The notes below the pieces were generated by a model, which saw only the letters and a list, made by a program, of their open reading frames with translations, did not search any database and was not told where the DNA came from. 64,000 bases of DNA from positions 496,001 through 560,000 of the forward strand of contig JAOZFT010000004.1 in the NCBI GenBank assembly GCA_027492035.1. The letters run 5' to 3'. The translations under genes were made by a program, and so were the position numbers. Source of the DNA: Thermoproteota archaeon (GTDB taxonomy: Archaea > Korarchaeota > JAOZGF01 > JAOZFZ01). Shown piece by piece: positions 1 through 64,000 of this stretch (position 1 is its first letter; each line of letters starts with the position of its first letter).

Positions 1-195
1 TTGGCAAGTATCTACGGGTTAAGGGCTGGGGCAGTTTGTGCCGTTTATGCGAACCGGGTTACCAATGAATTCGGTGTTGAAGGAGAGAAAGAGGCGGCTG
101 AAACAGCTTCTACAGCTGTAAAAATACTTTATGAATGGGATCAATTAAAAGAGGAAAAGGGGAAGAAACATTTCTTCCCTTCTCTACTTAAATAG
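1..195 (+). CDS. nucleoside phosphorylase (uridine phosphorylase family), C-terminal fragment
   Basis: The reading frame is open at the left edge, so this is the 3' end of a gene that starts outside the window. The visible 64 residues match the end of the PNP/UDP family: the segment GLRAGAVCAVYANRVTNEF corresponds to the conserved core strand and helix near the C-terminus of uridine phosphorylases, followed by a long amphipathic helix. The family cleaves the N-glycosidic bond of nucleosides with phosphate, feeding base salvage, which fits the uracil phosphoribosyltransferase elsewhere in the window. Substrate (uridine, adenosine or other) cannot be decided from this fragment. Confidence 0.75.
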   Translation: MASIYGLRAGAVCAVYANRVTNEFGVEGEKEAAETASTAVKILYEWDQLKEEKGKKHFFPSLLK

Positions 196-207
196 CTGCC
201 TATAAGG

Positions 208-1452
208 CTAATACTTTGGGATGGGGTGAACTTTCACAATTTCTCCCTTTTCCAAACCCTCTTTTTTTTCAGGAATAAAAACTATGCCATCTGCTTTCTT
301 TATTGAGGACAGCAAACTTGCCCCCTTTATTCTTATAGGTTCGGCGTAAATTTTTCCCTTAACATTTTTCAGTTTTACCCTTAACGCGTCCATTCTTCCC
401 AGTCTTGAAGGGTAGTTGCTAATCATTTCAGCTTCCAGCGCCTCTTCTTTTGCTTTATTACAAGTCATCTTCGAAATTATTGGGATTGCAAAGTAGATAA
501 AGGCTATTAAGCACGCAGCTGGTGAACCTGGTAAACCTAAAACTACTTTTTTATTTATGACTGCACCTAAGCTAGGTGTTCCGGGCCTTATAGTTACTCC
601 GTGAAACAGTATTCTACCTAATTCTTCAATAGCTTTGTGAGTATGATCCCTTCTCCCAGCTGACATTCCTCCACTTGTTATTATTAAGTCACACTTTAAG
701 TTGCTTCTTATCTTCCTCTTTATTTCATTTAAATCGTCCGGGACAACTTCTGCTTTTTCCACTATGCACCCATAGAACTTAGCTAAGTTTGAAAGTAATG
801 TAGTGTTTGATTCAAAGATTTTCCCAGGTTTCAATCCTCTATCTGGGCTTACTAACTCTGACCCTGTGACTAGAACCGCCACCTTAGGTTTTTTAGAAAC
901 TTTGATTTTTCCAATTCCAAGCGAGGAAAGCAGGGAAGCTGTTGCAATAGTTACTCTTTCTCCCTTTTCTAAAACAACATCTCCCTTCTTGATATCTTCT
1001 CCTACACGTGAAACATTTCCCCATTTTGAAACAGGCTGAAAAACCTTTATAAAACACCCCTCTTTTTCTACTTCTTCGTATTTTAGGACAGTGTCGATGT
1101 TTTCTGGGAGTGTAGCTCCTGTCATAACTTGAACAGCTTCTCCCCTCTTTATTTTCCCCCTAAAAATTTCTTCAGCATGAATTAAACCCTTTACTCTTAA
1201 TTTAATAGGTGACTGGATAGAAGCATTTTTTATATCCTCAAAACTTACTCCGTAACCGTCCATCATTGCTTTATTTGTATTTGGTTTGTTTATTTGGGAA
1301 ACAATTTTTTGAGAAGATACCCTGCCTACTGAATGAATCACTTCTATTTCTTCAACCTCTAAAGGTTTCACTTCTTTCAAAATCCTCTTTAATGCTTCAG
1401 AGGCTGGGGTTAGGTGTTTAAATCCTTCTCCTTCTAGCTTAGCCATATTCAT
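208..1452 (-). CDS. moeA: molybdopterin molybdotransferase MoeA
   Basis: MoeA inserts molybdate or tungstate into adenylylated molybdopterin, the last step of cofactor synthesis. The 414 residues show the family order: an N-terminal region with MDGYGVSFEDI and MTGATLPENIDTVLKYEE, the central MoCF domain with VLVTGSELV, IITSGGMSAGRRDHT and VLGLPGSPAA, and a C-terminal beta domain. The length is normal for a protein without an extra C-terminal PBP-like domain. The start codon overlaps the stop of the upstream HAD gene by one base (taATG), implying co-transcription; a second in-frame ATG lies two codons downstream. It is apart from the moaA/moaC/moaE cluster at 39-41 kb but probably serves the same tungsten/molybdenum enzymes. 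Confidence 0.93.
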   Translation of the reverse strand: MNMAKLEGEGFKHLTPASEALKRILKEVKPLEVEEIEVIHSVGRVSSQKIVSQINKPNTNKAMMDGYGVSFEDIKNASIQSPIKLRVKGLIHAEEIFRGKIKRGEAVQVMTGATLPENIDTVLKYEEVEKEGCFIKVFQPVSKWGNVSRVGEDIKKGDVVLEKGERVTIATASLLSSLGIGKIKVSKKPKVAVLVTGSELVSPDRGLKPGKIFESNTTLLSNLAKFYGCIVEKAEVVPDDLNEIKRKIRSNLKCDLIITSGGMSAGRRDHTHKAIEELGRILFHGVTIRPGTPSLGAVINKKVVLGLPGSPAACLIAFIYFAIPIISKMTCNKAKEEALEAEMISNYPSRLGRMDALRVKLKNVKGKIYAEPIRIKGASLLSSIKKADGIVFIPEKKEGLEKGEIVKVHPIPKY

Positions 1453-2201
1453 TACCGATTTAATACTATCTTCACGACTTCTTTCAAATTATTAATTACG
1501 AAATCAGGTTTCACCTTCAAGTTAAAACTGAACTGTCCACTCAAGAAACTGGGTGTGGTGTGTTTAAAGTAAACCCCGGTCATTCCAATTCTTTTCGCCC
1601 CATAAATGTCAGTAAATAATGAATCCCCCACCATTACGGCTTCTGTAGGTTTGGTTTCCTTTAAGTTTAGGACGTGTTTAAATATTTTTTCGGCAGGTTT
1701 GTAACTTTTTGCAGAGTCTGAAGTAACTAACTCCTCCTTGCTGAAGTACCGGTTTAAACTCCATTTCTCTACATTGGCTACAAGGGTTTCTTCTAACCCG
1801 TTAGAGACTACTGCCATTCTTAAACCGTTACTTTTAAGCAGATTCAGTGTTTCATAAACTTCAGGGTAAAGTGTGGATTCTTCTTTAAAGATATTTAACG
1901 ATTTAATTACATATTTTTTCACTTCTTTTTCACTAGTTTTTAACCCGTATTTCTTGATTGCTGACAGAAAAGCTTTCATGTTTAAGCTGTAAAAATCTTC
2001 AAATTCATTTTTTTGAACCTTCTCGTTTATTAACCGATTTAATTCAATGTCTACGTGTTTATGAAAATCAATAGCCATGTTTAGGCTATGTTTCTTTCCT
2101 AGAAACTCATTTATAACTTTCTGGTGACATCCCTCGCATTTAAACAATGTCCCAAATGCATCGAACACGACAAGTTTGTATTTTATGTTTCCTTCATTCA
2201 T
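1452..2201 (-). CDS. HAD-superfamily hydrolase (haloacid dehalogenase/phosphatase type)
   Basis: A 249-residue HAD phosphatase. Motif I is VVFDAFGTLF near residue 13 (nucleophilic Asp; the usual second Asp is Phe/Gly as in subfamily IA enzymes), motif II is AVVSNGLEET, and motif III/IV is the stretch KSYKPAEKIF then VMVGDSLFTDIYGAKRIGM. An alpha-helical cap sits between motifs I and II, typical of subfamily I. It probably dephosphorylates a small metabolite in the cytoplasm; the substrate cannot be told. It ends on the first base of moeA and starts 47 bases after the GuaA-like gene, so the three minus-strand genes look like one operon. A role in pterin metabolism is possible only by proximity. 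Confidence 0.8.
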   Translation of the reverse strand: MNEGNIKYKLVVFDAFGTLFKCEGCHQKVINEFLGKKHSLNMAIDFHKHVDIELNRLINEKVQKNEFEDFYSLNMKAFLSAIKKYGLKTSEKEVKKYVIKSLNIFKEESTLYPEVYETLNLLKSNGLRMAVVSNGLEETLVANVEKWSLNRYFSKEELVTSDSAKSYKPAEKIFKHVLNLKETKPTEAVMVGDSLFTDIYGAKRIGMTGVYFKHTTPSFLSGQFSFNLKVKPDFVINNLKEVVKIVLNR

Positions 2202-2248
2202 TCCTGAGTTTCCCCCAATTTTCCTCCAAGCCCTTTTCTTTCTTTAAT

Positions 2249-2860
2249 TTAATTCAATCCCTCCTTATTGAGCAGGTGCGCCTCTCTGTTTTTAATTGTG
2301 AAATGGAAAAGGGTTTTTCTAGTGATGCTTCCACAAACTTCTACAAAATTATTTATAATTGATTCCCCTTTTACTTCCGGGTGGAATTGGACACTGTACT
2401 GGTTCTTCCCTGCAACTTTTAAAGCCTGTATCTTACATTTGTCGCTACTTGCATAATTCTTCAATTTCTTCGGAAGCTTAAAAAGTCCGTAGTCGTGATC
2501 TTCATAAACTGTCATCTCCTTCACTCCACTTGCTAAAGGGTATTCCTCATGAAACTTTATTTTAACTATTCCCCTTTCATGGATTTTCAATATTTTTGCT
2601 CCATAACAGTAACCGAGGATTTTATGTCCTAAACATATTCCCAAAAAAGGTTTCTTCAATTTACTTAGAAAGACTTTGTACCATCTCAAGATTTCATGGT
2701 GGCCCTTTCTCGGTAAAACTCCTCCAGACGCTATTACACAGTCAAAAGCTGAAAAATTCTCCCTAGGTTTCTTTATGTCTATTCCCACCCTTTTCCTCTT
2801 AAGCAATTTAATTAAATCTTCAAGGTACTCGCTTCCATGGTCAAGGATTAAAACTTTCAA
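2249..2860 (-). CDS. class I glutamine amidotransferase, GMP synthase subunit A-like
   Basis: A 203-residue stand-alone class I glutaminase domain. The nucleophile elbow is LGICLGHKILGYCYGA (catalytic Cys about residue 76) and the His-Glu pair is in YSVQFHPEVKGES near residue 167. Length, the opening MKVLILDHG and the ending NNFVEVCGS resemble archaeal GuaA glutaminase subunits, which pass ammonia to a separate ATP-pyrophosphatase subunit. However the family's SHxD motif is replaced by YEDHDYG, and no synthetase subunit or other purine gene is adjacent. I call it GuaA-like rather than GuaA; alternatives are a glutaminase for another amidotransferase. It heads the likely moeA operon. Confidence 0.6.
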   Translation of the reverse strand: MKVLILDHGSEYLEDLIKLLKRKRVGIDIKKPRENFSAFDCVIASGGVLPRKGHHEILRWYKVFLSKLKKPFLGICLGHKILGYCYGAKILKIHERGIVKIKFHEEYPLASGVKEMTVYEDHDYGLFKLPKKLKNYASSDKCKIQALKVAGKNQYSVQFHPEVKGESIINNFVEVCGSITRKTLFHFTIKNREAHLLNKEGLN

Positions 2861-3019
2861 TTTTTCATGCTCCCCGTGAACGGCTTCAGCTGTGGAAAAA
2901 TAAATTAAAAAGGTGCAGGTTAAAAGGTAAAGATGGAAAATAGTAAAATAGTAAAAAGTTTTTGTTTTTCTATTTTTGGTTAAGCAGGCTTAAAATTATT
3001 CTTTTTTAAGGGTGGTTTC

Positions 3020-3730
3020 TTGAGTTCCATGGACGAAATAAGGGTGGTTGTTGACCACAGAGAGTCAAGAACACTTGTATCTAAGTACCTAATGGAGCTA
3101 CAGATTAATTTAACGTTTCAATCTTTAACAGTTGCCGATTACGTGGTTTCAAACAAAGTAGCTGTTGAAAGGAAGGAAGTAAATGACTTCATCAACTCCA
3201 TTTTTTCAGGTAGGTTATTTAGTCAATGTCAACGTTTGAGAGAAGCTTACGAGAAACCTATCCTTGTTGTGGAAGGAGACTTGAAAAAGGCCTTGCTTCT
3301 AAGGAACATAAAACTTTCTTCACTCTACGGAACCCTTTCAAGTGTTGTTTTGGACTACGGAATACCTGTTGTGCCTTCACCCACCAGTAAAGCAACAGCT
3401 ATTTTCATTTATAGGTTAGCTTATAGGGAGCAAGTGTTGAGAGATGAAGTTTTAAGGGTTAGGTCTAAACCTAAACTCATAGATTTAGAGAAGAAACAAG
3501 TTTTCTTTCTTTCAGGCCTTCCTAGGGTGGGAAATAAATTGGCTTTAGAACTATTGAAAAGTTTCAGTAACCCCTACAACGCTTTGAAATCAATCGTTGA
3601 AACAAAAATTATTCAATCCTCCTCAGGAAAAACTTTGAAAGTTGAGGGTCCAGTGAACAAAGTCAAGGGGTTTGGTCCTCTTAAAATAAAGGAAATAAAA
3701 AAAGTGTTATTGGGAAGCGATGAAAAATAA
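3020..3730 (+). CDS. xpf: XPF/ERCC4-family structure-specific endonuclease, short form
   Basis: The first 140 residues form the ERCC4 nuclease domain: VVVDHRES opens the fold, and VAVERKEVNDFINSIFSGRL carries the catalytic ERK-x3-D signature. Residues about 170-235 hold paired helix-hairpin-helix motifs (LSGLPRVGNKLALELL and VKGFGPLKIKEI). There is no N-terminal helicase domain, so this is the short form known from TACK archaea, as opposed to the long Hef form of Euryarchaeota. It cuts branched or flap DNA in repair and fork restart, usually as a dimer with PCNA; no clear C-terminal PIP box is visible. The TTG start is preferred because AAGGGTGG lies just upstream; an ATG three codons later is the alternative. 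Confidence 0.88.
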   Translation: MSSMDEIRVVVDHRESRTLVSKYLMELQINLTFQSLTVADYVVSNKVAVERKEVNDFINSIFSGRLFSQCQRLREAYEKPILVVEGDLKKALLLRNIKLSSLYGTLSSVVLDYGIPVVPSPTSKATAIFIYRLAYREQVLRDEVLRVRSKPKLIDLEKKQVFFLSGLPRVGNKLALELLKSFSNPYNALKSIVETKIIQSSSGKTLKVEGPVNKVKGFGPLKIKEIKKVLLGSDEK

Positions 3731-3830
3731 TCTAGGAAATTTAAAAATTTAAATTTTTAAAGAACATTCAAACATGTAAAAAATGTTTTAAGAATTTTTA
3801 ATTACTATTCACTTCACCTTTCTAGGATTA

Positions 3831-5975
3831 ATGGGGTTTTTGATGAAGAAATTTTTTCGGTTTATGATAATTTGTGGTACAATAACTCTGTTGACTCTAT
3901 CCCTCCTTAATTCAAACTTGGTAAGCAAAGGATTCCCTCAACCTGCTAGTTACCCTACTGGTTCATGGCCTCTAGCTGGATGCGATGCTCAAAATTCCAG
4001 ATTTCAGAAAAGCCCTGGAAGAATCTCAGTCCCTACTGTTTATTTAGACAAATACTTGGGTGAAAAGATTTGCAGTATACCTTTAATTGGGGACGTGGAT
4101 TGCGACGGCGACCCTGAAATACTTATAACTACATTAAATGGCAGCCTGTTTGTGGTTGATGGTGAATGCAAAGACATAAAATGGAGTGTGTCCTTCAGTT
4201 CTCCTATTTACTCAAGCCCAGCATTCGGGAAATTATTCTCTGGAAATGGTTTCGGAATAGTTGTAACTTTATACTCGGGTGAAATATACTGTTTATCAAG
4301 CTCAGGGGAAACTGTTTGGAAGTATTCAACACACTCATTAATTAAGGCGTCACCGGTTTTAGCTGATATAAACAATGATTACTGGCCTGAAGTCATAGTT
4401 GGTGGAGAAGACGGGGTCCTTTACATTCTATCTCATTCAGGGACCTTAATTAAGGAAATGCATTTAAACCACTCCATCGAAACCCGGGTGGTTGTTGGGG
4501 ATGTTGACATGGACGGTGGACTTGACACCATTTTTGTTACTCTAAAAAATTACGCAGTTTATAGTGTAGACAGCCAAAATTTTTCCATCAACTGGAAAAC
4601 CTATTTCAACGTAATTGAGAAGCCGCCTTTCTTTGGTGACGTGAACACTTCAAACCCGGGGATGGAATTGCTTGTTTCAGCTGGGCCTTTGACCATTTTA
4701 AATGCAAGCAATGGAGTTAAGCTTTGGAGAAGCAGCATAGCTTGGAGTGAATTAGTTTCTCCATCTCTTTCTAACCTTGACAGGTTTTATCCTTTAGAAA
4801 TTATTTCAGTAGATTCTTCAAGTATTTTCTGTTTAAAAAGCACAGATGGCGGGTTAAACTGGATATTCAGTGGCCTCAGCCCCTTCTCTAACGAGTTCTC
4901 AACTGTAGATATAGATGGCGACGGCTATTTAGAAATAGTTGCTGTAACTGTCAATGGAGAAGTTTGCAGTATTAACTGTACAGGCAAAGCTGACTGGGTT
5001 TATAATTCTTCACGGGAAGTAAGTGGTGGGTTATCGGTCGGAGACGTAAATGGTGACTCTCTTTCTGAAATTGTTTTCGGAACATTGGATGGTCACTTAA
5101 TTGTTCTCACTGGAGCTAAGGGATGGGTTACCCCCGCTCCAGACCTGGCAGTTTCGCAAGTTGAATGCCCAGATGTCTTCTTAGTAGGGGAAAAGGCAAC
5201 TTTTCAGGTCACTGTTTCTAATCTTGGATCAAAGGATGCTTATAACTTCAATGTTTCTCTTTTCCAGAACGGAAATGAAGTATCGTTTCAAAAAATTAAT
5301 CACTTACCCAGCGGCTCCTTTAAAGACATCACTTTATCCTGGGTCCCTAACTCCACTGAACAAGTTTCTTTAAGAATAGTTACTGACCCGGAAAACGTAG
5401 TTATCGAACGTTTCAAATGGAATAATGAATGGGTTCTAACTGTTACACCGGAAGAATTAACTCTTTCCCTTTTAAAGAAAATCAAACATTTCGTTGTGAT
5501 CGTCAATTTTAATTCTTCTGATCTTGATTCTTCAAGCTATCTCTACCCCACTTTAACTACAGAGTTAAAGGATGCAACCTATAATAACTTTAAGGAGTCC
5601 CTTAATGTTTTCTTTGTGGGAGGCCCTCTCTCAAACCCCTTAATTAATAAATATAACCTGTTAAAGGGGTTTAAATTTGAATTCTTTAAGGAGAAAATTG
5701 TTTTCTTAACTAAGAAAAGCAAGGTGGAACTGAATAGAAGCCTCTTTAAAAGTGAGGATTACGGCGTTATTTCTGTCTGTTTTGACAGAAACAAACTCAT
5801 AGTGTTAATTGAAGGTATAACAAGGTATGGTACTGCAGCTGCTTGTAAATACCTTATGGAGAACTTCAATTCTCTGCCAGACTCCCAAACCATAATTTTG
5901 AAATGGATTGATGTTGACAGCAGCAGAAGCGTTACACCAACTGATTCAATTGAGGTCTACAAAACAGAAAAATGA
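3831..5975 (+). CDS. secreted beta-propeller protein with CARDB domain and S-layer-like C-terminal module
   Basis: A 714-residue exported protein. Residues 1-33 are a signal peptide (lysine-rich start then a hydrophobic core). Residues about 50-430 carry repeated FG-GAP/PQQ-like propeller blades, each with an acidic loop such as GDVDCDGDPEI, ADINNDYWPEV and GDVNGDSLSEI next to a Gly-rich strand. Residues about 435-545 form a CARDB beta-sandwich (APDLAVSQVECP to NNEWVLTV). The last 170 residues contain FFVGGPLSNP, EGITRYGTAAACKYL and a final EF-hand-like WIDVDSSRSVTPTDSI; the same module ends the protein encoded at 58544-59596. It is probably a surface adhesion or sugar-binding protein. The start could be the ATG four codons later, behind GGGG. 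Confidence 0.75.
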   Translation: MGFLMKKFFRFMIICGTITLLTLSLLNSNLVSKGFPQPASYPTGSWPLAGCDAQNSRFQKSPGRISVPTVYLDKYLGEKICSIPLIGDVDCDGDPEILITTLNGSLFVVDGECKDIKWSVSFSSPIYSSPAFGKLFSGNGFGIVVTLYSGEIYCLSSSGETVWKYSTHSLIKASPVLADINNDYWPEVIVGGEDGVLYILSHSGTLIKEMHLNHSIETRVVVGDVDMDGGLDTIFVTLKNYAVYSVDSQNFSINWKTYFNVIEKPPFFGDVNTSNPGMELLVSAGPLTILNASNGVKLWRSSIAWSELVSPSLSNLDRFYPLEIISVDSSSIFCLKSTDGGLNWIFSGLSPFSNEFSTVDIDGDGYLEIVAVTVNGEVCSINCTGKADWVYNSSREVSGGLSVGDVNGDSLSEIVFGTLDGHLIVLTGAKGWVTPAPDLAVSQVECPDVFLVGEKATFQVTVSNLGSKDAYNFNVSLFQNGNEVSFQKINHLPSGSFKDITLSWVPNSTEQVSLRIVTDPENVVIERFKWNNEWVLTVTPEELTLSLLKKIKHFVVIVNFNSSDLDSSSYLYPTLTTELKDATYNNFKESLNVFFVGGPLSNPLINKYNLLKGFKFEFFKEKIVFLTKKSKVELNRSLFKSEDYGVISVCFDRNKLIVLIEGITRYGTAAACKYLMENFNSLPDSQTIILKWIDVDSSRSVTPTDSIEVYKTEK

Positions 5976-6114
5976 ATTCTTTACTTTTATATTAAACATA
6001 ACCCTAAAACGTTAAATTTTTGAAGAGTTAAAAGAGAAATCATTTATTTAGAGATGATTAAACCGACCTGCACTGAGTTCTGCTATGATGCTATGCACCA
6101 CCACTGATCTATTT

Positions 6115-8310
<2,196 letters not shown>

Positions 8311-8464
8311 TTATCCCTTAAACATAACAAATTAAGTTAGGGCTTCATTAAGACCTGAATTTCCTCTCTCCCCCATTTTCAAGCTTAATGATATCTTTCA
8401 ATTGTTTGCTTAAAAAACTTTCCCCAAAAACTTGAAACCCCTTTTTCTAAAAAACTATTCTCCC

Positions 8465-10369
8465 TCACATTTTTTCAGGTGCTGGAATGCCTAATAAGTT
8501 AAGTCCATTCTCCAAAACCTGCTTAACTCCCTTAACCAACTCTAACCTGAATCTTTTATTTCCCCCCTTTTCAGCTTTTAAAACAGGTATATTTTGGTAA
8601 AACTTGTTGAAGGTAAGAGAAAGTTCTGTTAAGAATTGACAAATCACTTGGGGTGAAAGGGTTTCTCCGGCTTTTTTAACTATGGAGGGGAACTCATAAA
8701 GCTTCTTCAAAACCTCCTTTTCCATATCCTTCAACTCTTCAAATTCATTTGACTCCTCTATTTCTTGTTCCTTTGCTTTTTCAATTATCCTATTAGCTCT
8801 GGCGTAGGTGTACTGGATGTAAGGGCCTGTGTTTTCTTTTAACTCCAGTGCTTTCTTAATATCAAAGACAACCCATTTCTCCCTTGAGGTTTTAAGCAGC
8901 TCAAACTTTAAAGCACCTACAGCCACTTCCTCAGCTTTTTCTTCAACCCATTCATCAGGTTCATCTCTATTCCTCCTCCTTGTTTCAATTCTTGTTAATT
9001 TTTTAAGTTCATCTAACACATCGTCAGCGTTCACAACTAGCCCCTTTCTGCCAGACATTTTCACAGCTTTCTTTAAATCTTTCCTCTCCTTCTGTTCGTT
9101 CTCCAACAGTTCTTCAACTGTTTCTCGGCTTAAAGTTAACAAGCCGTAACTGTAATGTAAGTACTTTTTTTTACACCCTATCAAATTAAGAGATGTTTTC
9201 ACCACTCTCTGCGCATGTTTCTGTTCAGAACCTATAACTGCGATAGTGTAGTCAGCATCGCTCCATAGATATTTACCTGTTTCTCTAGGTACGGTAGTGA
9301 ATAACGAAACCTTGTTTGGTTGTAAACAAAATTCTTTAATGAAAAATTTATGCTTCTCCCTTAAGCAGTTAAGTTTCCACATTGCAAAGGCTATATCTTT
9401 AGCCACATACACTGATGTTCCATCGCTCCTAACCAAAACTTCTTCTGCATCCTTTTGCTTGGAAAAGAAGGGGTCTTTTGACAAATCAAGAATCCAGCAC
9501 CCCTTTTTCTCACCTTCATTTTTTTTAATTATTTTACCCGTTTCTTTTAATTCATTAAAAGCTTTCTCCCATAAACCAGACTTTAAAATATCTGTCTCCC
9601 ATATTAAATAATTAAAGTATACCTTTATCCTCCAGCAGGTTTCAAGTTGGGATTTAACAACTTTTTCAGCTAATTCTCTAGCAAATTTCGAATAAGTATT
9701 GTTTCCCTCCTCAATTTTAGCAATTATTTCCCTAAGTTTCTTCTCAAATTCAGGTTTCTCTTCCACTATCTTAAAAACTTGGGAATAAACTTTTCCGCAA
9801 TAATGGTCAAATTTCTCTTTCTTTTTCGACTGCAGAGGAAAACCTAGTTCTGTGTGGGCGAGGACGTTGTAAGCCATTTGGACGCCGCTATCATCAATGT
9901 AGTTAACAACCGTTACATTGTAACCTGTAAATTTCATTATCCTTGCTAAGGCATCTCCCAAACAAGTGTTTCTAAGTATTCCTACATGTAAAGGTTTATT
10001 AGGGTTGGCGCTTGTATGTTCAAGTAAAACTTTCTCTCCCTTACCTAAATTAACCTCGCCATACCTCCCTTTCTTACTGGAAATTTCACTAAAAACAAAT
10101 TTAGAAACTTCTCTCCAGTTAAGAAAGAAATTTAAGTAGCCATTTACCGCCTCCACTTTCTGAATAATTTTTGAAGGCTTGATTTTTTCTGCTAGTTCTT
10201 CAGCTATTCCTCTAGGATCTTTTTTTTCTCTTTTTGCTACTTGAAAAGCTATTGTGGAGGTGTAGTCTCCATGCTGCGGAGAGTCAGGTTTTCTCACAGT
10301 TTTTTCGATATCTTCTCGGGGATAAAACCGGGAAAGTACTTCAACAATTTCTTTCTTAAGGTCCATCAT
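8465..10369 (-). CDS. argS: arginyl-tRNA synthetase
   Basis: A 634-residue class I aminoacyl-tRNA synthetase charging tRNA-Arg. The N-terminal additional domain specific to ArgS (residues 1 to about 100) precedes the HIGH-type signature HTSANPNKPLHVGILRN. The middle contains NYIDDSGVQMAYNVLAH, typical for ArgS, and a KMSKS-like VKMSGRKGLVV. The C-terminal helical anticodon domain (DALR type) contains NTGPYIQYTYAR and ends in the characteristic LNLLGIPAPEKM. Length is standard. The start is a double ATG behind AAGGGAAGGA. The gene stands alone, divergent from apgM across about 220 bases. Confidence 0.97.
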   Translation of the reverse strand: MMDLKKEIVEVLSRFYPREDIEKTVRKPDSPQHGDYTSTIAFQVAKREKKDPRGIAEELAEKIKPSKIIQKVEAVNGYLNFFLNWREVSKFVFSEISSKKGRYGEVNLGKGEKVLLEHTSANPNKPLHVGILRNTCLGDALARIMKFTGYNVTVVNYIDDSGVQMAYNVLAHTELGFPLQSKKKEKFDHYCGKVYSQVFKIVEEKPEFEKKLREIIAKIEEGNNTYSKFARELAEKVVKSQLETCWRIKVYFNYLIWETDILKSGLWEKAFNELKETGKIIKKNEGEKKGCWILDLSKDPFFSKQKDAEEVLVRSDGTSVYVAKDIAFAMWKLNCLREKHKFFIKEFCLQPNKVSLFTTVPRETGKYLWSDADYTIAVIGSEQKHAQRVVKTSLNLIGCKKKYLHYSYGLLTLSRETVEELLENEQKERKDLKKAVKMSGRKGLVVNADDVLDELKKLTRIETRRRNRDEPDEWVEEKAEEVAVGALKFELLKTSREKWVVFDIKKALELKENTGPYIQYTYARANRIIEKAKEQEIEESNEFEELKDMEKEVLKKLYEFPSIVKKAGETLSPQVICQFLTELSLTFNKFYQNIPVLKAEKGGNKRFRLELVKGVKQVLENGLNLLGIPAPEKM

Positions 10370-10589
10370 AGTCCTTCCCTTACCTTGAAAGATTTAGGTA
10401 GAGATACTGGAAACCATCTTAAATTGGAAAGGTTTCTAAATCTTTTTCCTCCTACATTCTTTCATTTACCGAAAAAAGGAGTGAATTATATAAGTGTTAA
10501 AATAAAAATTTTTTAAACCTTTTAAATTTAAGCTCCCCTCTAAAGTCAAAATAGATTTTGAAGAGTAAAGGGAAGGTGGATTTTTAAAG

Positions 10590-11894
10590 ATGTTTAACCA
10601 AAAAATCCTTTTGTTAATATGCGACGGGATGGCTGACAGGCCTTTAAGGGCATTCAATAATAGAACTCCATTGGAAAAAGCTGAATCGCCTAACCTCGAC
10701 TTTCTTGCAAAGAAAGGAGTTACAGGGTTAATGGATCCTATTTCTCCAGGTGTCTCCCCTCCCAGCGACTCATCTCACCTCTTCATTTTCGGTTATGAAA
10801 GTAAAGATCATCCTGGAAGAGGTGTAATAGAAGCTTTGGGGGCCTCAATACCTTTAAATAGGGAATCTGTGGCTTTCAGGTGCAACATAGCTACAGTTGA
10901 AAGAAAAAGTAACCAATTAATTGTGAAAGATAGGAGAGCTGGAAGAATAAAAGGGAAAGATGCGGAGGAAGCCGCTAAAATAGTTAATGAAATAGGAGAA
11001 ATCGACGGTGTGAAAGTTAAATTCTTTCATACGTTAGAGCATAGGGGCGTTCTGGTTTTAGAGGGTAACTTGTCAAGTCAAGTGACAGACATGGATCCTC
11101 AAGTCACAAATTTGCCCGTGGCTAAAGCTAAACCCAAAATTGAAGCTGGGAAAGATTTGAAAGCAATTAAAACCGCTGAAGTATTGAACAAATTCGTTTT
11201 AAAAACATTCACTTTGCTTAATGAGGCGTCTTTTAATGTCGAAAGGACAAGTAAAGGGTTGCCTCCTGGAAACATAATTCTACTCAGGGGAGCAGGCAAA
11301 TTGACTTTTGCAAAGAGTTTTAGTGAAAAATGGGGGTTAAAGTCGGCAGCAGTTGCCGGGGCTCCGCTCTACAAAGGGTTAGCTAAATTTGCAGGTATGC
11401 AGCTCCATGAAACACCTGGTGCGACAGGTTTAGTAGATACAGATTACAAGGGAAAAATAAATAAAGCCTTAGATTTACTTGGAGAATATGATTTCGTCTT
11501 TGTCCATATAAAGGCTTCAGATGTGGCAAGCCATAAAAAGGATTGCTTGTTGAAAAAGAAAGTCATTGAAAAAATTGATGAAGCTGTTGAACCGTTGGTT
11601 GAAACAAAGGATGTGTTAAAGATTATAACAGCTGATCATACAACCTCTTCAGAGCTAGGTATCCATACAGGTGAACCTGTCCCTCTACTAATTAATGGTT
11701 TATCTGTCAGAGTGGATAAAGTAGAAAAATTCGGTGAAAGAGAAGCAGCTAATGGTGGATTAAACAGAATTAAGGGACTAGATTTAATGCCTATTTTAAT
11801 AAGTTTATCGAATCGTTCAATTGAGTACGGAGTAAGGGTTACTCCAGAAGAGAAGTTGTTTCTTGACACTAATTATGAACCTCTTAAGCTGTGA
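10590..11894 (+). CDS. apgM: 2,3-bisphosphoglycerate-independent phosphoglycerate mutase, archaeal type
   Basis: ApgM interconverts 3- and 2-phosphoglycerate in glycolysis and gluconeogenesis. The 434 residues show the alkaline-phosphatase-superfamily metal sites: LLICDGMADRP at the N-terminus, the phosphorylated Ser in PPSDSSHLFIFGY, and C-terminal HIKASDVASHKKD and TADHTTSSELGIHTGEPVP. It is typical in length for the archaeal family, which is only distantly related to bacterial GpmI. GGAAGGTGG lies about ten bases before the ATG. The next gene follows 17 bases later, so they may share a transcript. Central-carbon partners in the window are PPDK and the pyruvate:ferredoxin oxidoreductase. 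Confidence 0.95.
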   Translation: MFNQKILLLICDGMADRPLRAFNNRTPLEKAESPNLDFLAKKGVTGLMDPISPGVSPPSDSSHLFIFGYESKDHPGRGVIEALGASIPLNRESVAFRCNIATVERKSNQLIVKDRRAGRIKGKDAEEAAKIVNEIGEIDGVKVKFFHTLEHRGVLVLEGNLSSQVTDMDPQVTNLPVAKAKPKIEAGKDLKAIKTAEVLNKFVLKTFTLLNEASFNVERTSKGLPPGNIILLRGAGKLTFAKSFSEKWGLKSAAVAGAPLYKGLAKFAGMQLHETPGATGLVDTDYKGKINKALDLLGEYDFVFVHIKASDVASHKKDCLLKKKVIEKIDEAVEPLVETKDVLKIITADHTTSSELGIHTGEPVPLLINGLSVRVDKVEKFGEREAANGGLNRIKGLDLMPILISLSNRSIEYGVRVTPEEKLFLDTNYEPLKL

Positions 11895-11911
11895 AAAAGG
11901 TTTGAGGGAAA

Positions 11912-13090
11912 ATGGAGGAATATGACGTTGTGGTTGTAGGGGCAGGGCCAGCTGGATGTACAGCAGCTTATTATTCCTCACGTCAAGGATTAAAAACGTT
12001 GTTGGTTGAAAGAAAGAAAAGAGTAGGGTTTCCTGTCCAATGTGGTGAACTTATGCCTACTCTTGAGCTTGTTAAGAAAATATTTAAAAACCTTCCAAAC
12101 CCTGAAGAGCTCTTCATTTATCCAGAAAATGTAGTTGAACAGGAAATAAATGAATTAGCTGTTGGAGACTCTGAAAAAATACATTTTACAATTGAAATGA
12201 GTCTTTGTTCAATTGATAGGGAAAAATTCGATAATTACCTATTTAGGAAAGCTAAGGAATCAGGGGCCTATACAATGACATCAACTTACTTCTCAGACAT
12301 GAAAAATGATGGAACCATCCTTTTAAAAAGAAGAAACGAGGAATTCAAAGTTAAAACGAAACTGGTCATAGGTGCAGATGGTATCTTCTCAACAGTAGCT
12401 AAAAAAAACAATCTTTCAAGAAATGAAAAAGCTTATCCTACTCTTCAGTACACTTTACAAAATACGAAATTAGAGGATGACAGAGTTTACATGTTTTTTG
12501 ATAGGATGAACTCCCCTGACGGATTTGTTTGGTTGATTCCGAAAAAATCAAGAAGAGTAAACGCTGGTTTAGGGTTCCCGAAATATGCAGCAGAACTCAC
12601 CAAACTAAAAACTCAACTTGACAACTTCATTTCAAATCATCCTGCTACGAAGTCAAGCTTAGAAGGTGCAGAGGTTGAAAAAGTCACAGCTGGATGGGTT
12701 CCTGTTGGGGGGCCGCTGAAAAAAACATGGTCTGAAACAAAGGAGGTCAAAGTAGTCTTGATTGGTGACGCAGGGGGTTTTGTAGCTGCCCACAATGGTG
12801 CAGGCGTACCTGGCGCCTTAATAACTGGAAAAATCGCTGGTGAAATTGCTTATTTAAATATAAAAGAGCATAAAAGTATTTCTTTATATGAGAGAAAATG
12901 GAGAAGAGAAGTAGGTAAACCACTCTTCAATTCATTGAAAATTTTGAATATGGTTTTGCCTCTCTACCAAAACAAAGAGAAATTTGAAAAACTTTTATCG
13001 AGGGTAAATAAAAAATTGATCGAGAAAGCTTTTTATACAGAGATTCCTTGGCAGTTTCATTTATTCCCATTACTTAAAATAATACTCTAG
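11912..13090 (+). CDS. geranylgeranyl reductase-family flavoprotein
   Basis: A 392-residue FAD enzyme that probably saturates the double bonds of geranylgeranyl chains in archaeal ether lipids. The N-terminal Rossmann fingerprint is DVVVVGAGPAGCTAAYYS, followed by the family-typical VGFPVQCGE; the second FAD motif is VVLIGDAGGFVAAHNGAGV, with GPLKKTW before it. The length agrees with digeranylgeranylglycerophospholipid reductases. It follows apgM by 17 bases. Its stop overlaps that of the convergent XPB gene on the tetranucleotide CTAG, so the two genes share four bases. Substrate (membrane lipid or quinone side chain) is inferred from family only. Confidence 0.88.
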   Translation: MEEYDVVVVGAGPAGCTAAYYSSRQGLKTLLVERKKRVGFPVQCGELMPTLELVKKIFKNLPNPEELFIYPENVVEQEINELAVGDSEKIHFTIEMSLCSIDREKFDNYLFRKAKESGAYTMTSTYFSDMKNDGTILLKRRNEEFKVKTKLVIGADGIFSTVAKKNNLSRNEKAYPTLQYTLQNTKLEDDRVYMFFDRMNSPDGFVWLIPKKSRRVNAGLGFPKYAAELTKLKTQLDNFISNHPATKSSLEGAEVEKVTAGWVPVGGPLKKTWSETKEVKVVLIGDAGGFVAAHNGAGVPGALITGKIAGEIAYLNIKEHKSISLYERKWRREVGKPLFNSLKILNMVLPLYQNKEKFEKLLSRVNKKLIEKAFYTEIPWQFHLFPLLKIIL

Positions 13091-14745
13091 TATGGTGGTA
13101 ATTCCCCTCTTCTTCTTAAGGATAAATTCTCATCTATGCTTTTTGCAGCAATTATTTCTATCAGTTTAGCTTTTCTTCCCTTTTTACGCATTATCCGCCC
13201 AAGTCTTTGCAAATATTGCCTTGTGGAGCCTGTGCCGCTGAGTATAATTCCGACTAAAGCGTCAGGAACATCTATTCCTTCATCTAAAACTTCACCTGAA
13301 CAAATAACATTTATCTCTCCCCTCGAAAACATTTCTAAAATTTTTCTCCTTTCATCTCTCGGGGTTTCATGGGTGATTTCAGGTATAAGGAAGGTTCTAG
13401 ATATTTTCTTCACTAAATCTACATACCTCGAAAAAATAATTACCTTCTCCCCCCTGAATTTCTCAAGAAGCTTCTCTAAAACATCTATTTTTCTTTCAGC
13501 ATTTAAAGCTATTTGATTGGCTTTATTTTTAGCTCTTAAGGCTTCTAAAGCTTGTTTATTATATTTAGCCTTTCTCAAAACTAAATTGAAGGCTTCAATC
13601 GGACTTTTCACTTGTGGAAAATTTTGCCTAACAAAGCTCCAGTAGTGGTTCATCAATTTTCTATATTCCCTTTTCTCCTTTTCAGTTAAGTCTACAAAGA
13701 TTTTCTCTTCTTCAAACTCTTCTATATATCCCTTCCTTTGCAACTCAGTTGTTTCTGCAGCGACAATGAAGGGACCTATTAACTTAGGCATTTCTAAATG
13801 GAGAACATCCTTTCTTACAGGCGTAGCTGTTAATCCTAACCTAAAAGGTGAAATTGTGAATTTTAAAGCTGTACTGTAACTTGGTGAAACAGAATGGTGG
13901 CATTCATCCGCAATTATTAAACCAAATTTATCAGTTATTCTTCGGACATATTTAGAAGCAGATTTGTAGGTTGCAACAGTTATTTCATTTACATTTCTTT
14001 CTCCTCCACCCAAAATACCTATTTCACATTCCTCTACTGCCAAATATTTCACTATCCTTTCTTTCCATTGATGAAGCAAGTCGATTGTGGGAACTAAGAC
14101 AATTGTCTTCATTTTCAAATCATAAATTGCTTTTAAGGCTATGAATGTTTTGCCACTGGCCACTGGACTTACAATTACCCCCCTACAGCCCTCCCCTTTC
14201 CACTGATTGTAAGCTTTTATTTGGTAGTCTCTAAGCTTAAATTTAGGTTCATTACTTAATGGAAAGGAGAGTTTAAAGTTTAATTTAGAGTTTGTTTTGG
14301 TTTTAAAACCTAATTTCTCCAGTTTACTTTTTAGCTGAGGAAATAAGTAAGGATAGGTCCGGAAGGTGTTTGAAGCTATTTCATAAACTAGAGGATTTAT
14401 CCCTGAATTTCTTAGTTTAGTTACTGCGTTGCGGAATTCAGGTGAAGAAATAATTAAATCAGAACCCTGTAGTTTTATATAGATAACGTGTTTACCTCTT
14501 TCTCTCTCCTCAATGTACCTCTTTAATTCCTTACTAAGATAGAAACCATTTTCTTGAAGAATTTCTTCCAATAATTCTGTTTTACCTACGCATTTTTCCA
14601 GGTTCAACTTGAAAATATAACCTTCTCCATCGAAACCAACTGAATCAGAAAAACTTAACAATTTCGTGAGTTTGTTGCTTGTTAACTCCCTAACTTTAAA
14701 ATATTTATTTTTTAAAGTTAATACTTTACTGTCACTTTTACTCAT
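13087..14745 (-). CDS. xpb: XPB/Rad25-family DNA helicase
   Basis: A 552-residue superfamily 2 ATPase. Helicase motifs appear in order: Q-like LRDYQIKAYNQW, Walker A SPVASGKTF, Ia LVPTIDLLHQWKER, motif II ADECHH, motif III LGLTATPVR, then in the second lobe VIFSRYVDL, the D-E-G-ID motif V and motif VI QYLQRLGRIMRKKGR. The first 180 residues form the damage-recognition-like N-terminal region found in archaeal XPB. Archaeal XPB unwinds DNA with the nuclease Bax1 in repair; no Bax1 gene is visible next to it. It is convergent with the lipid reductase and starts 36 bases upstream of the fno gene's side on the same strand. Confidence 0.9.
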   Translation of the reverse strand: MSKSDSKVLTLKNKYFKVRELTSNKLTKLLSFSDSVGFDGEGYIFKLNLEKCVGKTELLEEILQENGFYLSKELKRYIEERERGKHVIYIKLQGSDLIISSPEFRNAVTKLRNSGINPLVYEIASNTFRTYPYLFPQLKSKLEKLGFKTKTNSKLNFKLSFPLSNEPKFKLRDYQIKAYNQWKGEGCRGVIVSPVASGKTFIALKAIYDLKMKTIVLVPTIDLLHQWKERIVKYLAVEECEIGILGGGERNVNEITVATYKSASKYVRRITDKFGLIIADECHHSVSPSYSTALKFTISPFRLGLTATPVRKDVLHLEMPKLIGPFIVAAETTELQRKGYIEEFEEEKIFVDLTEKEKREYRKLMNHYWSFVRQNFPQVKSPIEAFNLVLRKAKYNKQALEALRAKNKANQIALNAERKIDVLEKLLEKFRGEKVIIFSRYVDLVKKISRTFLIPEITHETPRDERRKILEMFSRGEINVICSGEVLDEGIDVPDALVGIILSGTGSTRQYLQRLGRIMRKKGRKAKLIEIIAAKSIDENLSLRRRGELPPY

Positions 14746-14780
14746 TTATGTGAAGACCTTTTATTTTCCAGTTTCTAAAA

Positions 14781-15503
14781 CTAGATGAGACCTTTTTCCT
14801 TGTATATCTCTATTAATTTTTCTGCTGTGAAATTTAAGTTTGTTATCTTTACCCCTAAAGGACCTGTTTTCAAAGTAATTACGTGGTTTACTAGTAAAGG
14901 AGTAATAACCTCTGGGATTACAGAGTTTTCTAATGGACCTCCATCAATAGGTCTTAATCCGGGAATTAATCTGACAAGTTCCATAACAACTTTCTTAGCT
15001 TCTTTCTCACCGCAAACAATTATATCGCAGTTTATCTCCCTCCTGTTTAAGTCTTGAACAGCTGCTGCACCTACATTATGGAAAGCTGAAGCTACTCTAA
15101 CATGAGTTGGTGTAACTTTCCTTATTTCGTTTGCTACTGATCCCTCTTTTGAAAGGACAGGCTTTAAACCATACTTTCCCTTCACCATAGGTACAATGGT
15201 TGAAACCAGTATACTCCCTTCCTTAAAGTTTTCTTTCAATCCCTCCACTGTTTTTGTATGATAAGGGTAAGGGACTGTTAAGAATGAAACATCCGCCACC
15301 TTTACTGCTTCATTGTTCACCATGCCTTTCACCCTGTTTTTAGTGTACTTCTTCAAAATCTCATTTGCATCGTTTGCTCTCCTTAAAGCTTTCTCTTGCT
15401 TTCTTGAACCTATTATAACTTCTTCTCCAGCTACAGCAAATCTCAAAACAAGTCCAAAACCTAAGTCGCCAGTGCCTCCCAACACGGCAATTTTTCTTTT
15501 CAA
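14781..15503 (-). CDS. fno: F420H2:NADP oxidoreductase
   Basis: A 240-residue enzyme exchanging hydride between coenzyme F420 and NADP. The N-terminal Rossmann motif is AVLGGTGDLGFGLVLRF, followed by IIGSRKQEKA, whose Ser-Arg-Lys pattern binds the NADP 2'-phosphate. Downstream TVPYPYHTKTVEG, SAFHNVGAAAVQDL and DGGPLENS are characteristic of Fno/NpdG rather than of general 3-hydroxyacid dehydrogenases. It is direct evidence that the organism uses F420. The start is TTG with GGTG about ten bases upstream; no in-frame ATG precedes the Rossmann motif. Its nearest minus-strand neighbours (xpb, upp) have unrelated roles. Confidence 0.92.
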   Translation of the reverse strand: MKRKIAVLGGTGDLGFGLVLRFAVAGEEVIIGSRKQEKALRRANDANEILKKYTKNRVKGMVNNEAVKVADVSFLTVPYPYHTKTVEGLKENFKEGSILVSTIVPMVKGKYGLKPVLSKEGSVANEIRKVTPTHVRVASAFHNVGAAAVQDLNRREINCDIIVCGEKEAKKVVMELVRLIPGLRPIDGGPLENSVIPEVITPLLVNHVITLKTGPLGVKITNLNFTAEKLIEIYKEKGLI

Positions 15504-15617
15504 TTTTAAGCACCTTTAATCAAATTTAAATTCTTAAAAAGGAAGACATTTCTTAAGAAATGTTTTTAACTTGTCCTTTAACAAACTCTCATTTGATTTT
15601 TTTCCTTTATAAATTGT

Positions 15618-16277
15618 TCATTCACCGAAGGCCCGGTCACCTGCATCACCTAAACCTGGGACAATATACCCTTTACTGTTAAGCTCAGGATCTATTGCTA
15701 AAGTGTAGATTTCCACGAAGGGGAATCTGTCAAGTATCCTCTTTACCCCTGTCTCTGCAGAAACAACACAAGCAACTATTAACCTCTTAGGTTTCTTTAT
15801 TTTTATGATTTTCTCTATTACTGCTTCTAAAGTGGATCCTGTAGCCAGCATGGGGTCAGAAATAATAACTACGGTGTCTTCATGGATGCTTGGAATTTTT
15901 ACGTAGTTTATTTCAATGTCGAACTTCTCTCCACCCCTGTAGCTTTCCTCCATCCTTCTTGCACTAATTATTCCTTGTCTTGAAAGGGGAAAAATCCTTA
16001 TTAACCCCTCTGTTAAAGGTATAGCTGCCCTTAAAACAGTTATTATCAAAACTTTATCTATCCCCTCTATTTTCACGCCTTTGGTTTTGGCTAAAGGAGT
16101 TTCCACTAAAACCTCTCTTTTTTTAAAGGATTTAAGTATTTCGTAACCCATGTACCTCCCTATTCTTACCAAACTTCTCCTGAACTCTATCTGGCTTAAG
16201 TTCTTGTCGCGGACTCTAGTTAATTCTTGTTGCAGGAAAGGATGGTTTAAAACATGTACTCTTCCATTAACACCCAC
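15618..16277 (-). CDS. upp: uracil phosphoribosyltransferase
   Basis: UPRT converts uracil and PRPP to UMP in pyrimidine salvage. In the 219 residues the PRPP loop is IISDPMLATGSTL (about residue 137), preceded by the conserved ITVLRAAIPLTEGL and ISARRMEE, and the uracil-binding C-terminus is GYIVPGLGDAGDRAFGE. The GTG start overlaps the end of the rlmE gene by 11 bases, so the two are co-translated. It would use uracil released by a nucleoside phosphorylase such as the one at the left edge. Confidence 0.95.
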   Translation of the reverse strand: MGVNGRVHVLNHPFLQQELTRVRDKNLSQIEFRRSLVRIGRYMGYEILKSFKKREVLVETPLAKTKGVKIEGIDKVLIITVLRAAIPLTEGLIRIFPLSRQGIISARRMEESYRGGEKFDIEINYVKIPSIHEDTVVIISDPMLATGSTLEAVIEKIIKIKKPKRLIVACVVSAETGVKRILDRFPFVEIYTLAIDPELNSKGYIVPGLGDAGDRAFGE

Positions 16278-16887
16278 TTAAAACCTCCTCTTTCAAATAT
16301 TTAGCTATAAAATATATTTCAGCGCTTCTAGCTCTGGAAGCCTTAGGTTTAAACCTTTTAACTTGTTTAAAATAGTTTTTAACTTCCTTAAAAAAACTTT
16401 CTGATGAGGAACCCTGAAACACCTTCACAACAAATTTTCCATTTCTTTTCAAAACTTTTCTAGAAATGTTTAATGCTCTCTTTGCTAAAAGAATTTGTTT
16501 TAGGTGATCTAGTTCCCAGTGACCAGAAACATTTGGTGCTAAATCGGACAATACCACATCTGCTTTTTGAGGAAGTGCTAACTGAATTTTTTCAACTGCG
16601 TTAGGGTTGTTGATGTCCGTTAACAAGAATTTTATGTTTTTATACGGAAAAACCGTGACAGGTTTAATATCTACAGCTAAAATGAATCCTTCATCACCTG
16701 AAAGCTTTCTTGCTACTTCAGTCCAGCCGCCTGGGGCTGCACCTAAATCAACTACTACATCTCCTTTTCTGAAAATACGGAACTTCCTGTCTATTTGGAG
16801 GAGTTTAAACGCTGCTCTACTTCTAAAATTTTTTTTCTTAGCTAGCCTGTAATAGTAATCCCTCCTTATGTAGGGCCTACTCCCCAT
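16267..16887 (-). CDS. rlmE: 23S rRNA (uridine-2'-O-)-methyltransferase, RlmE/FtsJ family
   Basis: A 206-residue SAM-dependent 2'-O-ribose methyltransferase. Motif I is VVVDLGAAPGGWTEVA near residue 45. The K-D-K-E catalytic tetrad is visible: Lys in RSRAAFKLLQ, Asp in VLSDLAPNVSG, Lys in GKFVVKVFQG and Glu in RARSAEIYFIA. The N-terminal YIRRDYYYRLAKKKNFRSR is the usual basic RNA-binding lead. There is no C-terminal TRAM domain. In archaea the family methylates 23S rRNA or tRNA; the exact target is not readable. AGGGAGAAG precedes the ATG, and the end overlaps upp. Confidence 0.92.
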   Translation of the reverse strand: MGSRPYIRRDYYYRLAKKKNFRSRAAFKLLQIDRKFRIFRKGDVVVDLGAAPGGWTEVARKLSGDEGFILAVDIKPVTVFPYKNIKFLLTDINNPNAVEKIQLALPQKADVVLSDLAPNVSGHWELDHLKQILLAKRALNISRKVLKRNGKFVVKVFQGSSSESFFKEVKNYFKQVKRFKPKASRARSAEIYFIAKYLKEEVLSGC

Positions 16888-16925
16888 CTTCTCTCCCTTC
16901 TTTTTAAAGAAACAAGGAACTAACT

Positions 16926-17225
16926 CTAAGAGCCTCCACCAACAGGAGGGAAAATAGCTATCCTCTCTCCTCCCTTGAGTTTCGTTTCCAAACCTTTAAG
17001 AAAAATAATGTTCCTTCCATTAACAAAAACTCTAAAATGTTCACTAACCCCCCCTTTTCTTTCATCCAAGATTTTACGCGTTAATTCCTTCCCGTACTTT
17101 TCTCCAAGTTTAAAGATAGCTTCCTTAACAGTTGAACTTTCAGGTAACTCTAAAACAGCTTCTTTACACTTAGCTATCTCTCTAAGAGAGGCAAAAAGTG
17201 CAAAGGTAACTTTTACTTTTTTCAT
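16926..17225 (-). CDS. MoaD/ThiS-family sulfur-carrier protein (SAMP-like)
   Basis: A 99-residue beta-grasp protein. It has the MoaD pattern: KVTFALFASLREIA at the N-terminus, a central helix, then VFVNGRNI, GERIAIFPPV and a glycine-rich end. Such proteins carry thiocarboxylate sulfur for molybdopterin synthase or tRNA thiolation, and in archaea act as ubiquitin-like modifiers. The C-terminus reads VGGGS, so one serine follows the glycines that normally end the protein and would have to be removed, or the last glycine is not used. AGGGGA precedes the ATG, and the gene starts next to a 357-base empty stretch that probably contains its promoter. The likely partners are MoaE at 39.4 kb and the thiolase at 57.6 kb. 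Confidence 0.85.
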   Translation of the reverse strand: MKKVKVTFALFASLREIAKCKEAVLELPESSTVKEAIFKLGEKYGKELTRKILDERKGGVSEHFRVFVNGRNIIFLKGLETKLKGGERIAIFPPVGGGS

Positions 17226-17582
17226 TTAATCCCCTTCCCTACTTTTTTTTCTTTCCTCTAAAAACTAATTACATCTTGTTACTAGAGAGAAAAGGCTAGA
17301 GTTACTTTTTTCTTCCAGTTTTTTTGGAGGAGGTGCACCCCAATCTAATTTGTTATTTTTTGAAAACTTGATTACTTGTTTTTATTTTAAAAGGAAAATT
17401 TAAAAATAAATTTTTCATTATTTTAATATAGGTAAATATAGGCAAGGACATTATCCCTTCTCCTACATTCTTCAATTCAATAAATGTCCTTTACTGTTTA
17501 AGTTCTTTCCTACCGTATTCTATATAATCCGCTAAAAATTATCTTTTATTATTTCCCCTAAAAAACTAAGAGGTGTTTTGCA
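17226..17582. other. intergenic promoter region between moaD-like and inositol-phosphate synthase
   Basis: No gene is visible in these 357 bases. The region is AT-rich with long A and T runs and lies between divergent genes. A TATA-like CTATATAA near 17520-17527 and GAGGTG near 17571 could serve the plus-strand gene at 17583; the low-complexity T-rich block near 17235 is next to the minus-strand gene. I see no tRNA, repeat or strong hairpin here. Confidence 0.5.
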
Positions 17583-18674
17583 ATGAATAAAATAAAAGTA
17601 GCAATAGCTGGAATAGGAAATTGTGCCTCATCCCTTATACAAGGCGTTTATTATTATAGAAACAAGAAAGAGGGAGATTGTTTCATTCCAGGATTAATGC
17701 ACTTAGATTTTGGCGGGTACAAAATAGGAGATATCGAATTCGTAGCTGCTTTTGATGTTGATGAGAGAAAAATAGGAAAAGATTTAAGTGAAGCGATTTT
17801 ATCAAAACCTAACTGCGTACCTAAGTTCGCTGAAGTGCCAAAATTAAACGTGGAAGTTTTGAAAGCGCCAGTGCTTGACGGTGTAGCTCCCCACATGAAA
17901 ACTTTAAAATACGGAGAAGGATTCCTTGTTAATGACGAAAACGACCCTGTTGACGTAGTCTCTGTACTGAAAGAAACAGATGCTGAAATGTTAATCAATT
18001 TCACGCCTGTGGGTTCTCGTGAAGCAACAAGGTTTTTTGCTGATGCAGCTTTAAAAGCTAAAGTGGCTTTCATAAACGGAATACCTGAGTTCATAGCTTC
18101 AAACCCTGAATGGGCATCCAAATTTGAAAAAAACAAGTTACCGGTAGCTGGTGACGATATAAAAAGCCAAATTGGAGCCACGATCTTGCACAGAGTAATA
18201 ACGCAGCTTTTAAAGGATAGAGGAATAAAAATAGATGAAACCTACCAATTAAATATAGGAGGGAACATGGACTTCTTAAACATGATAGAAGAAGATAGGC
18301 TAAAAACTAAAAGGATAAGTAAAACAGAGGCAGTGACAAGCTTACTCGACTATGAAGTTCCAGTAAGGATCGGACCCAGTGACTATGTTGGTTTTCTAGG
18401 GGATAGAAAAATTTGTTACATTTGGGTGAAGGGAAGGAACTTCGGTGAGTTCCCTGTCTACATAGATATTAAACTAAATGTTGCAGACTCCCCAAACTCT
18501 GCAGGTGTAATGATAGATGTTGTAAGAGCTGTCAAAATAGCGTTGGACAGAGGAGTAGCAGGTCCTCTCATAAGTATCTCTTCTTACGCCTTTAAACACC
18601 CACCCTTGCAATACCCCGACGACATAGCTAAAAGAATGGTTCAGGAGTTTATTGAAGGGAAGAGAGAGCGTTAA
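17583..18674 (+). CDS. ino1: myo-inositol-1-phosphate synthase, archaeal type
   Basis: A 363-residue NAD-dependent isomerase making L-myo-inositol-1-phosphate from glucose-6-phosphate, used for phosphoinositide lipids or for the solute di-myo-inositol phosphate. The Rossmann motif VAIAGIGNCASSLIQGVYYY opens the protein; later INGIPEFIASNPEW, VAGDDIKSQIGATILHR and NIGGNMDFLNM are the conserved catalytic segments, and the C-terminal ISSYAFKHPP is typical. The length matches the short archaeal/actinobacterial class. GAGGTG precedes the ATG. It is a single-gene unit convergent with the phosphoglycolate phosphatase gene. Confidence 0.95.
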   Translation: MNKIKVAIAGIGNCASSLIQGVYYYRNKKEGDCFIPGLMHLDFGGYKIGDIEFVAAFDVDERKIGKDLSEAILSKPNCVPKFAEVPKLNVEVLKAPVLDGVAPHMKTLKYGEGFLVNDENDPVDVVSVLKETDAEMLINFTPVGSREATRFFADAALKAKVAFINGIPEFIASNPEWASKFEKNKLPVAGDDIKSQIGATILHRVITQLLKDRGIKIDETYQLNIGGNMDFLNMIEEDRLKTKRISKTEAVTSLLDYEVPVRIGPSDYVGFLGDRKICYIWVKGRNFGEFPVYIDIKLNVADSPNSAGVMIDVVRAVKIALDRGVAGPLISISSYAFKHPPLQYPDDIAKRMVQEFIEGKRER

Positions 18675-18698
18675 TTCAAAGCGACTCCCCCCTATTTT

Positions 18699-19382
18699 TT
18701 AGCAGCAATTGAAAACTTTTTTCATTGCTTCAAGGAATCCCTCACCAAATTTATTTCTTGTCACATAATTTGCTCTCTTCCTCAACTCTATTGGAGAATT
18801 AGCTAAAGCTATAGAGTATCCAACTGCTTTAAACATTGGTAAATCCATTAGTGAATCCCCTATTGCAACTGCTTCTTCAGGTTTCACCCTTATAAGGTTT
18901 AAAGCTTTAATCAAGGCTTTTCCTTTATCTGTCCTTTTATCTAATAAGTGAATAGCGAATTTACTGTCAAGAACCCTAACAGGGTAATCCTCCAGGGCTA
19001 ACCTCAATTTTTCAATATCCACCTTCCTCTTAATAGCTAAATCACTAACCCTAAATCTGTTGGAGAAATGTTCCTCAATTAACCCACTAAATCTTTCATT
19101 TAAAGCTTTCAAGGCCTGTGCAACAGCTTCTAAATTTCCTAACCTGTACATTTTATTCCGATAATAAACTACACCTCCAGATTCAGCGATAACAGGGCCG
19201 CTTGTTCCAATATACCTTTTTAAACAAATAAGAAAGGGTAAAGCATTGCCTGAACTTAAAATAAACTTCACACCCTTCTCCTCAAGCTTACGTATAGCAA
19301 TAATTGCCTTAGGTTCTATCCTTAAACTCGTATCTGTTAGTGTTCCATCTATGTCTGTGGCAACAACCTTAAATTTATTCAT
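18699..19382 (-). CDS. pgp: phosphoglycolate phosphatase, archaeal Cof-type HAD
   Basis: A HAD hydrolase of about 227 residues with a C2B (Cof-type) cap. Motif I is VVATDIDGTLTDTSL (both catalytic aspartates present), motif II is FILSSGNALPF, the Lys is in DKRTDKGKAL and motif IV is VAIGDSLMDLPMF. Length and the AESGGVVYYRNK segment fit the archaeal phosphoglycolate phosphatase family (as in Thermoplasma TA0175), which clears 2-phosphoglycolate. I chose the ATG at 19382 behind GAGTGAAGG; a GTG three codons upstream is also open. The archaemetzincin gene lies directly upstream on the same strand. Confidence 0.85.
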   Translation of the reverse strand: MNKFKVVATDIDGTLTDTSLRIEPKAIIAIRKLEEKGVKFILSSGNALPFLICLKRYIGTSGPVIAESGGVVYYRNKMYRLGNLEAVAQALKALNERFSGLIEEHFSNRFRVSDLAIKRKVDIEKLRLALEDYPVRVLDSKFAIHLLDKRTDKGKALIKALNLIRVKPEEAVAIGDSLMDLPMFKAVGYSIALANSPIELRKRANYVTRNKFGEGFLEAMKKVFNCC

Positions 19383-19406
19383 TTCCTTCACTCTTCTAAA
19401 TTGTTT

Positions 19407-19979
19407 TTAAACTTTCCCCTGTTTTGTTTCCAGTTCTTTCTTAATAACTGAATCAATTACGTGTTTGCATCTTAAACAAAAGTTAGGTCCTTTAAAGTCA
19501 GTGTCAAAAATGGTGTTGCTAAAATACATAACACATTTCCTGTTAATGCAATGTCTTAAGCCTAAAGTGTGCCCTAACTCATGTAAAGCCTCCTTTAAAG
19601 CCCTTTCTAATAACAGGTTTTCATCATATTCTAAGCCGTAAAAGGTTTGGTTTAATCTAGCAAGAGAAATTAAAGACAAAGGACCGTTAAACAGGGCTTC
19701 ACCGAAAACAAAGTTTAAGTTATTAGAGTAAGTGTCTTCACTCACTACAATTAAAGTTCTCCAATATCTTTTCAAGGTTTGTAGCATAGAGAAATGATTT
19801 ATTATTAAACTTGAATTGTATTGTTTCCTGTGAGGGTTAAAAGCTGAAGGGGGAATATTAAACCTTTCCCCGATCTTCACTTTTACCTCTACAAGAAACA
19901 AAGGAAGTTCTGTTTTTAAGTATTCCAAAACCGAACTAGGCACTTCTCCTATAGGCAAAATAAGAATTACAGGCTTCAT
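19407..19979 (-). CDS. amzA: archaemetzincin metalloprotease
   Basis: A 190-residue zinc peptidase. The extended site is HELGHTLGLRHC followed by INRKCVMYF, giving the family pattern HExxHxxGx3Cx4CxM, and a second metal site Cys-x2-Cys lies in FCLRCKHV sixteen residues later. The N-terminal ILILPIGEVPSSVLEYL is also typical. Family members are compact cytoplasmic aminopeptidase-like enzymes whose natural substrates are mostly unknown. The gene is 24 bases before pgp on the same strand and may form a two-gene operon with it. Confidence 0.93.
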   Translation of the reverse strand: MKPVILILPIGEVPSSVLEYLKTELPLFLVEVKVKIGERFNIPPSAFNPHRKQYNSSLIINHFSMLQTLKRYWRTLIVVSEDTYSNNLNFVFGEALFNGPLSLISLARLNQTFYGLEYDENLLLERALKEALHELGHTLGLRHCINRKCVMYFSNTIFDTDFKGPNFCLRCKHVIDSVIKKELETKQGKV

Positions 19980-20434
19980 ACAAACCTCAACGCATCCTCT
20001 TTAACACTTAACAAATTCATTCTAGCTTTTTTTAAACTTCTATTTCCAAAGCATAAATTGGTCAAAATTTAAGTGGATAGTTTTATCCTGCCTCTTTTCG
20101 TTTTTCTCCATTATCTCTGCTTATTAACTCTCGTAAGCTTTTTAATATTCAATAGCTTAACAGAACCTTTAATCCATACTTTAAAGAAGAACATTTAATT
20201 CTTTAATAAAATTAAATAACAATTTTTACTTAGAAAAATAGTCCTCTTTCAGTAATTTTTTAATTACTTTAAAAAAAAGAAAATAAAACAGTAAAATTTT
20301 TAATCAAAAAAGAAACAATTAAATTATTGAAAAAGAAAATGCTATAAATATGTAAAGGCTTTTTCTCTGTTTCATTTTTAAAACTTAACTTTTAAACTAG
20401 AGTCAAGGTTTTAAGAAAAAAGGGGAGAAAAGCA
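19980..20434. other. long AT-rich intergenic region upstream of the CARF-like regulator
   Basis: These 455 bases between divergent genes show no credible ORF. They are very AT-rich, with a perfect inverted repeat AGTAATT-tttt-AATTACT at 20251-20268 and TATA-like CTATAAATATG near 20342 and CTTTTAAAC near 20388. GGGGAG just before 20435 is the ribosome-binding site for the regulator. The size is unusual for this compact genome and suggests a regulatory region, possibly with an autoregulatory operator. Confidence 0.45.
20251..20268. repeat. 18-base inverted repeat, possible operator
   Basis: Seven-base arms AGTAATT and AATTACT are separated by four T residues. It lies about 170 bases upstream of the winged-helix CARF-like gene. 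In such AT-rich DNA a repeat of this size can arise by chance, so the operator reading is tentative. Confidence 0.3.
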
Positions 20435-21073
20435 ATGAAGGAGTTAAATCTAGAAAAATTAAGAGAAATCTTGAAAAACCCCACAAAAAGAAAAATAGTT
20501 GAGTACCTCTGTTTAAAGGGAAAAGGGGACTTTGCAGAAATTACCAGAAGTATACCTACCTCCAAAAGAGTAGATTACCATGTTAGATTCCTATTCTTGG
20601 AAAGGGTACTGGAAAAGTTAGGCCGCGGAACCTACACTGTAAACCCAACAATTCTCTGCATGGTTAGGTCAATATTGGCAATACAGAAACCGTTAATGAT
20701 TGTAGGGGGAATAAAAGATGAAATGGAGTATAATCTAGATGTGTATTCGTCTCTAGAACCTTATGGTTATAAACCGGACAAAATAACCTATTTTGCGCCT
20801 TCAGAAACACGGAAGAAGCTAACAGGAAAAATTAAGAAAGGAGTGGAATTTAAGACATACCCTGAAGAAGTTCTTAAAAATGACTTAAGGAAAGTTTCAA
20901 GGGAAGTGGAAGAATTTATCCTGGAAAACCTTCAGAACTATGAACTCTTAATAGATTTAACGAGTGGAACAAAGCCTGTCATTATTTCTTTATTGCAAGA
21001 TTCCATAAAGTACAACTTAAAGGCGCTTTACTTTAGTGGACGTCGTGTTGACTGGGTTAACCAACCCTATTAA
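20435..21073 (+). CDS. winged-helix regulator with C-terminal CARF-like domain
   Basis: A 212-residue protein in two parts. Residues 1 to about 75 look like an ArsR-type winged helix (LKNPTKRKIVEYLCLKG, then TSKRVDYHVRFLFLERV, and a wing RGTYTVNP). Residues about 85-212 look like a Rossmann-like CARF ligand-binding domain: PLMIVGGI starts it, and the loop LLIDLTSGTKPVIISLL matches the DxTxGTK signature of Csm6/Csx1/Csa3-type proteins. CARF domains bind cyclic oligoadenylates made by type III CRISPR systems. The order here (HTH first, CARF last) is the reverse of Csa3, and no cas gene or repeat array is in the window. It may answer a nucleotide second messenger. GGGGAG precedes the ATG. Confidence 0.6.
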   Translation: MKELNLEKLREILKNPTKRKIVEYLCLKGKGDFAEITRSIPTSKRVDYHVRFLFLERVLEKLGRGTYTVNPTILCMVRSILAIQKPLMIVGGIKDEMEYNLDVYSSLEPYGYKPDKITYFAPSETRKKLTGKIKKGVEFKTYPEEVLKNDLRKVSREVEEFILENLQNYELLIDLTSGTKPVIISLLQDSIKYNLKALYFSGRRVDWVNQPY

Positions 21074-21681
21074 TTAGCTCTGTCTCTCTATTTAACCCGA
21101 GTTCTTATAATTTAGTGTTAATAATAAAATACTTCAATAAATTTATAAACACAAACATTCGTAACTTAACTATAACTCACCTATACTTGTTATATACTTC
21201 TGGAATTATATCCAAAAATAAAATAAACACAAAGGAGTCACCCTGCCTGCTGATTTAAATCAGTTTAGGGAATTCAATATTAAAGGCCTTTTACTCTTGA
21301 AAAGAAGCTTAAGGAGCTGGAAGGAAATAACAACAGGTGAAAACGTTAGGATGCTGTGAGAAGGTCGAAACTTATTTTTCAGCTTTCAAAAGCAATAAAA
21401 ATTTTCTCTCTTAAAATGTGGCCGATAACCAGCAAAGCAGCTTTCTGACTTATTTGTACCAAGATAAAAAAGTTAATGATTCTTTTTGGATTTCACCAAT
21501 TTTCGACAAGTCAAAAATGGAAGTGTAGGAGTTTCCAAGTTAAATCCAGCCCCTAATTTTGAAAGAAGAAACAAAGTAAAAATCCTTCGAGGGTCGAGGG
21601 ATCTAGGACCAAAGACGCCTAATGAACTTTCAACTTTTTGATAAAACCCCTGCACTTCTTAGTAGAGTTTTTGTTGATTCC
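21074..21681. other. 608-base region without a convincing gene
   Basis: Both strands carry only short open frames without ribosome-binding sites (the longest, 60 codons on the minus strand near 21473-21655, begins at a GTG with no purine-rich leader and has no recognisable motif). A 14-base palindrome CTGATTTAAATCAG sits at 21250-21263, flanked by CCCT and AGGG that could lengthen a hairpin. A G-rich patch GAGGGTCGAGGG lies near 21589. It could hold a non-coding RNA or a decayed gene; I see no direct repeats of CRISPR type and no tRNA fold. Confidence 0.4.
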
Positions 21682-22341
21682 TCAAATTAAAATTTTAGTG
21701 CAGAGAGTTTTCTTTTCTTCCAAGACTTTCAAAACTCTTTCGGGATACATACCGTTAACTATAAAGCATTGTGTAACAAAACGTCTTAAAAGAAGTTTTG
21801 GAAGGTAATTATCTACACATGAACATATCTTGGAAAGGGTTTCGCAACTGATTTCATGTAACAATTTAGCATTTCTCTTCTTCTTTGGGTCTTTCTCAAA
21901 GATTCCATCTACATCTTTAACGAGGACAAGTTTCGGTGCACAAAGTAAACTTGCGATGTAGCAAGAGATGGAGTCGGAGGTTACTTCCCATGAATGTTTT
22001 AACGCGTCTGTAGAAAAAATAAGATTTGAAGGAAGTAGAATAGGTAATTTACCTCTTGAACTTATTTTTTTTACTTCCATAAGGGTTCTGCATAAAACAG
22101 CTTCAGGGTACAAGCTGTTTAAAAGAAAACCGTATTGATCCATGGCTAGAACAGCCATTTTATGCGCCGCAGAATCTGTCAACTTTAATTCCTCACTAAC
22201 CTTTCTAACAGTGTCCGCGAAAACGCCTCCTCCAGGTATGACCAACACTTTCTTTCCTGTTTCAGCCAGTAACTCTAAGATTCTCCTTATCTTTTCAGGA
22301 TGTTTCAGTAAACTTCCCCCTATTTTCACAACTGCCTCCAA
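21682..22341 (-). CDS. amino-acid-kinase-fold phosphotransferase, MfnE-like
   Basis: A 219-residue member of the amino-acid kinase family. The ATP/phosphate loops are VVKIGGSLLKHPEKI at the N-terminus and VLVIPGGGVFADTVR near residue 33; the substrate/nucleotide region has WEVTSDSISCYIASLL and LVLVKDVDGIFEKDP. This arrangement resembles archaeal MfnE ([5-(aminomethyl)furan-3-yl]methyl phosphate kinase of methanofuran synthesis) and its uncharacterised relatives more than carbamate or aspartate kinases. Without other mfn genes in view, the substrate remains open. The gene ends beside the empty 21.1-21.7 kb stretch and precedes porB on the same strand with an 80-base gap. Confidence 0.6.
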   Translation of the reverse strand: MEAVVKIGGSLLKHPEKIRRILELLAETGKKVLVIPGGGVFADTVRKVSEELKLTDSAAHKMAVLAMDQYGFLLNSLYPEAVLCRTLMEVKKISSRGKLPILLPSNLIFSTDALKHSWEVTSDSISCYIASLLCAPKLVLVKDVDGIFEKDPKKKRNAKLLHEISCETLSKICSCVDNYLPKLLLRRFVTQCFIVNGMYPERVLKVLEEKKTLCTKILI

Positions 22342-22421
22342 ATTGCCTCCCTTTCTGGGAAAAAAAGTTTTAAAAAAAATATAAAGTGAAAGTTTTTTTA
22401 AAAGGTAAAAAATAGTTTTCT

Positions 22422-23342
22422 TTATTTCTTTTTGTATATTTCCGCTATTTTAAGGTACTTCTCCCAGTTCTCATTAATTAATTCTTGGTAATATTCAATT
22501 TTCTCCTTTGACTTAATTATTTCTTTAAACCTCCCCTGTAGTTTTAAGTAACTTTCCACAGGTTTCTTTTTAGCTTTTCCCTCAGCTATCATTTTGCTGA
22601 AACCAGTAAACTGGAAAACTCCATCTTCAAATTCCCAAAGAATCCATGCTCCTGTTTGAACAGCTAATTTACCTATTTCTATCGTGAACCCAGGGTCATA
22701 TCTCCAACCAGGTGGGCAGGGGCTTAAATCTATTACTACTCTACTTCCTTTCCTCTCTTTAGCTTTCTGAAATTTACTGTAGAAATCCATTAAGTAGGAA
22801 GGCGTGACAGTGGCCACATACCTTGCACCATTCGCAATCATAATAAAACCCAAATCCTTTCTTTTCTCTGTTTTGCCTTTAGGTGTAGTAGTTGTCCAAG
22901 CCCCGTAAGGAGTAGCTCCACTTCTCTGTATTCCAGTATTCATGTAAGCTTGATTATCATAGACAAGATAAATTATGTCTTCATTTCTTTCAACAGCACC
23001 ACTTAATGCCTGTATACCTATGTCATATGTTCCCCCATCCCCCGCTATTGCTATCACGTTGACATTCTTACCTTGAACTCTGTACCCTGCCTTTATGCCG
23101 CTTGCCATTGCCGCAGCTGAAGCGAAAGCTGTGTTTTTAAGAGGAACATCAACAGCTGTTTTCGGGAAAATACCTTGAATAACGGAAAGGCAGCAAGCCG
23201 GAACTGTCACTGTAGTATTTCTCCCTAAAATTTTAAGTACATGTCTAACTGCTAAAGCCATTGCACATCCTGCACAGGCCGCATGTCCAGGCATTAAGTA
23301 CTCTTGCAAAGGTATATCTTTGATAGACTTGACTTTACTCAT
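22422..23342 (-). CDS. porB: 2-oxoacid (pyruvate):ferredoxin oxidoreductase, beta subunit
   Basis: The thiamine-pyrophosphate subunit of a four-subunit 2-oxoacid:ferredoxin oxidoreductase. The cluster-ligand region is PGHAACAGCAMALAVRHVL with two of the conserved cysteines, plus PACCLSV; the TPP/Mg site is AGDGGTYDIGIQALSGA ending in VYDNQAYMNTG. The size (about 306 residues) and the QRSGATPYGAWTTTTP segment fit pyruvate synthase rather than 2-oxoglutarate or indolepyruvate enzymes. I prefer the ATG at 23342 with AAAGGTG eight bases upstream; a GTG at 23351 overlapping the porA stop is possible. It is the last gene of the porG-porD-porA-porB operon. Confidence 0.93.
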   Translation of the reverse strand: MSKVKSIKDIPLQEYLMPGHAACAGCAMALAVRHVLKILGRNTTVTVPACCLSVIQGIFPKTAVDVPLKNTAFASAAAMASGIKAGYRVQGKNVNVIAIAGDGGTYDIGIQALSGAVERNEDIIYLVYDNQAYMNTGIQRSGATPYGAWTTTTPKGKTEKRKDLGFIMIANGARYVATVTPSYLMDFYSKFQKAKERKGSRVVIDLSPCPPGWRYDPGFTIEIGKLAVQTGAWILWEFEDGVFQFTGFSKMIAEGKAKKKPVESYLKLQGRFKEIIKSKEKIEYYQELINENWEKYLKIAEIYKKK

Positions 23343-23347
23343 CTTTT

Positions 23348-24523
23348 TCACACCTTTAACTGTACGAAAATAGGTTCTGTTACTTTCTTTCCTTCTGTTA
23401 CTTTCTTCTTAGCTATTTTGTGGAATGAAACTATATCCTTAAAAGTTACGTCTCTTCCGCCTAAACCTACTATGAAGTTCAAAACTGGGGGTCTGTTTTC
23501 ACTTGGGTAAAGAGTTGACTTAACTTCTATTGAAAGAGGGCCTTCATGTCCATAAGAAACACTTCTATCCATAACCACTACAAGAGATTTATTTTCTAAG
23601 GCTTCACGTATTTCCTTGTTAGGGAAGGGCCTGAACATTTTAACCTTTACTAGACCAACTTTTTCACCTTCTGCTCTTAACCTGTCTACTGCAACCCTTG
23701 TTTCTTCGGCCATTGTCCCAAGTGCTAAAATAACTGATTCAGCGTCTTCAACTCTATACTTCTCAATTTTCCCAGTTTGCAGCAAACCTGAAACTTTCTC
23801 GTACTCTCTACTTATTTCATCAAAAATTTCACCGGCATTTCTATGGGCTTGATCCATCATTTCTGAAAATTCGTAATAATGCTCAGCTGTGGTTATTCCT
23901 CCAACTGAAAACGGGTTTTCGGGGTCTAATTTCCATAAAGGCTTGTAAGGTGGTAGAAAAGAGTCTGTTTCCTCGGGTGTTAAAATTTTCACAGGTGCAA
24001 ATGTATGCGACAAAAGGAAGGCATCCATGCAAATCATTACAGGCATTGAAACTTTCCTGTCTTCACCTAACCTGTAACCCTGTAGAACCATATCGTAAGC
24101 TTCTTGGTTGTTTGAAACATAAATTTGGATCCATCCAGTATCTCTATGGCTCATGGTATCTGTGTGGTCCACCCAAATAGACCATGGTGGAGCTAAAGCC
24201 CTATTTACTACAGGCATAACGATTGGAAGCCGTGCCCTTGCAACCCAGTGCACCATTTCACTCATGTAAAGTAAACCATGGGAACTAGTGGCTGTAAAGC
24301 TTCTTACACCTGTTGATTCAGCCCCTGTAACAGCTGCCAAAGCTGAATGTTCAGATTCAACAGTCATAAATTCAGCATCCATCTTTTTGCTTGAGATGAA
24401 TTCAGATAACATTTCCACGATTGTTGTTTGAGGGGTAATAGGGTAAGCTGCAACGAATTTAACTCTGCTTGACCATGCCCCGTAAGAGACAGCATGATTA
24501 GCTGTTAAAATTAAGGTTTCCAT
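23348..24523 (-). CDS. porA: 2-oxoacid (pyruvate):ferredoxin oxidoreductase, alpha subunit
   Basis: A 391-residue subunit providing the pyrimidine-binding domain and the transketolase-like C-terminal domain. The conserved YPITPQTTIVEML near residue 29 and ESEHSALAAVTGAESTGVR with the catalytic-helix acidic residue are present, followed by TATSSHGLLYMSEMVHWVA. The C-terminal half shows ALGTMAEETRVAVDRLR and VVVMDRSVSYGHEGPL. It makes the heterotetramer with PorB, PorD and PorG that oxidises pyruvate to acetyl-CoA and reduces ferredoxin, or runs in reverse. It starts three bases after porD ends. Confidence 0.94.
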   Translation of the reverse strand: METLILTANHAVSYGAWSSRVKFVAAYPITPQTTIVEMLSEFISSKKMDAEFMTVESEHSALAAVTGAESTGVRSFTATSSHGLLYMSEMVHWVARARLPIVMPVVNRALAPPWSIWVDHTDTMSHRDTGWIQIYVSNNQEAYDMVLQGYRLGEDRKVSMPVMICMDAFLLSHTFAPVKILTPEETDSFLPPYKPLWKLDPENPFSVGGITTAEHYYEFSEMMDQAHRNAGEIFDEISREYEKVSGLLQTGKIEKYRVEDAESVILALGTMAEETRVAVDRLRAEGEKVGLVKVKMFRPFPNKEIREALENKSLVVVMDRSVSYGHEGPLSIEVKSTLYPSENRPPVLNFIVGLGGRDVTFKDIVSFHKIAKKKVTEGKKVTEPIFVQLKV

Positions 24524-24526
24524 CTT

Positions 24527-24838
24527 CTACTCACCAAATTCCTCCACAACTTTATCAATAGCTTTAACAGGGCATTCATGGAAACAAATTAAGCATCCTT
24601 TACACCATACATAATCAACTTCAACTTTTCCATCATCTCGAAGTTTTATCGCTCTGTCTGGGCAGTAAGCCCAGCAAATTCTGCACCCTGTACATTTGTT
24701 TAAATCTACAACTGGCCTATATGTTCTCCAAAGACCTGTTTTACCACCAGCTCCTTCAGCGGGTTTAGATAATGGAGCAGGTGGGTATTCCTTCACTGAT
24801 TTCAAACCCATTTCTTTATCTACCTCTACCTTCCTCAA
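24527..24838 (-). CDS. porD: 2-oxoacid (pyruvate):ferredoxin oxidoreductase, delta (ferredoxin) subunit
   Basis: A 103-residue bacterial-type ferredoxin with two [4Fe-4S] motifs: CTGCRICWAYCPDRAI and CKGCLICFHECPVKAI. The leader (residues 1-45) includes the KTGLWRTYRPVVD segment seen in PorD, which positions the domain on the complex. It passes electrons from the TPP site to external ferredoxin. Its start overlaps the porG stop by four bases and it ends three bases before porA, marking tight translational coupling. Confidence 0.94.
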   Translation of the reverse strand: MRKVEVDKEMGLKSVKEYPPAPLSKPAEGAGGKTGLWRTYRPVVDLNKCTGCRICWAYCPDRAIKLRDDGKVEVDYVWCKGCLICFHECPVKAIDKVVEEFGE

Positions 24839-25422
24839 CTTAACTTTCTCGTTTCGTCATATGCTCTTTCAGCAGCTTCAATATTAAGTTTAAGGGCTTT
24901 AGGATTAAGTTTTTCACTAAAGTATTCCTCTATTCCTTTCGTTACACTTTCTAAACTGACAAGCTTAGAAGACTTAGCGACTGCGCCTGTCATGGGCATA
25001 TTTACCACAGGGAAACCTGCAACTTGAAGGTTTAGATCTAAACAAATCTTAGTTGCATCTACAACCCATGTCTCCACTTCCCCTAATCCAAACTTTTCCT
25101 TCAAAATTTTTTCAGATAAATTGGTGTTAATTGTTAAAACTCCTCTCTCTTTCAAATTCTCGAACACATTAACCATTTTCAGAAGCCTTTGATCCAAAAT
25201 AACAACGTAATCTGCTTTATAGATTAAACTGTGTATATAAATTTGGTTATTAGAAATCCTGGTAAAAGCCTTTATAGGTGCACCTCTCCGTTCAGCGCCA
25301 AACAATGGAAAGGCTGTTGCATACTTACCTTCTAGAAAAGAGGCTAAAGCCAGAATTCTAGATGCTGTGACTCCTCCTTGACCTCCCCTTCCTAACCACA
25401 TTATTTCTATTAAGTCATTCAT
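24835..25422 (-). CDS. porG: 2-oxoacid (pyruvate):ferredoxin oxidoreductase, gamma subunit
   Basis: The gamma subunit that closes over the coenzyme A site. IMWLGRGGQGGVTASRILA opens the domain and FPLFGAERRGAPIKAF follows near residue 40; the C-terminal region has GFPVVNMPMTGAVAKSS. The organisation as four separate genes in gamma-delta-alpha-beta order is the archaeal/hyperthermophile form of the enzyme. I start at the ATG at 25422 because GAAGGGG lies six bases upstream; an in-frame TTG at 25440 would add six residues. It is the first gene of the operon; its promoter should lie in 25441-25560. Confidence 0.94.
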   Translation of the reverse strand: MNDLIEIMWLGRGGQGGVTASRILALASFLEGKYATAFPLFGAERRGAPIKAFTRISNNQIYIHSLIYKADYVVILDQRLLKMVNVFENLKERGVLTINTNLSEKILKEKFGLGEVETWVVDATKICLDLNLQVAGFPVVNMPMTGAVAKSSKLVSLESVTKGIEEYFSEKLNPKALKLNIEAAERAYDETRKLS

Positions 25423-25580
25423 TTTTTTCCCCTTCTTCAAATTCTTTTTGGCCTAAATAAGAAAAAGGGATTGATTTTTTCCCAAATGAAGGGGTTTACC
25501 TTATATTTTAAAGTTTTTGTAAAAGAAATTTTCTTACCTCCGAGGCTAATGTTTTTCTATTTTCCCTTTATGGAAAGGGT

Positions 25581-25601
25581 TTCCGAATGATTCATTCAGA
25601 A
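25581..25601. promoter_or_regulatory. inverted repeat next to a TATA-like box, putative operator of the membrane protein/HTH pair
   Basis: The sequence contains GAATGA-t-TCATTC with outer TTC/GAA extension, nine of ten arm positions pairing. An AAATATTTAAACA box follows directly at about 25601-25613, about 40 bases before the ATG at 25649. A regulator bound here would cover the TATA box and block transcription, and the downstream HTH gene is an obvious candidate for autoregulation. Confidence 0.4.
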
Positions 25602-25648
25602 AATATTTAAACATAATTTTTTTTTTCCTTCTTTGGTGAACTTGAGCG

Positions 25649-26281
25649 ATGCTTGGTGCTCTACGTTTAGATTTGATTCTGGAATTAATCAGTGCAACTG
25701 TGAGTTTTTTAGTTGGTTATTTTTCTCTGAAAGCCTATAAAACAGTTGGAAACAAAAACTTACTCTACCTTTACTTCGGATTTATTATATTGGGTTTAGG
25801 TATGCTTTTCCGTGTAGTGTCACTAACTTTCCTTTTCGGAACTTTTAAGGCTTCAGAATTGTCTATTCCAGCCGTTAAAACACTCATAAATTACATGTCC
25901 CTAATTTACATTTTGTTGAAAATAATTTCGTACTGTTTTTTTGCATTTGTAGCGGTTGAACAAATAAAGGAGTCAAGTTTCTTACCCTTTGTTTTTTCAC
26001 TCGCACCTGTCTTCATTTACCATGCACAATTAGAGCTTATTTCTTTTGTTTTAATTTGTTTCGTTGCTATTCAGTACCTTTTCAATTTCTTAAATAAGAG
26101 AAGCATGGATAGATTACTTGTGTTTCTAGGTTTTGCTTTCATCACTATAAGCCACGTCTTCTTTGTTTTTACACCGGTAAGGACTAGTTTATTCATTTTT
26201 GGGCATGTATCCCAGTTTGTTGGTTTTATTTGTTTATTGATAATGCTTTTTAGGATAAGTGGAGTGGAAAAGGGTGCCTAA
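25649..26281 (+). CDS. polytopic membrane protein paired with an HTH regulator
   Basis: I do not recognise a named family. The 210 residues form about six or seven hydrophobic segments (for example around residues 8-28, 36-66, 86-106, 110-150, 158-172 and 182-202) with short polar loops and no catalytic motif. Similar archaeal membrane proteins are often found directly before small winged-helix genes, as here, where the next gene overlaps its end. This suggests a membrane sensor or a transporter-like subunit tied to a transcription factor. An inverted repeat and TATA-like box lie about 50 bases upstream. Confidence 0.65.
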   Translation: MLGALRLDLILELISATVSFLVGYFSLKAYKTVGNKNLLYLYFGFIILGLGMLFRVVSLTFLFGTFKASELSIPAVKTLINYMSLIYILLKIISYCFFAFVAVEQIKESSFLPFVFSLAPVFIYHAQLELISFVLICFVAIQYLFNFLNKRSMDRLLVFLGFAFITISHVFFVFTPVRTSLFIFGHVSQFVGFICLLIMLFRISGVEKGA

Positions 26282-26558
26282 CAAAGCCAGATACCGTTCT
26301 AAGATAAGGATAATGGTTGACATCTTAAGGGTAGTACAGAAGGAAGGCGAAACAAGGGTTACAAAGATTCTTTATGGTGCAAATTTGTCTCATGACAGAT
26401 TAAACAAGTACTTGGGTGAACTAATGAGCAGAGGATTAGTAACTTCTTTTGATCAGGAGGGATTAACCTTCTACTCCTTAACTGATAAAGGAAAAAGGTT
26501 TCTTTTTGAGTTTAGAAAATTTGAAAGATTTGCTGAAGCATTCGGTTTAGAAATATAG
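26274..26558 (+). CDS. small winged-helix transcription regulator (HTH_45 type)
   Basis: A protein of about 94 residues with one winged-helix domain: SKIRIMVDILRVVQ, TKILYGANLSHDRLNKYL as recognition helix region, GELMSRGLVT, and a wing ending FYSLTDKGKRFLFEF. This is the pattern of PF14947 (HTH_45) regulators common in archaea. It overlaps the end of the membrane-protein gene, so they are translationally coupled. I prefer the GTG at 26274, with GGAGTGG before it; a GTG five codons upstream is also open. It probably reports the membrane protein's state to DNA, perhaps at the inverted repeat near 25590. Confidence 0.78.
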   Translation: MPNKARYRSKIRIMVDILRVVQKEGETRVTKILYGANLSHDRLNKYLGELMSRGLVTSFDQEGLTFYSLTDKGKRFLFEFRKFERFAEAFGLEI

Positions 26559-26593
26559 TTTGTTCAGAAAGGCCTTTATTTTTTCAATAGGTT

Positions 26594-26875
26594 TCAACCT
26601 TTTTCCTCATCCACAAACCTTATTAAAGGTTTTTTCTCCAGCCCAATGATTTTTGCTCCAGGGTACTGCTTCTCAATGGCTTCCCTTAACTTCTCTTTAT
26701 CAATGTTTCCTTGCGTTTTAACGTGAACTACTGGTTTACCCGTGCCGTCATAAGTTACAGAGATTGAGTAGCTTCCTCCCCCTTCAGTTAACTCTCCAAT
26801 GCCCATATCTGAATCAAAGAATTCATCAAAACCGAAAAAATTGAGGAAACCCTTCCTTTTCTTCTTTCCCTCCAT
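26594..26875 (-). CDS. small conserved-looking archaeal protein of unknown function
   Basis: A 93-residue soluble protein. Residues 1-30 are basic then aromatic-rich (KRKGFLNFFGFDEFFDSD), residues 35-60 form a beta hairpin (GGSYSISVTYDGTGKPVVHV), and the end has a helix followed by YPGAKIIGLEKKPLIRFVD. The look recalls archaeal proteins sometimes annotated near gas-vesicle GvpH or small heat-shock families, but I cannot name it. A strong GGAGGGTGATG leader just before the ATG supports it as a real gene. It converges with the HTH gene and is divergent from the HAD-thg1 pair. Confidence 0.65.
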   Translation of the reverse strand: MEGKKKRKGFLNFFGFDEFFDSDMGIGELTEGGGSYSISVTYDGTGKPVVHVKTQGNIDKEKLREAIEKQYPGAKIIGLEKKPLIRFVDEEKG

Positions 26876-27031
26876 TACATCACCCTCCTTCCATCGGGAA
26901 AGGGAGGTAAAACTTTCTTCTTTTAAATATGGGTTAAAGTTTTTACTTTATGTAAAGAATACTCTCTACCAATTAAAATTTTTTGTCTCCATTTATTTGC
27001 AGCCCTATCTCTGTGAAGAGTTTGTGGGGTA

Positions 27032-27784
27032 TTGGTGGTGTGTCCAGTGATTAAAACTTTAACATTCGATTTATGGCAAACCTTATTTCTTTTCACGAGG
27101 GAATACGGGGATAAACTGCGGAGATTACGTTCAAAAAATTTACAAATAACTTTGGGTAGGTATGGTTTCTCTGCCTCGGAAGCAGAAACAGTTTATAATT
27201 TGTTTAGGAAAGAAATGGAGAATAAGTGGCTTCTTGGTTTAGATTTAGCATCGGAGGAGAGATTCAACCTTTTTCTAAAGATTTTGAAGGGAAGGAAAGC
27301 TATAATTTGTGAAGAAGGACTATTTCAGGAGTTAGAGGGGGACATTGCACTTCCCTTTATCCAAAATCCTCCTGAAATAGAAGAGAAAGCTGTATTTGTT
27401 TTGGAAAAATTGAAAAAGGAAAACTTCAAAATAGGTTTAGTTTCCAACACTGGTGAAACTGTTGGAAAAGCAATAAAGGAAGTTCTTGACGAAAAAGGCT
27501 TAATTAACTTCTTTGATGCCCTGATTTTCTCCGATGAAGTTAAGTATAGGAAACCTAAGAAAGAAATCTTTCTGTATGCATTGAAAAAATTAAATGTTTC
27601 ACCTGAAGAAACTCTTCATGTAGGAGATGATTTAGGAACAGACATAGTTGGTGCAAAAAGTGTAGGCATGCAAACATGTCTTTTAAGAAGAAATAAAAAT
27701 GTAGAAGCTGACCTCTTGAACATAAAACCTGATTTTACGATAGAAAAATTGGCAGAGATTTTGGAAATTGTGGAAGTAACATGA
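27032..27784 (+). CDS. HAD-superfamily hydrolase coupled to thg1
   Basis: A 250-residue subfamily I HAD phosphatase: motif I TLTFDLWQTLF (Asp nucleophile, Trp at the usual second position), motif II IGLVSNTGETVG, motif III YRKPKKEIFLYAL and motif IV LHVGDDLGTDIVGAK. The helical cap spans about residues 20-100. The substrate is unknown. Its stop overlaps the thg1 start as ATGA, so both proteins are made together; a nucleotide or nucleotide-end phosphatase role is conceivable but inferred only from this pairing. The exact start is unclear: TTG 27032, GTG 27035 and GTG 27047 are all in frame near GTGGGG. Confidence 0.78.
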   Translation: MVVCPVIKTLTFDLWQTLFLFTREYGDKLRRLRSKNLQITLGRYGFSASEAETVYNLFRKEMENKWLLGLDLASEERFNLFLKILKGRKAIICEEGLFQELEGDIALPFIQNPPEIEEKAVFVLEKLKKENFKIGLVSNTGETVGKAIKEVLDEKGLINFFDALIFSDEVKYRKPKKEIFLYALKKLNVSPEETLHVGDDLGTDIVGAKSVGMQTCLLRRNKNVEADLLNIKPDFTIEKLAEILEIVEVT

Positions 27785-28581
27785 TAAAGGCGTTAACCAT
27801 GAAAAATAACAATTCAGGCTTATTTAAAAGATTTAAAGGCTTTAAAAACCACGAAATATTCCAAGACTTAAAAATACCTGGAAACATTTACTTCTTTGTT
27901 CGATGTGACGGAAGGAACTTCAAAAAACTCCTTAATGAATTAGGTTTCAGAAAACCTTTTGATGAAGATTTTATGAGAAAAATGGTTGAAACAGCTAAGG
28001 AAGTTTTCAGGGCAGGCTTCAACCCCCTCATAACTTATTTATTCTCTGACGAAATAAATTTCCTTTTCTACAACCCCCCTTTCAAGGGGAGGCTTGAGAA
28101 ATTAAACTCAATTATTCCAAGCATTTTGAGTAGCAAATTAGCCCTTCTTCTGAAAGAAAGAAATAATGAACCAATAGCTTTTGATGCGCGCCTAATCTTA
28201 CTTGATAAAACAGAAATTATTAAGTACCTAAATTGGAGACAGAAAGAAGCATGGAGAAACCATAACAATAGTTACGCATTTTATCTCCTTCTTAGAAAGG
28301 GGTACACTAAAAAAGATGCCTCGAAAAAACTTCACAAACTAAAAACAGCTCAACTTCATGAACTTGTTTTTAATGAAGGGATAAACCTTGCAGAAACTCC
28401 GACTTGGCAACGGAAAGGGGTTTTAATTTACAAAAGAAAAGTAAGGAAGCAAGGTTTCAATCCTCTACTAAGAAAAAAGGTGGAGGTTGAACGTAAAATT
28501 GTATATGTAGAATTCAATCCTCCCCTTTTCGGCAGCGAAGAAGGATCAAACTTAATAAATTCAATTGTTTCATCTCCTTAA
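27781..28581 (+). CDS. thg1: tRNA(His) guanylyltransferase (Thg1 family)
   Basis: A 266-residue 3'-5' nucleotide polymerase that adds or repairs the 5' end of tRNA, normally G-1 of tRNA-His. The two-metal site is in VRCDGRNFKKLL (about residue 40) and YLFSDEINFLF (about residue 82); later NWRQKEAWRNHNN, ELVFNEGINLAETPTWQRKG and VEFNPPLF are typical of archaeal Thg1. The length exceeds bacterial-type TLPs and fits archaeal Thg1. The start overlaps the upstream HAD gene as ATGA. A second ATG lies seven codons in. Confidence 0.92.
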   Translation: MIKALTMKNNNSGLFKRFKGFKNHEIFQDLKIPGNIYFFVRCDGRNFKKLLNELGFRKPFDEDFMRKMVETAKEVFRAGFNPLITYLFSDEINFLFYNPPFKGRLEKLNSIIPSILSSKLALLLKERNNEPIAFDARLILLDKTEIIKYLNWRQKEAWRNHNNSYAFYLLLRKGYTKKDASKKLHKLKTAQLHELVFNEGINLAETPTWQRKGVLIYKRKVRKQGFNPLLRKKVEVERKIVYVEFNPPLFGSEEGSNLINSIVSSP

Positions 28582-28616
28582 CTTCAAAATCTAAAAAAGG
28601 GTGGAGGAAGGAGGTT

Positions 28617-29267
28617 TTGAGCATTAAAACAAGAATTATCGATTACTATCTCACCTTTTTACATCAGTTTCAACCTAGGAGAACGGTTAAAATTTTGGGG
28701 AGAAAATTTATTGTATGCCCAAAAGTTTTCAGTCCCACAGGAGTAGTTTCTACAAGTTTCTTCATTAAACACATGAGAATAAAGGAGACAGATGTAGTAG
28801 CGGAAATAGGTTGCGGAGCAGGTGTCCTTTCAGTTTTTGCAGCCTTAAAAGCAAGAAAAGTTTTCGCTACGGACATAAATCCCTACGCTGTAAAATGCAC
28901 GAAAATAAATGCTGAAATAAACTTTGTTAATGTTCATGTGAAACTCGGAGACCTGTTTACCCCCCTCCCTTCAAAGCTTAGATTCACCGTAGTAATAACC
29001 AATCCCCCTTATCTCCCACTTAGGCCGTTAACCTTGTTAGAGAAAGCATGGTGCGGTGGGGAAAAACTAAATTTCTTAGAAAAATTTTTTAAGGAGGCAC
29101 CTAAACATTTAAGCAAAAACGGAAACATACAATTTACAGCTTCAACTCTTTCCGGCATAGAAAGAGTTAAGGAATTACTGAGGAAGAGAAACTTTTCATA
29201 TTCCATAATAGCTAAAACAAAAACACCTATCGATGAAATATACTTTTTTAAAGCATGGAGGAAATAA
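28617..29267 (+). CDS. class I SAM-dependent N-methyltransferase (HemK/PrmC-like)
   Basis: A 216-residue methyltransferase. SAM motif I is VVAEIGCGAGVLSVFAA near residue 60, motif II VFATDINPYAV, and the catalytic NPPY is in VVITNPPYLPLRPL. NPPY marks methylation of amide or exocyclic nitrogens in proteins, RNA or DNA; the short N-terminus lacking a PrmC helical domain resembles the archaeal/eukaryotic Mtq2-HemK2 group or small RNA methyltransferases. The substrate remains open. The start is TTG behind a strong GGAGGAAGGAGG leader. It is in the same direction as thg1, 36 bases after it. Confidence 0.82.
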   Translation: MSIKTRIIDYYLTFLHQFQPRRTVKILGRKFIVCPKVFSPTGVVSTSFFIKHMRIKETDVVAEIGCGAGVLSVFAALKARKVFATDINPYAVKCTKINAEINFVNVHVKLGDLFTPLPSKLRFTVVITNPPYLPLRPLTLLEKAWCGGEKLNFLEKFFKEAPKHLSKNGNIQFTASTLSGIERVKELLRKRNFSYSIIAKTKTPIDEIYFFKAWRK

Positions 29268-29354
29268 AGAAGTTTTAAAGCTTTGCAGTGGAAGTATGGT
29301 ACATTTAAAAACTTAAAATTTAAAAGAAGTAAAGAAGGGTGTGCGTGGCTGAAA

Positions 29355-29807
29355 ATGGAAAAATATGAAATAATAAGTATTCCCATTATAGTTGCTTTAA
29401 CAATGCTTGGTTCACCTTTTCTAGGCGTCTTTGCAGCAGGTTTCTTAATAGGTTTCGCCGGAAGAAGAGAAAATAAAATAAAAAACATCTTCTCTTCAAT
29501 GTATCGTTCCTTTTTCTTCAGCACAATAGGTGCTGTTTGTTCAGTAGCTGTAGTGGGTGGTGCACTGTACATCAGTTTATTCATAATTGAAACAGTGAGG
29601 CTTTACCTCAGCATACCCCCCATTACTTTAGGGACTTTACCTCTAACAAAATTTTTCCTTGTTTCCTTTTTATCAGTGTCTATTATTTTAATGCTTCTGT
29701 CAGGAATAATTGGAGGACTAGGTGGAGCATTAGGTTTTTATGCCTCCAATTACCTACTTTCACCTATCGAACACAATCCGGAAAAGGAAGAAAACACCTC
29801 AGACTAA
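29355..29807 (+). CDS. small integral membrane protein (DUF5518-like)
   Basis: A protein of about 150 residues with four hydrophobic segments (IISIPIIVALTMLG, FLGVFAAGFLIGFAG, a long stretch around VCSVAVVGGALYISLFI, and a glycine-rich LLSGIIGGLGGALGFYA) and a charged cytoplasmic tail (EHNPEKEENTSD). The glycine-zipper-like spacing recalls archaeal DUF5518 proteins, whose function is unknown. I prefer the ATG at 29355 preceded by GAAGGGTG; the frame is open upstream to 29283. Confidence 0.6.
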   Translation: MEKYEIISIPIIVALTMLGSPFLGVFAAGFLIGFAGRRENKIKNIFSSMYRSFFFSTIGAVCSVAVVGGALYISLFIIETVRLYLSIPPITLGTLPLTKFFLVSFLSVSIILMLLSGIIGGLGGALGFYASNYLLSPIEHNPEKEENTSD

Positions 29808-29879
29808 AAACTTAATAATGCAGAGAAGTTTTCCTTTTTTTAAAAAAAGAAGAAGTGTAAATGAATGGAGTAAAGTAAA

Positions 29880-31004
29880 ATGTTAGTTTCTGATTTCCCA
29901 AAAAGAAAAGTACATAGAATAAATGGAAATAACACAGTTTCTGAAGCTATAAGTTTAATGGAGAAAACGAGCCCAAGGGCACTTTTTGTTTTCGAAAACA
30001 AAACATTTAAGGGAGTTGTGACTCAAAAAGAACTTTTGGGGATAGTTAAACCCCATAAAACAAAAATTTCAGCTGTTTATAGGTCATCTCCAAAACTAAG
30101 CCCCTCCACCACGGTAGAAGAAGCAGCAAGGCTAATGGTGGAAAACGACTTAGAGGTCTTACCATTAATGAAAAATAAACAAATAACTGGTGCAGTAGTC
30201 ATTGATGACGTCTTAAAAGCCTTGGTGAAAGGAGAATTCCAAAGAGTGAAAATAAAGGAAATAGGGGAAAAAGAAGTTGTAACGGTAAATCCTCAAGATA
30301 AACTAATGAAGGCTTATGAAATGTTTAAAAAGTACCATTTCTCATGTTTACCGGTCACAAAAAACAAAAAATTAGTTGGGATCATAATCTACGACACTAT
30401 TGCTCAAATATTCGGCAAGCCTCAATCAAGGCTTTCCTTCGGTGAATTTACAGGAGAAAAAATAAAACCTCTAGAAACACCTATCTTTTCAATTATAGAT
30501 CCTGTCACAGCAACTAGTACAGGAGAATCCACTTTGAAAGAAGCAATAGATACAATGTTAAAAAATCACATTTCCCATTTAGTAATCACAGACACAAAGG
30601 GGAAAGTGCAAGGTATATTAACGAAAAAGGACGTGCTACGTTACATCTTAGCTAAGAAAGAAAAAAGGAAACTGAGAATCCAGTTTTCAGGGGACGTTGA
30701 TAAAATAGAAGATTTACAAAAAGAAGAAGCGAAGTCTCTAGTGGAAAAATTAAATACGAAAATAGGTGTCGAGCCAGGGAGCACAATGTTTGTAAATGTT
30801 AAAGTTAGAGGAACAAATGAAAACCCGCAATTCATTGTTAAACTAAGGCTTTCAACACCTAAATCAAGAATATCGGCCGAAGAAGTAAATTGGGCTTTTG
30901 ACACAGCTTTTGAAACAGCTTTAAGCCGTATTGAAAGACAAGTACTGAAAAAATTAGGGAAGGAAAGAACTCTACATAGGCAAGAAACAAAAAGATATGT
31001 TTAA
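29880..31004 (+). CDS. four-CBS-domain protein with HPF/RaiA-like C-terminal domain
   Basis: A 374-residue cytoplasmic protein. Four CBS motifs occupy about residues 1-57, 60-115, 123-180 and 200-257, with GVVTQKELL, GAVVIDDVL, GIIIYDTIA and GILTKKDVL as their repeating last strands; paired CBS motifs usually bind AMP, ATP or related adenosyl ligands. Residues about 260-374 form a separate domain: a beta-rich part (LRIQFSGDVD, MFVNVKVRG, QFIVKLRLST) then a helix EVNWAFDTAFETALSRIERQ that resembles the dimer helix of ribosome hibernation factors (HPF/RaiA). It may be an energy-sensing ribosome-binding protein; that role is inferred. No catalytic residues are visible. Confidence 0.75.
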   Translation: MLVSDFPKRKVHRINGNNTVSEAISLMEKTSPRALFVFENKTFKGVVTQKELLGIVKPHKTKISAVYRSSPKLSPSTTVEEAARLMVENDLEVLPLMKNKQITGAVVIDDVLKALVKGEFQRVKIKEIGEKEVVTVNPQDKLMKAYEMFKKYHFSCLPVTKNKKLVGIIIYDTIAQIFGKPQSRLSFGEFTGEKIKPLETPIFSIIDPVTATSTGESTLKEAIDTMLKNHISHLVITDTKGKVQGILTKKDVLRYILAKKEKRKLRIQFSGDVDKIEDLQKEEAKSLVEKLNTKIGVEPGSTMFVNVKVRGTNENPQFIVKLRLSTPKSRISAEEVNWAFDTAFETALSRIERQVLKKLGKERTLHRQETKRYV

Positions 31005-31037
31005 CAACCCAAAACTTAGGAGGAAGGTGTTTCCCAC

Positions 31038-32225
31038 TTGTCAAGTAAAGAAAACTATGAATTGAAACTTTTAAGTAAACTTGTTGAGTTTGACACAAAC
31101 TCCATAGAAAAAAATTATGTTGAATGCTCTAAATTTATTGCTAAAGAGCTTGAAAGAATAGATTTAGAGACAGAAGTGATAGATCCACGTGAAAAGGGGG
31201 AAAGCAAGGTAACTATCCCAAACATTGTTTCAAGAATAAATGTTGGAGCTGAAAAAACAGTGGCAATAGCGGTACATTACGACGTGGTTCCAGCTGAAGG
31301 AAAATGGAAATATCCCCCCTTTAAATTAACAGTGGAAAACGGAAAAGCTTATGGAAGAGGTGCTTCAGATGATAAAGGATCAATTGCCGCTTTGATTGCA
31401 GCCATTAAAGAAATAAACTTAAAGAAACTAAAATATAACGTGGTAATGTTAGTAACAGCTGAAGAAGAAGTTGGAGGGAAACTGGGTTTAGGTTACACAC
31501 TAAAAAACTTGAAAGAAAAAATAGATTACGCCATTATACTTGACGCAAGTCCCTTATTCGTCAGTGTAGGAGCCAGTGGAATAATATGGGGCAAAATATT
31601 GGTTAAAGGTAGAGGAGGACATGCCGGTTATCCCTTCAAAGCCGACAATCCAATAATGAAGGCTTCAAAAATAATTCTTAAACTTGAAAAATACAGAGAA
31701 AAAATTGCTAAAAAGAAAAGTAAAATCAAAGCTCCACCTGGTACCCCATCCAGAAACCTTTACCCTAGATTCACCGTAACAATGGTTAAGGCATGGGAGA
31801 AAGAGAATGTTATTCCTTCAACATGTGAACTTCGATTTGACAGGAGATTAATACCTGAAGAAAGGAAAGAAGAAGTAGTTAAGGAATTAGAGCAAGAAAT
31901 AAATAAAATAGGCAATGAATTAAATGTTGAGGCAGAATTCACAGTTTTAAGCAAAGGAAACGGTTACGCTACAGACCCAAACCTTTCTTTCGTTAAAGAA
32001 TTTAAGGGAGTAGTGGAAAAGGTAACAGGTGAAAAAATTCCACTTTGCGGTGAACTAGGGGGAAATGATGGACATTTCTTTGCTAAAAGGAAGATTCCAG
32101 TGATATGTTTTGGAAACATTAGGCCCAGCAATAACATTCACACAGTGAACGAACACGTAAACCTTTCTGATCTTAAACTCGTGAAAAACGTGATCATAAA
32201 CTTCCTTCAGCTAAAAACACTTTAA
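31038..32225 (+). CDS. M20-family metallopeptidase/deacylase (ArgE/DapE/ACY1 type)
   Basis: A 395-residue dinuclear zinc hydrolase. The metal and catalytic residues follow the family: VAIAVHYDVVPAEGKW (His-x-Asp), GRGASDDKGSIAALIA (bridging Asp), LVTAEEEVGGKLGLG (catalytic Glu pair), and His in FGNIRPSNNIHTVNEHV near the end. The lid domain lies around residues 180-300. Possible substrates are N-acetyl or N-succinyl amino acids or dipeptides; nearby genes do not settle it. The start is TTG preceded by AGGAAGGTG. A 468-base non-coding stretch follows. Confidence 0.85.
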   Translation: MSSKENYELKLLSKLVEFDTNSIEKNYVECSKFIAKELERIDLETEVIDPREKGESKVTIPNIVSRINVGAEKTVAIAVHYDVVPAEGKWKYPPFKLTVENGKAYGRGASDDKGSIAALIAAIKEINLKKLKYNVVMLVTAEEEVGGKLGLGYTLKNLKEKIDYAIILDASPLFVSVGASGIIWGKILVKGRGGHAGYPFKADNPIMKASKIILKLEKYREKIAKKKSKIKAPPGTPSRNLYPRFTVTMVKAWEKENVIPSTCELRFDRRLIPEERKEEVVKELEQEINKIGNELNVEAEFTVLSKGNGYATDPNLSFVKEFKGVVEKVTGEKIPLCGELGGNDGHFFAKRKIPVICFGNIRPSNNIHTVNEHVNLSDLKLVKNVIINFLQLKTL

Positions 32226-32693
32226 TTTGGTACATTTCAACATTTATGTGTCATGAGCACTTAAGAATTCATACATCCTTTACACTCTCTCTTAATTAAC
32301 CTATGTCCCCCTTTGTTTCAATTCTCCCTTGAACTTTTCGCTTCTTGCCCACATCTGGAGATATCTGGCACTAGCGCTAAAGACTCATAACTCCCTTTTT
32401 TCCGTAATCCTCTTCATCAAAAAATCAATATAAGCCAATATAAATCCACCATGAAACACCTGCAGAAACTTACTAATTCTGAAACTGTTTCTTTGCCCTT
32501 CTCACTTGCACTCCATCCACTTTTAAAGTTTTTGAAACATTCCTCCTTGATTACTTGATGTTACAGGATGGTTTGTGTTTAAAAAGATCTGCAGAAAACA
32601 TTCTAAATTTACGAAAAATTGAAAAACATGTTCATTCTACTTAAGAAGAATAATTTCTTAGAGAAATGCAAAGAAGAAGTAAGAAGTGATGTT
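32226..32693. other. 468-base intergenic region before the ABC exporter operon
   Basis: No gene is visible on either strand. Base composition is less AT-skewed than other gaps, with many short C/T tracts. The only structures seen are a short direct repeat CAATATAA...CAATATAA near 32428-32446 and a TTTAAAAAG box near 32579. It probably contains the promoter of the ABC genes; upstream of the chosen ABC start the frame is open from 32619 but the residues there do not match the family. Confidence 0.4.
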
Positions 32694-33449
32694 ATGTCCT
32701 ATGCAATAGAGGTCAGGGATCTAACAAGGAAATATGGGGAACTTGTGGCGGTTGATCATATCAGCTTTCAAGTTGAAGAAGGGGAGCTGTTCGGTTTTCT
32801 AGGTCCTAATGGGGCAGGGAAAACCACAACCATTAAAATACTTACGGGCATCATAAAACCCACTTCTGGCTCCGCCAAAATCTACGGTTATGATTTATTA
32901 GAAAACCCGTTGAAAGTAAAGAGTATCATAGGTTACACACCAGAATACCCAATCCTCTACGATACATTAACAGCTAGGGAGTTCCTAGATTTCGTGGCAG
33001 CTCTTCACAATGTGCCTCGAACACATAGAGCTGAGAGGGTTCAGGAGATAATCGACCTCTTTGGGTTAACAGATGAGGCGGATCAACAATTGAAAAGTTT
33101 CTCAAAGGGGATGAAGAGAAAAGTAACTTTAGCAGCTGCTTTCATTCATAGACCCAAGCTTGTTTTTTTGGATGAACCAACAATGGGTCTAGATGCCAAA
33201 ACAGCTCGCTTTATTAAGGATTTATTGAAGGAATTTGTAAAGCTGGGTAAAACCGTCTTTATGACCACTCATGTGTTAGAGATAGCTGAAAAAATTTGTG
33301 AAAAAGTTGCAATAATAAATAGGGGGAAGATAATCGCTATAGGCACCCTAAATGAGCTTAGAGCAAAAGAAAAACTTTATAGTTTGGAAGATATATTCCT
33401 TAAATTGACTGGAAGCCTTGAAGAGAAAGACTTAGCTAAATATCTTTAA
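32694..33449 (+). CDS. ABC transporter ATP-binding protein
   Basis: An ATPase of about 251 residues of the ABC-2 exporter class. Walker A is FLGPNGAGKTTTIKI near residue 40, the signature is SFSKGMKRKVTLAAA, Walker B is KLVFLDEPTMGLD and the switch His is in MTTHVLEIAE. The Q-loop region is GYTPEYPILYD, where Pro-Glu-Tyr replaces the usual Gln. I begin at the ATG at 32694, preceded by AAGTGAT, since the 25 residues upstream in the same frame do not look like the family. It pairs with the 555-residue permease 21 bases downstream. Confidence 0.9.
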   Translation: MSYAIEVRDLTRKYGELVAVDHISFQVEEGELFGFLGPNGAGKTTTIKILTGIIKPTSGSAKIYGYDLLENPLKVKSIIGYTPEYPILYDTLTAREFLDFVAALHNVPRTHRAERVQEIIDLFGLTDEADQQLKSFSKGMKRKVTLAAAFIHRPKLVFLDEPTMGLDAKTARFIKDLLKEFVKLGKTVFMTTHVLEIAEKICEKVAIINRGKIIAIGTLNELRAKEKLYSLEDIFLKLTGSLEEKDLAKYL

Positions 33450-33470
33450 AAAAAGGCGCAGGCGGGATAA

Positions 33471-35138
33471 ATGATCAATTGGGAAACAGTTTTTAATTTG
33501 GTAAACGTTGAAGCTAAATTTCTTCTCAGGCAAAATCCTTACGGGAGAAAGATGAGTGTTTTTTTAATAATGTTTATGAACGCAATTTTTTCTTTTCTAC
33601 TTGGTTTGGCGGGTTTAGGCGTCAATTTCTTGTTGAAAGCGGGGATTCTTCCCAAGGAGCTGATTTCAAACATGGTTTTAGTAGCCATGAACATTTTACT
33701 ATTTGTGGTGTTTTTCTTCGGTGTTATTGAATCTTTAGCTGTTTTTTCAAGGGATTCCGACCTTTACATCCTCACACCTTCCCCTGTCAATGTAAGCGAC
33801 ATAGTATTGGGGAAAACCCTGTGGATTTATTTCTCTTTCCTAATTTATGTTTTAGCATCTGTTTCTGTTTTTTTCGCTTTTTTAACTGAATTCCTTGGTT
33901 ATTTATGGTTTTTGGGGGTTTTTCTAAGTTCTTTAACAGTTATTTTTATAGGGTCCTGTTTCTCTGTTTTAGTTGGAATCTTACTTCTAAAACTTATAAC
34001 CCCGAAAAAATTGAAAAATAAGCTTTACGTTCTGATTTCCTTCCTTTCTATATTTACCTATTTTATTTTTCAATTTTCTATCGGTAAATTTGCTGAGAAA
34101 CCTCATGAATTAATTAGTTTTCTCACTTTTAATCCGAAAAGCTTGTTTCTTTACTTATCTCCGGCTTCTTGGAGTTACTTATTTACAAATGGGCTACTGA
34201 GCTTTTCGTTAACAGCTTTGACAGGTTTCCTGGGTTTAACGTTTTTCGCACTCCTTTCCTTCGAAATAAGTTACCTCTTCTCCACTAAAAATTATCAATC
34301 AATCCTTTATGGTTTAGATTTGGTTCCTGTAAAAACTTTAAAGAAAAAGCAAGTGGTAAAGTATCCTCTACACTTTTTAAAATATTTAATAAACGAAAAA
34401 ACATATTTTTTCTTCCTTAATGAAGCGAAGTTCACGAAAAGAGACGTTTACCGCCTAATGAATCTTTTAATGTCAACCATATGGATAATTTTCGCTTTAA
34501 TCCCTATTTTTTCAAGTGGGCCAACTTCAACGAACACATCTTTTGCTACTCATAAGTTGCCCATGTCCTTTTTTTTGGGAATGATTGGTCTTGTTTCGTT
34601 AGTTGTGGGGATCCTTGCTGCTCAAAGTATAGGGTTTGAAGGAGACGCCTTCCAAGTAATTAAATCCTTACCAGTAAAAGGTAAAAACGTAGTTGTAGGT
34701 AAATGGCTATTTTATTTATTTTCAGCCCTAATTCTTTTAGTTATAAATTTCCTCCTCATCTCAGTGATTTTTTCAAAAGTTTTTTCAGTAACCTTTAAAT
34801 TATCTGTTACTCTTTTAACGTTTATATCTTTAGTTATAGGGTCAATAGGGGTTGTTTCATTTAACATGTTTGTAGCTGTTTCTTTTCCTAACTTTAAAGG
34901 AGTCACCACTTCCTTTTTCGGTTCAAGAAGGCAAGGTGTAACGTTTATAGGAGGCTTACTTTCCACCTTCCTCCCAATGGCTCTCTTTTTCTTTCCTTTC
35001 CTCCTTTACCCCCTCATAACCACATTTATTAATTTACCTGAGTGGTTACTGCTTTTGCCAGGGTTTATCATGTTTATTATTGGTTTAATAGCTTTTAAAG
35101 CAGCCTTTAAAAGAGTGGAAGAGTTAGAAGTCAAATAG
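33471..35138 (+). CDS. ABC-2 type transporter permease, large form
   Basis: A 555-residue membrane protein with about twelve hydrophobic segments in two halves separated by a polar stretch near residues 275-330. The size and the conserved motifs (FSRDSDLYILTPSPVN in the first half, QSIGFEGDAFQVIKSLPVKG in the second, duplicates of the same LPV/SPV element) indicate a fused two-copy permease of the ABC_tran_2 (PF16949) kind. With the ATPase upstream it should form an exporter or membrane-remodelling complex of unknown cargo. Confidence 0.82.
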   Translation: MINWETVFNLVNVEAKFLLRQNPYGRKMSVFLIMFMNAIFSFLLGLAGLGVNFLLKAGILPKELISNMVLVAMNILLFVVFFFGVIESLAVFSRDSDLYILTPSPVNVSDIVLGKTLWIYFSFLIYVLASVSVFFAFLTEFLGYLWFLGVFLSSLTVIFIGSCFSVLVGILLLKLITPKKLKNKLYVLISFLSIFTYFIFQFSIGKFAEKPHELISFLTFNPKSLFLYLSPASWSYLFTNGLLSFSLTALTGFLGLTFFALLSFEISYLFSTKNYQSILYGLDLVPVKTLKKKQVVKYPLHFLKYLINEKTYFFFLNEAKFTKRDVYRLMNLLMSTIWIIFALIPIFSSGPTSTNTSFATHKLPMSFFLGMIGLVSLVVGILAAQSIGFEGDAFQVIKSLPVKGKNVVVGKWLFYLFSALILLVINFLLISVIFSKVFSVTFKLSVTLLTFISLVIGSIGVVSFNMFVAVSFPNFKGVTTSFFGSRRQGVTFIGGLLSTFLPMALFFFPFLLYPLITTFINLPEWLLLLPGFIMFIIGLIAFKAAFKRVEELEVK

Positions 35139-35171
35139 CAACTTTTTCAAGGGAAAGAGGAAGAAAATAAG

Positions 35172-35582
35172 ATGAGTAAAGGAGTAGATATAACGTTTTT
35201 GAAGGGGGAAAAAATCAAGAGATCTTGTGAAGCAAACTTTTATTCAAAACCTAATTTCTTCGCACAAACAGGGATAGGAAGGGTCTATTTAACAAATAAA
35301 AGACTAATTTTAGCAATGAGGAAATCAAGTTTGAAAAGGTGGTTAGTGATGGGTTTCTTGACATTGTTGTTCAAAAAGGTAATTTATATCCCCCATAGCG
35401 ACATAGTTAATGTTTCTCTAATCAAATCTTTCAAAACAAGTTTGATAGGTCTGACTTTTATAGGTGAAGGAGGGGGGAAAGAAAAAATTTACCTAGAACT
35501 CTCTCTACAGAGTTCAAGAAACAACTTGGAAAAGAAAAGAAAGGAATGGTTTAGGGAATTAAAGAAGATTTCGAAGAATTAA
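35172..35582 (+). CDS. PH/GRAM-like domain protein in the ABC operon
   Basis: A 136-residue protein. The pattern FLKGEKIKRSCEANF, then GRVYLTNKRLILAMRK and IPHSDIVNVSLIKS is that of bacterial/archaeal PH-like (bPH/GRAM) domains, which bind membranes or protein partners. A hydrophobic patch LVMGFLTLLF lies at the middle loop and may touch the membrane. It follows the permease by 33 bases and ends in a basic helix. It is probably an accessory of the exporter. Confidence 0.6.
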   Translation: MSKGVDITFLKGEKIKRSCEANFYSKPNFFAQTGIGRVYLTNKRLILAMRKSSLKRWLVMGFLTLLFKKVIYIPHSDIVNVSLIKSFKTSLIGLTFIGEGGGKEKIYLELSLQSSRNNLEKKRKEWFRELKKISKN

Positions 35583-35619
35583 AAATAGCTCTTAAAGACT
35601 CCTTTTTTAACTAATTTTT

Positions 35620-36222
35620 TTAAATGCTTCCCCAAACTTGTTTGAAATACTCCTCTTCAATTTCTCCTACTTTTTTACTTATGAGTAAAAGGCTTGCCTC
35701 ATGGTTCCTAGTCATTGCGTAATAACTAAAATTATGGGAACCTACAATTACAATATACCCGTCAATTATTATTAGTTTATCATGTGTAATTTTTGATTTT
35801 TCATCCCACTTTACATTTACCCCCTCCTTTTCTAACCAATTGTAAGTGTCTTTATTTGGAGCGACAGACCCCTCAAGTATCACTTTAACATCCAACCCCT
35901 CTTCTGATTTATTAATTAAGTACCCAGCCACTATATCTGGTGGTCTTTCAGGGGGTCCAGCTTCGTTGTATGTCTTAAATTCGTAAATAATTATGTGTAT
36001 GGACTTGTTTGCTTTGGAAAGCCAATGTGTTAAATTCAAGAAATAACTTTGGTCATTTAAAACCTTGACTGTAGCGTTTCCGCTGCAGCGTAAGTATTTG
36101 TTTCTGTAACTTAAAGCCTCCTTTTTGAACTCTATAGATTTCTCATAAAAGTAAGCAGTAGTGAACAATAAGAAAAAAACAATCATCAGAAGGAATGAAT
36201 TAAAGGTTTTCCTTCTTGCCAA
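35620..36222 (-). CDS. membrane-anchored or secreted phospholipase-D-type nuclease, single HKD
   Basis: A 200-residue protein with an N-terminal hydrophobic anchor (residues 9-25) and one PLD domain. The HKD motif is ITHDKLIIIDGYIVIVGSHN (His, Lys, Asp and the GSxN loop). One HKD motif and this length match Nuc-type endonucleases that dimerise to build the active site. The anchor places it outside or at the cell surface, where it may degrade DNA. It is next to the deacetylase-family gene with 17 bases between, on the same strand. Confidence 0.85.
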   Translation of the reverse strand: MARRKTFNSFLLMIVFFLLFTTAYFYEKSIEFKKEALSYRNKYLRCSGNATVKVLNDQSYFLNLTHWLSKANKSIHIIIYEFKTYNEAGPPERPPDIVAGYLINKSEEGLDVKVILEGSVAPNKDTYNWLEKEGVNVKWDEKSKITHDKLIIIDGYIVIVGSHNFSYYAMTRNHEASLLLISKKVGEIEEEYFKQVWGSI

Positions 36223-36239
36223 AGAAACCCCCCTTTTCC

Positions 36240-37322
36240 TTAAAAGCTCCAGTAATCAGCCAACTTGTTTTTTAATTCATTAAAAACTCTTTCAGCTTTA
36301 TTTAAAACATTTTCAGAAGAAAAAGTTTCCTTTTCAGGAACATTGTAAGGTATGTCTGCCATCACTGACACAGAAGCAAGTAAAGAAGATTTTAAACCTT
36401 TACCGTAACCTCCCTCCAGAGTAGCTGCAAATCTTCCGCTACATTTCTCAACTGCTATTTCCAAACCTTTCTTAAAAGCTAGTTTGTAACCATTCGCTGA
36501 CAAATTCATGTCTGTTATTGGATCAGCTTTATGTGCGTCAAAACCTGCAGAAACAAGTACAAATTGGGGTGAAAACTGTTCAGCAACTGGCAAAATTATT
36601 TCCTCTAAGGCCCTCTCATAAACATCATCTCCTGTCTTTGGTGGGAGAGGTATGTTTATGTTGAATCCCTCCCCCTCATTGGACCCTATTTCGTCTGTGA
36701 AGCCTGTGCCGGGGTAAAGGGTTCTTGGATCTTGGTGAAGACTTATGAATAGAACATCTGGTCGATTATAGAATATTTCCTCGGTTCCATTACCGTGGTG
36801 GCAGTCCACATCCAAAATTAAAACCCTTTTAATTCCTCTATTCCTCACTAAATTCTCAGCAGCTATTGCAATGTTGTTAAATACGCAGAAACCGGCTGTA
36901 GGGGCGTGTAAAGCCTTTCCATTAAAGCCTGCATGATGACCTGGTGGCCTAACTAAAGCAAAACCATTTAAGAACTTCTTTTTCAATATTAAATCCGTTA
37001 ACCCAGTCAATCCCCCTGCTGCATATAATGCAGCTTCAAAACTTCCTGGAGAGACAGGAGTGTCACCGTCAAGATATCCTCCTCTTTCTGTCGTAAATTT
37101 TACAAATTCTACGTAATCTTCCTCATGTACAAGAAGAATATCTTTTAAAGAAGCCTTTTCAGGTTTTTGTAAAGTGCACCCTTTCTCAAAAAAATTTTGG
37201 CTTCCTAATGCATCTAAAGCGTCTATGAGCCTCTTTGGTGATTCAGGGTGAAATGAGCCTGTCTCATGTTTCAGGTAAATTTCATCATAAACTATAGCTG
37301 TTTTTTCCATGTTTAAAAACAC
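36240..37322 (-). CDS. histone-deacetylase/acetylpolyamine-amidohydrolase family protein
   Basis: A 360-residue arginase-fold deacetylase. The signature is RPPGHHAGFNGKALHAPTAG (the His-His charge relay), followed by ILDVDCHHGNGTEEIFY with zinc ligands Asp and His, and FVLVSAGFDAHKADP carrying the third zinc Asp; the final ALEGGYG holds the substrate-binding Tyr. Archaeal and bacterial relatives deacetylate small acetylated amines or proteins, so acetyl-CoA synthetase (AcuC-like) or polyamines are candidate substrates. Two starts are possible, GTG at 37322 and ATG at 37310; neither has a clear ribosome-binding site. Confidence 0.9.
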   Translation of the reverse strand: MFLNMEKTAIVYDEIYLKHETGSFHPESPKRLIDALDALGSQNFFEKGCTLQKPEKASLKDILLVHEEDYVEFVKFTTERGGYLDGDTPVSPGSFEAALYAAGGLTGLTDLILKKKFLNGFALVRPPGHHAGFNGKALHAPTAGFCVFNNIAIAAENLVRNRGIKRVLILDVDCHHGNGTEEIFYNRPDVLFISLHQDPRTLYPGTGFTDEIGSNEGEGFNINIPLPPKTGDDVYERALEEIILPVAEQFSPQFVLVSAGFDAHKADPITDMNLSANGYKLAFKKGLEIAVEKCSGRFAATLEGGYGKGLKSSLLASVSVMADIPYNVPEKETFSSENVLNKAERVFNELKNKLADYWSF

Positions 37323-37523
37323 CAGGTAAGAGAAGAAAAATTTTCAGCAACACTCATTTGTGAAAACTAAGGGGTTTTTAAAAATTTTTATCCTCGGGAC
37401 TTCTTATAATAGGGGAGGACTTTTAATTTTAAATGTGCCTAATCCGAGTGGGAAAACCTGTTTTCGGTTTATAAGGTTATGTTGATGACTAGTCTCAGAG
37501 GAAACATTAACTTTTCCTTATGG

Positions 37524-38510
37524 TTAAGGTATTCTCTCCTCTATAACTGAGCCGGTTAATGCAGGCTGGGTTTCATAAACAGGATAATTTAAACTTTTTA
37601 TTCTTTCTAAAACATATTCTTTATTCTTAGGGTCTGTTAATATAAGTACACATCCTCCTCCGCCCCCTCCCGTTAATTTAGCACCTAAGGCACCTACTTT
37701 AGAAGCTGTTTGAACTATTTCGTCAAGTTCTTTCGTGGAAACCCCTATCGACGAAAGTAAACCGTGACTGATAAACATTAACTCACCTAGTTTGCTCCAG
37801 TCTCTTTTCTTTAAAGCTTTCTCACCTTGTAAAGTTGTTTCTTCAATTGCTTCCATTACCTTACCAATTATTTCAGTGTTTCTTTCAAACCTCTCCCTTA
37901 CTTTCCTAATCATTTCTTTTGTTGAGGTTTTCTTCTTTGTCCAAGCTATCAGTAAAGGCATATCTACCCCTTCCTCCAATTTTTTTGTCTCCATTACGTC
38001 CCCGCTCCAAAAAACTTTCACTAATCCGCCATATACTGCACACGCTGGCCCTGTTTTTGAGGCTTTTCCATGAATTTTCTCCTCCACTTCATAAACCCTC
38101 TCCAGTAACTCTTTATTTCTTAGTTCTTTCCCGGTTATGGCTGAAACAGCTTTAAAAATACTTGCAGAAACTGAGGCAGAGCTAGCCATTCCACTACCTA
38201 CAGGCACCTCTGAGGTTATTTTCAAGTTTAGCCCTTTCTTGTACCCTGTTTCATCCAAAAACTTAAGCAATGGGTTTATAAAAACCTTTAAGTCTTTTAA
38301 ACCCTTTATTTCAACTTCTCCATTTCTTTCGTTCGCTTCAATAAATCCTTTAAAATTAACTGAGTAAATTCTTACTTTCTTTTCACTTATTTCTTCAGCT
38401 TCTACTTTAGACCTAATATTTACGCTACAAGCTAAAGCTGGTTTTCTATAAAGTACGGCGTGTTCACCGAAAAGAAAAGCTTGAGAAGGTGAAGAAGCTA
38501 CAACCTTCAT
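37524..38510 (-). CDS. mevalonate kinase homologue with altered active site
   Basis: A 328-residue GHMP kinase that otherwise follows mevalonate kinase: FLFGEHAVLYRKPALA at the N-terminus, ATP loop VPVGSGMASSASVSAS near residue 103 and the C-terminal GALGAKLTGGGGGGCV. Two catalytic residues of the family are changed. The Lys of the PSK/PGK motif (Lys8 in Methanocaldococcus) is Gln10 in SSPSQAFLF, and the catalytic Asp (Asp155 there) is Gly154 in GKASKTGPACAV. Both changes are clear in the DNA (CAA and GGG codons). The protein may use another substrate, transfer phosphate without the Asp base, or act without catalysis. It is divergent from the ModE-like gene with an AT-rich gap. Confidence 0.85.
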   Translation of the reverse strand: MKVVASSPSQAFLFGEHAVLYRKPALACSVNIRSKVEAEEISEKKVRIYSVNFKGFIEANERNGEVEIKGLKDLKVFINPLLKFLDETGYKKGLNLKITSEVPVGSGMASSASVSASIFKAVSAITGKELRNKELLERVYEVEEKIHGKASKTGPACAVYGGLVKVFWSGDVMETKKLEEGVDMPLLIAWTKKKTSTKEMIRKVRERFERNTEIIGKVMEAIEETTLQGEKALKKRDWSKLGELMFISHGLLSSIGVSTKELDEIVQTASKVGALGAKLTGGGGGGCVLILTDPKNKEYVLERIKSLNYPVYETQPALTGSVIEERIP

Positions 38511-38550
38511 TTTTCCTTGCCCCTTTGCTCATGAAAAATAGGAGAAAATT

Positions 38551-38561
38551 AATTTTTAAAA
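38551..38561 (+). promoter_or_regulatory. TATA-like box for a leaderless ModE-type transcript
   Basis: AATTTTTAAAA is centred about 28 bases before the ATG at 38584, the spacing at which archaeal transcription starts, so the transcript would begin at or next to the start codon. No ribosome-binding site precedes the ATG, which agrees with a leaderless message. On the other strand the same AT block is about 45 bases from the start of the mevalonate-kinase homologue and might serve it too. Confidence 0.45.
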
Positions 38562-38583
38562 CCACGCTACCCTCCAAAAACTT

Positions 38584-39138
38584 ATGAGTCTAAAAAATAT
38601 TAAAATAAAATTTAAAGTTTGGCTTGAGTACGAAGGTGAAGCAGTGCTTGGGAAGGGGGGAGCTTCGTTGCTTAACGCTGTTAAAAAATACAGAAACTTG
38701 GTGAAAGCCGCTAAATATACAGGGATGTCTTACCGTAAGGCATGGTTTTACCTTAAAAGAATGGCTGAAGTACTCCATGAACCTGTGGTTGAAACACGTC
38801 ACGGAGGGTCGGGAGGGGGTGGTGAAACTAAACTTACTGCATTGGGTGAATTTATTCTTCAAAAATATCAGAAATTTGAGAGTTTCATAAAATACGCTTT
38901 AAAGAATTCTTTTCTGTGGACAGGTGTAAGTTTGAGAAGCGAAAAAGTAAACGTTGTTGAGGGTGAAGTTTCTTTTGTGAAAGAGGGGAAGGATGCTGTG
39001 ATGGTTGAGGTGGAGACAAAGTCCCCTGTAACAATTTCATCAATTATAACTGTTGAAGCTGTTGAAGAATTAAAGTTGGAAGTGGGCAGTGAAGTCCAGG
39101 CTTTCTTGAAAGCTACTGAGGTGAACATTACAACTTGA
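38584..39138 (+). CDS. ModE-type regulator: LysR-like HTH plus Mop/TOBE domain
   Basis: A 184-residue regulator. Residues about 1-100 carry the ModE winged helix (LVKAAKYTGMSYRKAWFYLK and HGGSGGGGETKLTALG with the family's glycine-rich wing). Residues about 115-184 form one Mop/TOBE oxyanion-binding domain, ending VEELKLEVGSEVQAFLKATE. ModE binds molybdate or tungstate and controls uptake and cofactor genes, consistent with the moa and aldehyde oxidoreductase genes that follow. The bacterial form has two Mop domains; the second may be supplied by the next gene. The stop overlaps the next start as TTGA. Confidence 0.88.
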   Translation: MSLKNIKIKFKVWLEYEGEAVLGKGGASLLNAVKKYRNLVKAAKYTGMSYRKAWFYLKRMAEVLHEPVVETRHGGSGGGGETKLTALGEFILQKYQKFESFIKYALKNSFLWTGVSLRSEKVNVVEGEVSFVKEGKDAVMVEVETKSPVTISSIITVEAVEELKLEVGSEVQAFLKATEVNITT

Positions 39139-39350
39139 AAGATAGAAAAGTTAGTGCAAGAAACATATTCAATGTAAAGGTAAAAAATATTGAAAAAGGG
39201 GATAACTTGGCTTTAGTAACCTTAAAAACAAAGGAAAAAATTAAAATAAGAGCTTTAATCGACTCCGAAGCCTTTAAAACATTTATTTTAGAGAAAGGTC
39301 AGAAAGTAAAAGTTGTTTTTAAAGCAACTGAAGTTCTTCTTCAATCTTAA
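39135..39350 (+). CDS. molbindin-like Mop/TOBE protein
   Basis: A 71-residue single Mop domain: SARNIFNVKVKNIEKGDNLA is the conserved first half and ILEKGQKVKVVFKATEVLL the second. Such molbindins assemble into rings that store or buffer molybdate or tungstate. The TTG start overlaps the ModE-like stop (TTGA), so the two are made together; the pair looks like a split two-Mop ModE. It converges on moaE. Confidence 0.88.
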   Translation: MKDRKVSARNIFNVKVKNIEKGDNLALVTLKTKEKIKIRALIDSEAFKTFILEKGQKVKVVFKATEVLLQS

Positions 39351-39375
39351 TTTCTTCAAAATTTCCTTTACGACA

Positions 39376-39858
39376 TTAAGCCACTTTCTCAAGCTCTATT
39401 TTTCCCTTTACTTCAGAAACCCAGTATTCTCCTTTCTCAGTTGTTTCTTTCTTCCATATTGGGGTTTCGTTCTTTATTTCGTCAATTATTTCTTCAGCCA
39501 CTTTGAAAGCCTCTTTCCTACATTCAGCCGCAACCAGTATATAAACTATGTCTTCACCGGGGGATAAATCATCTACAACATGTGTAATAAGTATTTCTTT
39601 CACTCCGTTCCTTAAATGTTTCTTCCTTATTTCTTCCAAGCTTTTACTGGCTGACTCCCTATCTGTCTCATAATGGATGCTTTTTAATGGTGAACCATCA
39701 TGTCCAATTCCTCTTACAACCCCCAAAAAAATAACTACTGCTCCACATTTCTTGAAATCTTCCCCCCTTTTTATTTTGTTAAATAGAAGGGTTAAGTTAA
39801 CTTCACCCTTCTTAACTACCTTAACTTTCTCCTCTATTCCTCCATTACCCTTACTCAT
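39376..39858 (-). CDS. moaE: molybdopterin synthase large subunit MoaE
   Basis: MoaE uses thiocarboxylated MoaD to put the dithiolene sulfurs into precursor Z. In the 160 residues CGAVVIFLGVVRGIGHDG is the conserved dimer/active region, IHYETDRES and HVVDDLSPGEDIVYILVAA follow, and the active-site Lys is in ETPIWKKETTEKGEYWV. It lacks a fused MoaD; the sulfur carrier at 16.9 kb is a likely partner. Its start overlaps moaC by eight bases. Confidence 0.94.
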   Translation of the reverse strand: MSKGNGGIEEKVKVVKKGEVNLTLLFNKIKRGEDFKKCGAVVIFLGVVRGIGHDGSPLKSIHYETDRESASKSLEEIRKKHLRNGVKEILITHVVDDLSPGEDIVYILVAAECRKEAFKVAEEIIDEIKNETPIWKKETTEKGEYWVSEVKGKIELEKVA

Positions 39859-40312
39859 CTTTCTCTTGCTCTCTCTTAATTTTACTTAAAACTCTTAAAT
39901 TAGTTATTCTGGTTTCAGGGTATTGTCCCTTTTCATCTTTCTCGTACTTTTTCACCATATCCCAGACGGTGAGCAAACCGATTGAGACGCCTACTAGGGC
40001 TTCCATTTCAACACCTGTTTTCGCTACGCCTTTAACCCTAACTTTAACAATTACTTCCTTATCTTCCACCTCCACTTCTGTATGGACGTTTGTCACGGGG
40101 ATCGGGTGGCAGAGAGGAATAAGTTCAGGTGTTTTCTTAACTGCTAAAATAGAAGCTATCTGAACCGAGGACTTTATATTTCCCTTCTCCACTTTCCTAG
40201 ATTTTATTCTTTCAATTGTTTCTTTTTTCAGCCTTATCCTTCCCGTTGCCTCTGCTTCACGGTAAATTTCCTTTTTAGAACTTATGTCAACCATTCTTAC
40301 TTCCTCAATCAA
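39851..40312 (-). CDS. moaC: cyclic pyranopterin monophosphate synthase MoaC
   Basis: A 153-residue enzyme that makes cyclic pyranopterin phosphate from the MoaA product. Conserved elements are MVDISSKKEIYREAEATG, IPLCHPIPVTNVH, TGVEMEALVGVSIGLLTVWD and DMVKKYEKD with the catalytic Lys. It sits between moaA (28 bases upstream) and moaE (overlap). Start: TTG at 40312 with GAGAGGTG before it, or the ATG six codons later behind GAGGAAG; both are plausible. Confidence 0.95.
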   Translation of the reverse strand: MIEEVRMVDISSKKEIYREAEATGRIRLKKETIERIKSRKVEKGNIKSSVQIASILAVKKTPELIPLCHPIPVTNVHTEVEVEDKEVIVKVRVKGVAKTGVEMEALVGVSIGLLTVWDMVKKYEKDEKGQYPETRITNLRVLSKIKREQEKDE

Positions 40313-40340
40313 CTTAAAAACACCTCTCCAGTAACTTCCT

Positions 40341-41282
40341 TTATTTAAAGAATGGTTCTCTCCTACTTACTGCTTTTAAAAAAATCATTTTAACCCTTTC
40401 TGTATCTCCTCTCCTTAATTCGTCAATAAACTTAACGTGGTTGTCGTTTCTCATTAAACAAGGTTTAAAGCTTCCGTCACTCGTAACTCTTATTCTTTTA
40501 CAGTATTTGCAGAAACTTGTGTTATGCATAGGTCTAACAATTTCTACAGTTGCTCCATCAGGTAAATAATATTGCTTCCTGTTCTGCATTTCTCTATTCA
40601 CAACCTTCTCGGCTTTCTTCATTAACTCCATTTCAATTTCTTCCATGTCCCAGTGGTATTTCTTAAAGAATTCATTGTTAACATTTATAGATTGAAGTTC
40701 TATTAGTTGAAGAATCACTCCCATATCATGTGAAAACTTTATTGCTTCCTTTATTTCCTTCTCATTTAATCCTTTCAAAACCACCATGTTCACTTTTACA
40801 GGTTTTAACCCAGCTTCAATAGCTTTTCTTATTCCCCTTTTAACTTTCTCGACATCACTGACTGGGTTAAGGCTTCCAGTTATCACTCCATAAACTTTAG
40901 GATCTAAACTAGGCAAACTGACATTAACTCTATCCAACCCATTCCTTTTCAACTCATAAGCTAATTTTTCCAGCAGTAAACCATTTGACACTAATGAGAC
41001 ATCCTTTACTTCCTTAACCGATTTCACTTCCTTAATTATTTCGCAAATGTCCTTCCTTAACAGAGGCTCCCCTCCCGTTATTTTCACTTTATTTATTCCA
41101 TATCCTGCAGCAATTTTAACTATTTCATGGATTTCCTTGGGTGTCAAGTAAGCGTCTTTTGCGTTTAACTGGTCCCCTTCCATGTGACAGTAGATACAGT
41201 TTAAGTTGCATCTCTTGTTTACTGAAATCCTTATATTTGTTAATGGTCTCCCGTAGGGATCTACTAAAACCAATACCTCCAC
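40341..41282 (-). CDS. moaA: GTP 3',8-cyclase MoaA
   Basis: A 313-residue radical-SAM enzyme starting molybdopterin synthesis from GTP. The first [4Fe-4S] motif is CNLNCIYCHMEGD after NIRISVNKR, the SAM loop is KITGGEPLLR, and the second cluster ligands are FCKYCKRIRVTSDGSFKPCL. The usual C-terminal double glycine is not present; the protein ends in REPFFK, a variation worth noting because the GG tail of many MoaA proteins enters the active site. The GTG start has AAGGAAG just upstream. It is the first gene of the moaA-moaC-moaE operon, divergent from the aldehyde oxidoreductase. Confidence 0.94.
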   Translation of the reverse strand: MEVLVLVDPYGRPLTNIRISVNKRCNLNCIYCHMEGDQLNAKDAYLTPKEIHEIVKIAAGYGINKVKITGGEPLLRKDICEIIKEVKSVKEVKDVSLVSNGLLLEKLAYELKRNGLDRVNVSLPSLDPKVYGVITGSLNPVSDVEKVKRGIRKAIEAGLKPVKVNMVVLKGLNEKEIKEAIKFSHDMGVILQLIELQSINVNNEFFKKYHWDMEEIEMELMKKAEKVVNREMQNRKQYYLPDGATVEIVRPMHNTSFCKYCKRIRVTSDGSFKPCLMRNDNHVKFIDELRRGDTERVKMIFLKAVSRREPFFK

Positions 41283-41506
41283 TTCCTTCTTGTAGAAAAT
41301 TCCAGAGAAACTCGGTTTGTAAGGGACATAATTTATTTGTTACAAAAGCTTATCAAGTCTTTCAAAGCTTATAAAAATTTCTCTAACCTCACATGGAGAG
41401 ATAAGGAAAGACAGAAAATTTATAAAAAAGATTTGATGTGGAACCTAGTTTTAAATTTTCAAGGAAAAGACACAAGTCGAGCTATTGTTTACTTCAGGGA
41501 TTAAAA

Positions 41507-43414
41507 ATGAATTTTAAAGGTTATAAGGGGTCCTTTTTAAAGGTTGATTTATCAAGGGGCAAAGTAATTAAAGAAAATCTTGACAAAAAATTTGCGCAAC
41601 TGTATCTTGGTGGTAGAGGATTTAACTCCAAACTTCTTTTCGACAAAGTTAATCCTGCCATAAAGCCTTTCCACCCAGAGAACTTAATAGTTTTAAGTGT
41701 AGGTCCTCTTACTGGAACATTGGCTCCTACATCAGGTAGGTACCACATTTCAGCCAAGTCTCCCTTGACAGGAATAATGGGGTACGGCAACGCTGGAGGT
41801 TTTTTTGGTTCAGAGCTTAAGTATGCAGGGTTTGATGGTTTACTGATCACTGGAAAATCCAAGAACCCTGTTTACCTCTCTATTTGCGACGGTGAAGCTG
41901 AAATAAGGGATGCATCCTTTATTTGGAGCAGAAACACGTTTGAAACCGAGAAACTGGTCAAGGAAAACTTAAGTGACAAAGAAGTCCGGGTTCTTTCAAT
42001 AGGACAAGCTGGAGAGAACCTTGTCAAGTTCGCAGCAGTAATAAATGACAATTTCAGAGCTGCGGCAAGAACAGGTGTAGGTGCAGTGATGGGTTCAAAA
42101 AAACTTAAAGCAATAGCTGTGAAGGGAACAGGTAAAGTGGAAGTAGCCTACCCTGAAAAATTCATTCAAACAGTTGAAGAAACATTTCAAAAAATTTATG
42201 AGGATCCTGCCTACCCCTCTCTTTCAACTTATGGAACCCCTTTCCTGGTTGACTTGGCTCAAGAAAGCGGGGGTTTAGCAACTAGAAACAATCAAACAGG
42301 AGTATTTGAAAAATATGAAGAAATCTCTTCCCACCTTTTCAGAGAAAAAAATGTTGTTAAGTCTGAAGCTTGCTCCGCTTGCCCTATACACTGCGGTAAA
42401 TACGCTAGTGTCAGGGAAGGAAAATATGCAGGAGTTAAGGGTGGAGGGCCTGAATATGAAACAGTGGTTTGTTTAGGTTCTAAAATAGGAGTTGGAAATC
42501 TTGAGGCAATAATGTACTTCAATTTACTGGCTAACATGTATGGTTTAGATACTATTTCACTAGGTGACTCCATCGCCTTTGCGATGGAACTTTTCGAGAA
42601 AGGAATAATCGACGAAAAAGACACTGAAGGTTTAAAACTTACTTGGGGAAACGAAGAAGCAGTTACTGAATTAATAAAGCAAATAGTTTCTAGGGAAAAA
42701 TTCGGGAATATACTGGCTGAAGGAGTGAAGAAAGCAGCTTCAATAATAGGTAGAGGGGCTGAAAAATATGCCTTACATGTTAAAGGTTTAGAGCCTCCAG
42801 CTTACGAAATAAGAACAGCTAAAGCATTTGGTCTAGGTTGGGCTGTAGCTACAAGAGGGGCTGACCATTTAGCAGCCTTGCCTAATTTTGAACTTCTAGG
42901 GTACCCCCCAGAAGTAGGGATTAAATGGTTTGGTACACCAAAAGTGGTAGATCCCTACGCTATTGAGGGAAAACCCTTAATGGTTGTGTGGCATGAAAAC
43001 TTCGCTGCTGCAATTGATTCAGCTATCCTCTGTAAATACTCCACTTTTTCGACTTACGCAGTGAAACCTAAAGACTTAGCTAACCTTTTAACCTTTTCAA
43101 CAGGTTGGAAATACACTGGAAACTTGGTTTTAGAAATAGGGGAAAGAATCTACAATATTGAGAAACTCTTCAATTTAAGGGAAGGTGTAGGGAAGGAAGA
43201 AGATAAATTGCCTTCCCGTTTCACCCATGAACCCCTTCCTGAAGGACCTGGTAAGGGACAAGTTGTTGAACTTGATGAAATGCTGCCCGAATACTACAAA
43301 ATAAGAGGTTGGAATCCTGAAACAAGCTACCCAACACCTGAAAAACTTCGGCAATTAAAATTAATGAAGGAAGGTAGCTTTCTAAACAAAGAAAGGATGG
43401 AAGTAAAGGAATGA
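41507..43414 (+). CDS. aor: tungsten-containing aldehyde:ferredoxin oxidoreductase
   Basis: About 635 residues of the AOR family, oxidising aldehydes to acids with ferredoxin. GYKGSFLKVDLSRGKV opens it; the pterin-binding region includes YLGGRGFNSKLLFD, GPLTGTLAPTSGRYHISAKS and YAGFDGLLITGKS; the [4Fe-4S] ligands are SEACSACPIHCGKYA with the fourth Cys in SAILCKYSTF near residue 513. The family uses bis-pterin tungsten, which fits the adjacent moa genes and ModE-like regulator. I start at the ATG at 41507 with CAGGGA before it; 23 residues of open frame upstream do not match the family. The ferredoxin gene follows with an ATGA overlap. Confidence 0.95.
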   Translation: MNFKGYKGSFLKVDLSRGKVIKENLDKKFAQLYLGGRGFNSKLLFDKVNPAIKPFHPENLIVLSVGPLTGTLAPTSGRYHISAKSPLTGIMGYGNAGGFFGSELKYAGFDGLLITGKSKNPVYLSICDGEAEIRDASFIWSRNTFETEKLVKENLSDKEVRVLSIGQAGENLVKFAAVINDNFRAAARTGVGAVMGSKKLKAIAVKGTGKVEVAYPEKFIQTVEETFQKIYEDPAYPSLSTYGTPFLVDLAQESGGLATRNNQTGVFEKYEEISSHLFREKNVVKSEACSACPIHCGKYASVREGKYAGVKGGGPEYETVVCLGSKIGVGNLEAIMYFNLLANMYGLDTISLGDSIAFAMELFEKGIIDEKDTEGLKLTWGNEEAVTELIKQIVSREKFGNILAEGVKKAASIIGRGAEKYALHVKGLEPPAYEIRTAKAFGLGWAVATRGADHLAALPNFELLGYPPEVGIKWFGTPKVVDPYAIEGKPLMVVWHENFAAAIDSAILCKYSTFSTYAVKPKDLANLLTFSTGWKYTGNLVLEIGERIYNIEKLFNLREGVGKEEDKLPSRFTHEPLPEGPGKGQVVELDEMLPEYYKIRGWNPETSYPTPEKLRQLKLMKEGSFLNKERMEVKE

Positions 43415-43911
43415 AAAAGAAAATTCTTGTTGTACAACCGAAAAAATGTGACGGCTGCAAAATTTGTGAATTAATTTGTTCATTTACGCATGAAGGCTTC
43501 TTTTCACCTTCAACATCCAGAATAAAAGTGGTTACTGAAAGGGAGAAAGGATTAGATAACCCCTTTTTCTGTTTACAATGTGAAGAACTTTTTTGCGCCG
43601 AAAAATGCCCCACGGAAGCAATAGTGAGAGATGAAGAAACAGGATTAATTGTTACATTAAAAGAGAAATGTGTAAGATGTGGAGTATGTGTCCAATCATG
43701 CCCATTCCTGGCTGTTTCTCTTCATCCAGACAAAAAAATTCCTATTAGATGTGACCTTTGTGGAGGGGATCCTCAATGCGTCAAGTGGTGCCCAGAAAAA
43801 GCACTCTACTACGTGGATTTCGAAACAAGCTTGTTAGCTGAGAAAAGGAAAAATAAAGATTTTATAGGATACATGAACTTCATTTTTGAAAGGCTTAAGG
43901 GTGCTAGATAA
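43411..43911 (+). CDS. four-cluster polyferredoxin, aldehyde oxidoreductase partner
   Basis: A 166-residue iron-sulfur protein of the DMSO-reductase beta-subunit type. Four cysteine clusters are visible: CDGCKICELICS, CLQCEELFCAEKCP, CVRCGVCVQSCP and CDLCGGDPQCVKWCP. It probably takes electrons from the tungsten enzyme and passes them to a ferredoxin or membrane acceptor. Its start overlaps the aor stop as ATGA, so the two are made in equal amounts. It lacks a signal peptide, so it acts in the cytoplasm. Confidence 0.92.
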   Translation: MKKKILVVQPKKCDGCKICELICSFTHEGFFSPSTSRIKVVTEREKGLDNPFFCLQCEELFCAEKCPTEAIVRDEETGLIVTLKEKCVRCGVCVQSCPFLAVSLHPDKKIPIRCDLCGGDPQCVKWCPEKALYYVDFETSLLAEKRKNKDFIGYMNFIFERLKGAR

Positions 43912-44053
43912 AAAATTCTATTATTAGACTGAAACTTTCCCTTCAAAGGGTTTAAACCAGTTTATGGAGGAGGAAATTTGAGAGTGTTAAAAAATTTAAA
44001 AGTAAATAAGGGTTCTCATTTTTTACGGATTTTTCCAGTAAAGGGGCTTAGCA

Positions 44054-44839
44054 TTGGATAAACTGAAAATTGAAGAAGTTCTTTCTAAATTAAGAAAAAG
44101 TCCGTATGTTGAAGAATTTAAGCCTGAAAACGAGTTTGTTTTAGCCTTCTTTAGAGGAAAGGGGGGGAAAGTAAGCAAGAAATGGAACGTGAAGATTTAC
44201 GTGAATAAGGAGAGTGAACCAACAAAAATAGTAACAAACGATTGGGTAACCCTTAAAAGAATAATAAGTGGCGCAATAAATGAAGAAGTAGAAAAGGAAA
44301 AAGTCATTTTCATTGATGACGCAGGTGTAGGGTTTCCAGTTGGAGGGGTGGTTTTAGGAGTTTATGAGGAGCCGTCTAAACGTTTCCTTTTCAAAAGAAT
44401 CCCTGTCAAATACTTTCAAGGAGAGTATTGGAAACAAAAAAAGTACCTAGAGTTTGCCGCTGAAAAAGTAAACGAAATGATCACTCAACTTAAGGCTTCA
44501 CCTGAAGACACCAAAATAGTGATTTGTCCAGGAAATATACATAGAAAAACAAAGCTAAAACTTCGTAAAGAAGGATTTCATGTCGAAATAGATGAAATCA
44601 AGGACCCTCTCCAGTCTCTGATTGAAGAAAAATTCCGAAGTTACCTTGTTTCAGAATTTAATGTTCCAGAAAACCTCTTTTTCGACCCCAAGCTCCAGGA
44701 TCCAAGGAAAGGATTTAGGAAAGTTATTAAATGGCTTAAAGAAAAACCTGAAAGGATGAAATTTGCAAAAACTGGTTGGAAATACTTCAACAAATTCAGT
44801 AGAGAAGGGTATGGAAAGGAAAGAAGTATTACATGGTGA
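44054..44839 (+). CDS. conserved-looking protein of unknown function, possibly RNase-H-like fold
   Basis: A 261-residue soluble protein I do not recognise by name. A central segment VIFIDDAGVGFPVGGVVLGV has an acidic strand-turn-strand pattern like the first strands of RNase-H-fold proteins, VKYFQGEYWKQKKYLEF follows, and IVICPGNIHRKTKLKLRKEG could be another core strand. The C-terminal 60 residues are basic with RKGFRKVIKWLKEKP. A nucleic-acid role is only inferred. The start is TTG behind AAAGGGG. The end overlaps the flippase-like gene. Confidence 0.6.
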   Translation: MDKLKIEEVLSKLRKSPYVEEFKPENEFVLAFFRGKGGKVSKKWNVKIYVNKESEPTKIVTNDWVTLKRIISGAINEEVEKEKVIFIDDAGVGFPVGGVVLGVYEEPSKRFLFKRIPVKYFQGEYWKQKKYLEFAAEKVNEMITQLKASPEDTKIVICPGNIHRKTKLKLRKEGFHVEIDEIKDPLQSLIEEKFRSYLVSEFNVPENLFFDPKLQDPRKGFRKVIKWLKEKPERMKFAKTGWKYFNKFSREGYGKERSITW

Positions 44840-46013
44840 TTCATTGCCTAAACCTGGATTCAGTTTTTTAAAAAAATTAAGCTTAGAAAGAGGGTTAGTT
44901 ATAGTTGGAGCTGCTAACCTGTTAAACAGTTTATTTGGGGGAGTGTTCTGGCTCTACGCTGCCTCGTTAGTAAAGACCGTGAACGAATACGGTTACCTAA
45001 ACTATTTGGTTTCAATAGCTAACATTCTAAAAATTTTTATTTTGTTGGGGTTAAACACCACCGTCACAACATTGCTTGCTAAAGGAAGGGAAGAAATTGT
45101 TCAGGAATCAAACCTGGTGGTTTTAGCAGCCTTCATCCTCCTTTCCATGGTAGTCAGTTTAAACAATTGGGTCATCATCTTGCTCCTCACTGAAGCATTT
45201 CTTTTAATGAGTGTGGCAGAAATACTTGGAAGAAAAAGTTACAAAGAATATTTTTTAGTCATGGCAGGGTACAGGGCTACTCAAATAGTTTTAGGTTACC
45301 TCTTTTTTATTTATCAAGGGGCACTGGGGCTCCTTATAGGCTACTCTTCAGCCTTCATTTTCTTCAGTTACAGATTCATCTCCTCCCTAAAACAGTGCTC
45401 CCTCCACCTTAACATTTTAAAACAAAATTTCTCTTTCACCTTCTTCACTTTCCTTTCTCAACTTTCAGCCACCATAGTAACTTTCCTAGACAAAGTAATC
45501 ATCCCCTCCCTATTCCAAGATGTCTCCTTCGGATTCAAAGTGTTAGGCTTCTTCCAATTGGCAAATCAATTCTTTTGGCTGCTAAATGTCGTTCCCCTAA
45601 GCATCTTCAACTATTTACTGCCTGAAGAAGCAAGTGGGGCTAAAAAGAAAAACATCTTCACAGTAGGAGCCCTAACTTCAATCCTCCTTGCACTGGTTAA
45701 CCTATCCCTCTCCCCGATTGTAATTAAACACTTATTTCCAAACTTCACAGAAGCAATTCCTTTGACACAACTTCTTGGATTTGCAGTTGTCCCCGCCACT
45801 ATAGCTTATGTTTACAGGGCGAAGTTTTTCAGTAAGCTTTGGAGTTTAGACGTATTAATAGGAAACCTAATTTTTGTAGTGGCTGAAGTAGGAGGACTAT
45901 ATTTAGTCAGATATAGGCTTGGTTTAATGGGCCTAGGTTATATTTTACTTGGTAGTCAGGCGTTAACTGCTTTATACTACACTTTTCGTGGAATGAATAA
46001 AGGGGAAATTTAA
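44811..46013 (+). CDS. polysaccharide flippase-like membrane protein (MATE/Wzx type)
   Basis: About 400 residues with roughly twelve hydrophobic segments and no signal peptide beyond the first segment. The opening IVGAANLLNSLFGGVFWLYA then VKTVNEYGYLNYLVSIANIL is the typical start of the polysaccharide_synt/Wzx group (first helices with Glu-Tyr-Gly), and TFLDKVIIPSLFQD marks the second half. Such proteins flip lipid-linked sugars to the outside. It fits the GT-C glycosyltransferase and Gfo/Idh sugar dehydrogenase nearby. Its start overlaps the previous gene; TTG at 44844 is another possible start. Confidence 0.72.
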   Translation: MERKEVLHGDSLPKPGFSFLKKLSLERGLVIVGAANLLNSLFGGVFWLYAASLVKTVNEYGYLNYLVSIANILKIFILLGLNTTVTTLLAKGREEIVQESNLVVLAAFILLSMVVSLNNWVIILLLTEAFLLMSVAEILGRKSYKEYFLVMAGYRATQIVLGYLFFIYQGALGLLIGYSSAFIFFSYRFISSLKQCSLHLNILKQNFSFTFFTFLSQLSATIVTFLDKVIIPSLFQDVSFGFKVLGFFQLANQFFWLLNVVPLSIFNYLLPEEASGAKKKNIFTVGALTSILLALVNLSLSPIVIKHLFPNFTEAIPLTQLLGFAVVPATIAYVYRAKFFSKLWSLDVLIGNLIFVVAEVGGLYLVRYRLGLMGLGYILLGSQALTALYYTFRGMNKGEI

Positions 46014-46078
46014 ATATCCCCCCCTGTTAAGTTAAAGAGAAGGGTTTAATGGAAACTTTTTAGAGGGTTGTTCCTGTC

Positions 46079-47020
46079 ATGCTTGTTTCGCCTGAAATAA
46101 CTCAACTATACTTTAAACAAGCCTATAGAATAGTGGGGAAACATAAGCATGCAGCTGTGAAAATCTGTCACTGGACTAAGGAGAGCTTAAGGTGGGATCG
46201 AGTCTGTTACAAGGAACTTTGGTATCCTCCGGTTGAGTCTCATCGCTGCATGGAGATGACACCATATGTTGGCTGTAATCATCATTGTCTTTTTTGTTGG
46301 AGAATCCATTCAGGGGATAGACCTAATTTAAGATGGAAAGAACTACCTTCAGCGGACACAAAGTTTGATAACCCTGAAACAATTGTCACCGAGTCCATTG
46401 AAGCCAGAAAGCAGTTACTGGTGGGGTTCAAAGGCAATCCTTTAACCGATAATAGGAAATATGAAAAGGCTTTGAAACCAACCATGATGACAATGAGCCT
46501 GACAGGTGAACCTACTCTCTACCCTGACCTTTCAGGACTTATTTCCGCTGCAAAGAAACACGGGATGGTAACGTTTCTGGTAACTAATGGGACCCTCCCT
46601 GAAAGACTAGAAGAAATGGATCCTCTCCCCTTCCAACTTTACGTTACCCTTCCAGCTCCAGATAAAAAAACCTATTTGAAAACAACTAAACCGCTGATTA
46701 AAAACGGTTGGGGGAAACTGAATGAAACACTGGGCCTTTTTCCAAGCCTAAACACCAGGAAAGTAATTAGGTTAACTCTCGTCAAAGGTTTGAACATGTT
46801 CGACTCTGAAAAATACGCTAAGTTAATTGAAAAAGCTGAACCCGACTTTGTTGAACCTAAAGGTTTCATGTGGGTTGGAGAAGCAAGGAACAGGTTACCT
46901 AAGGAAGCAATGCCCTCTCATGAAGAAATTAAAAAGTTTGGAAAGGAACTTTCCAATTACTTAGGGTACGAAATAGTTGATGAATTTAAACCGAGCAGAG
47001 TTGTACTTTTGAAGAAATAA
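46079..47020 (+). CDS. taw1: tRNA 4-demethylwyosine synthase Taw1
   Basis: A 313-residue radical-SAM enzyme making the tricyclic base of wyosine at G37 of tRNA-Phe from N1-methylguanosine and pyruvate. The SAM cluster is in YVGCNHHCLFCWRIHSGD, with SLTGEPTLYPDLSGLI following and the substrate region WVGEARNRLP near the end. A second iron-sulfur cluster ligand occurs in the N-terminus (AVKICHWTKE). Length fits archaeal Taw1. GAGGG lies in the leader. Together with Thg1, RlmE and the thiolase it shows a heavy investment in tRNA/rRNA modification. Confidence 0.94.
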   Translation: MLVSPEITQLYFKQAYRIVGKHKHAAVKICHWTKESLRWDRVCYKELWYPPVESHRCMEMTPYVGCNHHCLFCWRIHSGDRPNLRWKELPSADTKFDNPETIVTESIEARKQLLVGFKGNPLTDNRKYEKALKPTMMTMSLTGEPTLYPDLSGLISAAKKHGMVTFLVTNGTLPERLEEMDPLPFQLYVTLPAPDKKTYLKTTKPLIKNGWGKLNETLGLFPSLNTRKVIRLTLVKGLNMFDSEKYAKLIEKAEPDFVEPKGFMWVGEARNRLPKEAMPSHEEIKKFGKELSNYLGYEIVDEFKPSRVVLLKK

Positions 47021-47035
47021 GGAATGGTTAAGAAT

Positions 47036-47248
47036 TTACTTCCCATGAATTATTTTTATTAAGTTCTTGAATAAAGTTTTTTGGGAAAGTGAAATAAGAA
47101 GGGAAACAACAGCTAAACAAGAGAAAAGTGCAGCTTCAAAAGCGTAAAAACTGAACCAGCCTCTCAAAGATAAATCAATGTAATACATGCTTACAGTTTC
47201 AAACATGAAGGCAAGAGTTATTCCTAAAACAGGGAAGAAATTCCTCAT
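47036..47248 (-). CDS. small two-helix membrane protein
   Basis: A 70-residue protein with two hydrophobic segments (VLGITLAFMFETVSMYY and AALFSCLAVVSLLISL) and a basic C-terminus (KTLFKNLIKIIHGK). No family is recognised. AAGGGGTG eight bases before the ATG supports translation. It converges with taw1 and stands alone. Confidence 0.5.
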   Translation of the reverse strand: MRNFFPVLGITLAFMFETVSMYYIDLSLRGWFSFYAFEAALFSCLAVVSLLISLSQKTLFKNLIKIIHGK

Positions 47249-47612
47249 CTCTTACACCCCTTACATAATTTTTAACAAAATTTTTTAAATGAAAAACATC
47301 CAAAAAACTGTATAGGAATATTAACATCCCAATTTATATTTGTTTGCTTTCTATACTTTTCAGAAACGTTTCTGAATGTTCATAAATGGTTTCGAAAAGG
47401 TAAAAACCCTCAATAGGGCTCGGTTCAGCAACCCATACAAGAAAACATCATGTTGACACAACCTATTTTCATGTAACTTCAGAGGTTCATAACTTCTGTA
47501 ATTCTTCAGGCTGCGTAAGAAAAAGGTGTAAACTAGAGTTTAGGGTTATAAAATGAAAAGGATTTTTCCTATCACTTACTTTGCTTATATCCCCTATCTT
47601 CAATATTTTTCT
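47249..47612. other. 364-base intergenic region with a perfect palindrome
   Basis: No gene is visible. The notable structure is an 18-base perfect palindrome TTCAGAAACGTTTCTGAA at 47359-47376. The gap separates the ends of the glycosyltransferase gene (minus strand, ending at 47613) from the start of the small membrane protein, so the palindrome lies about 110 bases upstream of that small gene. Confidence 0.5.
47359..47376. repeat. 18-base perfect palindrome
   Basis: TTCAGAAACGTTTCTGAA reads the same on both strands. A chance occurrence somewhere in 64 kb is possible, but its position in a non-coding gap makes a protein-binding site (regulator or nucleoid protein) worth testing. Confidence 0.5.
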
Positions 47613-49883
47613 TTAATTAATGATTGTCCTTAAGAATTTAGATGTTTGCTGTGGAATTAACGGATTCGGAATTTCAAGTATGAACCCTTTCACTTCCTTA
47701 TATTTTCCGGAGGACAATATAAAACTCATTAGTTCTTGACTTAAAGTTTCTGGTGATTCAATTCTTGATTTTGAAAGGTCTATCTGTACATAGAAAGGTT
47801 TCTTTAATGGTTTTAAAAGTTTTAGGTCCTTTTCAATCAAGCCATAAATAAACTCCACTTGTAAAGCAGTATGCCTAACTACGTAATCGCTGTTTTCAAC
47901 TATTCTTTTCAAATTCCCAGAAGTTTTTCTTGTTTGTTGGAGGAGTGGGCCAATTATTCCTACACCGAATCTTAACCCCTTCCTTTTCACGATGTTTGAA
48001 GCTTCTTCAATGTTTATGGAGAAAATTTTAGGCCCCATCACTCTTAAACTATTAATTTGCGGTTTCTTCGACAAAAAGGTTTCAATATCCCTTATTATTG
48101 TTTCGGTTTCTTCAACAAAGACAGTTACCTCTAGCTTTTCAATTTTTGTTTCTTTTCTTAACTGCATTAGGAAATCTAGGAATGTTTTTGATGTCGCAAT
48201 TTGTTGGGAAACCCCTATAGACAAGTTTGGAGGGTTCAGGTACTTCACGGTTTTAATCCATTCATTAAGAAGTTTATTATTCTCTATGTCTCCCTTCTTC
48301 AGTAAAATGTTTAATCCTTCAATTTCTCCCTTCATTTCTTCAATGGAAGGTTTAGTGATGTTTTGTGCAGCTTCAATAATTACGTATTTACCGTACACTG
48401 CTAAAACCTTGAATCTGAAATTAATAAAGGGTTTATAGCGTAAAAACTCATTTTTACCTAAAACAAAGACGCCACTTTTCTTTCCTTTCTTTAATGCTTG
48501 GAACATTTCTTCTGTCTGAACTTCCCTGTACATACCTGTATCTGTTCTTCTACCACTCATTAAGCAAATATAGTCACCAACGGGTCCTGTCCTTACGTGG
48601 ATTATTTCATTCTCTGAAGTGTTTTCCTTGATCCACGCAATAACTTTTTGGAGATCTTGGTCATGGAATAACCCAATCATGAGTATTCCTTCACTAGAGA
48701 AAAGGGATCCCTCTTTTAAACCTCTAAACTCTGAAGCTAAGGGTGTTTGAAGTAAATTGAACAATGAAGTTTTTTTAGGTCCAAGGAATTGTCCTTTATT
48801 TCTCCTGCCACCTGCAAAACCAATTTTTAAATTGAAGAACAAACTAAACATAAAAACTGCAAGAATTACCCCTGAAAACAAAACTCTTTTTTTGCCTTCG
48901 CTTAACCTCACCATTTTGCTAATTAAAATTTTAAGGAAAAAAACAAGTCCAACAGCGGCAACTAAAGAATTTATTATTGGGGAATGAAGAAAATACCTTG
49001 CACCATAAGTGAACAAGATTGAAAAGAAACCTAAAAAGGCAGCTAAAAACAGTTTATCCTTAACTCTTCTCTTCCTTAAGAGAAAAAAGAACCCAGCGAT
49101 GCTGAAAACCAGAATTAAAAGATTCATACTCAAGAACCCTATTAAAGGAATTCTTGAACGAACCAAATGGGCAGATAACGAATCCAAGTTTGTTAGTATG
49201 TGGTAAATCCAGGGAGAAAAAAGGAGGAAGGATAAACCTGTAACTTTCCCGAAAAACCCTAAATAAGACTTATTTCTCCTGTATATTAGTAGGCAAAAGA
49301 TAAAAAGGCCTAAAATAATTACGTAAGGTAAACCTAAGTGTGAATAAAGAAAAACAGTTAATAAAATAGTTGAAAAAAGGAAATTTTTCTTGTAAAAAGA
49401 GTAAAGAAAAAGGGGAAGGAGTGCAATTATCAAAGCAGTGGGTGCAACAGAGCATTGCCACATCCAAAACTCTGGACAAGCAGAAAGTAAGCTAAGTGTT
49501 AAAGCTGAAACATGTTCGTTGTAAATTAGCCTCGTAACCAGCCAAGCACTAAACAATGTTAAAGGGTATTGAATAATTCCTATAACTCTTCCCACATCTA
49601 AAAAATTTAAGTTAAAAGCATCGTGTAAAAACCAAATCAAAACATGTTCAAGGGGAGGGTAGAGATTAGGTCTCCCTATAGGGGCGAATTCGTAATAATC
49701 CCATAAACAAACAGTGTGGAAGTCGGAAAACATTTTTCCCATTAATAAATGATAAGGTGAATCAATACCTATGGGGAAGCTTTCCCAATTTAAAAGAAGT
49801 AAAACTCCATGTAAGGAAATTATGAGCATGGACAAGAAATCAAAAAGAGTTGCTTTCTCCCAAAAAGCTTCTTTTATTCCCAT
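47613..49883 (-). CDS. GT-C-like membrane glycosyltransferase with extra C-terminal domain
   Basis: A 756-residue protein. Residues about 15-360 hold some ten to twelve transmembrane helices; the first outside loop has FPIGIDSPYHLLMGKMF and FAPIGRPNLYPPLEH, resembling the acidic loop and PLG-type loop of GT-C enzymes such as STT3/PMT relatives. Residues about 395-520 form a soluble part with HVRTGPVGDYICLMSGRRT. The last 240 residues alternate strands and helices (LSIGVSQQIATSKTF, LEVTVFVEETETII, LRFGVGIIGPLLQQ, PFYVQIDLSKS, VKGFILEIPNP) like a TIM-barrel. It would move a lipid-linked sugar outside the cell; the extra domain has no assigned role. Confidence 0.6.
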   Translation of the reverse strand: MGIKEAFWEKATLFDFLSMLIISLHGVLLLLNWESFPIGIDSPYHLLMGKMFSDFHTVCLWDYYEFAPIGRPNLYPPLEHVLIWFLHDAFNLNFLDVGRVIGIIQYPLTLFSAWLVTRLIYNEHVSALTLSLLSACPEFWMWQCSVAPTALIIALLPLFLYSFYKKNFLFSTILLTVFLYSHLGLPYVIILGLFIFCLLIYRRNKSYLGFFGKVTGLSFLLFSPWIYHILTNLDSLSAHLVRSRIPLIGFLSMNLLILVFSIAGFFFLLRKRRVKDKLFLAAFLGFFSILFTYGARYFLHSPIINSLVAAVGLVFFLKILISKMVRLSEGKKRVLFSGVILAVFMFSLFFNLKIGFAGGRRNKGQFLGPKKTSLFNLLQTPLASEFRGLKEGSLFSSEGILMIGLFHDQDLQKVIAWIKENTSENEIIHVRTGPVGDYICLMSGRRTDTGMYREVQTEEMFQALKKGKKSGVFVLGKNEFLRYKPFINFRFKVLAVYGKYVIIEAAQNITKPSIEEMKGEIEGLNILLKKGDIENNKLLNEWIKTVKYLNPPNLSIGVSQQIATSKTFLDFLMQLRKETKIEKLEVTVFVEETETIIRDIETFLSKKPQINSLRVMGPKIFSINIEEASNIVKRKGLRFGVGIIGPLLQQTRKTSGNLKRIVENSDYVVRHTALQVEFIYGLIEKDLKLLKPLKKPFYVQIDLSKSRIESPETLSQELMSFILSSGKYKEVKGFILEIPNPLIPQQTSKFLRTIIN

Positions 49884-50136
49884 TTGTTTCCTTTACCTCT
49901 CTTTCAAGCCCTTAACTCCACCTTAAACTATCTTTACTTCCTTTTCCTCCATCTTTAATGTATCGCTCATTTGGAAAAAGCAGAATTTTACTCATTTAAA
50001 ATTTTTATTTCTACATAATCTAAAGAAAAACTGGGCTGTTAATCAGGTACTATCAGGTTTTCACGAGTCCTTTATATATCCTGACAGGAATAACTCTAAC
50101 AGTTTTGAGTAAATGGAGAAGAACGATGGGGAGAAA

Positions 50137-51111
50137 TTAAAGTTTCGGGAATCTGTAATTCAGCTTGATAACTTTTCCTGTCTTTGCTGATTCAAGCATT
50201 TTCTCTGCAATATAAAGGGCAATTAAGCCATCTTTTCCTGAAGCCTTAGGTTCCATCTTTTCCCTTATACACCTCAAAAAATGTTTAAGTTCCTCTTTCA
50301 AAGGTTCATTCCATTTCAGATTCGGATATATTTCCCTTCGTCCTTCACTTGAATACTTTTCTATTTTTAACTGTTTCCAAGCGTCATCAAAATGTATTAT
50401 TCCTTCCTCACCCGTTACTATTAATTCCCTAACTTTGCTGGGTGAAAGCCAGTTATTTTCCAAAAAACAAGAGATATTTCCATTTACTTTTAATAAGGCG
50501 GTGGAATAATCCTCATTCACATGTTTAACTCGGCCTGTATAAGCGAATACTTCAATGGGGTCCTTGTTTAAAAGAAACCTTATTAAGTCAATGTCGTGAA
50601 TGGCTAAATCCTTCACAACCCCTATATCTGAAACCCTTGTAAACATCATCCCTAACCTTTTAAATGACAAAACTAATGGTTTACCCACTACTCCTTGCTT
50701 AAGTAACTCTTTAACTTTAACAACGCCAGAGTTATATCTCATTATGTGGCCAACGGCTAAAGTAAGGTTTCTCTTCTTAGCCTCCTTAACTATCTCCAAA
50801 GCTTCCTTTATACTTGTTGCAAAAGGTTTTTCAATTAAAACATTCACATTTCTTCTTAAAACTTTTAAAGCAAGTTCAGCATGGGTCTTTGTCGGTGTAA
50901 CTACACTTATCGCTTCCACTTTTTCTTTTTTAATCATTTTATCGACATCACGATAAGTTTCAACCCCATATTCTCTCTTAACCCTTTTTAATTTTTCGTT
51001 ATCTAAATCCACGGCAGCCATTAAGTCAGCTTCTCTTAATTCACTATAAACCCTTAAATGGTTCATTCCCCAATTACCAACCCCAGCTACAGCAACTTTA
51101 ATTTTATCCAT
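50137..51111 (-). CDS. Gfo/Idh/MocA-family NAD(P)-dependent oxidoreductase
   Basis: About 324 residues. The Rossmann motif is VAVAGVGNWGMNHLRVY, the family's EKP motif is VNVLIEKPFATSIKEA with the catalytic Lys, and the second catalytic pair is in AIHDIDLIRFLLN. Such enzymes oxidise sugars or nucleotide sugars; UDP-sugar dehydrogenases of archaeal surface glycan pathways belong here, in line with the glycosyltransferase gene upstream. I take the ATG at 51111, with GGGTGAAG before it, and not the GTG five codons earlier. Confidence 0.85.
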   Translation of the reverse strand: MDKIKVAVAGVGNWGMNHLRVYSELREADLMAAVDLDNEKLKRVKREYGVETYRDVDKMIKKEKVEAISVVTPTKTHAELALKVLRRNVNVLIEKPFATSIKEALEIVKEAKKRNLTLAVGHIMRYNSGVVKVKELLKQGVVGKPLVLSFKRLGMMFTRVSDIGVVKDLAIHDIDLIRFLLNKDPIEVFAYTGRVKHVNEDYSTALLKVNGNISCFLENNWLSPSKVRELIVTGEEGIIHFDDAWKQLKIEKYSSEGRREIYPNLKWNEPLKEELKHFLRCIREKMEPKASGKDGLIALYIAEKMLESAKTGKVIKLNYRFPKL

Positions 51112-51299
51112 TTCTTCACCCTGCACCTCTGGAAAAAGAGACTTGTGAAGGGAGATGTAATAACTTAACTCTCAACTTAAACCTAGTTCCTTTGAAGAAA
51201 TTTTTCAAAAAGAAGCCTAATAAATATCTTTTTAAATTCTACACTTCGTGTCTCCTCAAAAAATAAACGTTTTTGAAAATATGGAGGAAAAGTGTTGAA

Positions 51300-51692
51300 A
51301 TGGAGCTGTTAGAAACCAATGCAGGGAGTAAATTTGTTAAAGGAAAAAGTATCTTAATATATGGCGCCTGCACCGAACTAGAACACCCAAAAATTCTTGA
51401 AGAAGCATCTAAAGGAAAGACGAAGCTTTCTCTTTGCTTAGAAAAGGAGCACATGAACATGGTTGTTTATAAACTAGCTACCATGCTTAATTTAACGAAA
51501 CCCCCTAAAGATGTAACTGTACTAACTATTGACGGATCCCCTCATTGTGTACAGCTGCATTACGCAGTTGAGGAAGCTAAAAAATTAACGCATTCAACTA
51601 TTCCAGTTAAGCATTTAGTCATAATCAATAAAAGAGTGGTTGAGGTCTCTCCTGAAAAAGTTAAATTGTCTAGGTACTTAAGTAAAATTTAA
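51300..51692 (+). CDS. protein of unknown function preceding the PadR operon
   Basis: About 130 residues, soluble. I cannot name the family, but LSLCLEKEHMNMVVYKLATM and VLTIDGSPHCVQLHYAVEEA are so regular that they look conserved (Cys, Glu-His and Ser-Pro-His-Cys could bind a metal or cluster), and the C-terminus VSPEKVKLSRYLSKI is a basic helix. GGAGG lies about a dozen bases before the ATG at 51300; TTG at 51273 is also in frame. It is divergent from the Gfo/Idh gene and separated from padR by 55 bases that include a palindrome. Confidence 0.6.
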   Translation: MELLETNAGSKFVKGKSILIYGACTELEHPKILEEASKGKTKLSLCLEKEHMNMVVYKLATMLNLTKPPKDVTVLTIDGSPHCVQLHYAVEEAKKLTHSTIPVKHLVIINKRVVEVSPEKVKLSRYLSKI

Positions 51693-51711
51693 AAAAAGAA
51701 ATAAATATAAC

Positions 51712-51723
51712 TAGATATATCTA
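51712..51723. promoter_or_regulatory. palindromic operator candidate upstream of padR
   Basis: TAGATATATCTA is a perfect 12-base palindrome centred 30 bases before the padR ATG at 51748, where an archaeal TATA box would lie. PadR repressors bind such AT-rich dyads and control their own ABC exporter genes, so autoregulation is likely. Confidence 0.45.
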
Positions 51724-51747
51724 ATTATCGAAAAAAGTGAATGAAAA

Positions 51748-52254
51748 ATGGTAAAGCAACCAATTAATTTTAAACCGGGAAATTTCTTGCCTAGGAAACC
51801 TATTCTGTTCAAGAAGGGATTCTTTAAAATCCTTCTGCTGTATTATTTGAATGAAAAACCAATGCATGGCTACGAAATTATCAACAAAATCCGTAAAGAG
51901 TTCCTAGGTTTCTATGCCCCGAGTCCAGGTGTGGTTTACCCAACCTTGTTTTATCTTGAAGATTTAGGTTATGTTTACCATGAAAAAGAGGACGGCAGAA
52001 AGATTTATCATTTGACAGAGAAAGGAAAGAAATTTCTATCAACTAAAGAAGCGCAAATAAAGTTTTTTCTTAAGAAAAAGGAAGAAATAAAAAAATTCGT
52101 CTGTAAAGGTTTTTTTAAAAAACTATTTGAAATATTCAAACTTTTAACCCTTCATTACCAAGAAATAAGTGAAAGAAAAGCTTCTGAAATAGTGAAAGTT
52201 ATTGAGGACTCTCATAGCAAAATCCAAGAAATAATTTTCAAAGGTGAACAGTGA
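51748..52254 (+). CDS. PadR-family transcriptional regulator
   Basis: A 168-residue regulator. The PadR winged helix spans about residues 22-100: KILLLYYLNEKPMHGYEII, FYAPSPGVVYPTLFYLEDLG, and the wing KEDGRKIYHLTEKGKKFL. The C-terminal helix (residues 105-168) gives the dimer contact and the effector pocket. It starts the cassette padR-ATPase-permease; its end overlaps the front of the ATPase frame. It is probably a repressor released by the compound the exporter removes. Confidence 0.9.
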   Translation: MVKQPINFKPGNFLPRKPILFKKGFFKILLLYYLNEKPMHGYEIINKIRKEFLGFYAPSPGVVYPTLFYLEDLGYVYHEKEDGRKIYHLTEKGKKFLSTKEAQIKFFLKKKEEIKKFVCKGFFKKLFEIFKLLTLHYQEISERKASEIVKVIEDSHSKIQEIIFKGEQ

Positions 52255-52258
52255 AAAA

Positions 52259-53245
52259 ATGAAGGAAATAGTTGTTACTGAAAATTTAACAAAAATTTAC
52301 AATAAAAAGGTTTTAGCAGTTGACCATGTAAACCTTAGAATCTATAAGGGAGAAATTTTCGGTTTCTTAGGCCCTAATGGAGCAGGCAAAACCACAACAA
52401 TTAAAATGTTAGTTACTCTGCTTCAACCCACAGAAGGAACTGCTTTCGTTAACGGGTTCAATATATTAACTGAGCCCCACGAAGTAAGGAAAAATATTGG
52501 CATAGTTTTCCAAGAGCCTGCCTTAGATTTACAATTAACAGGAAAAGAAAACCTTGACTTCCACGCTAGAATTTATGGTTTGAAAAGGGATGAACGTAAA
52601 AAAAGGATAAATGAAGTTCTGGAACTTGTTAATTTAAAAGATAAAGCTGATATTTTAGTTAAAAATTACTCTGGAGGCATGAAAAGAAGATTAGAAATAG
52701 CTAGGGGATTAATGCATTACCCAAATGTTTTATTTCTTGACGAACCAACTCTAGGGCTTGATCCACAAAGTAGGAGAGCTATCTGGGACTATATCAAAGA
52801 AATAAATAAGCGCGAAAACGTCACAGTCTTCCTTACAACTCATTATATGGATGAAGCCGAATACCTTTGTGACAGGGTAGCAATCATAGATCACGGAAAA
52901 ATTTTGGTTTTAAACAGCCCGGCAGCTCTCAAGAATTCATTAGGAAACGACTTAATAACCTTAAGCTGCAACTCGACCGAAAAACTTTACAATGCACTAA
53001 AAAGTGAACACTGGGTTAAGAATTTGAAAATTCATGGTGAAGAATTATTCTTAGGGGTTAAGTCAGGTGAAAAAAGATTGGTGCAAATAATAAATTTAGC
53101 TTCTGAACTGAATGTGAAAGTAAACTTTGTGAACTTACGTAAGCCAACCCTAGAAGATGTATTCCTCCATTACACAGGTAGAAAAATAAGGGATGAAAAA
53201 AGAGATTTCAGAAGAGAAATAACCATTCGCAGAATGAGGCGTTAA
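52259..53245 (+). CDS. ABC exporter ATP-binding protein (DrrA type)
   Basis: About 328 residues. Walker A is FLGPNGAGKTTTIKM, the Q-loop is IGIVFQEPALDLQL, the signature is NYSGGMKRRLEIAR, Walker B is VLFLDEPTLGLDPQS and the switch His is in FLTTHYMDEAEYL. The C-terminal 90 residues are the DrrA-type extension (VNFVNLRKPTLEDVFLHYTG). Such ATPases drive two-component drug or lipid exporters. I take the ATG at 52259; AAGGTG lies 12 bases upstream, and a GTG at 52244 is in frame. The permease follows after 17 bases. Confidence 0.93.
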   Translation: MKEIVVTENLTKIYNKKVLAVDHVNLRIYKGEIFGFLGPNGAGKTTTIKMLVTLLQPTEGTAFVNGFNILTEPHEVRKNIGIVFQEPALDLQLTGKENLDFHARIYGLKRDERKKRINEVLELVNLKDKADILVKNYSGGMKRRLEIARGLMHYPNVLFLDEPTLGLDPQSRRAIWDYIKEINKRENVTVFLTTHYMDEAEYLCDRVAIIDHGKILVLNSPAALKNSLGNDLITLSCNSTEKLYNALKSEHWVKNLKIHGEELFLGVKSGEKRLVQIINLASELNVKVNFVNLRKPTLEDVFLHYTGRKIRDEKRDFRREITIRRMRR

Positions 53246-53262
53246 AGGGTGAGGTGTCTGAA

Positions 53263-54027
53263 ATGAGGTTTCTTGAATTACAAGCTATCTACATAATGTG
53301 GCTTAGACAGTTAAAAGGTTTCGTTAGAGCAAGAAGCAGATTAATAGCGAACATCATACAACCCTTCTTCTTTTTAGCTTTTCTAGGAATAGGTTTCAGC
53401 ACTGCAAAGTTTGCAACTATTCCCATTAACTACTCATATTTAGACTTCTTAGCTCCCGGAATGATAGTTATGTCAGTTCTCTTCTCCTCCATGTTTGCTG
53501 GGGTTTCAGTGCTTTGGGATAAACAATTCGGCTTTTTACAAGAGGTTTTAGTTGCGCCTGTAAGTAGGTTATCTATTGTGATTGGTAGGACATTAGGTGG
53601 CTCAACCACTGCTTTAATTCAAGGCTTTGTAGTGTTATTTGCCTCCTTGGTTTTAGGTGTCAAAATTTCTCTTTCAGGAGTTTTTCTAGCAGTTATTTTC
53701 TTGGTTCTTCTTTCATTCTTTGCTGTTGGTTTCGGTTTAGCTGTAGCTTCGAAAATGGAAGACATACATGGTTTCCAACTAATAATGAACCTAGTGATTT
53801 TTCCATTGTTCTTCCTTTCGTCAGCCTTCTTCCCAATTGAGGGGCTGCCTTCTCAATTTAAAATGCTTGTTTACTTAGATCCCTTAACTTATGGAGTGGA
53901 TGGGGTCAGGGGGAGCCTTGTAGGAATGAATTATTTCTTCCTTCAACTGGATTTATTAGTTTGTTTAGTCCTTGCAGTAGCTGTACTCTTGGTTGGTGCA
54001 TATTTTTTCAAGAAAAGCGAAGTTTAA
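53263..54027 (+). CDS. ABC-2 type exporter permease (DrrB type)
   Basis: About 254 residues with six hydrophobic segments and the ABC-2 motif pattern: IANIIQPFFFLAFLGIGF, LAPGMIVMSVLFSSMFAGVS, then GFLQEVLVAPVSRLSIVIGR (coupling region) and LSSAFFPIEGLPSQFKMLVY. It pairs with the ATPase just upstream to make a homodimeric exporter controlled by PadR. The ATG at 53263 is preceded by AGGGTGAGG at good spacing; an in-frame GTG sits at 53254. Confidence 0.92.
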   Translation: MRFLELQAIYIMWLRQLKGFVRARSRLIANIIQPFFFLAFLGIGFSTAKFATIPINYSYLDFLAPGMIVMSVLFSSMFAGVSVLWDKQFGFLQEVLVAPVSRLSIVIGRTLGGSTTALIQGFVVLFASLVLGVKISLSGVFLAVIFLVLLSFFAVGFGLAVASKMEDIHGFQLIMNLVIFPLFFLSSAFFPIEGLPSQFKMLVYLDPLTYGVDGVRGSLVGMNYFFLQLDLLVCLVLAVAVLLVGAYFFKKSEV

Positions 54028-54071
54028 TTGTGGAAAATTGAATAAACTGTTTTTCTCCAAGCTTCATGTTT

Positions 54072-55133
54072 TCAAAGAACAACTGCTCCTGTTTTAGTTA
54101 CCACTACGTCATCCTCAATTCTTATTCCAAAATTTTCCTCTAAATAAATACCTGGTTCTATTGTGAAAGTCATGTTCTCCTTCAGAACAGTTTTTTCAGT
54201 CCCTTTATACTTCTTATAAGAAACAATAGGTTCCTCATGCACTTCTAAACCTATTCCATGCCCTGTCCCGTGAATTAATTTGTAACCGTACTCTTCTATA
54301 ACTTTCCTCGCTGCAGCGTCCACTTCAAAATTGGTAACTCCCGGTTTAATTTTTTTAATTGCTTCCTTTCTTGCTTCTTTAACTATCCCCTGCACTTCCT
54401 CCTGTTTTAAAGATAATTCTCCATCAACCACTATTACGCGGGTGATGTCACCACAGTAATTCTCATACTTTGCTCCACAGTCTATGAGCAGTAACTCATT
54501 CCTTTTTATTCTCTTTTGTGAAGGGACCCCGTGAGGGTTGGCTGTTTTTTTACCTGAAACAGTTATTGTTGGGAACGATAAGTCATCAGCTCCCAACTTT
54601 TTCATGGCGTATCCTATTTTTGCAGCTACTTCTTTTTCACTTAAACCTGGCTTAACAATGGTAAAGACCTCGTTGATAGCTTTTTTGGTTATTTCAACAG
54701 CTTTCTTTAACTTCTTCAGTTCCTCACTGTCTTTTACCGCCCTTAAATTATATATTTCTTTTGAAATGTCTGTAATTTCAACTTTGCCCTTCAGTTTTTG
54801 AAGTGTTTCATAGGTTAAGAATCTACCGTTAACTGCAAGTTTTCTAACCTTAAACTCTCTTAAGATGCTGCTTAAGTCTTCAATAACGTTTTCAGTTTTC
54901 CTTACATCTGAAATGAATGTTTCTTCTTTTGCCCTATGGTAATCAAGTTCAGCTGTCAAAATTACTGGTTCTTTATGGACATGTATCAACAACGCTGCAT
55001 GAGTTAAGTAATTTATGTTTGAAAAATAGAAAAGTGTAGGATCTAGAATTGAAGCCCTGAAATTTGCTATTAAACAGGCATCTAACTTCTTTCTTTCCAA
55101 AATTAATTTAAGTTTACTTACTCTCTTTTTCAT
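54072..55133 (-). CDS. pepQ: Xaa-Pro dipeptidase/aminopeptidase (M24 family)
   Basis: A 353-residue pita-bread metallopeptidase. The N-terminal creatinase-like domain spans residues 1 to about 125. The five metal ligands are visible: LLIDCGAKYENYCGDIT (two Asp), HGTGHGIGLEVHEEP (His) and FTIEPGIYLEENFGIRIEDD (two Glu). It removes or splits residues before proline in small peptides. It converges with the exporter operon and is separate from sucD by 128 bases. Confidence 0.93.
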   Translation of the reverse strand: MKKRVSKLKLILERKKLDACLIANFRASILDPTLFYFSNINYLTHAALLIHVHKEPVILTAELDYHRAKEETFISDVRKTENVIEDLSSILREFKVRKLAVNGRFLTYETLQKLKGKVEITDISKEIYNLRAVKDSEELKKLKKAVEITKKAINEVFTIVKPGLSEKEVAAKIGYAMKKLGADDLSFPTITVSGKKTANPHGVPSQKRIKRNELLLIDCGAKYENYCGDITRVIVVDGELSLKQEEVQGIVKEARKEAIKKIKPGVTNFEVDAAARKVIEEYGYKLIHGTGHGIGLEVHEEPIVSYKKYKGTEKTVLKENMTFTIEPGIYLEENFGIRIEDDVVVTKTGAVVL

Positions 55134-55261
55134 GGTTAAACATCTTTTTCTAAAAACCTTTTTAAGGGTGTAAAGTTGGTTATGTCTTAAAACCTTGTGC
55201 GAAAACTTGTAGAAATGTTTTTTTATGAATTACTTAAGTTATTTGTCCCTGCTCCAAGTTG

Positions 55262-56140
55262 TTATTGCGTTAACGTTCTCTTCATTAACTCAGCTATTTG
55301 GGATGGTATTTCAGCTACTGGGACTCCTGCTTCTTTCAAAGCTTCAAGTTTACTTTCTGCACTTCCCTTACCCATAGCAACTATTGCTCCAGCGTGACCC
55401 ATCCTTTTACCCGGTGGTGCAGTTCTCCCTGCTATGTAAGCAACAACAGGTTTCGTCACTCCCTTTTTTGTTATATACTCAGCAAGTTTCTCCTCCATGT
55501 CTCCCCCTATCTCTCCAATAATTACCACTCCTTTTGTTTCAGGGTCTTTTTCAAACATTTTAATTACTTCAATGAAATCTAGCCCTATTATTGGGTCACC
55601 TCCTATTCCTACACATGTTGACTGGCCTAGTTTTGCTTTTGTTATTGCGTCAGCTATTTCATAAGTTAAAGTGCCGCTTCTGGAAACAATCCCAACTCCT
55701 CCTTTTGTGAAAAGCTTAGCTGGTAAAATTCCAACTTTTGTTTTTCCTGGACTTATTGCACCTGGACAGTTTGGGCCTATAATTTTTATTCCTTTCATTC
55801 TGGCATAATTTACAAACTCAAGTGAATCAGAAACCGGTATGTGTTCCGTTATCACGACTATTGGGTTCAGTTTTGCTTCTATTGCTTCGAAAACAGCATC
55901 TGCAGCGAATTTAGCTGGGACAAAAACAATTGATGAATTTATTTCAGGATGTTCCTCAACAGCTTCTTCAACAAAGTTGTAAACAGGCACTCCATACACT
56001 TTCTCTCCCCCCTTCCCGGGTGTAACCCCTGCAACTACTTTTGTTCCATAATCAAGCATAACTTTAGTGTGAAATCTACCTTCACTTCCAGTTATTCCCT
56101 GCACAAGAACCCTTGTTGATTCATCAACTAATATAGCCAA
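55262..56140 (-). CDS. sucD: succinyl-CoA synthetase (ADP-forming), alpha subunit
   Basis: A 292-residue CoA-ligase alpha subunit. [16 protein letters not shown] and ATP-grasp partner loops are present, [12 protein letters not shown] and [16 protein letters not shown] bind CoA and phosphate, and the phosphorylated His is in [18 protein letters not shown]. With SucC it converts succinyl-CoA to succinate with ATP formation, or the reverse in biosynthesis. The gene follows sucC by 14 bases. Confidence 0.96.
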
Positions 56141-56154
56141 TTCTTTTCACCTTC

Positions 56155-57300
56155 CTAATCACTTACTCCCTTCACTACTTCCACTATCTTTTTTGCAGCT
56201 TCTTCCATTGTGTCTAAATAACTTATTCCTGCTTCCTTAAGGATTTTTCTCCCCTCTTCTTCCCTTGTTCCCTGCATCCTTATAATAATTGGTTTCTGGA
56301 TTTTAACTTCTTCCAGTGCTTCAATTAATCCTTTAGCCACTTCATCGCATCTAGTTATTCCACCCAATATGTTCACCAGTACCCCTCTCACTTTAGGGTT
56401 TCTTAACTGTATTTCAACAGCTTTCCTTACTCTTTCAGCACTTGCTCCCCCTCCTATGTCTAAGAAATTAGCTGGTTTACCTCCAAACTTAGCTACTAAA
56501 TCCATGCTGGCCATCGTCAACCCTGCGCCATTGGCAATAACCCCTACGCTCCCTTCAAGGTCAACATAACTAAATCCCTCTTTTAAAGCAGTTAATTCAA
56601 GCTGAGTCATTTCTCCTCTCTCTTCCTCAAACCTTCTCTGGAATTGTTGATGTCTAAACAAGGAGTTATCATCAATAATTATTCGGGCATCAGCTGCAAC
56701 AATTTCTCTTTCCTCCGTTAAAACTAAAGGATTGCTTTCTACAAGTTCACAGTCGTATCTGGAAGCTATTTCTTTAAAGGCTTTAATTATTCCCCTGACT
56801 TGTTTAAAGTATTCCTGTAACCCCATCCTTTGAATTATTTTTCTAACTTGGAATTCTTTAATGCCTACAAGAGGATTAATAGCTACTTTAACTATTTTTT
56901 CAGGTTTTTCAGCTGCTAACTTCTCTATTTCCATTCCTCCTTCGCTTGAAGCCAAAAAAACGTATTTTCTGGCTGAACGGTCCACTGTTAAACTTAAATA
57001 AAGTTCTTTAGTTATTTTCAGTTCCTCTTCTACAAGTAATTTTTTAACTTGTAAACCTTTAATTTTCATTCCGAAAAGTTTTTTTGCGGTAGTGTATGCT
57101 CCCTCAGGGTTTTTCACTTTTATTATTCCTCCAGCTTTCCCTCTTCCCGCAACAAGAACTTGGGATTTAAGCATTACAGGTTTACCTATTTCTCTAGCTA
57201 TTTCTTCAGTCTCTTCAGGGTTTGAAGCAACTTTGCCATTAGGGACAGGTATTCCATGTTCGGAGAAAATTTTTTTAGCTTCAAATTCATGCAGTTTCAA
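56155..57300 (-). CDS. sucC: succinyl-CoA synthetase (ADP-forming), beta subunit
   Basis: A 381-residue ATP-grasp subunit. MKLHEFEAKKIFSEHGIPVP is the usual start; VAGRGKAGGIIKVKNPEGA, ELYLSLTVDRS, LVESNPLVLTEEREIVAADA and FLDIGGGASAERV, VNILGGITRCDEVAKG complete the nucleotide- and CoA-binding elements. The sucC-sucD order and 14-base gap are standard. The complex sits in the cytoplasm in a complete or partial tricarboxylic acid cycle. Confidence 0.96.
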   Translation of the reverse strand: MKLHEFEAKKIFSEHGIPVPNGKVASNPEETEEIAREIGKPVMLKSQVLVAGRGKAGGIIKVKNPEGAYTTAKKLFGMKIKGLQVKKLLVEEELKITKELYLSLTVDRSARKYVFLASSEGGMEIEKLAAEKPEKIVKVAINPLVGIKEFQVRKIIQRMGLQEYFKQVRGIIKAFKEIASRYDCELVESNPLVLTEEREIVAADARIIIDDNSLFRHQQFQRRFEEERGEMTQLELTALKEGFSYVDLEGSVGVIANGAGLTMASMDLVAKFGGKPANFLDIGGGASAERVRKAVEIQLRNPKVRGVLVNILGGITRCDEVAKGLIEALEEVKIQKPIIIRMQGTREEEGRKILKEAGISYLDTMEEAAKKIVEVVKGVSD

Positions 57301-57630
57301 GTCCTACACCTTCTCTTCCCAATTTATTCACTTCCCAAAGTTGAATAAGCAATTGCTATGAAGAAGTTAGGGAATTAACCCTCTTTTTTAAAAATTACTG
57401 AAACATCGTGTAACGTTCCACAGTTGTATGTAAATCAGAGAGGCAAGCTATAGCCTTTATTAAATCCCCTTTTTTTAATTTTTGAAAAGGGATCGGAACC
57501 AATTATGAATGATTGGAAGCTGTATTTGGAACGAGTTTTTTAAACTAGTTAATGGAAAAGTTAATATGTTTAAGGCAACAAAATCTTTTTAGTACACAGG
57601 AACATTTTTTAAAAGACAAATGAATGTTTT
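57301..57630. other. 330-base intergenic region between divergent sucC and the thiolase gene
   Basis: No ORF or RNA fold is recognised. The stretch is AT-rich, with CTATGAAGAAG near 57355 and a TTAATATG-containing box near 57560 that might be promoter elements for the plus-strand gene. Both flanking genes start here, so it must carry two promoters. Confidence 0.4.
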
Positions 57631-58560
57631 ATGGGGTTTCCTTTGTTGAAATGTGTTAAATGTGGAGGAGAAGCAGTTGTTAATTTGAAACCTTACGGGT
57701 TAGTTCTTTGTAACGAACACTTTACAGAATTTTACGAAAAGAAAGTTAAGGAGTTCATAATCAAAAATAAACTTATTAAACCAAAAGAAAAAGTTTCTGT
57801 AGCAGTATCTGGTGGAAAAGACAGTTTAGCTTGCTTAATTGCTCTTGATAATTTATCTAACGAATTAAATTTTCAATTAACGGCTTATCACATAAACTTA
57901 GAGATAGGAAAATTTTCCAAGCAGTCACAAAAAACAGTGAGGGAAGCAACGAAAAAATTAGATGTTCCTTTAGAAATAACTGATTTAAAGAAAGAAACAG
58001 GTTTTACATTACCTGAATTAATTAAAATCAACAGGAGGCCTCCCTGTTCAGTTTGTGGAACAGTTAAAAGGTATTTAATGAATAAAGTTCCCCGAGAGCT
58101 TGGCAATGAAAAATTAGCTACTGGACACAACTTAGACGATATTCTAGAATTTACAGTTAAAAACTTTCTTAACAACAACTTTTTTTGGCTCAGCAAATTG
58201 AAGCCTCTTCTTCCTTCTGTAAACAGCAAAGTATTAACCAAAATTAAGCCGTTGTTTGAAAGGACAGAGAAAGAGAATGCAGTTTATGTTTTAAGTAAAG
58301 GCTTTAATCTTCCCCATCTAACTTGTCCTTTCAGCCGCTCCTCAGAATGGAAAGAAATCATTGCTAAAATTGAGGAATGGAAACCAGGTTTCAAATTAAG
58401 ATTCATCAAATCTTTTCAAAAAATAAATTTTCCTGTTGAAAAACTGAATTATAAGCGGTGTAGAATTTGCGGGGAGTTGTCTTCATCTGAAATCTGCAGT
58501 TTCTGCAGAGTAACAAGGAAACAAACTGGAAATCTTCAGGAACTTAAGAATAGAAAATAA
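57631..58560 (+). CDS. tRNA 2-thiolation protein (TtuA/NcsA/CTU1 family)
   Basis: A 309-residue PP-loop ATPase that activates tRNA uridine (U34 or U54) for sulfur insertion. The N-terminal zinc site is CVKCGGEAVVNLKPYG followed by Cys and His; the P-loop is VSVAVSGGKDSLACLIAL; the catalytic Cys pair is in RRPPCSVCGTVKRYL and LPHLTCPFSRS; the C-terminal zinc site is CRICGELSSSEICSFC. These two zinc sites and the length match archaeal TtuA/NcsA proteins. It likely takes sulfur from a carrier like that at 16.9 kb. It overlaps the convergent CARDB gene by 17 bases. Confidence 0.92.
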   Translation: MGFPLLKCVKCGGEAVVNLKPYGLVLCNEHFTEFYEKKVKEFIIKNKLIKPKEKVSVAVSGGKDSLACLIALDNLSNELNFQLTAYHINLEIGKFSKQSQKTVREATKKLDVPLEITDLKKETGFTLPELIKINRRPPCSVCGTVKRYLMNKVPRELGNEKLATGHNLDDILEFTVKNFLNNNFFWLSKLKPLLPSVNSKVLTKIKPLFERTEKENAVYVLSKGFNLPHLTCPFSRSSEWKEIIAKIEEWKPGFKLRFIKSFQKINFPVEKLNYKRCRICGELSSSEICSFCRVTRKQTGNLQELKNRK

Positions 58561-59596
58561 GTTGGAACGTATCATTGGAAGTTACATTGCCTGAACCATC
58601 TGAGTCAAGCCAATGAATCACCACAGTTTTCAAGCCTTGTAATGAGTACTTATAATTAATTAAATATAAAGCTGCGGCTGCTGTTCCATAACGTGTACAC
58701 CCCTCTAAAAGCCAAGAAGTAAAGTTTCCTGTATCATCCACAGCTAAAACACTGTAATCTTCCTTTCCAAATAAATTTAAGCTGTAATGAAAAATAACAG
58801 AACCAACTTGTAAAACAATTTCATTCCCTATTTTCTCAAACAAAATATTAAGGTGTTGGTTAAAGGAGGAAGTGCATCTGTTCCTTAACGGCCCGCCAAT
58901 TACAAAGTAATCTTTGCCAGGGTGAGGAGCAAAGTTTCGGTCTAAACACCCAGTTTCCAGTTTGAAATTATCCATTAAAACTTTTATGGTTTCAGAGTCA
59001 TAAATAGTTCCTTTTTCTCCGAAAACAAAACCAAACTCCCTAATTTCTGATACCTCGCTTAAATGTTTTTCAACAGGTTTAGTAGGTGGTGGAGGCGGTG
59101 ATGAAGGTAGTGTTTCGACCCTGAAACTGAAATCGTCAAAGTTATCTATTGGATTAATTTCTTTTACATGTGGTGGCAGAGAAACTGAAACAGTTAATTC
59201 ATAATGGCCCTCCTCTTCAGGAACCCAGTCAAAATAAACAAGCTGGGTTTCATTAGGGTAAAGAGTTAAAACTCTCCTTTCCTCACGTATTCCATATGGT
59301 TCAGTGTAGGATGTAATATAAAAGTTTAAAACAAAACCCGAAGCTATGTTCAAACCCCAATTGCTTACCTCAACCACAGCTTCAAAAACCTCATTTACAA
59401 AAATTTTTTCGGGGGCATTCAGTATTTTAACGAAAATATCAACTTGATTAACGTTATTTAGATAAGTTGGGTTTAAAGGAACTTTGGTTTCAGAAAAAAA
59501 TTTCTTGTTGAGGCTTGAAACACTCAAAACCTGTGAATTAAAACTTAAAAGCAGAAAAAGCAACATGAAAACTGAAAAATTTTTTTCCGTATTCAT
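58544..59596 (-). CDS. secreted CARDB-domain protein with shared C-terminal module
   Basis: A 350-residue exported protein. Residues 1-27 are a signal peptide (VFMLLFLLLSFNSQVLSVS). A CARDB domain covers about residues 45-165 (QVDIFVKILNAPEKIFVNE, VFDWVPEEEGHYELTVSVS-like), followed by a proline-rich linker (SSPPPPPTKP). The final 180 residues match the C-terminal part of the 714-residue protein at 3831-5975: FVIGGPLRNR, EDYSVLAVDD, EGCTRYGTAAAALYL and HWLDSDGSGNVTSNDTF with an EF-hand-like loop. This paralogy points to a family of surface proteins with a common attachment or calcium-binding end. Confidence 0.75.
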   Translation of the reverse strand: MNTEKNFSVFMLLFLLLSFNSQVLSVSSLNKKFFSETKVPLNPTYLNNVNQVDIFVKILNAPEKIFVNEVFEAVVEVSNWGLNIASGFVLNFYITSYTEPYGIREERRVLTLYPNETQLVYFDWVPEEEGHYELTVSVSLPPHVKEINPIDNFDDFSFRVETLPSSPPPPPTKPVEKHLSEVSEIREFGFVFGEKGTIYDSETIKVLMDNFKLETGCLDRNFAPHPGKDYFVIGGPLRNRCTSSFNQHLNILFEKIGNEIVLQVGSVIFHYSLNLFGKEDYSVLAVDDTGNFTSWLLEGCTRYGTAAAALYLINYKYSLQGLKTVVIHWLDSDGSGNVTSNDTFQLIFYS

Positions 59597-59702
59597 TTAA
59601 ACACCTTCTTGTCTCTCTCGCTTTTCCTCTTTTAAAAATCTTTTCCATTCTCTTTTTAACTTTTAAACATTTACTCAAAAAAACTGGAATTTCTTGTTTC
59701 AC

Positions 59703-60830
59703 TCATAAAATTTCCTTTAACTTTTCAATCATGAACCTGTTTTCTTCTTTTTTCCCAACTGTAACCCTGAAAAACTTGCCTTTTAACCCTGGTTTGTTCG
59801 TGTAGTCTCTTAAAATAATTCCTTCATTAATTAATTCATCCACTAGGGAGGAAGCAGAAACTTTTCTTCTCTCTACTTCCACCAATATAAAATTTGTTTT
59901 TGAAGGATAGGGTTTAAACCCTTCTATTTCTTTGAATTCATTAAAAAGCCACTTTCTTTCATTCACTGTTTTCCTAACAACTTCCCTCATGTAACTTAAG
60001 TCATTTAAAGCTGCACAAGCAGCCTTTAAAGCTAAAACATGAACATGGAAATTCACTTCTCCATGCCAAAGATAATTTACGAGTTCCTCTGAAGCAACAC
60101 CGTAACCTATCCTTAAACCAGCCAACCCGAAAGCTTTAGAGAAAGTTCTTAAAACTATCAAATTAGTATAGTTGCGGATAAGATCTACACAACTCTTTCC
60201 GCAGTATTCGAAGTATGCTTCATCTACTACAACAACTACATTTTCCTCTAGTAATTCCTCGATTACTTTTTTACTGGGGCAGTTTCCTACAGGGTTGTTA
60301 GGGTTCCCTACAAAAACAACTTTGGTTTTTTCAGTTATTGCAGGAATTATTTTTTCAATGTTCCACTCAAACCTAGGCTTAACTCTTTTAACTTCTTTGA
60401 TAACTCCCCCATTTAAAGCAACTCTTTTAACGTAGTTTTCGTAAGTTGGAGGAGTAACTAAAGCTTCATCACCTAAATTAAGGAAGCTTTTACAAATGTT
60501 ATCAATTAGTTCTAGGGAGCCATTTCCTAAAACTATGTTTTCAGTGTTTGTTGAAGTATATTCAGCAAGTTTGTTTTTCAGTTCAAAACATGTAGGGTCA
60601 GGGTACCTGTTCAACAGGTTTAAATTATTAATTATTGCTTCCTTAACTTTAGGTGAAGGACCGTAAGGATTTTCGTTAGCCATAAGTCTAACAGCTTCTT
60701 CACTTCCCCAAAAAGCACTAACCAACCTTAAACCATATTTTTGAATCACATCCGCCAAGTAAGGTTCTACCTTCAAAATATGCCCTTTAAATAATTTATT
60801 TATACTGCCTGAATCCCTTCTTGTGTACAT
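59703..60830 (-). CDS. hisC: histidinol-phosphate aminotransferase-like enzyme
   Basis: A class I/II PLP aminotransferase of about 375 residues. RLMANENPYGPSPKVKEAI starts the substrate domain, VFVGNPNNPVGNCP and VVVDEAYFEYCG line the cofactor, and the PLP Lys lies in LRTFSKAFGLAGLRIGYG. This is the HisC pattern. No other his gene is in the window, so a related aminotransferase (cobalamin or aromatic) cannot be excluded. I start at the ATG at 60830, behind GGGGGAAAGGA; a further 7 residues are open upstream. Confidence 0.82.
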   Translation of the reverse strand: MYTRRDSGSINKLFKGHILKVEPYLADVIQKYGLRLVSAFWGSEEAVRLMANENPYGPSPKVKEAIINNLNLLNRYPDPTCFELKNKLAEYTSTNTENIVLGNGSLELIDNICKSFLNLGDEALVTPPTYENYVKRVALNGGVIKEVKRVKPRFEWNIEKIIPAITEKTKVVFVGNPNNPVGNCPSKKVIEELLEENVVVVVDEAYFEYCGKSCVDLIRNYTNLIVLRTFSKAFGLAGLRIGYGVASEELVNYLWHGEVNFHVHVLALKAACAALNDLSYMREVVRKTVNERKWLFNEFKEIEGFKPYPSKTNFILVEVERRKVSASSLVDELINEGIILRDYTNKPGLKGKFFRVTVGKKEENRFMIEKLKEIL

Positions 60831-61120
60831 TCCTTTCCCCCTTCCAAACAAGGCTTTAAAACGGATCCAAACCTTTCTTCATTTTTTCACTTTGCTTCTA
60901 AACCTTTACTTTCCTACTCAGCCATAAACTTCAACTCTGAATCCCATTACTGGTTTTTAGAATTTAAAAACTGCCATGGTTCGTAAAGGTTTAGAAAGTT
61001 TTGTGGAAGTTATGAATTTTCCCAAGAAAAAGAAGTAAATTATTGAGACCTTAAGCATCCTGTGTAATCAAGCAAATACAATGGTTCCCGTGCTTTTTGT
61101 TGAGTAGAAACTCAGTAAAC

Positions 61121-61719
61121 TTAAGTTAATGAATCATGAACATAAGGCACTAAATCATTTCTTGAAAAATTCAGAAAAAAGGGAAGGATTCAAGTATTTA
61201 CAGTAACGGATAAAACATTATTTGTTGGATCGCTTTCGAAAATTCCTGACCCGAAAACAACGACTTTTATGAGCCACGAACACTAGGTAAGTTAAGGGGG
61301 AAGTTGAAGGTGCACTCTTATAAACTAACCTATTCTTCCTTAAAGTTTCATTTAAATGCCAATTTCTTGTGTCAATTACGTAAACAAAAACCATAACACT
61401 CCCTACACCTGACCTTCCATTTAAATAACGATAACCAATATCTCACAGCTAATGCCCCGTTTTCAAAATGGACAGATGAAACATAAACATCGAAGTCGGG
61501 TGAAGGGTCAGGAGGGTCGGGTTTAGGAAGCTTTATTGGTTTTGGCATTGATTTTATCGGTAACTTTATTGGTTTTATTGGTACAATGATTGGGTTAGGT
61601 ACAATTGGCAGTTTTGGCAGTTTTTGTGTAATTCGTGGAGTTTTTTGTGCAAAAGACGCAACTATAAATTGTGAAACCATGAAGCGAAGTATTAGCAGGA
61701 GAAATAACATCGTCCTCAA
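61121..61719 (-). pseudogene. frameshifted secreted CARDB-like protein gene
   Basis: The frame starting at 61719 encodes a signal peptide (FLLLILRFMVSQFIVASFAQ), a proline/isoleucine-rich repeat linker and the start of a CARDB-like sandwich (DFDVYVSSVHFENGALAV), then stops at 61372. Reading on in a different frame from about 61440 gives DIGYRYLNGRSGVGSVMVF, VYVIDTRNWHLNETLRKN and RLVYKSAPSTSPLTYLVF; another shift near the AAAA run at about 61268-61275 gives KVVVFGSGIFESDPTNN and VLSVTVNT, the usual end of such domains, with a stop at 61121-61123. So an intact gene was broken by two indels, or two sequencing errors are present. Confidence 0.65.
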
Positions 61720-61875
61720 TCAGTAACCTCAGTAAACCTTATTAAAAGCCAGGGAAAAGTTTTTATGTGGAAAGGAAAAATTTTTACTTTCCTTTTTTTC
61801 CTCTTGGGAAAGTGCAGAAATTTTAAATCTGTAACCTATATTTTTAATTTATTTCACAAAAAAGGGTGTTTTTCT

Positions 61876-63402
61876 GTGACTAGTTATTTTTTGGGGCATG
61901 ATATAGGTACCGGGGAGCATAAAGCAGTAATTATGGATTGTGAAGGGAACATATTAGCTGTTTCAACAAGGAAATATGTGACTTACTACCCTAAACTTGG
62001 TTGGGCTGAACAGAAACCAGAAGATTGGTGGAAAACAATAATTGGAACCACAAGGGAACTGTTGAAGGAATCAAAAATTAACCCCTCCCAAATTAAGAGT
62101 TTAAGTTTCAGTACACACATGGTTGGGGTTTTACCTGTGGATAAAAACATTAAGCCTCTTCGTCATGCTATTATTTGGCTTGATTCAAGGGCTGAAGAGG
62201 AAGCTGATGAAATACTTGGCAAATTTGGTGTTGAAAACTTACTTAACTTGGTTGGAGGCTTACCTGGAGGAAAAGATGCGGTGTCAAAGATCTTGTGGCT
62301 GAAGAAAAATGAACCTGAAACCTACAGGAAAACCTACAAAATTTTGGATGTTAAAGACTACCTAATTTACCTTTTAACTGGGAAGATAGTTACAGACTAC
62401 TCATGCGCCTCTGTACGTGGAACTTTCAACATGGGGAAGAGAGTTTGGAGTGAAGAAATAGCTGAAGCAATAGGTGTACCTGTTTCTAAATATCCTGAAA
62501 TAAAAGAGTCAACAGAGACCGTAGGGACTTTAACACGTGAAGCAGCTGAAAAACTGGGCTTGAAAGAAGGTACCGTAGTGGTTAATGGAACAGGAGATGT
62601 TACAGCTGCCTGTGTAGGTTCAGGGGCTGTTGAACGAAACCGGTCGCACCTCTACCTTGGCTCATCTGGGTGGGTGGGAGTAATTTTAGGCAATAGATTA
62701 ATGTATGCAGACAGAGGGATGGGAACGATTTGTTCAGCTGATCCTGAAAACTGGTTACTGGTTGCTGAAACAGAAAGTGCAGGGGCGTGTCTAAAATGGT
62801 TTATTGAACAGTTTGGGTTAGAGGAAAGAGTTGAGGCTGAGAAAAGGGGCGTAAGTGTTTACAAAGTTTTTGATGAAAAGGCAGCTAAAACAATGCCAGG
62901 TTCAGGGAAAGTAATTTTTCTACCTTGGCTTTACGGTGAAAGGTCCCCTATCCCTGACATTTATGCAAGAGGGGGGTTTTTGAACATAAGTTTAAGCAAT
63001 AGAAAAGAGGAGTTGATGCGTTCCATACTTGAAGGGGTTGCTTTCAACTTTAAATGGATAATTGAAGGGTTAAGTGAAGTAAACATTGAACCTAAGGAAT
63101 TAAACGCGGTAGGTGGGGGGGCGTTAAGTGACTTATGGCTTCAAATAATTGCAGATGTTACAGGTAAGGAAATAAAGAAAATGGTTGACCCGCAGCAAGC
63201 AAGTTCAAGAGGGGCGGCTTTAATAGCAGCTATGGGTATAAATGCCATTAAGGGATTCAATGAAGTTGCGAAAATAGTGAAAACAGAAAAGATTTTCAAA
63301 CCAAGGGAGGAGTACATAGAAACTTATGAAAACCTTTATGAAAACTTTAAAGAATCTTATGAAGGATTAAGTGAAATATTTACGGCATTGAATTCTGAAT
63401 AA
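61876..63402 (+). CDS. FGGY-family carbohydrate kinase
   Basis: About 508 residues of the sugar/polyol kinase family. FLGHDIGTGEHKAVIMDCEG is the first phosphate loop, HAIIWLDSRAEEEA the substrate region, VVVNGTGDVTAACVGSGAVE and the C-terminal AVGGGALSDLWLQIIADVTG with QQASSRGAALIAA the nucleotide site. It resembles xylulokinases most, but many archaeal members have unknown substrates. I start at the GTG at 61876 because AAAGGGTG lies seven bases upstream and the 37 residues before it do not fit the family. No transporter or other sugar gene accompanies it. Confidence 0.88.
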   Translation: MTSYFLGHDIGTGEHKAVIMDCEGNILAVSTRKYVTYYPKLGWAEQKPEDWWKTIIGTTRELLKESKINPSQIKSLSFSTHMVGVLPVDKNIKPLRHAIIWLDSRAEEEADEILGKFGVENLLNLVGGLPGGKDAVSKILWLKKNEPETYRKTYKILDVKDYLIYLLTGKIVTDYSCASVRGTFNMGKRVWSEEIAEAIGVPVSKYPEIKESTETVGTLTREAAEKLGLKEGTVVVNGTGDVTAACVGSGAVERNRSHLYLGSSGWVGVILGNRLMYADRGMGTICSADPENWLLVAETESAGACLKWFIEQFGLEERVEAEKRGVSVYKVFDEKAAKTMPGSGKVIFLPWLYGERSPIPDIYARGGFLNISLSNRKEELMRSILEGVAFNFKWIIEGLSEVNIEPKELNAVGGGALSDLWLQIIADVTGKEIKKMVDPQQASSRGAALIAAMGINAIKGFNEVAKIVKTEKIFKPREEYIETYENLYENFKESYEGLSEIFTALNSE

Positions 63403-63665
63403 TTAGCTTCCTCCTTCCCTTTTTATCTTGGGCAGCAAGAGTGAAAAACATGTTTTGATAAATGGATCTTGGGAAATGTGGGGGCATTTACTTTTGGAAG
63501 TTCAGAAAAACGATAAATCAGTTTTTAACAAAGAAGGAAGAATATGTTAGCTTTGTCAAGGTTAAAATTTTTAACAGTTTTCTCATTCCTTCAACAACAA
63601 GCTCTTCCCTAAAGAAGGAAAGTGAAGATTTTAAATTAATTGTTTAGTGGGAAGAAGAATCCTTC

Positions 63666-64000
63666 CTATGTTTGCTGTAGTTCTCCATATTTATATTTCA
63701 TTTCAGCATGGGCAGCTGCTAACCTAGCTACAGGTATCCGGTAAGGGGATGCACTAACATAATTTAACCCTAGCCTGTGGCAGAACTCTATAGATTTAGG
63801 GTCTCCTCCATGTTCTCCACAAATCCCTATTTCCAGTTTCTTGTTTGCTTTCCTCCCTTTCGTTACAGCTATTCTCATTACTTCACCGACCCCTTTCTCG
63901 TCAAGGGTTTGAAACGGGTTATGTGGCAGAATTCCCTTCTCTAAATAAATGTTCAGGAATCTCCTTTCAGCGTCATCCCTGCTCATGCCCATCACTGTTT
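63666..64000 (-). CDS. ppdK: pyruvate,phosphate dikinase, C-terminal fragment
   Basis: The 3' end of a gene continuing beyond the right edge of the window. The visible residues are the PEP-binding barrel end of [24 protein letters not shown], then [20 protein letters not shown] with the catalytic Cys, and [19 protein letters not shown], the usual C-terminus. The [10 protein letters not shown] and CGEHGGDP motifs separate it from PEP synthase. The enzyme interconverts PEP and pyruvate, linking ApgM and the pyruvate:ferredoxin oxidoreductase. Confidence 0.93.

Follow-up and report, generated by a model that had tools for sequence, protein, structure and literature searches.

The active site of mevalonate kinase is rearranged throughout the Korarchaeota, a heat-loving archaeal phylum, and this rearrangement is not decay. 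The gene studied here lies in a 64,000-nucleotide stretch of DNA (the window), taken from contig C9 of a draft genome (1.87 Mb, 42 contigs, 93% complete). Its product, P0001, lacks both the catalytic lysine and the catalytic aspartate, residues described as strictly conserved in the mevalonate kinase literature. The best explanation overall is a working Korarchaeal mevalonate kinase with a rebuilt phosphoryl-transfer site, and we consider it probable. It is based on homology, fixation across the phylum, a coupled change in a second lineage, the lack of another candidate GHMP kinase and the flanking pathway families. The Korarchaeal variant is unmentioned in the literature searched, which largely left out subscription journals.

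Family assignment and residues of the site

The following features of the gene are used throughout.

37524-38510, minus strand: mevalonate kinase homologue P0001, 328 amino acids, single terminal stop; the Korarchaeal variant
38481-38483, minus strand: Gln10 (CAA), at the catalytic Lys position (alignment with solved mevalonate kinases)
38172-38198, minus strand: ATP-binding loop GSGMASSAS, residues 105-113, including Ser111 (alignment with solved structures)
38082-38084, minus strand: Glu143, aligned with Glu127 of the M. burtonii enzyme, which binds Mg (alignment; invariant; role from PMC10910542)
38034-38072, minus strand: loop and helix start HGKASKTGPACAV, residues 147-159, invariant in Korarchaeota
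38055-38057, minus strand: Lys152 (AAA), new basic residue at -2 from the lost Asp
38049-38051, minus strand: Gly154 (GGG), at the catalytic Asp position (alignment with solved mevalonate kinases)
37650-37688, minus strand: glycine-rich motif 3 LGAKLTGGGGGGC, including Lys278 (Korarchaeal alignment)

The reading frame is intact, with no internal stop in the translation of 37524-38510. P0001 passes the TIGR00549 mevalonate kinase model (240.3 bits, cut-off 163.05), and a domain search finds both the N and C domains of the GHMP superfamily. It fails the stricter archaeal model NF003036 (233.9 bits, cut-off 403). We counted this failure against the reading of P0001 as an active mevalonate 5-kinase.

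The roles of the residues at the site were taken from PMC10910542 and PMC6283576. P0001 keeps the Mg/ATP residues Glu143 and Ser111, the substrate-side His17 and Ser151, and the lid residue Thr197. However, it has Gln10 instead of the catalytic Lys of motif 1, and Gly154 instead of the catalytic Asp at the helix start after S-G-x-D. Because P0001 fails both of these defining residue tests, we do not claim a classical mevalonate kinase.

An earlier sequence-only reading had called the protein a mevalonate kinase homologue and had named these two replacements. The TIGR00549 score, the domains and the fold bear out the first statement. The codons and coordinates of the second are exact: the alignment with M. 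mazei 6MDE pairs Lys9 with Gln10 and Asp138 with Gly154, and it is gap-free near both sites. That reading had missed the change at -2, a position usually occupied by Gly in mevalonate kinases and here by Lys152. It had also missed the invariant SKTGPACAV loop and the phylum-wide spread of the change. Another Lys/Asp pair in the site was sought in the Korarchaeal alignment and none was found. No acid has been gained in the clade, and Lys152 is the only charged newcomer.

Structural model

We modelled P0001 with AlphaFold2 on the Korarchaeal alignment (ligand-free prediction; pLDDT 90, pTM 0.89). The closest folds are the archaeal mevalonate kinases 8TEB, 8TFO, 6MDF and 6MDE, with Z of 38-39 (8TEB: Z 39.3, rmsd 1.8 over 304; 6MDE: Z 38.0). 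Foldseek agrees that archaeal mevalonate kinases are the best structural matches. The dead GHMP paralogue Gal3p is also among the fold matches.

The enzymes of M. mazei (6MDE, 6MDF, 4HAC), M. burtonii (8TEB) and M. jannaschii (1KKH, 1VIS) match P0001 over the whole length (Z 34-39), at 29-34% identity in the structural alignment. Motifs 1-3, His17, Ser111, Glu143, Ser151, Thr197 and Lys278 are shared with them. In contrast, the M. mazei residues Lys9, Asp138 and the one at -2 correspond to Gln10, Gly154 and Lys152 of P0001. The Korarchaeal proteins also differ in having an invariant KTGPACAV and Trp168. In the model, a helix starts at residue 153. The corresponding helix of the M. burtonii kinase carries the catalytic Asp at its N-terminus (PMC10910542), so Lys152 directly precedes the helix.

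Conservation across Korarchaeota

A match to the variant gene is present in 26 of the 29 Korarchaeal genomes, and the three genomes with no match are 66-78% complete. All 26 readable genes encode Lys152-Thr153-Gly154-Pro155. Likewise, Gln10 is found wherever the N-terminus is readable (23/23). The sequence-only reading had proposed checking the clade for Gln and Gly, and the check gave zero exceptions. The loop SKTGPACAV does not vary. The invariant residues of this region are H147, G148, A150, S151, K152, T153, G154, P155, A156, C157, A158 and V159. His17, Ser111, Glu143, Ser151, Thr197 and Lys278 are invariant in the alignment as well.

The aligned homologues share 39-51% identity with P0001 over the whole protein. 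The variant residues are fixed despite this divergence, which indicates strong constraint and not recent descent. The claim that the change is not decay thus holds, given the intact frame and the fixation in all readable Korarchaeal genes. A sequencing error, frameshift or recent decay has a negligible probability. Nothing was found in its favour, although the 42-contig assembly is a draft. Against it, the same residues occur in 26/26 readable genes from independent assemblies, in genomes at 39-51% identity, and this excludes a sequencing error.

Based on the alignment, we scanned 84,980 prokaryote species for the peptides KTGPACAV and PSQAFLxGE. This gave 20 loci. Two of them are labelled Candidatus Methanodesulfokora, which we take to be a korarchaeote, and the others Thermoproteota, Crenarchaeota or uncultured archaeon. 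The name Korarchaeota used here for the phylum is based on the two Methanodesulfokora labels. The scan found no exact motif outside Korarchaeota (looser variants could escape an exact-peptide scan). PSQAFL...SKTGPACAV is a compact Korarchaeota marker.

A second lineage with the aspartate replaced by glycine

Outside Korarchaeota, we surveyed the mevalonate kinase homologues of about 100 other archaeal genomes. Among 106 non-variant rows of the alignment (a few are repeats), Lys occupies its site in 94 and Asp in 97. Glu replaces Asp in eight, mostly alongside Asn replacing Lys. A divergent group of six loci (L075, L081, L134, L146, L150 and L162) has the loop G-G-x-A-S-G-x-E, with Asn or Ser for the catalytic Lys, Glu for Asp and a Gly inserted before the loop.

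Gly for Asp occurs in only one lineage beyond Korarchaeota. It consists of four archaeal genomes of one family (G042, G061, G062 and G063).

L071, 120-1088, minus strand, and L083-L086: loci of the second lineage

This lineage has in common with Korarchaeota the loss of the N-terminal Lys, the change of Gly at -2 to a basic residue (here Arg or Lys) and the change of Asp to Gly. It differs in detail: the Lys is replaced by Ala instead of Gln, and the loop is SRAGVSVAT instead of SKTGPACAV. Ser111 is invariant in both lineages. The second-lineage protein scores as a mevalonate kinase with TIGR00549 (227.6 bits) and fails NF003036 (274.4 bits, cut-off 403). No further mevalonate kinase was found in the four genomes, where the variant is the sole mevalonate-kinase-type gene found. 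The other GHMP genes checked there belong to the shikimate kinase, beta-RFAP synthase, heptose kinase and pantoate kinase families.

The Asp-to-Gly change is paired with a basic residue at -2 in 50/50 rows, compared with 3/106 other rows; these 50 rows are not independent, because Korarchaeal genes from two collections are partly counted twice, and they represent at most two origins. In no row does the change occur together with a retained N-terminal Lys. In trees built without the variant columns, the two lineages lie apart in 200/200 bootstrap trees checked. A constraint placing them in one clade is nevertheless not rejected (p-AU 0.19; 0.80 on a larger quick tree).

Other GHMP kinases in Korarchaeal genomes

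The sequence-only reading had asked for a second mevalonate kinase in the genome. None was found there, and searches of 29 Korarchaeal genomes gave no second mevalonate kinase, mevalonate 3-kinase, phosphomevalonate kinase or decarboxylase of the GHMP superfamily. The GHMP_kinases_N search gives four genes in the window's genome, including P0001. By sequence, we take the other three to be homoserine kinase (ThrB, L001), archaeal shikimate kinase and beta-RFAP synthase. The usual number per Korarchaeal genome is two to four, and the single-contig genome G004 has three.

The MVD-like_N search of Korarchaeota returned only cross-matches to such GHMP loci. It gave no bisphosphomevalonate decarboxylase-type gene, and no Thermoplasma-type mevalonate 3-kinase or partners of it. 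P0001 fails the MVD-like N-terminal domain PF22700 (21 bits, cut-off 27). In some of the other Korarchaeal copies, a short stretch scores 27-31 bits.

Pantoate kinase was rejected as the function of P0001. Its score with the curated pantoate kinase model is 13.2 bits (cut-off 380), and a separate GHMP gene adjoins phosphopantothenate synthetase. The synthetase is present in 2/29 Korarchaeal genomes, each with this adjoining extra GHMP gene (G001:C215, G020:C15) in addition to the variant kinase. The extra gene is presumably the pantoate kinase. The search gave no synthetase in the window's genome, and its presence in only two of the 29 suggests that most Korarchaeota are without the archaeal route to coenzyme A.

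Isoprenoid pathway and gene neighbourhood

HMG-CoA reductase is present in 24/29 Korarchaeal genomes, and isopentenyl phosphate kinase exceeds its curated cut-off in 23/29. AcnX (phosphomevalonate dehydratase type) is found in 25/29 and a UbiD-type decarboxylase in 29/29, as family-level matches to two broad families. The Korarchaeal AcnX proteins have no curated-level match to any NCBIfam equivalog. Because both families are broad, we infer the pathway roles of these copies. The AcnX protein of the archaeal pathway, phosphomevalonate dehydratase, uses mevalonate 5-phosphate as its substrate (PMC10040528, PMC9254496, PMC11052028). The set of four families implies a need for mevalonate 5-phosphate, and the P0001-type kinase is the only candidate found for making it.

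In the Korarchaeal AcnX proteins, one chain carries both subunit domains, the small one (DUF126) fused ahead of the large one (L187, 3016-4464, minus strand; L188, 3590-5011, minus strand). The window's genome has a fused copy plus a separate two-gene copy (L192, 3615-4829 and 4813-5262, plus strand).

The genes around P0001 in the window are as follows.

35620-36222, minus strand: PLD-like protein, downstream of the kinase
36240-37322, minus strand: histone-deacetylase-family protein, downstream of the kinase
38584-43414: TOBE-domain protein (ModE-like), MoaE, MoaC and MoaA, beside aldehyde:ferredoxin oxidoreductase

The histone-deacetylase-family and PLD-like genes are not kept beside the kinase in other Korarchaeota. 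MoaE and other genes are its neighbours in close relatives of the window, and a MoaE-like gene still adjoins it in the close relative L035. In many Korarchaeota (L035-L054), the kinase gene runs straight into threonyl-tRNA synthetase, with inositol-phosphate synthase and nicotinate phosphoribosyltransferase nearby. The neighbourhood is a weak clue to function, because inositol-phosphate synthase is the only neighbour that touches lipids.

Proposed mechanism

We hold with good confidence that P0001 is an active mevalonate 5-kinase. The variant kinase would supply mevalonate 5-phosphate to the archaeal (phosphomevalonate dehydratase) pathway, from which the phylum would obtain the units of its membrane lipids. 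For its mechanism, we propose, as the simplest solution, a base-free transfer with Lys152 as the replacement charge, a proposal whose chances we regard as even.

With the Lys/Asp pair gone, Lys152 would be placed at the mouth of the helix that formerly held the Asp. The positive charge once on strand 1 would now lie at the helix mouth. Lys152 would carry it in place of the former Lys10, and Gln10 would occupy the vacated position. Most likely no side chain would act as a base, and the C5 hydroxyl would attack the gamma-phosphate directly. The proton may be taken up by phosphate or water, a route already suggested for homoserine kinase. Lys152, the helix N-terminus, Gln10 and the Mg bound by Glu143 and Ser111 would orient and neutralise the gamma-phosphate.

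Previous works bear on this proposal from both sides. In human mevalonate kinase, kcat drops by a factor of more than 40,000 when the Asp is mutated, and 56-fold in the Lys-to-Met mutant (PMC6283576). From these losses, a double loss of Lys and Asp would normally mean a dead enzyme, and we counted this against activity. On the other hand, the Asp of known mevalonate kinases lies more than 5 Å from the C5 hydroxyl and its role as a base rests on mutants; direct transfer as in homoserine kinase "cannot be ruled out" for mevalonate kinase (PMC6283576). Homoserine kinase, of the same superfamily, resembles the variant in having no ionisable residue at the Asp position, and direct transfer has been proposed for it (PMC6283576). 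It differs in substrate and family, and ThrB is encoded separately in the window's genome (L001). The mevalonate 3-kinase of Thermoplasma is likewise a mevalonate kinase of the superfamily without a catalytic Asp (PMC9254496). However, the Asp missing there is that of the decarboxylase, another residue, and the enzyme derives from the decarboxylase branch.

Alternative explanations

The main rival to the base-free step is an active mevalonate 5-kinase with a replaced base, namely Cys157, Thr153 or an ordered water held by Ser151. Cys157 lies one helical turn past position 154. Both Cys157 and Thr153 are invariant in Korarchaeota, Cys is present in only 1/106 other rows, and earlier work suggested deprotonation through water for the archaeal enzyme (PMC6283576). 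However, positions 157 and 153 are Val and Ala in the second lineage. Neither Cys157 nor Thr153 can thus be a solution common to both lineages, and we regard a replaced base as unlikely. The sequence-only reading offered two possibilities, a changed mechanism or substrate on one side and a regulator on the other, and the changed mechanism is the better supported. Another hydroxy acid (pantoate, for example), or the 3-OH of mevalonate, might be thought of, as Lys and Asp adjoin the phosphorylated hydroxyl and a search for pantoate kinase-like genes gave nothing in most Korarchaeal genomes. But the pathway requiring mevalonate 5-phosphate is present, and where phosphopantothenate synthetase occurs pantoate has its own kinase-like gene besides the variant; no synthetase was detected in the remaining genomes. 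Mevalonate 3-phosphate would lead nowhere, since no bisphosphomevalonate decarboxylase-type gene was found. We regard a new substrate or regiochemistry as quite unlikely.

The regulator of the sequence-only reading would leave mevalonate to be phosphorylated by another enzyme. Here P0001 would be a dead homologue that binds ATP and mevalonate and serves as a regulator or scaffold, much like Gal3p in relation to galactokinase, and an unrelated, unrecognised kinase would do the work. In favour of this, P0001 has lost both residues of importance in the human enzyme, and dead paralogues are known among GHMP proteins, with Gal3p itself among the fold matches. Yet a dead paralogue is normally accompanied by a live one, and the search of 29 Korarchaeal genomes gave no other mevalonate-type kinase. 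The regulator would need an unknown kinase in every one of them. Moreover, all other catalytic residues, including those binding ATP, Mg and substrate, are invariant. For these reasons a regulator is disfavoured as improbable.

Implications

Tentatively, we suggest that a whole phylum has a base-free mevalonate kinase, which probably arose independently in a second archaeal lineage, and that the general-base step is dispensable. Whether Asp acts as a base or phosphate is transferred directly in mevalonate kinase is debated. The Korarchaeal enzyme is a natural test of this question with one protein, because the phylum lives with Gly at the Asp site and without another candidate kinase. It is also a caution against declaring GHMP homologues dead on motif loss alone. 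If the proposal is true, the textbook general-base step would not be required for mevalonate phosphorylation.
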